NCBI GenBank assembly: GCA_944323985.1
Contig: CALUUP010000016.1
Span: forward strand, 1-33,370
Source of the DNA: Candidatus Gastranaerophilales bacterium
Lineage (GTDB): Bacteria > Cyanobacteriota > Vampirovibrionia > Gastranaerophilales > Gastranaerophilaceae
Direction of reading: 5' to 3'
DNA length: 33,370 nucleotides
Shown here: positions 1 to 33,370 of the stretch, in pieces
Position numbering within the stretch: position 1 is the stretch's first letter
Layout of the letters: the number at the start of each line of letters is the position of its first letter
Translations under genes and position numbers: made by a program
The notes under the pieces: model-generated
Databases searched by the model: none
Seen by the model: the letters and a program-made list of their open reading frames with translations, nothing else
What the model was told of the DNA's origin: nothing

Positions 1-849
1 AAAGCTGATTTAGCTACAAATTTAGTATTTGAATTTACAGAGTTACAAGGCTTTATTGGTGCAGATTATGCAAGAGTCTCAGGAGAAGAAATCGGTGTTC
101 AAGATGGTATTAGAGAACATTATTTCCCTCTAAATGCTGATAGTGAAACTGCAAAATCAATCGAAGGCCAAATTGTAGGTATTGCTGATAAAATTGATAC
201 TATTTCAGCGGTATTCGTTGCAGGTAAAAAACCTACAGGCTCATCTGATCCTCTTGGAGTAAGACGTGCAGCTTTGGGAATTATTAAAACAGTTTTAGAG
301 CATAATTTAAAATTAGATTTATCTAAATTAATAGATGAAACTTTAGGATTATTACCTCTTAAAGCTGATGTAAAATCTGATATTGAAGAATTCTTTACTC
401 AAAGATTGATAATTTTCTTGAATGATAAGTATTCTAAAAATGTTCTTGAGGCATGCTCAGGAGATATTTGTGGAAAATCACCTTGTGTTGATTTATGTGA
501 TTATTTAGAAAGAGTAAAAGTTGTTTCAACATTGAATGATGAAAAACTTTTAGAAAATGCAAATCGTGTTTTAAGAATTTTAAAAGAAGATGTAAATAAA
601 GAAGTTGATATAACTCTATTTAATTTACCTGCTGAAAAAGATTTATATGAAGCAGTTAAAGGAATTGAATTTACAGGAGATTATAATAAATATTTGGCAG
701 ATTTGATTTCTATTAACCCTACTGTTATAAAATTCTTTGATGATGTTCTTGTAATGGATAAGGATGAAAAGATTAAGAATAATAGGCTTGCACTATTGAA
801 CACTTTGAAAAATAAGTATATAATATTAACAGATTTCTCAAAAATGTAA
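1..849 (+). CDS. glyS: Glycine--tRNA ligase beta subunit, C-terminal part (5' end outside window)
   Basis: Frame 1 is open from the first base to TAA at 847-849, so the gene begins upstream. Visible family landmarks are LQGFIGADYAR, the EHYFPL segment, ADKIDTISAVF and PTGSSDPLGVRRAALG, all typical of the bacterial GlyRS beta chain. The rest is the helical tail expected to bind tRNA-Gly. In the alpha2beta2 enzyme the beta chain recognises the tRNA while the alpha chain activates glycine. No start codon should be sought inside the window: an in-frame TTG at 274 lies within the conserved RRAALG region. No clear terminator follows. glyQ would be expected upstream or elsewhere, and a tRNA-Gly gene lies near 27.5 kb. 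Confidence 0.95.
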   Translation, partial: KADLATNLVFEFTELQGFIGADYARVSGEEIGVQDGIREHYFPLNADSETAKSIEGQIVGIADKIDTISAVFVAGKKPTGSSDPLGVRRAALGIIKTVLEHNLKLDLSKLIDETLGLLPLKADVKSDIEEFFTQRLIIFLNDKYSKNVLEACSGDICGKSPCVDLCDYLERVKVVSTLNDEKLLENANRVLRILKEDVNKEVDITLFNLPAEKDLYEAVKGIEFTGDYNKYLADLISINPTVIKFFDDVLVMDKDEKIKNNRLALLNTLKNKYIILTDFSKM

Positions 850-944
850 AAATTTGTAACAAAAGGATAAAAAACAGTCAATTTTTACCTTGAGGACACT
901 TTAATATAGTACAAAGTGAAGGTAGTAAAAATAAAGAGGTCGTT

Positions 945-1241
945 ATGTTTAACCTAGATTTATTCAAGTCACTAAAAAAAATATTTGATCCAAAAACTAA
1001 TTTATTGACTTTTTCAAGCGGACAAAGAAAAGCCAATGAAGATTATATAGCATCTCTGTCAAGTACAGAGTTGAAAATAAAGACTGACGAACAGAGGCTG
1101 GAAGCAATGGTCAGACAACAATTAAAAGAAGAATTTCCGAATATTGAAAAAAGTTCTTCTTATGACTTATTAGTGGATGCTGTTATTCACAATTACAAGT
1201 CAAAACAGCTTCAAGCCACCGATGATGCTGAAATTAGATAG
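945..1241 (+). CDS. Small hypothetical protein, 98 aa
   Basis: I do not recognise this protein. It begins MFNLDLFKSLKKIF and is rich in charged, helix-forming residues. There is no signal peptide, no membrane segment and no cysteine. The middle (about residues 45-65) could form an amphipathic helix. The ATG at 945 is supported by an AGAGG ribosome site at 935-939, five bases upstream. The gap from glyS is 95 bp, and an intrinsic terminator lies at 1271-1298, so it is probably a single-gene unit or the end of the glyS transcript. Reality of the gene is likely from the ribosome site and flanking terminator; function is unknown. Confidence 0.7.
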   Translation: MFNLDLFKSLKKIFDPKTNLLTFSSGQRKANEDYIASLSSTELKIKTDEQRLEAMVRQQLKEEFPNIEKSSSYDLLVDAVIHNYKSKQLQATDDAEIR

Positions 1242-1270
1242 ACATCATCAATTTATATTAAACAAAAACT

Positions 1271-1298
1271 AGCCGGTAACGTAAGTAGCCGGTTTTTT
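1271..1298 (+). terminator. Rho-independent terminator after the 98-aa gene
   Basis: AGCCGGT (1271-1277) can pair with GCCGGTT (1288-1294) through a CCGG core plus wobble pairs. The loop is about 10 nt and the hairpin runs directly into a six-T tract (1293-1298). It lies 30 bp after the stop at 1241. Confidence 0.7.
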
Positions 1299-1331
1299 GT
1301 TTTATTATTTTTATTTATGTTGTAATTACAA

Positions 1332-1361
1332 TTGAAAGGCATGTAAAAGATATGCTATAAT
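1332..1361 (+). promoter_or_regulatory. Sigma-70 promoter for the rubrerythrin gene (extended -10)
   Basis: TTGAAA (1332-1337) and TATAAT (1356-1361) are 18 bp apart. TGC immediately before the -10 (1353-1355) makes it an extended -10. The start of transcription is predicted near 1368. The same ATGCTATAAT string appears in the promoter of the HD-domain gene on the minus strand near 16.44 kb. Confidence 0.8.
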
Positions 1362-1412
1362 CCAAAATGTTAAAGGGTAAGACCTTAGAATTTAAAAAGA
1401 AAGGAATTAATT

Positions 1413-1955
1413 ATGGCAAAATACGTTTGCACAGTATGTGGTTATACAGCAGAAGGCGAAGCTCCTGAAAAATGTCCTGTTTGCGGAGCAGCTAAAAGTG
1501 CTTTTTCTGAAATGAAGGATGGTAACAAAAATTATGCAGATGAGCATAGAATTGGTGTTGCTAAAGATGTAGACGCTGAAATTTTAGAAGGTTTAAGAGC
1601 TAACTTTATGGGTGAATGCACAGAAGTTGGTATGTACCTTGCAATGGCTAGACAAGCTGATAGAGAAGGTTATCCTGAAATTGCTGAAGCGTTCAAAAGA
1701 TATGCTTTCGAAGAAGCTGATCACGCTTCAAGATTTGCTGAGTTATTAGGTGAAGTTGTTACTAATTCAACTAAAAAGAATCTTGAATTAAGAGCTGAAG
1801 CTGAATTCGGTGCTTGTGACGGAAAAATGATGATTGCTAGAAAAGCTAAAGAATTAGGTTTAGATGCAATTCATGATACAGTTCACGAAATGGCTAAAGA
1901 TGAAGCTCGTCACGGACGTGGCTTTGATGGACTTCTTGCTAGATACTTTGGCTAG
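1413..1955 (+). CDS. Rubrerythrin with N-terminal rubredoxin domain (reverse rubrerythrin type)
   Basis: Non-haem iron peroxidase that reduces hydrogen peroxide in the cytoplasm of anaerobes using electrons from NAD(P)H-linked carriers. The 180-aa chain starts with a rubredoxin-like knuckle, CTVC at residues 6-9 and CPVC at 21-24, which would hold one Fe(SCys)4. A ferritin-like four-helix domain follows from about residue 50. Its di-iron ligands are seen in GECTE (67-71), EEADH (100-104), AEAEF (128-132) and DEARH (163-167). Rubredoxin-first order is that of clostridial reverse rubrerythrins, the opposite of classical rubrerythrin. The start follows an AAAGGA ribosome site and a strong extended -10 promoter; a perfect hairpin follows the stop. 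It forms a monocistronic, probably well-expressed oxidative-stress gene, suggesting an anaerobic or microaerophilic host. Confidence 0.93.
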
Positions 1956-1976
1956 AAAATAATTTAATCATTTAGT

Positions 1977-2016
1977 AAAAGTGGAATTGGATATATAAAT
2001 ACCAATTCCACTTTTA
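1977..2016. terminator. Bidirectional terminator between convergent genes
   Basis: A perfect 14-bp stem, AAAAGTGGAATTGG (1977-1990) with CCAATTCCACTTTT (2002-2015), encloses an 11-nt loop. T-rich flanks exist on both strands. It ends the rubrerythrin transcript and overlaps the stop codon of the convergent minus-strand gene at 2014-2016. Confidence 0.9.
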
Positions 2017-3633
2017 TTTTGTATAATCAGCAAAATGTCTGTAATCTTTTAAATTATTTATCGCCATCATATCTGCAACTCTTGATGCTTTCTTTTGCTC
2101 TTTTGTTATGTATGCATTCATTAAAACAGACGGTACTATTGAAATTCCGATTACTGTCATTATATATTTTATAAAATTATTAGCTTGCTCAAGTGTTGAT
2201 TTAGCGTTTCTTTTTAAGAATTTGAAACCAAGTGCAACACCAATTCCACCTGTAATTAATCCTAGTGGATACATTAGAGATTGTCCTAATGCTTCAATGT
2301 TTTCAGAATATTTTTGAGAATTTTCATCAACTTCATTAAATGCCATAAATGTGTTTCTCTGTAGTCTTTTTGCATCTTTTAATTGTTCAGGACTTAAATT
2401 TAGAGTTTCGATAGCTTTATAAAGTCTTTTTTCTTCTTTTGCACCAGTTTTTTTGTATTTTTGATATTCTTTGTTATCTTTCCAAAGTTTTTGTAAAAAT
2501 TTGAAAAATCCTGGTTTTTCTTTTTGTTCTATTTGAACATCTTTTATATTAGCGATATTTTTATCATCAACATAAATTAACTGTTCAGGGTTTTGCATTA
2601 ATTCTTGTTTTATTTTAAATCTTCCGACTCTTGATGCTTCTTTTTGAATTTGTGTTGCAAATATTGAACTTCCTATGATTGCTAAAAAGCCTAGTATATT
2701 GGCTATTGCATTTCCTGATTTGATTTTTAATTTATCGCTAATTTTTGCAGAAATTATTGAGAATAAACCACTAAAAGCAGTTGCTCCAATTAAAACTCCT
2801 TGAGTTGCAAGTTCTGCATTTTCTGCATAATCTTGTGATGCAATATCAATTTTTTCTATTAAATTTGTTAATAATTGTTGATCTTTTTTTGCATTTTCAA
2901 TATCTTTTGGAGATAATTCTTCGTTTAAATGTTGTTTATGTTCTTCTAATTCATATTCAAAAAGTTTTCTTTGTTGTTTATATTCTTTGTTTCCAACTGT
3001 CATATCCTTTATTATAGAAAAACTTTCTTTTAAATTTTTCATTAGAGGTTTTTTCTCTTCTTCTAAAGGCATTTTTGCAGCTCTATGTTTTGCTTCTTGG
3101 ATTTGTTCCGGAGTAAGCATTGCAAAACCGTTTGGATTTTTTAAATCCTTTCTCATAGCTTCATATCGGCCTTTTTTTGAGGCTGATACTTGTGCTTTTG
3201 CAGCCCAAGCCTCTAGTGGAAATACTGCGATTGTTCCTAAGATACCACCTATGACGGAAGGAATTGCGGCTGCCATTATTTCTTTATTTTTATTATTCTT
3301 AAAAATTTTTGTTAGAAATTTGTTAATCGCCTTAATTCGTGATACTCCAAAACCTAGTGCAGCGCCTCCAATAAGCGCTAATTCTAGAACTTCTCCTGTT
3401 ACAACTTCTGTTGCCATTTCCATATCTTCGGCTCTCTTTTGTGAATATTCATCCATTATATCTATCGCTCTTAATAGAGTTTTGCTTTTTTGGATGTCTT
3501 CACTATTTATTGCTTTTGGATTTTCTTTTAGATATTTTATACGTTTAGCTTCGGTTTTGTCACGGTTTTCTTTCCAGTTATTGTATTCTGGAATAAGTGC
3601 TCTATAATTTTTGTAATCGCCAAACATCGACAT
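2014..3633 (-). CDS. Membrane protein built of three internal repeats, unknown function
   Basis: No family recognised. The 539-aa protein consists of three divergent repeats, about residues 5-180, 213-365 and 385-535. Each has a charged helical lead (DYKNY, GNKEY, DNKEY), then an S-x-x-x-[IL]-x-x-[AS]-K helix, then an acidic patch (DEYSQKRAEDME, ASQDYAENAELA, DENSQKYSENIEA). Two hydrophobic segments follow, and each repeat closes with KA/EAS plus basic residues (ASKKGR 151, ASRVGR 333, ASRVAD 516). That predicts about six membrane passes with cytosolic coiled regions between. There is no signal peptide. ATG 3633 follows an AAGG site; a second ATG two codons later is possible. The gene lies downstream of and co-directional with lysR, 63 bp away. 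The stop sits inside the shared terminator. Confidence 0.75.
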   Translation of the reverse strand: MSMFGDYKNYRALIPEYNNWKENRDKTEAKRIKYLKENPKAINSEDIQKSKTLLRAIDIMDEYSQKRAEDMEMATEVVTGEVLELALIGGAALGFGVSRIKAINKFLTKIFKNNKNKEIMAAAIPSVIGGILGTIAVFPLEAWAAKAQVSASKKGRYEAMRKDLKNPNGFAMLTPEQIQEAKHRAAKMPLEEEKKPLMKNLKESFSIIKDMTVGNKEYKQQRKLFEYELEEHKQHLNEELSPKDIENAKKDQQLLTNLIEKIDIASQDYAENAELATQGVLIGATAFSGLFSIISAKISDKLKIKSGNAIANILGFLAIIGSSIFATQIQKEASRVGRFKIKQELMQNPEQLIYVDDKNIANIKDVQIEQKEKPGFFKFLQKLWKDNKEYQKYKKTGAKEEKRLYKAIETLNLSPEQLKDAKRLQRNTFMAFNEVDENSQKYSENIEALGQSLMYPLGLITGGIGVALGFKFLKRNAKSTLEQANNFIKYIMTVIGISIVPSVLMNAYITKEQKKASRVADMMAINNLKDYRHFADYTK

Positions 3634-3696
3634 TTTAAAAGACCTTTTTTGTTATAAAAACTATAAAAATTTTTTTTGCTAGTTTAAATAATAATA

Positions 3697-4587
3697 TTAA
3701 TCTCTATTTATTATTTCTTGTAGTTGTTGTAAAAAAAGTTTGGCACATTTTGAAAGAGGTTGGTTTTGTTTCCAAGCGATTAAAATTCCTGCACTTAAAT
3801 TTGGTTTTAGTGGTTTAAAACATAATTTGCTTTCTTCTGTTAGATTTATTAATTTATCGATACAAAGAGCATTTCCAAAACCTTCTTCTACCATAATGGA
3901 TGCATTGTATAATAAGTTATAAGTCCCAACGATATTTAAATTTTCAAAATTATATCCCAACCAGCCTGATATAAGATTTTTTACTAAAAATTGTCTTGAA
4001 GATAGTATTGGGATATTAATTAAATCATTGGGTTCGATAAATTCTTTTTTAGCCAAATGTGAATCTTTTCTGATTAAAAGTCCCCAATTATCTTTTTGTT
4101 CTAATTGTATGAATTCGTATTCTTTTTTATCTACAGGTTCTATGAATAAACCAAAATCTAGTAAACCTTTGTTTAGTTTTTCTTTTACGTCTTCTCCGTT
4201 ACCACTATAAAAATGGTATTTTATATTAGGAAATTTTACTGATAGATTTTTTATTGCTCTTGCAACAATTCGCATTGCGTCTGTTTCTCCACCACCAAAG
4301 TATAAATCTCCAGTGATGTTTTTGTCATTAAAAATAAATTCTGCTTCTGTTTTATTTGTTAGTTCTATAATTTCTGTTGCTCTTGCTTTTAATAATTTTC
4401 CGTCATCGGTTAATATTATTTTTTTATTTCGTTTCCCTCTCTCAAATAAAGTTGTTTTTAATTCTTTTTCTAATTCCATTAGTTGCCTTGAAAGTGTTGG
4501 TTGAGTTATATGTAAACTTTCTGCGGCTTTTGAGATGCTTTCTTCTTGAGCTACTTTTAAAAAGTATTTTAATAATCTTATTTCCAT
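3697..4587 (-). CDS. LysR-family transcriptional regulator
   Basis: The 296-aa protein has the LysR winged helix-turn-helix at residues 1-60 (LLKYFLKVAQEESISKAAE, then ITQPTLSRQLMELE) and a periplasmic-binding-like effector domain from about residue 90 to the end (GDLYFGGGETDAM onwards). LysR proteins are usually tetrameric activators that respond to a small ligand and regulate a divergent operon. Here the divergent genes are the acetyltransferase and the alpha/beta hydrolase. The start is ATG 4587. There is no ribosome site, but a consensus -35 (TTGACA) and a TAAAAT -10 place transcription start at or beside the ATG, so the mRNA may be leaderless. The ligand cannot be inferred. Confidence 0.9.
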   Translation of the reverse strand: MEIRLLKYFLKVAQEESISKAAESLHITQPTLSRQLMELEKELKTTLFERGKRNKKIILTDDGKLLKARATEIIELTNKTEAEFIFNDKNITGDLYFGGGETDAMRIVARAIKNLSVKFPNIKYHFYSGNGEDVKEKLNKGLLDFGLFIEPVDKKEYEFIQLEQKDNWGLLIRKDSHLAKKEFIEPNDLINIPILSSRQFLVKNLISGWLGYNFENLNIVGTYNLLYNASIMVEEGFGNALCIDKLINLTEESKLCFKPLKPNLSAGILIAWKQNQPLSKCAKLFLQQLQEIINRD

Positions 4588-4593
4588 AAAAAA

Positions 4594-4649
4594 ATTTTAT
4601 TTTATTTTTATATACCTGTCAAGCATAAAAAAATATACTATATAGGTAT
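4594..4649. promoter_or_regulatory. Divergent control region: lysR promoter and candidate LysR operator
   Basis: Minus strand: TTGACA (4622-4617), a 17-bp spacer, then TAAAAT (4599-4594), reading into lysR. An inverted repeat ATACCT (4612-4617) / AGGTAT (4644-4649), centres 32 bp or about three helical turns apart, overlaps the lysR -35. It also spans a plus-strand -10-like TATACT (4634-4639) that would serve the acetyltransferase. This fits autorepression with activation of the divergent operon. The promoter is well supported; the operator is inferred. Confidence 0.6.
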
Positions 4650-4709
4650 TTGTAATTTTAATAAAGGTAGTAAATAATGAATATTATAAAAATTTAATGA
4701 AGGTAATTT

Positions 4710-5279
4710 ATGAATTTAGAAGAGTTTTTAGAATATTTGAATAGTGGAAAAGAAGTTGTTGCAAATTCAGAGGTTCATAAATGCATGACAGAATTAGCTG
4801 ATGAGGCAATGATGCTGTCGCAAGAATTAAATAATAAATATAATCCTCCTAATAAAGTTAATGAATTATTTTTTAGATTAATAAATAAACCTGTAGATGA
4901 TACATTTAAGCTTTTTCCACCTTTTTATACTGATTGTGGAAAAAATATTACTTTAGGAAAAAATGTTTTTATAAATTCTTGTTGTCATTTTCAGGATCAA
5001 GGTGGAATTATTATTGGTGATAATGTTTTAATTGGGCACAATGTAGTTATTGCAACGCTTAATCACAATCAAAATCCTAAGCTAAGAGCTTCAATTTTAC
5101 CAAAACCCGTGAAAATTGGGAATAATGTTTGGATAGGCTCAAATGCAGTAATTTTACCGGGAGTTACAATTTTTGATGGTGCAATAATTGCTGCTGGGGC
5201 TGTGGTAACAAAAGATGTAAGTGAAAATTCTATAGTAGGTGGTAATCCTGCAAAATTGATAAAAGAAATTGAGGTGTAA
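4710..5279 (+). CDS. Maltose/galactoside O-acetyltransferase-like left-handed beta-helix protein
   Basis: 189-aa hexapeptide-repeat acyltransferase. An N-terminal helical Maa-type region (residues 1-60) is followed by hexapeptide turns ([42 protein letters not shown]) of the left-handed beta-helix. The catalytic His of this family is expected in the LNH segment. Such enzymes transfer acetyl from acetyl-CoA to a sugar or similar hydroxyl, usually as trimers. The start follows an AAGGT site 5-9 bases upstream. The hydrolase gene starts 3 bp after its stop, so the two are co-translated. The acceptor is unknown; Maa/NodL/LacA-type and virginiamycin acetyltransferases are all possible relatives. 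Confidence 0.88.
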
Positions 5280-5282
5280 GTT

Positions 5283-6230
5283 ATGTTATATGATACTCAT
5301 TATAGAGAAGGTAAAAAAGTTTGGTTTAAGAAGTTTGATTTAAAAATTGCGGGATTATTATTTTATCCAAAAGATTTTGATGAAAATAAAAAATACCCTT
5401 CTATTGTAGTTACTCACCCCGGAGGTGGAGTGAAAGAACAATGTTCATCTCTCTATGCTTGGAATTTAGCTCAAAACGGATATATTGCTTTAGCTTTTGA
5501 TGCTTCGCATCAAGGAGAAAGTGAGGGGTTACCAAGATATTTGGAAGATCCGACTTCAAGAGTTGAGGATATAAGAAGTGCTGTTGATTATTTAGTATCA
5601 CTTCCATATGTTGATGAAAATAAAATAGGAGCGATGGGGATTTGTGCCGGTGGCGGTTATACTATGAATGCTATTCAAACTGAAGCTAGAATTAAGGCTG
5701 CGGCAGGTATTAGTACTTGGGATGTTGGTGATAGTGCAAAAAATGGTTTCCCTGGAGTGAATATTGAAAATTTTATGCAAAAGTTATTAAATGAAGTTGC
5801 AGAAGCAAGGACTATTGAAGCTAGAGGGGGAGAGGTTAAATATTGGAATTATGTTCCTGAATCTGTGGCTAAAATAGATGAAAAAACTTCCCAAATACAG
5901 AAGGAAGCTTATGAATATTATCGTACCGAAAGGTGTTTTTATCCTACTTCTGTAAATAAATATTTGGTATCAAGTAATGATAAACTAGCAGCTTGGGATG
6001 CTTTTGCTCATATTGATACTGTTGCACCCAGACCTGTGCTTTTTATTGTTGGTAGTGAAGCTGATACATTGTACTTTACAGAAGATGCTTATAGTAAAGC
6101 TAGTCAGCCTAAGGAAATTTTTACAATTGAGGGGGCTTCTCATGTTGATCTATATGATAGACCAGTATTTGTTAATCTAGTTGTAGCAAAATTGGTTGAA
6201 TTTTTTGATTCTTCTGTCAAAAATATTTAA
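5283..6230 (+). CDS. Alpha/beta hydrolase with cysteine nucleophile (dienelactone hydrolase-like)
   Basis: 315-aa cytosolic alpha/beta hydrolase. The oxyanion-hole region is THPGGG (about residues 44-49). The nucleophile elbow reads GICAGG, with Cys where esterases carry Ser, as in dienelactone hydrolase. The acid is probably Asp in GSEADTLYF and the base is His in GASHVDLYD. A cap-like insertion lies between the nucleophile and the last third. No signal peptide. Ribosome site GAGG is 8 bases before ATG 5283, just inside the end of the acetyltransferase gene. Its stop overlaps that of the convergent gene by 4 bp. With the LysR regulator and acetyltransferase it forms a small inducible catabolic or detoxification unit; the substrate cannot be named. 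Confidence 0.88.
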   Translation: MLYDTHYREGKKVWFKKFDLKIAGLLFYPKDFDENKKYPSIVVTHPGGGVKEQCSSLYAWNLAQNGYIALAFDASHQGESEGLPRYLEDPTSRVEDIRSAVDYLVSLPYVDENKIGAMGICAGGGYTMNAIQTEARIKAAAGISTWDVGDSAKNGFPGVNIENFMQKLLNEVAEARTIEARGGEVKYWNYVPESVAKIDEKTSQIQKEAYEYYRTERCFYPTSVNKYLVSSNDKLAAWDAFAHIDTVAPRPVLFIVGSEADTLYFTEDAYSKASQPKEIFTIEGASHVDLYDRPVFVNLVVAKLVEFFDSSVKNI

Positions 6231-6988
6231 ATATCTTTTTGCTCTGGGGTCAGATTGAATCGTGTTTGTAATCTCTTTATTTTTTCTTTTAGGTATTTAC
6301 TTTCTTGTTCTTTTTGGAGAGTAACGTAGATATCTTGAGATTTTGAGTAAAGATTTATTGCATCTTTTGGTTTTCTTCTTTCTAAAAGGCTTGCAAGATC
6401 TGAATATGTATATGCCAGTTGTGTTTGGATACCTTCTCTACTGGTTGGTTTTTTATGTATACTATCAAAGTTTTGTATATTACTATCATAGTTTTCTAAG
6501 ATTTGTTTACAACATTCTTTTTTTTGTTTCAGAGTAAAAAATAAACTTTTTCTGTTGCGAGTTGATTTATATAATTCTTCTAAGTCTGTTAATCTTGCTA
6601 GTACGTGTAAGCCGTCTCCTTTTTTTCGACTGTTTTCTATTGAAATTTTTAGGATATTTTCGGCCATTGGTAATTTATATCTTAAACATAATTTGCTTAG
6701 TTCATTTATTATCATATCATTAAGCTTTTGTTCTCCTTGATTGGAGAGTTCTTCTGATAAATTTAATGTTTTTTCGCAAAAATTTTCCAGTTGTTTATTT
6801 TTTATAAATAAATCTCGAATTTCTTGAAAATTATTTTTGGCTATTTCCAGAGTCGGCTTATTTCTCAGGCAATTATTGCTAAATGCTGAATACGCTTCTT
6901 GAAATATATTTTCCTGTGTCCCTAATCTAAATAAAACTTTCATATATTGATAAAGTGTTTTTGTTGTTAAAAATTGATATAATCGCAA
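6227..6988 (-). CDS. Helical (TPR-like) protein of unknown function
   Basis: All-helical, Lys/Glu/Leu-rich 253-aa protein without signal peptide or membrane segment. The last third contains TPR-like helices (TYSDLASLLERRKPKDAINL followed by a YSKSQDIYVTL helix), suggesting a protein-interaction scaffold. The family is not recognised. The start is uncertain. The longest frame opens with TTG 6988; the first ATG is at 6943 (MKVLFRLG), giving 238 aa. Neither has a ribosome site. A minus-strand TATACT (7016-7011) lies back-to-back with the recG -10, so the two genes may fire from overlapping divergent promoters. The stop overlaps the hydrolase stop by 4 bp with no terminator hairpin visible. Confidence 0.65.
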   Translation of the reverse strand: MRLYQFLTTKTLYQYMKVLFRLGTQENIFQEAYSAFSNNCLRNKPTLEIAKNNFQEIRDLFIKNKQLENFCEKTLNLSEELSNQGEQKLNDMIINELSKLCLRYKLPMAENILKISIENSRKKGDGLHVLARLTDLEELYKSTRNRKSLFFTLKQKKECCKQILENYDSNIQNFDSIHKKPTSREGIQTQLAYTYSDLASLLERRKPKDAINLYSKSQDIYVTLQKEQESKYLKEKIKRLQTRFNLTPEQKDI

Positions 6989-7012
6989 ATATTTTTTACA
7001 TTTAATTTATAG

Positions 7013-7018
7013 TATAAT
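7013..7018 (+). promoter_or_regulatory. -10 box directly before recG (leaderless start)
   Basis: TATAAT (7013-7018) is seven bases before the recG ATG at 7025, so transcription would start at or next to the start codon. There is no ribosome site in the interval. No good -35 stands at 16-18 bp. Confidence 0.55.
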
Positions 7019-7024
7019 TTTAAC

Positions 7025-9388
7025 ATGAATAATCTGGAACAGATTAAAAAAGCTATTGAAATTGAAGTTAAGTATAAATATATTAATATTAATGGAAAAA
7101 GTAAAAGTTTTTCTTCATTTATTTGTTCTGAGTTGAAAAAAGAGATTAAAGCTTCAAAAAATCCTAAGTGGAAAGTGTTATTAGAACATTTTGAAAGATA
7201 TCAGATGGATACTTTACCTCAAAGGAAAAAATCTATTGAAAGATTGGTTGCGGTAATTAAGGCTGAATTAAATTCTAATCCTAAAGTGCAAGATGTTGAG
7301 GGATTAACGTTAAAATCTGATGTGATGTACTTAAAAGGTATTGGACCAAAGATTGCATATATTTTAAATAAGTTGGGAATTTATACTGTTGCTGATTTGT
7401 TATATTATTTCCCAAGAAAACACGTTGATTATTCTACTAGAACAAGAATAAAGGATTTAGAGGTTGGGGAAAATACTACAATTTTTGGTACGATTCGTTC
7501 TGTTGAGGTTTTTACTACTAAAAACAATTTAGGTGTAGTAAAAGTTAGAATAAACGATAACACTGGTAATATTGGTTTAAATTTTTTTAGTGCAAGAAGT
7601 TCAAAACATATTTTAGAAAGGATGAAATCACAGTTTCCTAAGGGTTCAGGGATTATGGTTTCCGGTACTGTTAAATTTAATTCTTATGATGGAATGTTAA
7701 CTTTAGATAAGCCTAGTTATTCTATTATGGAAGATGAAATTTTAAATTCTTCAAATCTTAATTTAGCGAGAATTGTTCCGATTTATTCTTTGAGTGAAAA
7801 TTTAAATATAAAAACTTTAAGAAAAGCTATTTATAATGTAATTCAGGTATTTAAAAATGATATTGAAACAGTTTTGCCGAAATATATTATAGAAAAGTAT
7901 AATTTGTTAGAAAAAAGAGAAGCTTTGGAACAGATACATTTTCCGGATAGTAATGAATTATTACAAAAAGCAAGATTTACTCTAGTTTTTGAAGAGTTTT
8001 TTTTAATTCAGTTAAGGTTGGCAATTTTAAGAGAGGAAAATAGTAGGAAGATTTTGTCAGTTCCTCTTGAAATAAAAAAAGAAGGGCTAGTTATTAATTT
8101 TATTAAGTCTTTACCTTTTGAGTTGACGCAAGCTCAAAAGAGGGCAGTAAATGAGATATTAAATGACTTGAATTCTACTAAACCTATGCAGAGATTATTA
8201 CAGGGAGATGTAGGAAGCGGTAAGACTGTAGTTGCAACAATAATGCTTTTGGCTGCTGTTGAGAATGGTTACCAAGCTGCTATTATGGCTCCAACCGAAA
8301 TTTTAGCTCAACAGCATTATAATAGTTTAGTTAAATGGTTAAATCCATTAGGCATAACTTTAGAATTATTTTTAGGGAGTATTGGTAAGAAGCAGCGTAG
8401 AATTGCTGAAACTAATTTGAGAAACGGGCAGGCAAATATTGCTGTTGGAACTCACGCTTTAATTCAAGAAGGAATAGAGTTTGCTAATTTAGGTGCTATA
8501 GTAATTGATGAACAACATAGATTTGGTGTTAAACAAAGGTTAGCTTTAAGAAAAAAATCTCAAAATCCTCAAGTTTTAACTATGACGGCGACACCTATTC
8601 CTAGAACTTTAGCAATTACTATGAATGGTGATTTAGATTTGACTATTATAGATGAACTTCCGAAAGGAAGAAAACCTATAATAACTACTTTGGCAAATTC
8701 AAGAAAACAAATCGCTGATTTGATTAGAAATGAAGTTAATAATGGACGGCAAGCTTATATTGTTTATCCTTTGATAGAAGAGAGTGAAACTCTTTCTGCT
8801 AAAGCAGCAACTATAGAAAAAGAAAAATGGCAAAATGATGTTTTTCCGGAATTTAAGATTGGGCTTTTGCATGGGAAATTAAAAAATGATGAAAAAGATG
8901 ATGTAATGAATAAATTTAAGAATAAAGAGTATGATATTTTAGTTTCAACAACTGTTGTTGAAGTTGGAGTAGATGTTCCTAATGCAACGGTTATTGTGAT
9001 AGAAAATGCAGAACGCTTTGGTTTGTCTCAGCTTCATCAATTAAGAGGAAGGGTTGGAAGAAGTGATTTACAGTCTTATTGTATTTTATCTTCTTCTACA
9101 AAATCTCAGGAAACAAAAGCACGTTTGAATATTATGACTCAGACTAATGATGGGTTCGTTATTGCAGAAAAAGATTTGCAATTAAGAGGGCCTGGAGAAT
9201 TTTTAGGTACAAGGCAAAGTGGACTTCCTGATATGATAATTGCGGATATTGTCGCTGATGCTAAAATCTTAGAGCTTGCAAGGAGCGAGGCTATTAATTT
9301 TGCGAAAAATTACGATATTAATGATTTTCCTGTACTAAAGGATGCAAAAGCTCTTAATTATGATGGGGATTTGTTTGGGGCTGGTTAA
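7025..9388 (+). CDS. recG: ATP-dependent DNA helicase RecG
   Basis: RecG rewinds and regresses stalled replication forks and branch-migrates Holliday junctions. The 787-aa protein has an N-terminal helical extension of about 100 residues, longer than in E. coli RecG (about 690 aa) and like cyanobacterial forms. A wedge/OB region follows from about residue 105 (YLKGIGPKIAYIL, PRKHVDYSTR). The superfamily 2 helicase domains show Walker A GDVGSGKT (about 393-400), the DEQH box with HRFGVKQR (about 495) and TATPIPRT (about 521). The C-terminal domain carries ENAERFGLSQLHQLRGRVGR (motif VI with the arginine finger). The ATG at 7025 is probably leaderless (TATAAT seven bases upstream). The next gene, glgA, has its own promoter. 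Confidence 0.97.
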   Translation: MNNLEQIKKAIEIEVKYKYININGKSKSFSSFICSELKKEIKASKNPKWKVLLEHFERYQMDTLPQRKKSIERLVAVIKAELNSNPKVQDVEGLTLKSDVMYLKGIGPKIAYILNKLGIYTVADLLYYFPRKHVDYSTRTRIKDLEVGENTTIFGTIRSVEVFTTKNNLGVVKVRINDNTGNIGLNFFSARSSKHILERMKSQFPKGSGIMVSGTVKFNSYDGMLTLDKPSYSIMEDEILNSSNLNLARIVPIYSLSENLNIKTLRKAIYNVIQVFKNDIETVLPKYIIEKYNLLEKREALEQIHFPDSNELLQKARFTLVFEEFFLIQLRLAILREENSRKILSVPLEIKKEGLVINFIKSLPFELTQAQKRAVNEILNDLNSTKPMQRLLQGDVGSGKTVVATIMLLAAVENGYQAAIMAPTEILAQQHYNSLVKWLNPLGITLELFLGSIGKKQRRIAETNLRNGQANIAVGTHALIQEGIEFANLGAIVIDEQHRFGVKQRLALRKKSQNPQVLTMTATPIPRTLAITMNGDLDLTIIDELPKGRKPIITTLANSRKQIADLIRNEVNNGRQAYIVYPLIEESETLSAKAATIEKEKWQNDVFPEFKIGLLHGKLKNDEKDDVMNKFKNKEYDILVSTTVVEVGVDVPNATVIVIENAERFGLSQLHQLRGRVGRSDLQSYCILSSSTKSQETKARLNIMTQTNDGFVIAEKDLQLRGPGEFLGTRQSGLPDMIIADIVADAKILELARSEAINFAKNYDINDFPVLKDAKALNYDGDLFGAG

Positions 9389-9414
9389 TTTTATTAATAA
9401 AATTTAAGCTATGT

Positions 9415-9444
9415 GTTGATAATTTTTAATCAACGTTCTATAAT
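9415..9444 (+). promoter_or_regulatory. glgA promoter with palindrome over the -35
   Basis: TTGATA (9416-9421) and TATAAT (9439-9444) with a 17-bp spacer make a near-consensus sigma-70 promoter. A perfect inverted repeat GTTGAT (9415-9420) / ATCAAC (9429-9434) covers the -35 and half of the spacer, a typical position for a repressor site. The operator role is inferred. Confidence 0.75.
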
Positions 9445-9492
9445 TTTTTATCACAAATTGAGAGCAAAAATAAATAGAAGAGGAGTTTTAAT

Positions 9493-10938
9493 ATGAAAAT
9501 TTTGTTTGCAGCAGCTGAAGTTTCTCCATTTTCTAAGGCAGGTGGATTGTCTGATGTTGTAGGAAGTTTGCCTAAAGCGTTGGAAAAAGATGCTGAAATT
9601 GCTATTTTTACTCCGCTTCATGGTTGTATAGATTATAAAAAATGGGGTTTAAAAGAGTTAGAAAATTCAGAAATGTGGATTACGTTTGGAAGTTCTCCTC
9701 AAAAATTTAAGCTTCATATGACTAAACTACCTAATACAAATATTAATGTATTTTTTGTGCAAAATGATTGGTATTTTTCTTGTTTTCAGGAAGTTTATCC
9801 GCGTTGGCTTGATCCAAGATATGAACATGAAAGGTATATTGCTTTTTCTCTTGCAACTTTAGAATATGCTAAACAATTGAATTTTAGAGCTGATATTATT
9901 CATTCTAATGACTGGCATACGGCGATGATTCCTCTTTATATAAAAGCAAATTACAAGTTTGATGATTTTTGGTCTAAGACTAAAAATGTTTTTGAAATTC
10001 ATAATCTTGCTTATCAAGGTGTATGGTTTGAAGATATTTTAGATTACGCAAATATGAGAAAAGATATCGTATTTAATGAATGGGGTTGTGAACATTATGG
10101 TAAAGTTAATTGGATGAAGGGGGCAATTAATTATTCCGATAAAATCGTTGCTGTATCTCCAAATTATGCTAAAGAAATTCTTACCGGAGAATACGGAGAA
10201 GGTATGGATTATACCTTAAGAGGAAAAACTGATAGACTTGTCGGTATTGTTAATGGTATTGACTATGACGTGTTTAATCCTAAAACTGATAAAACTTTGA
10301 CTAAAAATTATGATGTTAATTCTTTAAAAAATAAAGAAGAGAATAAAAAGAAAATTCTTGAATATTTTGGACTTAAATACAATCCTGAAAGACCTTTAAT
10401 TGCTTTAATTTCAAGGCTTGTAGAACAAAAAGGATTAGATTTAATTAGGCAAGTAGAAAATGATTTAAAAAAATTGGAAGCTGACTTTATTTTCTTAGGC
10501 TCTGGAGATAAGGCTTATGAAAATTTATTTATATGGCTTTCTAATAACACTAAAAATATTAGAACTTATGTTGGATATAGAGGCGATTTAGCTAATCAAA
10601 TTTATGCAGGAAGTGACTTCTTCTTAATGCCTTCTCGCTTTGAACCTTGTGGGTTATCTCAACTTATTGCAATGAGATTTGGCTCTTTACCAATTGTTAG
10701 AGCTACTGGCGGACTTGAAGATACTGTTACAGGATATCCTTTGAATAATTCCAACGGGTTTAAATTCTGGAGATATGACGGTTGGGATATGAAAGAAGCT
10801 ATTCTTACTGCTATGAATGTTTATAAAGACAAGTATACTTTTAATGCGATGAGAAAATCTGCGATGGAAGCTGATTTTAGTTGGAAGGAAAGTGCTAAAA
10901 AGTATTTGGAAATGTATAAATCTCTTATGTTAAAATAA
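9493..10938 (+). CDS. glgA: Glycogen/starch synthase (GT5)
   Basis: Transfers glucose from ADP-glucose to the non-reducing end of an alpha-1,4-glucan. At 481 aa it has the usual GlgA length. Motifs: the ADP-glucose loop KAGGLSDVVGSLPKAL at residues 16-31, HSNDWHTA (domain 1), VNGIDYDVFNP, LISRLVEQKGLD, and the C-terminal EPCGLSQL with GGLEDTV that hold the donor glucose and phosphates. The start ATG follows a strong GAGGAG site. It has its own promoter and is followed after 4 bp by the PurN-like gene, so the three genes from glgA to 12207 probably form one transcript. No other glycogen genes (glgB, glgC, glgP) are in the window. Confidence 0.96.
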   Translation: MKILFAAAEVSPFSKAGGLSDVVGSLPKALEKDAEIAIFTPLHGCIDYKKWGLKELENSEMWITFGSSPQKFKLHMTKLPNTNINVFFVQNDWYFSCFQEVYPRWLDPRYEHERYIAFSLATLEYAKQLNFRADIIHSNDWHTAMIPLYIKANYKFDDFWSKTKNVFEIHNLAYQGVWFEDILDYANMRKDIVFNEWGCEHYGKVNWMKGAINYSDKIVAVSPNYAKEILTGEYGEGMDYTLRGKTDRLVGIVNGIDYDVFNPKTDKTLTKNYDVNSLKNKEENKKKILEYFGLKYNPERPLIALISRLVEQKGLDLIRQVENDLKKLEADFIFLGSGDKAYENLFIWLSNNTKNIRTYVGYRGDLANQIYAGSDFFLMPSRFEPCGLSQLIAMRFGSLPIVRATGGLEDTVTGYPLNNSNGFKFWRYDGWDMKEAILTAMNVYKDKYTFNAMRKSAMEADFSWKESAKKYLEMYKSLMLK

Positions 10939-10942
10939 TTGT

Positions 10943-11431
10943 ATGAAGAAAAAGATTGCAATTGTTTATTCCAAATATACTTCAACAATTGATGCTATTA
11001 TTTATAATTTGAAAGATTTCGAGGTTTGTTGTTTTCAAAATAAAATTACAACGAATGACGATTTCGATTTGATTGTAGGCATTGGAGTTGAAAAATATGA
11101 AGATAAAAATATTTTAACTTCTCATTATTCACTTTTACCTTCTTTTCCGGATGAAGAACCTGTAAAAAAAGCATTTTTAGAGGGTGTTAAAGTTACGGGT
11201 ATTACTTTTTATTATACAAATCCTAAAAGAATTGTTGCTCAATATCCGATAATTATTTCTAATGGTGCTGATTTTGTTGAGATTGAAAATGAATTAAAAT
11301 ATATTGAACAAACTTTTTTTCCTATAATTATTGATAAAGTTTTAAATAATGAAATTATTGATATGAAAAAGATTGGGAATTCTTCAGGCTGCGCAGGTTG
11401 TGGTGGAGGTTGTTCAAGTTGCAAAAATTAA
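10943..11431 (+). CDS. Degenerate PurN-like formyltransferase-fold protein with Cys-rich tail
   Basis: 162 aa against about 190-215 for PurN (GAR formyltransferase). The relation is visible in the start (KKIAIVYSKYTSTIDAIIYN), the SHYSLLPSFP loop at 60-69 (PurN: NxHPSLLP), GVKVTGITFYY and the YIEQTFFPIIID helix. The catalytic set is incomplete. His61 is kept, but the PurN Asn two residues before it is Thr59. The later DxxDxGP segment with the catalytic Asp is replaced by NPKRIVAQYPI. The tail GCAGCGGGCSSC carries Cys150, 153, 157 and 160, a C-x2-C-x3-C-x2-C metal- or disulfide-like motif absent from PurN. It starts 4 bp after glgA without a ribosome site, so it is probably translationally coupled, and it overlaps the PurD-like gene. 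Probably not a working GAR formyltransferase; the true role is unknown. Confidence 0.7.
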   Translation: MKKKIAIVYSKYTSTIDAIIYNLKDFEVCCFQNKITTNDDFDLIVGIGVEKYEDKNILTSHYSLLPSFPDEEPVKKAFLEGVKVTGITFYYTNPKRIVAQYPIIISNGADFVEIENELKYIEQTFFPIIIDKVLNNEIIDMKKIGNSSGCAGCGGGCSSCKN

Positions 11432-12207
11432 ATGTCTTAATTGCAGGAGATGGTGTTTCTGCGGATTTTATTAAAGCTTCTAAATATCTTAATAAATTAT
11501 ATATTACCTCTGATATAAAAATAGAGGGCTGTGTAAATATAAAATTTAATACTTTTGTAGAACTTGCTAAAAAATGTAAAGCTTTAAAAATTGATGTCGT
11601 TTTTGTAGAAAACGAAAAATGGATTTTACAAGGAATTTCTGATGTTTTAAGAAATAATTTTATAAATTGTTTGGCTTTAAATTCTAACTGGGCAAATTTT
11701 TTAATTGATTTTGGAAAATCAAAAAATTTATTACAGAAATATAAAATATTTATTCCTAAAAATTTAGCATACCCAAATGAATTTCCTGTCATTGTTAAAT
11801 CTAATAGACATGCTAATGTTGTAAACTCTGTAGATGAGGTTATTAAATATAGAAATGAATTGGCATCTGTATCAGAAGAAATTGCAAAATCTTCTTTTTT
11901 AGAAGAATTTATTCAAGGAAAATATTGTAAAATTACTTCTGTCTTTGATGGAAAAACTCTTATTTCTATACCTGTTCAAGAGCTTCCAAATGAAAAATTA
12001 TTAGAGTATAATCAAAATTTACAAACAATGTTAATTGCAGAAAACTCCAATTTTATAGGATTTTTTAATTCAAAAATTATTTATAATGATGAAATTGTAA
12101 ACATTGGTTTTGATTTTGAATGGCAAAACTTTGATTATGATATATTGTATTTGGCTATTTCAACAATATATCAGAAATTAAATGAAATTGATTTTGTGAA
12201 AAATTAA
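11419..12207 (+). CDS. Degenerate, shortened PurD-like (GAR synthetase, ATP-grasp) protein
   Basis: 262 aa against about 420 for PurD. The PurD order is recognisable: Rossmann start KLNVLIAGDG, KIDVVFVENEKWILQGISD (PurD: IDLxxVGPExPL), FGKSKNLLQKYKIFIPK (PurD: SKAFxKDFxxxxxIPT), FPVIVKSN at 122-129, EEFIQGKYC at 162-170 and a shortened GFFNSKIIYNDEIVNIGFDFEWQ end. The glycine-rich GLAAGKG loop after the ATP-grasp lysine, the QDHKR region, the EFNxRFGDPE metal site and the whole C-terminal domain are missing or altered. I chose TTG 11419 because a GGAGG site lies at 11405-11409, nine bases upstream; a TTG at 11398 is also in frame. It overlaps the PurN-like gene by 13 bp. Probably a pseudoenzyme or an enzyme with a new substrate. 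Confidence 0.68.
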   Translation: MQKLNVLIAGDGVSADFIKASKYLNKLYITSDIKIEGCVNIKFNTFVELAKKCKALKIDVVFVENEKWILQGISDVLRNNFINCLALNSNWANFLIDFGKSKNLLQKYKIFIPKNLAYPNEFPVIVKSNRHANVVNSVDEVIKYRNELASVSEEIAKSSFLEEFIQGKYCKITSVFDGKTLISIPVQELPNEKLLEYNQNLQTMLIAENSNFIGFFNSKIIYNDEIVNIGFDFEWQNFDYDILYLAISTIYQKLNEIDFVKN

Positions 12208-13541
12208 ATATCTATATCATCAAGCAGATCATTAAAAAAGTTTTTAATTTTTTGTTTTAAGCTTATTTTTGGTTTTATTTCTTCTGTTTGTTTAGGTTGA
12301 ACATTTTGAGATTTGTATTTGTTATTGAATTTTCTTCCCCATTTACTTGTTTTTCTTTTTGTTTTTGGATTTCTTTTCGCTTCTTCTAGCGCTTTCTTTT
12401 TTTCTGCAAAAATTCTATCTTTTTTAGAAACTTTTTTAGTTTTTATTTTTATTGGAGTTTCTTCTTTTTTTGCTGCAAAATCTAACCAATTAAAATTAGA
12501 TTTTGAGTTTAAATCAATTTGTGCTACGTTATCTAAGTTTAAAGTGTGATTTTCACTTGTATTCAAAAACGCTTTTTTATCTATATTTAAGTTTTTTCTT
12601 GTTTTTAGATTAAAAAATAATGCTACTATATTTTGTTTAATTTTATGAGCAAATTTTTTACTTTTTTTCTCATTCGTATCTTGAATGTTAATATCTTGAA
12701 TTTCATGTTTTTTAGAATTATAAGTGTAATCTTTTAAATAACTTTCAGGAGTTTTATTCAATTTTAAAGTATGGTTTTCACTTGTATTTAAAAACGCTTT
12801 TTTGTCTACATCTAAATTTTTTCTTGTTTTTAAATTGAATAGAAAAATTTTGAAATTAAGCTTTAATTTATCTAAAAAGCTAATGTCCTTATTAGTTTCT
12901 ACAGTAGCTTCTTTTATCGGAATGTTAATTGGGGTAGTTTCTTTTTTTGTAATTTCTTTTGTTTTTTTAGTAATTTGTTCTATATATCCTCTTTCTTCTT
13001 TTGAATTGAAAGGAATTAATTTATAATAAAATGTTTGTTTTTTTTGAGGAGTATTTTGTAAAATTTCATTATTTTTTTCTGTTTTTTTATTAATTTCTTG
13101 AATTGTTTCTTTTGAAGTTGATTTTATTTTTTTATTTTTGTAAAAACTTTGAGATTCAGCTTTTCTTTTATTAGTTTTTTTTAGGTTTTCAACATTTTCT
13201 TTTGTTTTATCTTGGAGTTTTTTATTAATTTCTTCAAGTTTAGTTTTTAAATTTTGTTGATTTTTCTCTGAAATATTGAGTTTTTCAAGAGCTTTTTTTA
13301 AACTCTCGTTTAAACCTTTATTTTTATGAATAGCAACTCCGGCAACAGTTGCAGAGCCTAAAAAACCTAAAGTAAGTAATATATCTTTAGTGTTAAAATT
13401 TGATCTTTTTGTTGGAATTGTTTTTATAAAATCATCATTTATAAAAGATTCGTTTTGATTAATTCTTGGAATTTCAATATCTTCTTTTGATTTAAAATTT
13501 GTAATTTTATGAGGATTGTTAAAATTGTTTGAAATATTCAT
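12204..13541 (-). CDS. Lys-rich membrane-anchored coiled-coil protein with internal repeat
   Basis: No family recognised. 445 aa. An N-terminal ITNFKSKED segment (FK motif shared with three other proteins here) is followed by one membrane segment (ILLTLGFLGSATVAGVAIHK, about residues 54-73) and a long Lys/Glu/Asn coiled coil. Two copies of a 25-30-residue repeat follow (FNLKTRKNL.. DKKAFLNTSENHTL), then a very basic tail. The start is ATG 13541, preceded by AAAGG six bases upstream; an in-frame GTG at 13565 lacks support. The stop overlaps the PurD-like stop by 4 bp. It lies 33 bp downstream of a hairpin that ends the peptidase transcript. Low-complexity composition suggests a structural or scaffold role, but this is a guess. 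Confidence 0.65.
   Translation of the reverse strand: MNISNNFNNPHKITNFKSKEDIEIPRINQNESFINDDFIKTIPTKRSNFNTKDILLTLGFLGSATVAGVAIHKNKGLNESLKKALEKLNISEKNQQNLKTKLEEINKKLQDKTKENVENLKKTNKRKAESQSFYKNKKIKSTSKETIQEINKKTEKNNEILQNTPQKKQTFYYKLIPFNSKEERGYIEQITKKTKEITKKETTPINIPIKEATVETNKDISFLDKLKLNFKIFLFNLKTRKNLDVDKKAFLNTSENHTLKLNKTPESYLKDYTYNSKKHEIQDINIQDTNEKKSKKFAHKIKQNIVALFFNLKTRKNLNIDKKAFLNTSENHTLNLDNVAQIDLNSKSNFNWLDFAAKKEETPIKIKTKKVSKKDRIFAEKKKALEEAKRNPKTKRKTSKWGRKFNNKYKSQNVQPKQTEEIKPKISLKQKIKNFFNDLLDDIDI
12538..12838 (-). repeat. Intragenic direct repeat pair (76 bp each)
   Basis: Bases 12538-12613 and 12763-12838 are similar copies in the same orientation and frame. They encode FNLKTRKNL[ND][IV]DKKAFLNTSENHTL twice. 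The DNA differs at scattered sites, mainly synonymous or conservative, so the repeat is old and kept under selection for the protein. Confidence 0.75.
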
Positions 13542-13574
13542 ATTAAGCCTTTCAAGAAACAACACACAATATTA

Positions 13575-13610
13575 AAGCACCTGAAAAAATTTAATTGCTA
13601 TCAGGTGCTT
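13575..13610 (-). terminator. Hairpin after the M49-like peptidase gene
   Basis: AAGCACCTGA (13575-13584) pairs perfectly over 10 bp with TCAGGTGCTT (13601-13610), with a 16-nt loop. On the minus strand it follows the stop at 13632 by about 20 bases. The T-tract is weak (TTTAATATT), so some read-through into the gene at 13541 is possible. Confidence 0.65.
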
Positions 13611-13631
13611 ATTTATTAAGTTTTTGTTACA

Positions 13632-15524
13632 TTATTCATTTAAAAGCTTATCAGCTAAAGGTGATTCGACTTTTCCGTTTAAAGTTTTTGATACTTTTTT
13701 AATGTTTTCTGACATTGTTTGCATTTCAGGAGTCCATACAAAATTATCCATTACATATTTTTCTCCTTTAGAAAAATCACCTTTCATTTGTACTTGGATA
13801 ATTTCTTCAAGCATTTTCTTTGCAGTTGGTATCATTTTTTCTATATTAACGTTTAAGATGCCGTCTTTAGAAATTTCCATTGCACCTTCTTTTATAAAGT
13901 AGTAGTTTTGCATAACTGAACGAACTCTATGAGCTTGGCTTAGAGTTGGTTTAGAAGTCATCATGTTGTCTGCCGCATATGTTACTATTATTTGATTTCT
14001 TTGCTCCGGTGTATACATACCAGCTTCTGTTAATACATCAAGCATTGCAAGAGAAACCATATCAGCTTTATTTTCTTCAATAATTGATTTATATTTTCCT
14101 AAACCTTCTGTACCTGATTTCGGTCCAAGAGAATGACCGTTTTCGTGTCCTACTGTAAACCAGTGGTCTGCTTCGTCGTTATAATATTTATGTAGTTCAG
14201 GATTTAGAGTTGCATCTAAACGTTTTTTCATTTTTTCTCTAGCATCATCTGATGTAATTAATCTTATTTGTCTATGATAAACGTTTCTTCTTCCGCCATC
14301 TAATTCTATTATTGATAATTTATCATCATTAGGTAAATTTTCTGCAAGAGTTATCCCTGCTCTAAATTCTCCAACATCACCATTTACTGCAACTAAATCT
14401 ACATCAACCATTGTTTGTTTCGATTCTTTATCCGGTGAAATGTTTTGGATATAGCTATCTTTGAAAGGCATATTTTGAGCCATTAGCGGTAAATAGTTTT
14501 TAACGCCTAAAATAGCTTCTGTACCTTTTTTATTAACTATTCCAACACGTCCGCCTAAAAAATCTTTAGCAACAGGAGTGATTCCATTTTCATCAAGTAA
14601 TTTTTTTAATTCAGGATTCTCTACAACAGTTTCTGTTAACTCATCTGAATAATTTTCTCTTGTTATTGTAAATTCTAACGGAGTATCTTGTAGGGTTGCC
14701 CATTTTTTATCTGCATAAGCATCTAACATAGGATCTGCTGTTCTTAGAGCTTTTGCCTGTAGTTTTAAGAATTCGTTAAAATCTTCATTTGTTGAAGTTT
14801 CTGCGGCTTTTTCAAGCTCAGATGCCATATAAGCAAAGTCATCTTTGAATTTATCTACATAATCTGTAGCTACAAGTTCGTTTCCAACTCGTTCTACAAC
14901 AGAGCGTTGATTTAGGATTTTAGCAACTTCATCTACTTTACCTTCTTTTAACATTTTAATTAATATATTGTGAAATTCTTCTTTTTCTAAATCTTGAGGA
15001 TAAACACCTTTTCCTGCTCTTTCTTTGACACCTTTAGCCAGTTCTATCATATTGCTTTCTCTATCAAGAGAGCAAACTCCTTTTTGTGCATCAAAAAGAA
15101 TTTTTGTTAATTTTGCTTGCTCGTTACCTTTTGCTATTTCTTTTTCTAAATATTCTTGAAAAGGTAGGTTATTAGGGTTATCAAGCTGCATATTAACTTT
15201 GTCCAAAACCTTTGCAGCTCTTACTAAATGTTTTAAAGCTTCTTTATCACCATCTGCTAATTCTAAATATTCAGGTGCATCAATAGTAAGCATTTTTTTT
15301 GTGGTTAGATAATCTTTATGAGTTCGTTTTTCTAGCTCTTCCATAGAAAGATTTAATTCATAATCTTTTCTATTAATATTTACATTATTAATCATACTCA
15401 TTTTATTAAGCTCCTCTACTAATTTTTGTGAATTATCTTTTTTTATATTTTTATTGTCATCCTTGGAAATATAATTTTTCCCCAAAAGATTAATATTATT
15501 TTTATTTAAGCGATTTATTTCCAT
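13632..15524 (-). CDS. Zinc metallopeptidase of the M49 (dipeptidyl peptidase III) type
   Basis: 630 aa with a gluzincin zinc site: HENGH at residues 460-464 (two His ligands and the catalytic Glu461) and IEENKAD at 482-488 supplying the third ligand Glu. The HExxH..EExKAD pair with about 20 residues between and the SLGP..GTEGL loop match M49/DPP III relatives. Some bacterial M49 members use the five-residue HEXXH instead of the usual HEXXGH. M49 enzymes remove dipeptides from short peptides in the cytosol. There is no signal peptide or membrane segment, which agrees. ATG 15524 has an AGAAAG-type purine-rich site. The upstream neighbour (YhaM-like) is 54 bp away in the same direction. The fold assignment is fairly sure; the substrate is not. 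Confidence 0.78.
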   Translation of the reverse strand: MEINRLNKNNINLLGKNYISKDDNKNIKKDNSQKLVEELNKMSMINNVNINRKDYELNLSMEELEKRTHKDYLTTKKMLTIDAPEYLELADGDKEALKHLVRAAKVLDKVNMQLDNPNNLPFQEYLEKEIAKGNEQAKLTKILFDAQKGVCSLDRESNMIELAKGVKERAGKGVYPQDLEKEEFHNILIKMLKEGKVDEVAKILNQRSVVERVGNELVATDYVDKFKDDFAYMASELEKAAETSTNEDFNEFLKLQAKALRTADPMLDAYADKKWATLQDTPLEFTITRENYSDELTETVVENPELKKLLDENGITPVAKDFLGGRVGIVNKKGTEAILGVKNYLPLMAQNMPFKDSYIQNISPDKESKQTMVDVDLVAVNGDVGEFRAGITLAENLPNDDKLSIIELDGGRRNVYHRQIRLITSDDAREKMKKRLDATLNPELHKYYNDEADHWFTVGHENGHSLGPKSGTEGLGKYKSIIEENKADMVSLAMLDVLTEAGMYTPEQRNQIIVTYAADNMMTSKPTLSQAHRVRSVMQNYYFIKEGAMEISKDGILNVNIEKMIPTAKKMLEEIIQVQMKGDFSKGEKYVMDNFVWTPEMQTMSENIKKVSKTLNGKVESPLADKLLNE

Positions 15525-15578
15525 AAAGTTTCTTTCTGTAAATTATTGATTGGCTTAAATTATTTATTTTAGTTTTAT

Positions 15579-16409
15579 TTAACCGAGCATTGCGACATTT
15601 GTTTTACCGAATTTAGCCGACAAATCATCAATATGATGAATTAAATAAACATAAGGTTCTAAATCTTTTTCATTTAAATCAATAATAGCACCCCACTCAG
15701 CACGGGCATGATGTGCTGCAATCATTTTTGCAACTCGTTTAAATCCTGCTAACATACATATTGAAAAACCGTATTGTGAATGAGAAACCCATTCCTTTCT
15801 AAAATTTTCATCATAATCTATTAAACCTGATTCAGTATCAATAGTATATTCAAATATTTTTCCTATATCGTGTAATAAGCAAGCTGCAAATACCTCGTCT
15901 TTATTAACTCTTTGGAAAAAGTTTTGAAGATTAACTTCTGCATATTTTACGCATTCTAAAGTATGTACAAGTAATCCACCTATATAATTATGATGCATTA
16001 ATTTTGCAGCAGGAGAAATTAAGATTTTTTCTTTGTTTTTTTCATAAATATCTAAAACAAAGTTTTTTAAATCATTGTTTTCAATTTTGTTAATATAAGA
16101 AATTAATTCATTATAGGAGTTTTCTTGTTCTTGTTTATCTAAACCTGTTTTTGCTTCTTTTATTAATTCTAAAGAAGAAACTAGGCAGTTATTATATTTT
16201 TCATTAAAAGATCCTGATATAATTTTTAATTCATTTCCGGAGCGGAATAATTTTGAATCAATTCTATTTAAAGCTTCTTCCCAAAGAATACAATTCAAAA
16301 ATTCACCGGTTTTAGGGTCTTTTAATTGTAATTTTCCCATTTTAGTTCCGGATTTTGTATCACCGATTGAGAATGTAACTACTTCGTAGATAATATCTGT
16401 ACTAAACAT
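15579..16409 (-). CDS. YhaM-like 3'-5' exoribonuclease (OB-fold plus HD domain)
   Basis: 276 aa. The N-terminal OB-like region (residues 1-85: VVTFSIGDTKSGTKMGKLQL, GEFLNCILWEEA) would bind RNA or DNA. The HD phosphohydrolase domain follows: HNYIGGLLVHTLE, the HD pair in LLHDIGKIFEY, H in WVSHSQYGF, HH in IAAHHARAEWG and a final HHIDDLSAK. This order is that of YhaM/CbpA, 3'-5' exonucleases that use Mn2+ in RNA turnover; at about 314 aa these are slightly longer. ATG 16409 has a GGAG site seven to eight bases upstream and an extended -10 promoter. A cyclic-nucleotide HD role is less likely because of the OB domain. Confidence 0.85.
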   Translation of the reverse strand: MFSTDIIYEVVTFSIGDTKSGTKMGKLQLKDPKTGEFLNCILWEEALNRIDSKLFRSGNELKIISGSFNEKYNNCLVSSLELIKEAKTGLDKQEQENSYNELISYINKIENNDLKNFVLDIYEKNKEKILISPAAKLMHHNYIGGLLVHTLECVKYAEVNLQNFFQRVNKDEVFAACLLHDIGKIFEYTIDTESGLIDYDENFRKEWVSHSQYGFSICMLAGFKRVAKMIAAHHARAEWGAIIDLNEKDLEPYVYLIHHIDDLSAKFGKTNVAMLG

Positions 16410-16435
16410 TAAGATGTCTCCTATAATTTGCCTAA

Positions 16436-16441
16436 ATTATA
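16436..16441 (-). promoter_or_regulatory. Extended -10 promoter of the YhaM-like gene
   Basis: On the minus strand TATAAT (16441-16436) is preceded by TGC, giving the same ATGCTATAAT string as the rubrerythrin promoter. The -35 region is poor, as is usual with extended -10 elements. Confidence 0.65.
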
Positions 16442-16463
16442 GCATAAAACCTTTTTAAATAGC

Positions 16464-16493
16464 AAAAAAGATGAATTGAACATTTGCAATTCA
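16464..16493 (-). terminator. Terminator after the small glycine-zipper gene
   Basis: On the minus strand TGAATTG (16493-16487) pairs with CAATTCA (16478-16472) around an 8-nt loop. Two bases later comes a six-T tract (16469-16464). It is 34 bases past the stop at 16527 and just before the next gene's promoter. Confidence 0.75.
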
Positions 16494-16526
16494 CCCCTCT
16501 CACTTAAAATAAGAAAATAATATTTC

Positions 16527-16850
16527 TTATTTCTTGTTCTTTTTTTCTTCTTCATTGTACTTATCGACAGAGTTCCCAACAGCACTGCCTAAAGATCCAA
16601 AAATTGCACCGTATGCAAGATACGCTGCCGGAGCTGCTAGACCACCACTTAGAAATGTAATAGCAGCTAAAGCTCCAACTCCTACTACAGCACCAATTCC
16701 TGCACCTTTAACAGCCCCTTTCCCTTTAAAAGAAACTGTATCAGTTGCGAGAGTTTCACCAGAGTTTGTCGGGATTTCGTTTCTAAGTTTTTTGTTCATT
16801 TTTTTAGGTGAATAAACAAACCCATAACTTTGGATAGCATTGATTTTCAT
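16527..16850 (-). CDS. Small glycine-zipper membrane protein with FKG motif
   Basis: 107 aa. The N-terminal 45 residues are polar and end in TVSFKGKG. A Gly/Ala-rich double hydrophobic stretch follows (GAGIGAVVGVGALAAITFL, then AAYLAYGAIFGSLGSAVG), resembling glycine-zipper membrane segments, then a charged tail of Lys and Glu. I chose ATG 16850 because GAGGG lies eight bases before it; upstream in-frame starts (ATG 16865, GTG 16877) would place that site inside the gene. The promoter is almost perfect, so expression should be high for such a small protein. Possible roles are membrane association or self-assembly; no known family is assigned. Confidence 0.72.
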   Translation of the reverse strand: MKINAIQSYGFVYSPKKMNKKLRNEIPTNSGETLATDTVSFKGKGAVKGAGIGAVVGVGALAAITFLSGGLAAPAAYLAYGAIFGSLGSAVGNSVDKYNEEEKKNKK

Positions 16851-16883
16851 AATATAAACCCTCATGGTTAAACACACTCGGCA

Positions 16884-16912
16884 AGTATACTCGAAAGTAT
16901 GTAAAATGTCAA
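16884..16912 (-). promoter_or_regulatory. Near-perfect sigma-70 promoter of the glycine-zipper gene
   Basis: Minus strand TTGACA (16912-16907), 17-bp spacer, TATACT (16889-16884). Transcription should start about 25-30 bases before ATG 16850. Confidence 0.85.
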
Positions 16913-17000
16913 TACTTTTGTAGCAAAAATTTACATTCTAAATTAAATTGCCATATTGGGGAATATATTATTTTGTAATTAATTTTATTATATATTTGCT

Positions 17001-18578
17001 ATGACAAATAATTTTAATGAAGATTACCAATATGATAGTTGTACCGCAAATGGAAGATGTTCTGTTAATCCTAGAATATCTTCTTTGCAAGAGGTTTTGA
17101 TTTTATATTTAAAACTTCTTGCTCATTATGCTTTGAAGCTGCATGAAAATAATAGAAAAGATGATGTTGCTAAAAATATTATTCTGAATATTATTTCTGT
17201 AATGGTTCTTAATTCTGATTTCTCAGAAAAAGATTTTGAGAAAATAATTTTGAAATTGAATAACGAATTACCAAGAATAAAAGAAGAATATGCAACTTTA
17301 TGTGAACAAAACGATTTGGTGCCGGATTATTTAAAATCGGTTTTAAAATTTGATGATAAAGCAGATATAATTAAATCTATTCAATTGGGAGAAAGGGAAT
17401 TATTAAAAAAAATAAAATCAATTTCTCAAGAAATTAGAAATTTATATACGATTCTGTTAGTTTTAGCAAAAAGTATTTGTATAAATCTTTTAGATTTAGA
17501 AAGTTTTTCTGTAAACAATGAAGAAGCATATATTTATATATTAAAATTGTTAGATAGTTTAAATGTGAATAAATATAATTTGGAGGAAATTAAGACATTA
17601 ATAAAAGATGCTGTTAGATTTGATAACACTTTGATGAAACAGCTAAGAAAAGTCCAAGAAGAAAGGTATGGAATACAAAGAGAAACTGTTGTTTCTTATT
17701 CAACAACTCCAAGTAAAGCCTTATTAGTTGTTGGTTCTAATATTAAAGAATTAGAGGATGTGTTAGAGGCTTCAAAAGAAACTGAAATTGATGTTTATAC
17801 TCATGATGAAATGATGCTTGCTCATACTTTTCCTAAATTTAGTGAATATAAGCATTTAAAAGGCCAATATGGTCAGGGAATGGATAATTGTTATTTAGAT
17901 TTTGCGACTTTTCCCGGACCTATTTTATTAACAAAACATTCTTTATATAATGTAGAAAATTTATATAGAGGAAGGCTTTATACTACTGATATTGCGTATT
18001 CTAAAGGTGTGATTTCGATAGAAAATAAAGATTTTTCACCTGTAATTAATTCTGCTTTAGAAGCAAAAGGTTTCAAAACAGGGAAAAAATGTGAATCAGT
18101 TGAAGTCGGATATAATTTTGATAAAACTTTTGAAAAAATAAAAAATAAGTTTTTGAAAGGAAATTATTCAAAAATTTTTCTTATTGGTTTAAATGCATAC
18201 ACTTTAGAGCAAAAGTCGTATTTTGAAAACTTAATCAAGAAAACACCTAAAGATGTTTTAATTGTTTCTCTTTCATATTGTGAAGATACTGATAATATTA
18301 TTTGTATTAATGCTTGTTTTGATACTTTTGCGATAAGTAAATTTGGCGAAGAAATAATTAAAGAATTTGATATTCCAATTACAATATTTTTTCCAAAATG
18401 TGAAAGACATAGTGTTTCACAAATGTTGTATTTATCAGAATTTGAATATGTAAAGGTTTATGTTGGCAGATGTGCTCCAATATTATTAAATCCTACTCTG
18501 ATTGAAACTTTAGGCAAGTTTTTTAGTGTAAAGACTCTTTCCAGTGTAAAAAAGGATTTAGAAACTATTTTTGAATAA
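17001..18578 (+). CDS. Divergent hybrid-cluster protein (Hcp/hydroxylamine reductase) homologue
   Basis: 525 aa, near the 550 of Hcp, and collinear with it: SCTANGRCSVNP (13-24), DVYTHDEMMLAH (about 264), FPGPILLT, RLYTTD and a C-terminal TIFFPKCERH. Compared from memory with Desulfovibrio Hcp, the N-terminal 4Fe-4S site keeps only Cys14 and Cys20; the first C-x2-C is gone. Of the hybrid-cluster ligands, Glu270, Cys427, Cys439 and Glu468 align. The His is Ser246, one Cys is Ser314, the persulfide Cys is Leu397, and the Lys after the last Glu is His470. Canonical NO or hydroxylamine reduction is therefore doubtful. ATG 17001 has no ribosome site; TATATT at 16991-16996 suggests a leaderless mRNA. 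It may have another cofactor or a sensing role. Confidence 0.75.
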   Translation: MTNNFNEDYQYDSCTANGRCSVNPRISSLQEVLILYLKLLAHYALKLHENNRKDDVAKNIILNIISVMVLNSDFSEKDFEKIILKLNNELPRIKEEYATLCEQNDLVPDYLKSVLKFDDKADIIKSIQLGERELLKKIKSISQEIRNLYTILLVLAKSICINLLDLESFSVNNEEAYIYILKLLDSLNVNKYNLEEIKTLIKDAVRFDNTLMKQLRKVQEERYGIQRETVVSYSTTPSKALLVVGSNIKELEDVLEASKETEIDVYTHDEMMLAHTFPKFSEYKHLKGQYGQGMDNCYLDFATFPGPILLTKHSLYNVENLYRGRLYTTDIAYSKGVISIENKDFSPVINSALEAKGFKTGKKCESVEVGYNFDKTFEKIKNKFLKGNYSKIFLIGLNAYTLEQKSYFENLIKKTPKDVLIVSLSYCEDTDNIICINACFDTFAISKFGEEIIKEFDIPITIFFPKCERHSVSQMLYLSEFEYVKVYVGRCAPILLNPTLIETLGKFFSVKTLSSVKKDLETIFE

Positions 18579-18670
18579 TAGATTGTTCTATTCTTAAATT
18601 TAAGGTATATTAAATTATGGAATTTATTTATAATTTTAATTTATTTGTCTTAAATTAGAAGAGGTCTAAA

Positions 18671-19819
18671 ATGCAAAATAAACCTGTGGTTATTGTTCTT
18701 GATAAAAATGAGAATTCAAGAAATATTATTTCTTCCTATTTGGAGGATCTTGATTTAATTGAAGGAATACAACTTTTTGAAGATTATAGTAAAGGGTTGG
18801 AATTTGTTAAGCAGGTAAAAGATAATGCTATTGTGATCTTAGATATTACAGAAGTAAATTCTGATGAATTTATTGAAGAAATTCGATTACATATTTCAAA
18901 ATTGATTATAACCTCTGCAGATTATTCTACAAATACTATTGTTAAGGCTTTGAGAATGGGAGCTAAAGAATTTTTACCTAAGCCTGTAATAAAAAATGAA
19001 TTAGTTCGTGTTATAGAAGCTATTGCTCAGATAGAATACAGCGAAATTTCTTCTCAATCGAAAATTATTTCTGTTTATTCAAATAAAGGTGGTATTGGTA
19101 AAACTTCTATTGCTATAAATTTGGCGAAAGAATTAGAGAAAGTTACTAAATGTAAGGTTGCATTAGTTGATTTAAATTTGCAATTGGGAGATGTATCAAC
19201 TTTTTTGAATTTAAATCCAACTTTTGATGTTAGCTATGTAATTAAGAATTTTATAAATAAGGATGAAGATATATTCATAAAAGCTTTTGAACGTTATAAG
19301 GATAGTTCTTTATATATTTTATCGGATCCAACATATATAGAACAGGCTGAAAGTATTTCTCCTCAAGATATTATAAAATTATTCGAGGCTTTGAAAAAAG
19401 TTTTTTCTTATATAGTAATTGACATGTCTTCCAACATAGATGAAAATTCTTTGAAGATTCTTGATTTATCGGATTTAGTTTTATTTACAACTATTGTTAA
19501 TATTCCTGCAATAAGAAATGCTCAAAGATGTTTAACTTTATTTAAATCAAGACACTATCCTAAGGATAAGGTTAAGGTTATTGTAAATCGTTATATGGAT
19601 GGTGATGAAATAAAGATTGAAGATGTAGAAAATACATTGGATGAAAAAATTTATTGGAAAATACCAAATAATTATTTTACGATTATGGAAGCTATTAATA
19701 GAGGAGTTTGTGTTTCTGAAGTAAATTTAAATTCTAATATTGGAAATAGTTTTCGAGATTTGGCTATAAAAATTTCAGATGATATAATAGAGAAGACTGT
19801 AATGCAGTATAGAGTTTAA
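18671..19819 (+). CDS. CpaE/TadZ-like protein: receiver domain fused to MinD/ParA-type ATPase
   Basis: 382 aa. Residues 1-120 form a CheY-like receiver with the phospho-acceptor candidate in VILDITEV and the conserved Lys in FLPKPV; the acidic pocket at the start (VLDKNEN) is incomplete, so phosphorylation is uncertain. From about residue 132 comes a MinD/ParA ATPase with deviant Walker A YSNKGGIGKTSIA, LVDLNLQLGDVSTFL (Walker A') and YIVIDMSSNID (Walker B). This architecture is that of CpaE/TadZ, which places pilus or secretion machinery at the cell pole. ATG 18671 has a GAGG site, and a TATAAT lies at 18629-18634. Pilus platform genes are at 25.1-27.4 kb, so a link to type IV pili is possible but not shown by operon. 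Confidence 0.8.
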   Translation: MQNKPVVIVLDKNENSRNIISSYLEDLDLIEGIQLFEDYSKGLEFVKQVKDNAIVILDITEVNSDEFIEEIRLHISKLIITSADYSTNTIVKALRMGAKEFLPKPVIKNELVRVIEAIAQIEYSEISSQSKIISVYSNKGGIGKTSIAINLAKELEKVTKCKVALVDLNLQLGDVSTFLNLNPTFDVSYVIKNFINKDEDIFIKAFERYKDSSLYILSDPTYIEQAESISPQDIIKLFEALKKVFSYIVIDMSSNIDENSLKILDLSDLVLFTTIVNIPAIRNAQRCLTLFKSRHYPKDKVKVIVNRYMDGDEIKIEDVENTLDEKIYWKIPNNYFTIMEAINRGVCVSEVNLNSNIGNSFRDLAIKISDDIIEKTVMQYRV

Positions 19820-19827
19820 AAGGGTTA

Positions 19828-20628
19828 ATGATGTTAAATTATATTAAAGAAAGTTTTAAATTGACTAATAAATTTATAATATTGGCAACTCCGTTAATAT
19901 TATTTTCATTGTTATCTAGCTTGTATATTATATTTTCGATGAATGGAAATTTATTAGGTTTAATTTTTGCTTTTATATTGTTTATAATGATGCTTGGAGC
20001 ATTTTTATCAGGTTGGTTTTTCATGATAAAACAAGCGATTTTATCTTCTGAAGAATATGAGGATCCAAATTTTTTAATAAAAGAATTTCCTGCGGGTGTA
20101 GGAGAATATTTTTTAAATTCTTTAGGAATGATAATAAATATTTTTATGGTTATAGCTTTATTTTTGGTTTTATCTTATTTTGTTGGGATGAAATTTATAG
20201 GGCAAATTGGAATTTCTGCAGCAGCTTTTTCTAAGGCGGTTGTTTCGCCGGAAGCGTTAAGAACTTTTTTGTTGTCTTTGTCTGATGAACAATTATTTCG
20301 GTTAAATGCTTGGAACTTATTGTTGTTAAGTTGTATGATAATTACTTATTTTGTTATTTTCTTGTATCCACCAGCAATGTTTTATAAAGACAAAAATCCT
20401 TTTAAAGCTTTTTTTGTTGCTTTAAAAGATTTATTTAGTAAAAATATTTTAAAAAATATTTTGCTATATTTGATATTGTTTGTTTCTTATTTTTTAATTT
20501 CAATAGTTACTACTATTTTGGGCGGTAATATTTTAGCTCATTTTGTGTTAACATTGGTAAATTTTTACTACATGATTTTTGCAGCTGTTTTAATATTTTA
20601 TTATTACTCCAAAAATTATGTAAATTAA
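19828..20628 (+). CDS. Integral membrane protein, about five or six passes, unknown function
   Basis: 266 aa, strongly hydrophobic. Membrane segments are near residues 17-35 (FIILATPLILFSLLSSLYI), 42-63, 95-115, 170-185, 210-232 and 238-260. It has short cytosolic loops and a Lys/Glu patch before the third segment. No signal peptide and no catalytic motif. Proteins of this shape are often annotated as DUF4013 or glycerophosphoryl-diester-like membrane domains, but I cannot assign one. An AAAGGG site lies four bases before the first of two adjacent ATGs (19828, 19831). It is 8 bp downstream of the receiver-ATPase gene and certainly co-transcribed with it. It ends 3 bp from the convergent TPR gene with no terminator. 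Confidence 0.78.
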   Translation: MMLNYIKESFKLTNKFIILATPLILFSLLSSLYIIFSMNGNLLGLIFAFILFIMMLGAFLSGWFFMIKQAILSSEEYEDPNFLIKEFPAGVGEYFLNSLGMIINIFMVIALFLVLSYFVGMKFIGQIGISAAAFSKAVVSPEALRTFLLSLSDEQLFRLNAWNLLLLSCMIITYFVIFLYPPAMFYKDKNPFKAFFVALKDLFSKNILKNILLYLILFVSYFLISIVTTILGGNILAHFVLTLVNFYYMIFAAVLIFYYYSKNYVN

Positions 20629-20631
20629 AAA

Positions 20632-22395
20632 TTAAGATAACTTTCTAATTAGTTCATGAGCTTCTTCATCTTCCGGGAAAATTGATACTATTTTTTCTAG
20701 AAATTCTAAAGCTTTATCGTTGTTTTTTAAATTTTCGTAGCACTTTGCAAGGCTCATCAATATTGAAATATTATCAGGCTTTTTAGAAAGTAAATTTTCA
20801 AATATGTTTATTGCAGATTGATATTCTCCAAGTTCAAAATATGTTAATGCAAGAGTATTTTGAGTTTCAATATCAGGATTTTGTTCGACTGCTTTTATTA
20901 AATAAATTTTAGCTTCATCATATTCTTTTCTTGCAAAGAGGATTCTTCCTACACAAAATTGAATATATTCGTGATGAGGGTTTATTTTAAAAGCTTTCAT
21001 AATATAATCTTTAGCTTCGTCTAGTTGATTTAGAACTAATTTATTTAGCGCCATAAATGTTAAAGCTAGAATGTTATTAGGTTCCAAATCAAGCGCTTCT
21101 GTGTAAAATCTTTCTGCATCATTATTTTTTGAAATAGAATATAGGAAATTTCCGTATTCAAAAATTATTTCAAAATCATTGGGTGCTAAATTTAAAGCTA
21201 GCTTAAATTCATCTTCAGCATAATCAAAAAGACGTTTATTTAAATATATAATTGCCAAATCTTTATGAGCTTTTGCAATATTAGGGTTCATTTTGATAAC
21301 TTTTTTTAATATTCTTTCTGCTGTATCTGTGTCGCAAAGACTTGAAGATAATATAGCATATTGATGTAAAATCTCTGCTGTGGGATTATTTTTCAATAGT
21401 ATATTATCGTATATTTCTTTAGCTTTTGATAAATTGTTAACTTTAATGTATAAACTTGCAAGTTTTTGAGCAGGAAGTACAAATTTTTGGTTTAAGTAAA
21501 CCATTTTTTCTAACATATCAATTGCAGTATTAACATCTCCTAATGCTTCTAAGCAGGTTACAAGATTGTATTTATAATTTTCTTTTTCAGGATGTTGTAC
21601 AATTAATGTTTTATAGATATTTGCAGCTTCTTCGTATTTCTCAGATTTTACTAAAGACATAGCGTAGGCTATTTTAAAACTTTCATCCTCTTCATCAAGC
21701 TTAATAGCTTCTTTTAAATATTTACATGCTTCTGCGTGATTTTGTTGAATTTGAAAAGCTGAACCTAAATTAAAATATGCCATAGGATTTCCAGGAGAAA
21801 TTTCTAAAGCTTTTTTATAGTATTCTATAGCTTTTTCCCCTTGGCTTACTGCCATGTAAGCTGTTCCCAAACTGTTTAAAATTCCCAGATTTTCAGGCTC
21901 TTTTTGTAAAGCTCTTTCAAAAGGTTCTATGCTTTTTGAAAATTCGCGAATTTTCATATAAGCAGTGCCGATTACAAAATCGAAAATATAATCTTCATCA
22001 GATAAATCATTTGCAATTATTGCGTATTTCAAAGCTTCTTCTGGTTGGTTTAGTTTCATTAATATTACACATAAGTTTTTGTATGCTTCTGAATATTCTT
22101 TACGTAATTCGATGACTTTAATGTAACTATTTTTTGCAGAAATTAAATCATTATTTTTATCATAACAATTTGCCAAATAAAACCAAGAAGTAGCATCCTC
22201 TGGAGCATATTTTAAAACTGTTTCAAAATTGGTTTGAGCTTCTTTCCATTCTTCAAGGTTTATAAATGTTAAACCTGCTAGTTTTAATAATTCGATATTG
22301 TTGCCATCCTCTTTTAGTGCTGGAATTATTAATTCTTTGGCTTCATTAAATTTTTTTTCACCAACCAGTTCATTAATTCTATCAATATTTGTCAT
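20632..22395 (-). CDS. Tetratricopeptide-repeat protein
   Basis: 587 aa composed almost wholly of about 16 TPR units of 34 residues (for example GNPMAYFNLGSAFQIQQNHA and PEDATSWFYLANCYDKNNDL), forming a superhelix for protein binding. No signal peptide, membrane segment or enzyme domain. I set the start at ATG 22395, which follows a GGAG site six bases upstream located inside the end of rpoD; the ATG is one base after the rpoD stop. A TTG four codons upstream is in frame but overlaps rpoD. It is the last gene of the nadA-rlmB-rpoD operon. Large TPR proteins of this kind often serve as scaffolds for envelope or pilus assembly; the partner is unknown. Confidence 0.9.
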   Translation of the reverse strand: MTNIDRINELVGEKKFNEAKELIIPALKEDGNNIELLKLAGLTFINLEEWKEAQTNFETVLKYAPEDATSWFYLANCYDKNNDLISAKNSYIKVIELRKEYSEAYKNLCVILMKLNQPEEALKYAIIANDLSDEDYIFDFVIGTAYMKIREFSKSIEPFERALQKEPENLGILNSLGTAYMAVSQGEKAIEYYKKALEISPGNPMAYFNLGSAFQIQQNHAEACKYLKEAIKLDEEDESFKIAYAMSLVKSEKYEEAANIYKTLIVQHPEKENYKYNLVTCLEALGDVNTAIDMLEKMVYLNQKFVLPAQKLASLYIKVNNLSKAKEIYDNILLKNNPTAEILHQYAILSSSLCDTDTAERILKKVIKMNPNIAKAHKDLAIIYLNKRLFDYAEDEFKLALNLAPNDFEIIFEYGNFLYSISKNNDAERFYTEALDLEPNNILALTFMALNKLVLNQLDEAKDYIMKAFKINPHHEYIQFCVGRILFARKEYDEAKIYLIKAVEQNPDIETQNTLALTYFELGEYQSAINIFENLLSKKPDNISILMSLAKCYENLKNNDKALEFLEKIVSIFPEDEEAHELIRKLS

Positions 22396-22396
22396 T

Positions 22397-23395
22397 TTAT
22401 GCTCCAAAATAGTTTTTTAATCCTGAAGAAATATTCGTATTTCTACATAATTTTTTTAGTTTTGAAATTGCACGATTTTCAATTTGTCTGATTCTTTCTC
22501 TTGAAACTCCATAAATAGAGCCGATTTCATCTAATGTTTTTTTATTGCCGTCGTTATTTAATCCGAATCTTAATATTAAGACATCTCTTTCTTTTTGACT
22601 TAATTGATCTAACATGTTTTTTATATCATCAAGCATGCTTTCTTGAGAAACCAAATTATCAGGTGCAATAGTTGATTCATCAACTATATAATCAATGATT
22701 TTATTAGAATCGTCTTTTTGTCCAGTTGGAGTATCAATACTTATTGTAGACTGGGTAGATTTTACAATTGAGTTTAGTTTCGAAACAGAGATACCCATTT
22801 TGTCTGCAATTTCTTGTTTATTAGGAATTCTTCCAAATTCTGTTGTTAAATCCATTGTAGCTTTTTTGATTTTATTTATAGATTCTATTAAGTGGATAGG
22901 AAGTCTTATAATTCTTGCTTTGTCAGCAATTGCTCTTGTAATTGATTGCTGTATCCACCAAGTTGCATATGTTGAGAATTTATATCCTTTTGTATAATCA
23001 AATTTTTCGGTTGCTTTTATAAGCCCCATGTTACCTTCTTGTATTAAATCTAAGAAGGATAATCCTCTTCCTATGTATTTTTTTGCAATACTAACTACAA
23101 GGCGTAAGTTCGCGTTAATTAAAACTTTACGTGCAATTTCACTTTGTGTTTCATATATTTTTTTTGCAACTTCTAATTCTTCTTGAGCTGATAATAAAGG
23201 TATTTTTCCGATTTGTTGAAGGTATATCCTTACAGAATCGTCTGAGTTAACAGAATTTAAACTTTCTTGTGTTTTAGGCTCTTCAATTGAAATTGAGTCG
23301 TCATCTTCCTCTATTGGATCGATACTATTAAAATCAATACCTTCATCAGAAATGTCATCTATTGTAAGGTTTAGTGTTTCTTTTTTTCTACCCAT
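22397..23395 (-). CDS. rpoD: RNA polymerase sigma factor RpoD/SigA
   Basis: 332-aa sigma-70 with an acidic N-terminal stretch in place of region 1.1. Region 1.2 is [20 protein letters not shown]. Region 2 ([57 protein letters not shown]) covers core binding and -10 recognition. Region 3 ([13 protein letters not shown]) and region 4.2 ([20 protein letters not shown]) cover the rest, including the -35 helix. This length and lack of region 1.1 match cyanobacterial-type sigma factors. Strong TTGACA/TATAAT sites in this window suit it. ATG 23395 has a GAGG site eight bases upstream; an in-frame TTG at 23425 is unsupported. It overlaps the end of rlmB by 8 bp and is followed one base later by the TPR gene. 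Principal rather than alternative sigma is likely, not proven. Confidence 0.93.
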
Positions 23396-24137
23396 TTTTA
23401 ATACCTCTTTGTTTAACGCTCTCAAATAATATTATAGCAGCAGCATTTGAAACATTTAAAGAATTAAAGTTTGTTAACATTGGAATTTTTATTTTAAAAT
23501 CTGATAATTTTATTAGAGATTTTGAGATTCCTGAATGCTCTGCTCCCATGATTAATGCGAAATTCATATTTGTGTAATCAATTTCATAATAATTATCTTT
23601 TGCGTGGTGGTCAGATGCAATTACCCAGTAGTCGTTTTCTTTTAATTTTTGAACAGCATTAACTAAACTATTTACTTTTATTATTGCAATATGGTTAATT
23701 GCTCCTGCACTTGTTTTTTCTACTGTCGAGTTGATTAATACACCTCTTCTGGAGGGTAATATTATGGCTTTTATTCCTGCACAAACACAAGAACGAATTA
23801 TTGCACCAATATTGTGTGAATCCTCTACTCCATCTAAAATAACAACTGAAGTCTCAGATGTTTTATTTTGTTCAAGAAAATCTTCTAATTCTATATATTT
23901 AATAGGAGATATTAATGCGATAACTCCTTGATGTCTACCATCTGTTTCAATTTGATTTAATTTTTGTGGTGCAACAAATTGGTAGATAATTCCTTTTTCG
24001 GTTGCTAATTGTTTTATTTTTTCTATTTTTTGATCCGCTCGTGAATTATTGGAAATAAGAATTTTATTAAATTCTCGTGTCCCAGATTCCAATGCTTCTA
24101 TTATTGAATTTTTACCATATATGTAATTTTCATTCAT
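23388..24137 (-). CDS. rlmB: 23S rRNA (guanosine-2'-O-)-methyltransferase, TrmH/RlmB family
   Basis: 249-aa SpoU-class methyltransferase. The N-terminal L30e-like substrate domain starts at [12 protein letters not shown] and includes [10 protein letters not shown]. The knotted catalytic domain has [19 protein letters not shown] (motif 1 with the conserved Asn and Arg), [13 protein letters not shown] (motif 2) and [19 protein letters not shown] (motif 3). It would methylate G2251 in E. coli numbering of 23S rRNA using S-adenosylmethionine; another SpoU target cannot be excluded. The start codon overlaps the nadA stop (TAATG), and the end overlaps rpoD by 8 bp, so translation is coupled through the operon. 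Confidence 0.92.
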
Positions 24138-25045
24138 TATTTTGAAACCTTTAACATTCTTTCAATGCAGTTTGCACTTGCTTGTCTTATTTTTTCGTCC
24201 AATACAATTTCTGTTGTTTCGTTGTCTAAAGCATTTAAAATTTCTTCCAAAGTTGTCAATTTCATGCTTTCACAGAGCAGGTTATCTTTTATAAGAATAA
24301 ATTCTTTATCAGGATAATCTCTTTTTAATCTGTCATAAACGCCTTTTTCTGTAACTATTATGAACTGATTATCAGAACTATTTTTGACATAATTAATAAT
24401 TCCACTTGTGCTTCCAACATAATCTCCGAGTTTGCTTACTTCCGGTTTACATTCCGGATGAATTAAAATTTTTGCGTTAGGATATCTATTTCTGATTTCT
24501 TCAATATCAGAAACTTTGATATTGTGATGAACCGGGCAATTACCTTCGTAGGTTATTACTTGCACATTTGAAAGCTGATTTTCAACCCATTTCCCTAAAT
24601 TCTGATCCGGTAGAAATAGTACTCTATCGGAATTTAAACTTTTTACTATTTGTAGAGCATTAGAACTTGTACAACAGATGTCGCATTCTGCTTTTACTTC
24701 TGCAGTAGAGTTTATATAGCAAACTATTGGAATGTTTGGATATTTTGATTTAAAATCACGCATTTGTTTGTAATTTATCATGTCTGCCATCAAACATCCT
24801 GCATTTATATTAGGTAATAAAACTTTTTTATTAGGAGATATTATTTTTGCAGTCTGAGCCATAAAGTATACTCCTGCAAATATTATTATGTCTGCATTGG
24901 TTTTTTTAGCCTGTTGGCTTAAATACAGTGAATCTCCTACAAAATCTGCGACTTCATCTATTTCTATGTTTTGGTAGCTATGAGCCAATACTATAGCATT
25001 TTTTTGATTTTTTAATTTTTTTATTTCTTCGATTATTTTTTTCAT
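24137..25045 (-). CDS. nadA: Quinolinate synthase
   Basis: Condenses iminoaspartate with dihydroxyacetone phosphate to quinolinate in NAD synthesis. 302 aa, the short cyanobacterial/Thermotoga-like length. Motifs: LAHSYQN, FVGDSLYLSQ, GVYFMAQTAKI, PNINAGCLMAD (first cluster Cys), CDICCTSSNA (second), LPDQNLGKW, HPECKPEV, VGSTSG and LLCESMKLTTLE (third Cys). Three widely spaced cysteines bind the 4Fe-4S cluster. ATG 25045 has an AGGAT site about seven bases upstream. It leads the nadA-rlmB-rpoD-TPR operon. nadB and nadC are not in the window. It is divergent from the PilM-N gene across 65 bp carrying paired TGTACA sites. Confidence 0.96.
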   Translation of the reverse strand: MKKIIEEIKKLKNQKNAIVLAHSYQNIEIDEVADFVGDSLYLSQQAKKTNADIIIFAGVYFMAQTAKIISPNKKVLLPNINAGCLMADMINYKQMRDFKSKYPNIPIVCYINSTAEVKAECDICCTSSNALQIVKSLNSDRVLFLPDQNLGKWVENQLSNVQVITYEGNCPVHHNIKVSDIEEIRNRYPNAKILIHPECKPEVSKLGDYVGSTSGIINYVKNSSDNQFIIVTEKGVYDRLKRDYPDKEFILIKDNLLCESMKLTTLEEILNALDNETTEIVLDEKIRQASANCIERMLKVSK

Positions 25046-25057
25046 CTATTTATCCTG

Positions 25058-25084
25058 TGTACAAATTTTGTATTTTATTGTACA
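25058..25084. promoter_or_regulatory. Paired TGTACA palindromes in the nadA/pilM divergent region
   Basis: TGTACA occurs at 25058-25063 and again at 25079-25084, 21 bp apart (two helical turns), within a 65-bp intergenic space. A TACAAT -10-like hexamer (25081-25086) with TGTACA as its -35 at 17 bp would drive the pilus gene. The regulator is unknown; the site is inferred from symmetry and position. Confidence 0.4.
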
Positions 25085-25110
25085 ATAAAAAAAAATAGGA
25101 AGAAAGAAGA

Positions 25111-26775
25111 ATGGAATTATTTAAGAAGAGTTCAATTATTGGTGTGGCAATAACTCCTGAAAAGGGTTTAGAGGTTGCAGAAATAAATTTTTTGAATAAA
25201 CAAGTTTTAAAGTATGGTGTTAAACCCTTGGATTTTGACATCCATCAGAGGCTTGTTGCTGATTTTGATATTTTTAAGGAAACTTTGCAAGAATTACTAT
25301 TGGAGTTGCAAATTCCTAAGGGTGCAAGTTTAGTTTTATGCACTCCTACTGTTGTTTTTAAAGTAAATGATTATCCGGCAGCATTGGATGATGCTCAGAT
25401 TACAAGTGCGATAGAGGAAGAACTTTCTGAAAATTCGTTTTTTGATAACGTTGAGCCTTGTATTAGTGCTGCTCTTGTGCCGAGTTCTTCTATGCAATTC
25501 AATAAAGTTGCTTACGTGGCCAGCCAAAAAACAGCCTTGATTGAAATTGCAATGATTATAAAGGATTTAGGTTATAAATTACATGCTATAGATACTTCTG
25601 TTAATTCGACATTAAATTCTTTGATGTATCGCGAACAAGTTAGTATTGTTGATGATACTACTTGGTTGTTTTTGATTGTTGAGAATTATTGTTGCAGATT
25701 AATATTGATGAATGGTAAAAATTATGTCGATGCTTTCGAAGAGAGAGTTATTGTTAGTGAAGTTTTAGGCGATGTCGAAAATTATTCTTCTATTGTTTCA
25801 GCAATTAATCCTTTGTTAAAGAATTTACCTTCTAAATATTTGTATGTGGTATCAAAAACTGATGCCATAAATGCTGAAGTTTTATCTGAAAAATTGAGTT
25901 ATTCTGCAAGAATTATTCATTTGAATGTTAATAAATATTTAGATGTAGATGACAGCTTTTCTTATGCGCCTACAGTAAATGAAGCAGCTGCTTCTTTAAT
26001 GAGCTTAGATGTTTTAGGGGCTGGCATTTATAGAGAATTTTTACCATATACTTCTGTTTCATTTAATCTATATAATAAATATTTAGGGGATGTTTATTTG
26101 TTAGAACAACCTCCTGAAATTAATATTAGTGGTAGAACCATAATTTTATCTAATGAAACTTTGATAAAAATCTTTATAGTAATTGCTTTGGTTGTCATTA
26201 TACCGACTCTTATTGCTTATTCTATTATGTCTAAATATCTTTCAGATTTAGAGACAAAGAGTCAAGAGTTGGATTCTAAAATATCTCAAATACAAGCATT
26301 TTTGAAAGAAAATGAGAATGTTTCATCTGATTTATTTGATGAAGGTGACGAAATAAAAGCCGGATTGGTTCATAATAAGAATATTTATTCTTATTATTCA
26401 ATTGTTGGTACTGAAATTCCGAAGAAATTGTGGTTAACAGCTTTGAAATTTGACGATAAAGTAACTATAGAAGGTCAAGCAGATAATTTGGAGAGTATTT
26501 ATTCCTTCTTTAGAAGTGTTAAAGATTATAGTCCTGATTCGAAAATAGAGTTACAAAGTTTGTCTTTGGCTTCAAATTCGTCTAAATCTCCAGTGAAAGA
26601 TGAAGATTTTGAGATTGATTCAGAAGTGGATTCTGTTTTAACTTCTATGAACGCTGATTTCTATGAATTTAGAATTTCTAATGCTCCAAAAGAAGATAAA
26701 AAAGCTGGTGATAAAGATAAAAAAGATAAAAGCGCTGTTGGTGATTTGCCAGATTTAGAGTCAATTAAAGAATAA
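25111..26775 (+). CDS. PilM-PilN fusion, type IV pilus inner-membrane platform
   Basis: 554 aa. Residues 1-330 look like PilM, the cytosolic actin-like ATP-binding partner: SSIIGVAITPEKGLEVAEIN at the start, TPTVVFKVNDYP, AIEEELSE and the ASQKTALIE region. A membrane helix at about 350-371 (IKIFIVIALVVIIPTLIAYS) is followed by a coiled coil and an EIPKKLWLTALKFDDKVTIE segment typical of PilN. PilM and PilN are normally separate genes; here they are one chain, as the PilN N-terminal motif that docks in PilM is no longer needed free. A Lys/Asp-rich tail ends the protein. The start follows GGAAGAAAGAAG. It precedes the PilO-like gene by 16 bp. Confidence 0.8.
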   Translation: MELFKKSSIIGVAITPEKGLEVAEINFLNKQVLKYGVKPLDFDIHQRLVADFDIFKETLQELLLELQIPKGASLVLCTPTVVFKVNDYPAALDDAQITSAIEEELSENSFFDNVEPCISAALVPSSSMQFNKVAYVASQKTALIEIAMIIKDLGYKLHAIDTSVNSTLNSLMYREQVSIVDDTTWLFLIVENYCCRLILMNGKNYVDAFEERVIVSEVLGDVENYSSIVSAINPLLKNLPSKYLYVVSKTDAINAEVLSEKLSYSARIIHLNVNKYLDVDDSFSYAPTVNEAAASLMSLDVLGAGIYREFLPYTSVSFNLYNKYLGDVYLLEQPPEINISGRTIILSNETLIKIFIVIALVVIIPTLIAYSIMSKYLSDLETKSQELDSKISQIQAFLKENENVSSDLFDEGDEIKAGLVHNKNIYSYYSIVGTEIPKKLWLTALKFDDKVTIEGQADNLESIYSFFRSVKDYSPDSKIELQSLSLASNSSKSPVKDEDFEIDSEVDSVLTSMNADFYEFRISNAPKEDKKAGDKDKKDKSAVGDLPDLESIKE

Positions 26776-26791
26776 TAAGAAGGATATATTA

Positions 26792-27436
26792 ATGGATAAA
26801 AGTAAGAGATATTATGGTGTTTTAGCTTTTGTTGGTGCGGTTGCTCTTTTAATTTTTTTAGTTTATTCACTACTATCGCCAGAGGTGATGAAAATAAAAT
26901 CTTTAGAAGGTCAGGTATCAAATAAAGAAGGGCAAGTATCTTCTTTAGAGTCAAAATTGACAATTGTTAAGCAGAAGATTAAGAGAATTAAAGATTCGAT
27001 TTTTACTTCTCAGAAAAAAATATATTCACCTATAGAATCTGATTTAGGAAATGAAACTTTATTTTTTACTCTTTATAATGACGTTATAGAAATGGTTCAT
27101 TCTAATTCTGTTAAGATAAAGAGCATAGATTATAAATATAATCCTGAAGGGGATCCTTTTGTAAGTTTTGGTAAAGGGATTTATTTTGTTTGTGATGTTA
27201 ATATGGAATTGATTTCTAATTATGTAAATTTAGGAAAATTAGTACAAGATATTTATCAGTATCCTTATTATATTAGAATTAACAGTTTAGAAGTTACTCC
27301 GTATGAAAAAGATAAGAAAATTTTGATTTCAAAGTTGAGTTTGCGTATGTATGCACATACAGAACCGGATGAAACTGTTGTGGATCAAGATAGTTTGGAT
27401 GTTAATAAGAAAACTAATTCAAAAAAATCTGAATAA
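26792..27436 (+). CDS. PilO-like type IV pilus alignment protein
   Basis: 214 aa with a short cytosolic start, one membrane helix at about 8-28 (VLAFVGAVALLIFLVYSLL), a coiled coil at 32-75 (SLEGQVSNKEGQVSSLESK) and a periplasmic ferredoxin-like fold (IKSIDYKYNPEGDP to ISKLSLRMYAHTE). This is the PilO arrangement, and PilO pairs with PilN in the periplasm to connect the platform to the secretin. Start ATG 26792 has a GAAGGA site eight to ten bases before it. No PilP or PilQ gene follows; tRNA-Gly lies 43 bp downstream. The pairing with PilM-N is the main support, because PilO sequences diverge rapidly. Confidence 0.75.
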   Translation: MDKSKRYYGVLAFVGAVALLIFLVYSLLSPEVMKIKSLEGQVSNKEGQVSSLESKLTIVKQKIKRIKDSIFTSQKKIYSPIESDLGNETLFFTLYNDVIEMVHSNSVKIKSIDYKYNPEGDPFVSFGKGIYFVCDVNMELISNYVNLGKLVQDIYQYPYYIRINSLEVTPYEKDKKILISKLSLRMYAHTEPDETVVDQDSLDVNKKTNSKKSE

Positions 27437-27479
27437 AGTACTTGAAATGTTTTTATGTTTGAGTTAAGATAACTCTTGT

Positions 27480-27555
27480 GCGGAAGTAGCTCAGTTGGTA
27501 GAGTATCTGCCTTCCAAGCAGACTGTCGCGAGTTCGAGTCTCGTCTTCCGCTCCA
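27480..27555 (+). tRNA. tRNA-Gly (anticodon UCC), with encoded CCA
   Basis: Full cloverleaf. Acceptor GCGGAAG (27480-27486) pairs with CTTCCGC (27545-27551). The D stem is GCTC/GAGT, and the anticodon stem is TCTGC/GCAGA with loop CTTCCAA and anticodon TCC at 27513-27515. The T stem is GCGAG/CTCGT with loop TTCGAGT. The discriminator is T27552 followed by CCA (27553-27555). It reads GGA (and by wobble other GGN) codons. A terminator follows at 27581. Confidence 0.95.
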
Positions 27556-27580
27556 TTTAAACACTAGAGAAATATAGATA

Positions 27581-27606
27581 GAATCCCTTTGGGGGTTCTT
27601 TTTTTT
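27581..27606 (+). terminator. Terminator of tRNA-Gly
   Basis: GAATCCC (27581-27587) pairs with GGGGTTC (27592-27598), with loop TTTG and an eight-T tract to 27606. It is repeated in copy 2 (27773-27798) and, with one G fewer, copy 3. Confidence 0.85.
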
Positions 27607-27687
27607 ATATTAATTTTAAAAGCGGAAGACTCGACTACGTCTCGTTCCTCCATCTGCTTAAACAAAATTTGTTAATTAGATGAAATA

Positions 27688-27720
27688 GTCACGAAAAACG
27701 TGACATTTAGTCACGTTTTT
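27688..27720 (+). other. Two mutually exclusive hairpins inside the repeat unit
   Basis: GTCACG (27688-27693) can pair with CGTGAC (27699-27704). That same CGTGAC can instead pair with GTCACG (27710-27715). The second form extends to an 11-bp stem AAAAACGTGAC/GTCACGTTTTT and has a T-tract, so it looks like a terminator with an anti-terminator alternative. The pattern repeats at 27880-27912. No gene follows to be controlled by it, so attenuation is speculation. Confidence 0.6.
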
Positions 27721-27742
27721 CTGTTCGCAGACGGAGTCCTTG

Positions 27743-27934
27743 CTCCATTTAAACACTAGAGAAATATAGATAGAATCCCTTTGGGGGTTCTTTTTTTTAT
27801 ATTAATTTTAAAAGCGGAAGACTCGACTACGTCTCGTTCCTCCATCTGCTTAAACAAAATTTGTTAATTAGATGAAATAGTCACGAAAAACGTGACATTT
27901 AGTCACGTTTTTCTGTTCGCAGACGGAGTCCTTG
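27743..27934 (+). repeat. 192-bp tandem repeat, copy 2 (identical to copy 1)
   Basis: By eye every base matches copy 1, including its terminator (27773-27798) and the GTCACG hairpins (27880-27912). Complete identity in non-coding DNA means recent duplication, active conversion or an assembly artefact. Confidence 0.9.
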
Positions 27935-28010
27935 CTCCATTTAAACACTAGAGAAATATAGATAGAATCCCTTTGGGGTTCTTTTTTTTAGTTTTATTTT
28001 AAGATGTAGA
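27935..28010 (+). repeat. 192-bp repeat, partial and decayed copy 3
   Basis: Matches the first 55 bases of the unit, including the hairpin, but the G-run is four rather than five. It then diverges: TTTTAAGATGTAGAAGATGTC still resembles the unit's TTTTAAAAGCGGAAGACTCGAC. The hairpin and GTCACG part is absent. Confidence 0.75.
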
Positions 28011-28025
28011 AGATGTCCCTCCCCC

Positions 28026-28057
28026 AAAAAAAAGTTTGCCAATGAGTTATGGCAAAC
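28026..28057 (-). terminator. Terminator of the AAA+ operon
   Basis: On the minus strand GTTTGCCA (28057-28050) pairs with TGGCAAAC (28041-28034), with an 8-nt loop, and eight Ts follow (28033-28026). It is about 190 bases past the stop of the minus-strand AAA+ gene. Confidence 0.85.
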
Positions 28058-28246
28058 ATTAAATAAACACGAGGATATTAAGAGAGAGAGTATAAAAAGA
28101 AACTTGTGAGGTAAATGCACATTCTTATTTGAATTACATTTACAATTAAATTTTATTTTTTATTTCAATCATTTAATTATCCCTTACATTTAGATAAAGT
28201 ATTTTTATTTTGGAAAATTGCTTTTTTGTTAACAAAATGTAAACTT
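28058..28246 (-). other. Long untranslated tail of the AAA+ operon
   Basis: No convincing gene on either strand. Together with the repeats this makes 27556-28246 gene-free. The only ordered element is the 14-bp perfect palindrome TTTTGTTAACAAAA at 28224-28237, about 10 bases past the stop. If transcription ends at 28026, this is a 190-nt 3' untranslated region that could hold an RNA. Confidence 0.5.
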
Positions 28247-29527
28247 TTATTTTTTAAAACGATTAAAGAATTGTGCTATTTTTTCTCTAATAGATAATCC
28301 TGTTGTTACATTTTCATCATTGCTATTACCTTTTACTCCTTTGCCCCAATTGTTTGATTCAGCATGTTTTTTTACAGCTTCTTTTAGGTCTTTTATAGTA
28401 ATAGGAGAACCTTCTTTTCTTGTACCTGATTCAGAAATTACTCGAGCATGTTCAAAGATGTATTGTAAATCTCTAAAAGATGCATGGTTTGATTTTTTAG
28501 CAATATCTCTACAAATACTATCTAATTTTGAATTGTTAATGTCGGTCAATTCTTTATCCACAACGTCTTGAGGTAAACTCTTATAATGAGCAACTACAGC
28601 ATTTTTTAACTGGTCTTTAGACGGTAGTGGTATAAATACTTTTTGAGGGAATCTGTTTAATATAGCTTCATCTAGAACTTTATTTAATGCCGCATCTTTT
28701 TCAGCTTTGTTAGTAGCTGCAATTACTTGAATATTATCACAAGCAGTCAGTTTTGTTAATGTAGTTTTGAAAGCGTTTTGGAATTTTTCACCCATTTTTT
28801 TGTTATTACCGTCTTCTTTTCTGGCAATAGAGTCAAATTCATCCATAAATACGATATATTTCTTTTTAGGATTTGCTTTTGCTTGTTCTACCATTTGTTC
28901 TACAAATCCCATAATATTATTTTCTGTTTCACCGACGTATTTGTCTGTTAGTTTTAAAACATTCATTTCATATAACTCAGAACCTGGAAATTTTTCTTGC
29001 ATGTATTTTGTAAGAGCATATACATAAGCATTTTTACCGCCGCCAGGTTCGCCATATAGCATAATTCCAGAGCCTCCGTTTGAACCTTTTTTCTTTAAAG
29101 CTTCTGCTCTTTCAATTCTTGTTTTCATATCTTCTACTACTTTTTTCATTTCAGGTCCTAGAGTCAGTTCTTCGAAAGTTTTTTCTTTGCTTACATCTAC
29201 TGGTTTTAATGTATCAATTAATTTTTTGCTTTCTTCTTTTACACCAGTTAAAGCTTTTTTAGTCATTTTTGCTGAAAAAATTGTAGCAATAGCAGAACCA
29301 ATTATTCCAACTGCGATTGCTGCTTGAGCAATTACACCGGCTTTGTTCCATTTTTCTTTAGCATTTTCTTTTTTTAGAGCTTTTTTATTAGCCATTTCTT
29401 GCATTAAAAATACATCTTCAATGTTATTATCAACTATCGCTGGATTATATTGATTGTTGTAATCAATAGTTGGATAAGTTATTGTATCTGCTTTAAATCT
29501 AATTGGTGTATTAATAGATTGGACCAT
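28247..29527 (-). CDS. Membrane-anchored AAA+ ATPase (paralogue 1)
   Basis: 426 aa. The N-terminal TPIRFKAD carries the FK motif (about residues 8-15). One membrane segment lies near 66-86 (GVIAQAAIAVGIIGSAIATIF) and the AAA domain runs from about 120 to 330: Walker A GEPGGGKNA (about 160), Walker B YIVFMDEFDS (about 225), sensor 1 VIAATNK and LNRFPQKVF with the arginine finger. The C-terminal helical lid ends in a basic tail. The residue after the Walker A Lys is Asn, where Thr or Ser normally contacts Mg2+. No protease domain is present, so it is FtsH-like only in topology. A GGAG site precedes ATG 29527. It is 12 bp downstream of its paralogue. Function is unknown; membrane protein remodelling is a plausible guess. 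Confidence 0.85.
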   Translation of the reverse strand: MVQSINTPIRFKADTITYPTIDYNNQYNPAIVDNNIEDVFLMQEMANKKALKKENAKEKWNKAGVIAQAAIAVGIIGSAIATIFSAKMTKKALTGVKEESKKLIDTLKPVDVSKEKTFEELTLGPEMKKVVEDMKTRIERAEALKKKGSNGGSGIMLYGEPGGGKNAYVYALTKYMQEKFPGSELYEMNVLKLTDKYVGETENNIMGFVEQMVEQAKANPKKKYIVFMDEFDSIARKEDGNNKKMGEKFQNAFKTTLTKLTACDNIQVIAATNKAEKDAALNKVLDEAILNRFPQKVFIPLPSKDQLKNAVVAHYKSLPQDVVDKELTDINNSKLDSICRDIAKKSNHASFRDLQYIFEHARVISESGTRKEGSPITIKDLKEAVKKHAESNNWGKGVKGNSNDENVTTGLSIREKIAQFFNRFKK

Positions 29528-29539
29528 TTTTATCTCCTA

Positions 29540-30697
29540 CTATTTTAATGAGTCTAAGAATTTTTGTAATTCACTATCAGTTATATTTAAGTTATTTTTA
29601 TTGTTTACTATGGATTTAATAAGATCATCAATTGTCATGATTGCATCTGTTGAATATTCTTTATTAGATGCAGCTGGCCTTAAGATACCATTAATAAGTT
29701 TTCTAAATGATGTTTCATGTTTTCTTTCAGCCAAAAATTCTGCAATTTTATCTAATTTTTCATTATTAATATCTTTTAAAGCATTTTCTACATCTGTACG
29801 TTTTGGAGATTTATAATAATTTGTTATTGCAAGTTTTATTTGATCTTTTGTTGGTAAATCAACTAAGACTTTTTCGGCAAATCTATCAAGCATTGCGCTA
29901 TCAAGAACTTTTCCTTCTAACCTTGCGAGTTCAGGGTCTATTTTTAAGTTTGTTGCACCCATTACAATAATATTTTCTTTATTTGTTAGATCATTAAAAC
30001 CTTTTTTGAAGGCGTTTAAAATGTCTTGAGAAAGTTTTGCATTGCTTCCGTTATCTTGCATCATTACAGAATCTATTTCGTCAATAAATACAAAATATTT
30101 TTTATCAGGATGTTTATTTGCTTCTTTAATAACGGCTTCCATTGTTCCTAATACGTTTTGTTCGGATTCTCCGTGCCATTTAGAGTTCATTTTAGAAATA
30201 TCCATTTCTACAAATTTTGCATTTGGGAATTTTTTTGTTATTGCATAAGCAAAAGTATTTTTACCTGTGCCAGGAGGACCATAAAATAAAATTGAAGAAC
30301 CTTCTGGACCACCCATTTTTACAATTTTGTCGTGATGTTCTACAAAGTTTGTTATACGTTTTGCGGCTTCTTGTTGACTTTTAGGCATTGCCATCTCATC
30401 CAGGCTTAATTCTTTGGCTAAATCTTTAAATTCAAGTTTAAATCTTTTAAACATGCCCATTTGTTTTGCCATAAAACCAACAGAAAGTAATAATGCTCCT
30501 AGTACTCCTAATTGAATACCTGTATTCAAGCGTTGTTGATTTCTAGCTTTTTTTCTGGCTTGTTCTTGTTGTTTTATAAAGCTATCTACCTCATTTTCCG
30601 GTTGATTTGTTTTTGTTGCCTTGAATGAAGTTGTATTTTTTATCGGTGTATATACCGGTATTTGTGGGGTATTAGTAATACTATTAGTTTGAGTCAT
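29540..30697 (-). CDS. Membrane-anchored AAA+ ATPase (paralogue 2)
   Basis: 385 aa. NTTSFKATKT (about residues 20-29) bears the FK motif, and a membrane segment at about 60-80 (IQLGVLGALLLSVGFMAKQM) precedes the AAA domain. Walker A is GPPGTGKNT (about 137-145), Walker B is FVFIDEIDS (about 204), sensor 1 is VMGATNL and the arginine finger is in LDRFAEKV. As in its neighbour, Asn replaces the Thr/Ser after the Walker A Lys. The two proteins align along the full AAA core and arose by duplication, perhaps forming a hetero-hexamer. ATG 30697 has an AGGTG site. It is the first gene of the two-gene operon, divergent from the MGLACSQ gene over 157 bp. Confidence 0.85.
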   Translation of the reverse strand: MTQTNSITNTPQIPVYTPIKNTTSFKATKTNQPENEVDSFIKQQEQARKKARNQQRLNTGIQLGVLGALLLSVGFMAKQMGMFKRFKLEFKDLAKELSLDEMAMPKSQQEAAKRITNFVEHHDKIVKMGGPEGSSILFYGPPGTGKNTFAYAITKKFPNAKFVEMDISKMNSKWHGESEQNVLGTMEAVIKEANKHPDKKYFVFIDEIDSVMMQDNGSNAKLSQDILNAFKKGFNDLTNKENIIVMGATNLKIDPELARLEGKVLDSAMLDRFAEKVLVDLPTKDQIKLAITNYYKSPKRTDVENALKDINNEKLDKIAEFLAERKHETSFRKLINGILRPAASNKEYSTDAIMTIDDLIKSIVNNKNNLNITDSELQKFLDSLK

Positions 30698-30854
30698 AAT
30701 TCACCTACAATAAGCCTTCTAATATGAATAAAACAAAAAAAGTTTTGCAATTGCTATTTTGTAAAGTTTTGTAAAAATTTTTAAGGAAAATTTAAAGTTT
30801 TTAGAAAAATTGTCGATAACAATAATATAAAAGGGACAATAAAGGAAAGAAAAA

Positions 30855-31847
30855 ATGGGATTAGCCTGCTCACAAATTAGACTATTAACATTAACCGCTC
30901 GAAAAGCTGATTGCGAGTATGGTATCTCTGTTAATTCTATGGAAAAAATGGCATTAACTAGAGAGCAAAGTGCATTGTCCAGAGAATATCAAAGTAAATT
31001 ACAATCTAAGCAAATTGCATATTATGCTGATGGTAAATATAATAAAATTAATTATGGTTATTTAATGGGATATGGTGCCGATTTTACTGCAATTACAAAA
31101 GGAACTCGTGCTTTAAAAAGTGAAAATTCTATGATTTTAACTGATTATAAAGGACAAGTTGTAATGAGTAAGAGTTATGCAGATGCTATTACTTCAGTGC
31201 TTGGAAGTTCTGCCATGAATGCTAAGGGGCAAGGTGGAACATTTTCGACAGATAAAATTCCGGAAATTTTAGCTCAATTAATTTCTGGTTTTTCTGTTGA
31301 AGATTTTCAAACTGTTATTGATAATAATAAATTATCATCAAGTTATGAGGCCGATGCAGTACAAACAATAACTGGAAATTCTACAGGGCAGACTGTTACG
31401 GTTGAAAATTCGGATTCTGCAACTTCTAAATTAGAAAGTATTGTAGATTTTTATTATCCGATATTTCAAGCTGCAGCTGCAAATGGCTGGACTACTGAAT
31501 ATAATAAAGAAATGGCGGCTAATGAAGATTATATTAGTGATGCTATTGTTAGTGGTACTTTTCAACTTGCTTCTGTAAATGAGGAAGGAAACTATGAACC
31601 TGATACTTCTTTAACTTATTTTATAACTTCAAGATTAGTTGAACCTTGGACTGATTCTAGTGTTAGAGAAGAAATTACGGCTTGGTATAACGCTGAAAAA
31701 GAAAGAATTTCTGAAAAAGAAAATTGGTTAGATATTGAAAATCAAGATTTATCTACGGAGTTGGAATCAATCAATACTGAAATTCAATCTATTCAATCTT
31801 TGATTGATGATGCTATATCTTCAGTATTTGATTGGGGTAGTGGTTAA
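30855..31847 (+). CDS. MGLACSQ-type protein of unknown function
   Basis: 330 aa. The N-terminal 45 residues, MGLACSQIRLLTLTARKADC and on through MEKMALTREQ, follow a pattern I have seen at the start of many uncharacterised Melainabacteria proteins (from memory, unchecked). There is no classical signal peptide. The centre is Ser/Thr/Asn-rich and acidic (residues 130-215), and the end is a Glu-rich coiled coil (EKERISEKENWLDIENQDL, then TELESINTEIQSIQ). The helical ends and soft middle resemble filament or secreted-axial proteins, an inference only. An AAAGGAAAG site precedes ATG 30855. A terminator follows at 31887. Confidence 0.78.
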   Translation: MGLACSQIRLLTLTARKADCEYGISVNSMEKMALTREQSALSREYQSKLQSKQIAYYADGKYNKINYGYLMGYGADFTAITKGTRALKSENSMILTDYKGQVVMSKSYADAITSVLGSSAMNAKGQGGTFSTDKIPEILAQLISGFSVEDFQTVIDNNKLSSSYEADAVQTITGNSTGQTVTVENSDSATSKLESIVDFYYPIFQAAAANGWTTEYNKEMAANEDYISDAIVSGTFQLASVNEEGNYEPDTSLTYFITSRLVEPWTDSSVREEITAWYNAEKERISEKENWLDIENQDLSTELESINTEIQSIQSLIDDAISSVFDWGSG

Positions 31848-31886
31848 TTATAAATATAATTTATTTTCCTTTATTTCTTTTTATAT

Positions 31887-31927
31887 AAAAAAACTTGCCT
31901 TATTTTCAAAGCAAGTCCTTTTTTTAT
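31887..31927. terminator. Bidirectional terminator between the MGLACSQ gene and aspS
   Basis: ACTTGC (31893-31898) pairs with GCAAGT (31911-31916), with a 12-nt loop. A T-tract follows on the plus strand (31919-31925), and a seven-A tract (31887-31893) gives the T-tract on the minus strand for aspS. Confidence 0.8.
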
Positions 31928-31994
31928 TTTTTTATTTAAATTGCAAAGTCTATAGGTCGAAATTTAATTAGTTTAAATTTACCTCTATTTACCC

Positions 31995-33370
31995 CTACAC
32001 CTCTTTTTTAACTGTACTTTTGATATGTAATTCTCTAAGCTGTTGTAAAGAAGCTTCTCCTGGAGCATCACTCATTAAACATTTTGCACTTGCGTTTTTA
32101 GGGAATGCAATAACATCTCTGATTGAGTCTGTTCTGCATAATAGTGCTACTAATCTGTCTAAACCGATTGCTAAACCGGCATGAGGAGGTGTACCATATT
32201 GTAGAGCATTGACCATAAATCCGAATTTTTCGGTTGCTTCTTCTTCTGTAAGACCTAAAGCTTTAAATATTTTCTTTTGAACTTCACTTGAGTGGATTCT
32301 AACACTTCCACCGCCTAATTCAGTTCCATTATAAACGATATCATAAGCAATAGATTTAACATTTCCTAAATCTCCGCTATCTAATTTGTCTAAATCATTT
32401 AAGTTTGGAGATGTGAATGGGTGGTGCATTGCCATATATCTGCCTTCTTCTTCTGAATATTCAAACATTGGGAAGTCTACTACCCATAATAGGTTATGTT
32501 TATTTTCATCAATTAGGTTTAAAGTTTTTCCAAAATGTAATCTTAATCTACCCATAATGTCATAAACTAGTTTTGGCTTATCAGCTACAAAGAATATAAT
32601 ATCACCTGCTTGAGCTTCTGCTCTTTCTTGAATACGTTTTGCTTGTTCTTCTGTTACGAATTTTAATACAGGAGATTTTGCTGTGCCGTCTTCGTTATAA
32701 ATGATATTTGCTAAAGCTTTTGCACCAAAAGACACTGCCAATTTTGTAATATCATCAATATCTTTTCTTGAATATTTAGCTCCACCAGGAATTCTTATAC
32801 CACGAACGATACCGCCATTTTGAAGAGTCTTTTTAACGATTTCAAATTCTGATTCAAGAATAATATCTCCGATATCAAATAATTCTAAACCAAATCTTGT
32901 ATCAGGTTTATCAGAACCGTATCTGTCCATTGCTTCTTGCCAAGGCATTTGGATAAATGGAGGTTTAATATCTACTCCAGCAGCTTTGAATGCGTCAACT
33001 AAAAGACCTTCTACTGTTTCTATAACATCTTGTTGTTCAACAAAAGATAATTCCATATCAATTTGTGTAAATTCAGGTTGTCTGTCTGCTCTTAAGTCTT
33101 CGTCTCTGAAACATTTTGCTATTTGATAATATTTTTCGATTCCGCCTACCATCAATAATTGTTTAAAAATTTGTGGAGATTGAGGTAGTGCGAAGAATTT
33201 TCCTTCTTGTACTCTTGATGGAACCAAATAATCTCTTGCTCCCTCAGGAGTTGTTTTAATTAAAATAGGAGTTTCTACTTCTAAGAAACCTTTATTATTT
33301 AAATAATTTCTAACAGCCTGACAAATATTATGTCTTGTTGTTAGATTATGAAGCATTTTTTCATTTCTTA
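31995..33370 (-). CDS. aspS: Aspartate--tRNA ligase, C-terminal part (5' end outside window)
   Basis: Class II synthetase. The frame is open to the right edge, and the conserved sequence continues upstream of an internal Met at 33356 (RNEKMLHNL), so about 130 N-terminal residues with the OB-fold anticodon domain are missing. Seen: FLEVETPILIKTTPEGARDY (motif 1), QSPQIFKQLLMVGG, CFRDEDLRADRQPEFTQID (motif 2), the GAD insertion domain (GGIVRGIRIPGGAKYSRKDI on), DFPMFEYSEEEGRYMAMHHP and GLAIGLDRLVALL (motif 3). A GAD domain marks the bacterial type; discriminating versus non-discriminating forms cannot be told here. A two-way terminator lies downstream of its stop. Confidence 0.96.
   Translation of the reverse strand, partial: RNEKMLHNLTTRHNICQAVRNYLNNKGFLEVETPILIKTTPEGARDYLVPSRVQEGKFFALPQSPQIFKQLLMVGGIEKYYQIAKCFRDEDLRADRQPEFTQIDMELSFVEQQDVIETVEGLLVDAFKAAGVDIKPPFIQMPWQEAMDRYGSDKPDTRFGLELFDIGDIILESEFEIVKKTLQNGGIVRGIRIPGGAKYSRKDIDDITKLAVSFGAKALANIIYNEDGTAKSPVLKFVTEEQAKRIQERAEAQAGDIIFFVADKPKLVYDIMGRLRLHFGKTLNLIDENKHNLLWVVDFPMFEYSEEEGRYMAMHHPFTSPNLNDLDKLDSGDLGNVKSIAYDIVYNGTELGGGSVRIHSSEVQKKIFKALGLTEEEATEKFGFMVNALQYGTPPHAGLAIGLDRLVALLCRTDSIRDVIAFPKNASAKCLMSDAPGEASLQQLRELHIKSTVKKEV

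What the first reader, a model, noticed from the sequence alone, without database searches (positions are those of the whole stretch)
27551..28010. Identical 192-bp tandem units grown out of the tRNA-Gly 3' end
Two units are identical over 192 bp and a third is partly decayed, all beginning with the tRNA 3' CTCCA and its terminator. Each also carries a segment like the reverse complement of the tRNA 3' half and one like the sense 3' end, so the unit looks built from tRNA pieces. This could be a tRNA-linked miniature element, an amplified attachment site or a small non-coding RNA array. Identity implies recent spread.
Basis: partly seen in the sequence, partly recalled or inferred. Interest (0 to 1): 0.7.

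Follow-up and report, generated by a model that had tools for sequence, protein, structure and literature searches.

The report
tRNA-targeting structured DNA cassettes in tandem
The two identical 192-bp repeats behind a glycine tRNA gene are gene-less copies of a widespread but apparently undescribed family of tiny DNA elements in gut Gastranaerophilales, each built of a conserved folded core that joins base-exactly to a copy of whichever tRNA (or 5S rRNA) gene it sits in, so they look like cassettes that insert into RNA genes and rebuild them.

Summary
Observation confirmed: tRNA-Gly(TCC) 27480-27555 is followed by two identical 192-bp units (27550-27741, 27742-27933) and a decayed third start (to ~28002). 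The unit is not simply tRNA debris. Half of it is a ~95-bp core (two nested hairpins with strong compensatory covariation) found in 60 of 65 genomes of the genus and, among 382 class genomes, only in one family (Gastranaerophilales gut MAGs). In 76 of 88 distinct sites with a tRNA within 1.5 kb, that tRNA's sequence resumes at the first base after the core (control 3.4%), in 26 isoacceptors and both orientations; one locus uses 5S rRNA. Upstream of the core lies an antisense copy of the same tRNA stretch, a hairpin, then a sense copy, so one strand folds into a duplex mimic of the target with the core flipped out at the junction. Some arrays carry genes, including toxin-antitoxin pairs. Relatives show empty sites and other unit numbers. 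Best reading: minimal cassettes of a site-specific element using folded single-stranded DNA. The enzyme is unidentified: not an integron integrase; a Y1/RAYT transposase is a correlated candidate but has its own REPs. The miniature-element/attachment-site idea holds; the ncRNA-array idea is unsupported.

The parts
27480..27555 (+). tRNA-Gly(TCC), the host gene of the array; insertion junction inside it at 27549|27550
27545..27549 (+). CTTCC, the 5-nt tRNA stretch that precedes the junction and is replaced by the core inside the unit ('gap'; 5-6 nt at other tRNAs)
27550..27741 (+). unit 1 (192 bp): tRNA 3' end GCTCCA + terminator + antisense tRNA copy + hairpin + sense piece + core
27580..27607 (+). 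terminator-like hairpin and T-run repeated in every unit
27621..27636 (+). antisense copy of the tRNA stretch around the junction (X'), unit 1
   Evidence: I3; family-wide test
27637..27647 (+). sense tRNA piece (A) adjoining the core; with X' it forms hairpin h1
27648..27741 (+). conserved structured core, unit 1: CTCC-A-TCTGC ... GCAGA-C-GGAGTCCTT
   Evidence: CM R1 101.5 bits; covariation
27693..27721 (+). apical hairpin h2 of the core, 12-bp stem, loop ATTTA
27742..27933 (+). unit 2, identical to unit 1
27813..27828 (+). antisense tRNA copy, unit 2
   Evidence: I4
27840..27933 (+). conserved structured core, unit 2
27934..28002 (+). third copy of tRNA 3' end + terminator, decaying; distal end of the array

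Best explanation
The 192-bp units are two tandem, gene-less copies of a family of minimal mobile cassettes that insert at tRNA (and 5S rRNA) genes. Each cassette begins with a copy of the host RNA gene from the junction to its end (B, with its terminator), may carry genes, and ends with a folded site: an antisense copy of the target across the junction (X'), a hairpin, a sense copy of the left side (A), and the ~95-bp core, after which the next B follows at once. Inferred mechanism: the site acts as folded single-stranded DNA. X' pairs with A and B so that the strand rebuilds the target duplex with the core flipped out at the junction, and a single-strand-specific recombinase or transposase cuts at core|B and joins the cassette to the matching RNA gene, restoring that gene with the cassette's own B. 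Repeated insertion or unequal recombination gives n cores and n+1 gene ends. Shown: anatomy, exact junctions, covariation, presence/absence and copy-number variation between genomes, gene-bearing cassettes. Inferred: mobility, DNA (not RNA) as acting form, role of X' as guide. Unknown: the enzyme.
For: Core family and structure: 8 then 13 of 21 pairs with changes on both sides, 37 and 169 cells, 0 of 500 shuffles. 60 of 65 genus genomes and 111 of 382 class genomes have a match, all in family f1. Own tRNA resumes at offset 0 in 76 of 88 sites against 3.4% with other tRNAs, 1 of 88 at offset -1; 26 isoacceptors, 48 sense and 28 antisense. Antisense target copy upstream of the core exceeds control in 59 of 68, p=5e-11. 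5S rRNA target: L190. DNA fold of an intact site gives the three-way junction. Empty orthologous tRNA-Gly site in G052, other insert types in G046 and G032, 1/2/>=3 units in G042/G000/G055. Gene cassettes with HigB/Gp49-type toxin plus HTH antitoxin between sites, L067 and L069. Four arrays in the window's own genome: Gly, Met, Leu, Arg.
Against: No dedicated recombinase found in all carriers: G381 has sites but only two PF00589 proteins, both Xer-like by size and score; no protein over the integron-integrase cut-off in 382 genomes. No replication-strand bias of site orientation by local GC skew (n=106). Most arrays lack genes (gene-bearing intervals in about 4-5 distinct loci). Transposition itself was not observed; 12 of 88 sites do not continue into the near tRNA. 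All genomes are draft MAGs.
Confidence: 0.6

Rival explanations
1. Y1/HUH route: the units are non-autonomous IS200/IS605- or REP-like elements. X' is a long guide 5' of hairpin h1 that pairs with the 5-6 nt before the insertion point; CTCC/CTCT is the guide 5' of h2 that pairs with GGAG/AGAG just before the right cleavage site; a RAYT-type transposase acts in trans. This is a special case of the best explanation.
For: Two hairpins each preceded by a pairing guide and a constant mismatch in the h2 stem match the IS608/REP rules described in PMC8266576; lengthened pairing gives 12/17-nt targeting in engineered IS608, PMC5934647. PF01797 present in 31/43 strong R1 genomes against 65/233 others of the family, p=1e-7, and 19/24 against 2/10 within the genus, p=0.002 (hand tally). 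RAYT genes lie next to or inside sites in L282, L288, L272, L297.
Against: The RAYTs carry their own inverted GTAG-type REPs; 12 strong R1 genomes, among them G253 with 10 sites, have no PF01797 hit; only 1 of 20 and 4 of 20 RAYT loci have an R1 match nearby, most of them weak; phylogeny not controlled beyond genus; no GC-skew strand bias.
Confidence: 0.3
2. Tyrosine-recombinase route: the folded site is an attachment site like an integron attC or CTX-phage attP, recombined with the tRNA gene by a host Xer protein or an unidentified integrase; B is the shared att sequence. Also a special case of the best explanation.
For: tRNA 3' end carried by each cassette and restored on insertion, distal copy decaying, TA genes in cassettes, 5-6 nt between A and B like a Y-recombinase overlap; folded ssDNA sites are used by integrons and CTX phage (established knowledge; PMC4792948 abstract). 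Xer-type proteins are in all carriers examined.
Against: B sequences of 26 tRNAs share no common arm sequence; no integron integrase over cut-off; other PF00589 proteins are not shared by all carriers.
Confidence: 0.3
3. Structured non-coding RNA array: units are transcribed from the tRNA promoter and processed, like rtT RNA at E. coli tyrT.
For: Units follow the tRNA with its terminator and fold well as RNA (z -4.6); a repeat with the tRNA 3' end is the layout of tyrT/rtT (own knowledge).
Against: Sites also lie antisense to the tRNA and at 5S rRNA; each unit starts with a terminator; very few G-U pairs; Rfam gives only sub-threshold matches.
Confidence: 0.08
4. Ordinary tandem duplication of an integrase scar or assembly artefact, without mobility.
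For: Draft genome; arrays sit at contig ends; identity of the two units.
Against: Conserved covarying core in a whole bacterial family, exact junctions at 26 tRNA types, orthologous empty site.
Confidence: 0.04

Closest known systems
Integron gene cassettes / attC arrays (incl. CALINs)
   Same: Tandem cassettes, one structured covarying site per cassette, folded single-strand logic, toxin-antitoxin genes in some cassettes, gene-less cassettes
   Different: Anchored at tRNA/5S genes rather than attI; carries sense and antisense copies of the target; no integron integrase over cut-off in 382 genomes; no GTTRRRY/RYYYAAC boxes seen at the junction
IS200/IS605 elements, REPs/REPINs and RAYT (TnpA_REP)
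   Same: Two hairpins with a short pairing guide 5' of each, mismatch in the stem, cleavage-like junction just 3' of the right hairpin, guide complementary to the target
   Different: No GTAG tag; complementarity to the target is much longer; restricted mostly to RNA genes; local RAYTs have their own GTAG REPs
tRNA-integrating genomic islands, ICEs and phages (attL/attR)
   Same: Element carries the 3' (or 5') part of the tRNA and restores the gene; truncated distal copy
   Different: Unit is 100-350 bp, usually without genes or integrase; the same core serves at least 26 tRNA isoacceptors and 5S rRNA
CTX-phage attP / dif-module (pdif) systems
   Same: Inverted halves fold one strand into a mimic of the double-stranded target
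   Different: Target is an RNA gene, not dif; no phage gene; enzyme unknown
E. coli tyrT repeats (rtT RNA)
   Same: Tandem ~180-bp repeats each starting with the tRNA 3' end
   Different: No Rfam match; conserved core, antisense sites, 5S site; not an RNA by present evidence (comparison from own knowledge)

Membership tests
Integron / attC cassette array | Integron integrase (IntI) encoded | tested here: not met
   TIGR02249: 0 of 382 class genomes over cut-off
Integron / attC cassette array | Structured, covarying recombination site at each cassette end | tested here: met
Integron / attC cassette array | attC R boxes (RYYYAAC / GTTRRRY) at the crossover | tested here: not met
   junction sequences are GGAGTCCTT|, CGGCAGAGT|, CAGACACAGT|; read by eye only
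Integron / attC cassette array | Genes between sites | tested here: inconclusive
   Yes in L067, L068, L069, L070; most arrays gene-less
REP / REPIN (RAYT-associated) | GTAG (or CGTC) tag 5' of the palindrome | tested here: not met
   alignment A1
REP / REPIN (RAYT-associated) | Cognate RAYT in the genome | tested here: inconclusive
   PF01797 in 31/43 strong carriers; flanked by its own REPs
IS200/IS605 non-autonomous element | Hairpin with 5' guide pairing to cleavage site at each end | tested here: inconclusive
   Right end CTCC/GGAG pairs covary or are constant; left guide = X'; cleavage not assayed
tRNA-integrating element | Exact tRNA 3'/5' fragment at element end, gene restored | tested here: met
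   76/88 at offset 0
tRNA-integrating element | Integrase gene in the element | tested here: not met
   no ORF in the window units; no TyrR between paired sites in fetched loci
Structured RNA (rtT-like) | Match to an Rfam family | tested here: not met
Structured RNA (rtT-like) | Stable transcript from the units | not testable with these tools
   no expression data

The most novel reading that the evidence does not exclude
A new class of DNA-guided mobile cassettes: a conserved folded core that carries its own sense and antisense copy of the target, so that single-strand base pairing rather than protein sequence specificity directs insertion into essentially any tRNA or 5S rRNA gene, with the cassette rebuilding the gene it enters. 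It would be a natural counterpart of the engineered long-guide IS608.
Probability: 0.35. Interest if true: 0.9.

Novelty: new variant of a known kind. Interest (0 to 1): 0.72.

Why it matters
One short core that can sit, to the base, in 26 different tRNA genes and in 5S rRNA raises the question how a single system reads so many targets. If the antisense copy is a guide, this is programmable DNA-guided insertion found in nature. It also shows integron-like cassette growth without an integron in an uncultured gut lineage, and explains tRNA fragments, contig breaks and possible mis-called tRNA copies in its genomes.

Tried and rejected
Simple decayed tRNA duplicates: rejected, the core is not tRNA. 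Phage or plasmid element: no match in 50,697 phages, 72,556 plasmids or IMG/VR by pattern. Integron: no IntI over cut-off. IS110/bridge RNA: PF02371 in only 2 of 21 genomes. Dedicated tyrosine integrase: only the Xer-type proteins shared by all carriers. RAYT as obvious partner: correlated and sometimes adjacent, but with its own GTAG REPs. Replication-strand bias by GC skew: none seen. A 9-mer test against all tRNAs was too permissive (48% background) and was replaced by the same-locus test. A phrase with an apostrophe failed in the paper search; the literature searches found no description of this element, but only open-access papers are held.

Full report
OBSERVATION. The window holds tRNA-Gly(TCC) at 27480-27555. 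From 27550 a 192-bp unit is repeated twice with no difference (27550-27741 and 27742-27933), and a third start runs to about 28002 and then decays.

THE CORE. A DNA search of 144 relatives found the unit at 91-93% in two genomes (G055, G042, same tRNA locus) and its last 53 nt in dozens more, beside other tRNA genes. Twenty-five such cores of 92-96 bp aligned almost without gaps: CTCC-A-TTGGC, about 35 variable bases of nearly constant length, a 12-bp hairpin with loop ATTTA, then GCCAA-C-GGAGTCCTT. The two helices covary: 8 of 21 pairs with both sides changed in 25 sequences, 13 of 21 and 169 cells in 85 distinct sequences, none of 500 shuffles reaching that (that alignment was fitted to the model). 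Only about 13 cells are G-U type changes, which I read as a hint for DNA rather than RNA folding. A covariance model finds the core in 60 of 65 genomes of the genus and, among 382 genomes of the class, in 111, all of one family. A named-genome pattern scan returned mostly Candidatus Gastranaerophilales gut MAGs. A shorter subtype, CCTCTC-hairpin-TCGGCAGAGT, and a subtype ending CAGACACAGT belong to the same model.

THE JUNCTION. I took 129 distinct sites with a recognisable right end. Of 88 with a tRNA within 1.5 kb, 76 continue into that tRNA's sequence at the first base after the core; with tRNAs of other types the rate is 3.4%, and one base earlier it is 1 of 88. Twenty-six isoacceptors are involved, 48 sites in the sense and 28 in the antisense direction. 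The entry point differs: 6 nt from the end in tRNA-Gly(TCC), 14 in Tyr, His, Ser, Lys(CTT), the anticodon loop in Lys(TTT). One locus uses 5S rRNA (L190: 5S at 268-383, sites from 423). Between the sense tRNA piece before the core (A) and the piece after it (B), 5-6 nt of the tRNA are missing; here CTTCC, 27545-27549.

UPSTREAM OF THE CORE. In 59 of 68 sites the stretch before the core matches the antisense of its own target across the junction better than other targets (p=5e-11). The order is antisense copy (X'), hairpin loop, sense A, core, B. Folded as DNA, an intact site (L073) forms a three-way junction: X' pairs with B, a hairpin h1, and the core. The strand thus rebuilds the target duplex with the core flipped out where the insertion lies.

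VARIATION AND CARGO. The orthologous tRNA-Gly in G052 is empty (tRNA and terminator only); G046 and G032 have an insert with a different core behind the same tRNA; G042, G000 and G055 hold one, two and at least three units. Neighbouring units within a genome are 99.5-100% identical (G055 units 1-2, window units), between genomes 91-93%: recent tandem growth or concerted change. In 27 of 115 loci units are tandem, 96-348 bp apart. Some intervals carry genes: in L067 behind tRNA-Glu(CTC), two cassettes of about 1.5 kb, one with an HI1420-type antitoxin and a small partner; in L069 behind tRNA-Asp, Gp49-type toxin and HTH antitoxin. The window's genome has three more arrays, at Met, Arg and Leu tRNAs, two of them at contig starts. 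So the window units are best seen as gene-less cassettes.

HOW IT MAY WORK. Shown: anatomy, exact junctions, covariation, presence/absence. Inferred: a folded single strand is the active form, X' aligns cassette and target, and an enzyme cuts at core|B; the cassette's own B restores the RNA gene. The enzyme is unknown. Integron integrase is excluded at the curated cut-off in 382 genomes. Only Xer-type tyrosine recombinases are common to the carriers tested. Y1 transposases of the RAYT kind are more frequent in strong carriers (31/43 against 65/233 in the family; 19/24 against 2/10 in the genus; counted by hand from printed tables and not corrected for phylogeny) and lie beside or inside sites in L282, L288, L272 and L297, and the anatomy resembles the IS200/IS605 guide rules (PMC8266576; PMC5934647). 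But these RAYTs have their own inverted GTAG palindromes, and several carriers lack them. Local GC skew shows no strand preference. I therefore leave Y1 and tyrosine-recombinase routes about equal.

COMPARISON. It works like an integron cassette array or an IS200/IS605-type element in parts, but fails a defining test of each (no IntI; no GTAG). It meets the junction test of tRNA-integrating elements, without an integrase and with one core for many tRNAs. No description was found in the open-access papers searched; subscription papers are not covered.

Noticed in passing
L097 (G032), L098 (G046), L007, L010, L013, L025, L067, L069, L110, L205: A second, unrelated core family (GAGCNGAGNGCGAAG-hairpin-...CGTTTAAYGCGA...CAAGACA|) with the same layout: 9 of 13 continue directly into a tRNA sequence.
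   Followed up: partly
L272 and L297: A REP-RAYT-REP block sits inside the apical hairpin of a core, splitting its stem-loop.
   Followed up: no
L262 (own genome C2:113735-114088), L270, L278, L282: RAYT-type Y1 transposase flanked by inverted GTAG palindromes; in L282 and relatives a copy of the palindrome lies inside the coding sequence.
   Followed up: no
L257 and L259 (own genome C25 and C23): Upstream of tRNA-Met and tRNA-Arg there is also a copy of the tRNA 5' part (GCAAGGTAGCTC / GCGCTTGTAGCTCAG) joined to foreign sequence, so arrays may grow on both sides of a tRNA.
   Followed up: no
L138, L155: Core hits in MAGs labelled Acinetobacter and Oligoflexia; L138 looks the same as a Gastranaerophilales locus (L024), so mis-binning or mislabelling is likely.
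   Followed up: partly
L143, L182, L134, L188, L184, L151, L142: Short-core sites without a tRNA nearby that continue into repeated non-tRNA sequences; their targets were not identified.
   Followed up: no
window 28247-29527 and 29540-30697: Two adjacent minus-strand AAA+ ATPase-like proteins of similar layout directly behind the array (read from the translation only).
   Followed up: no
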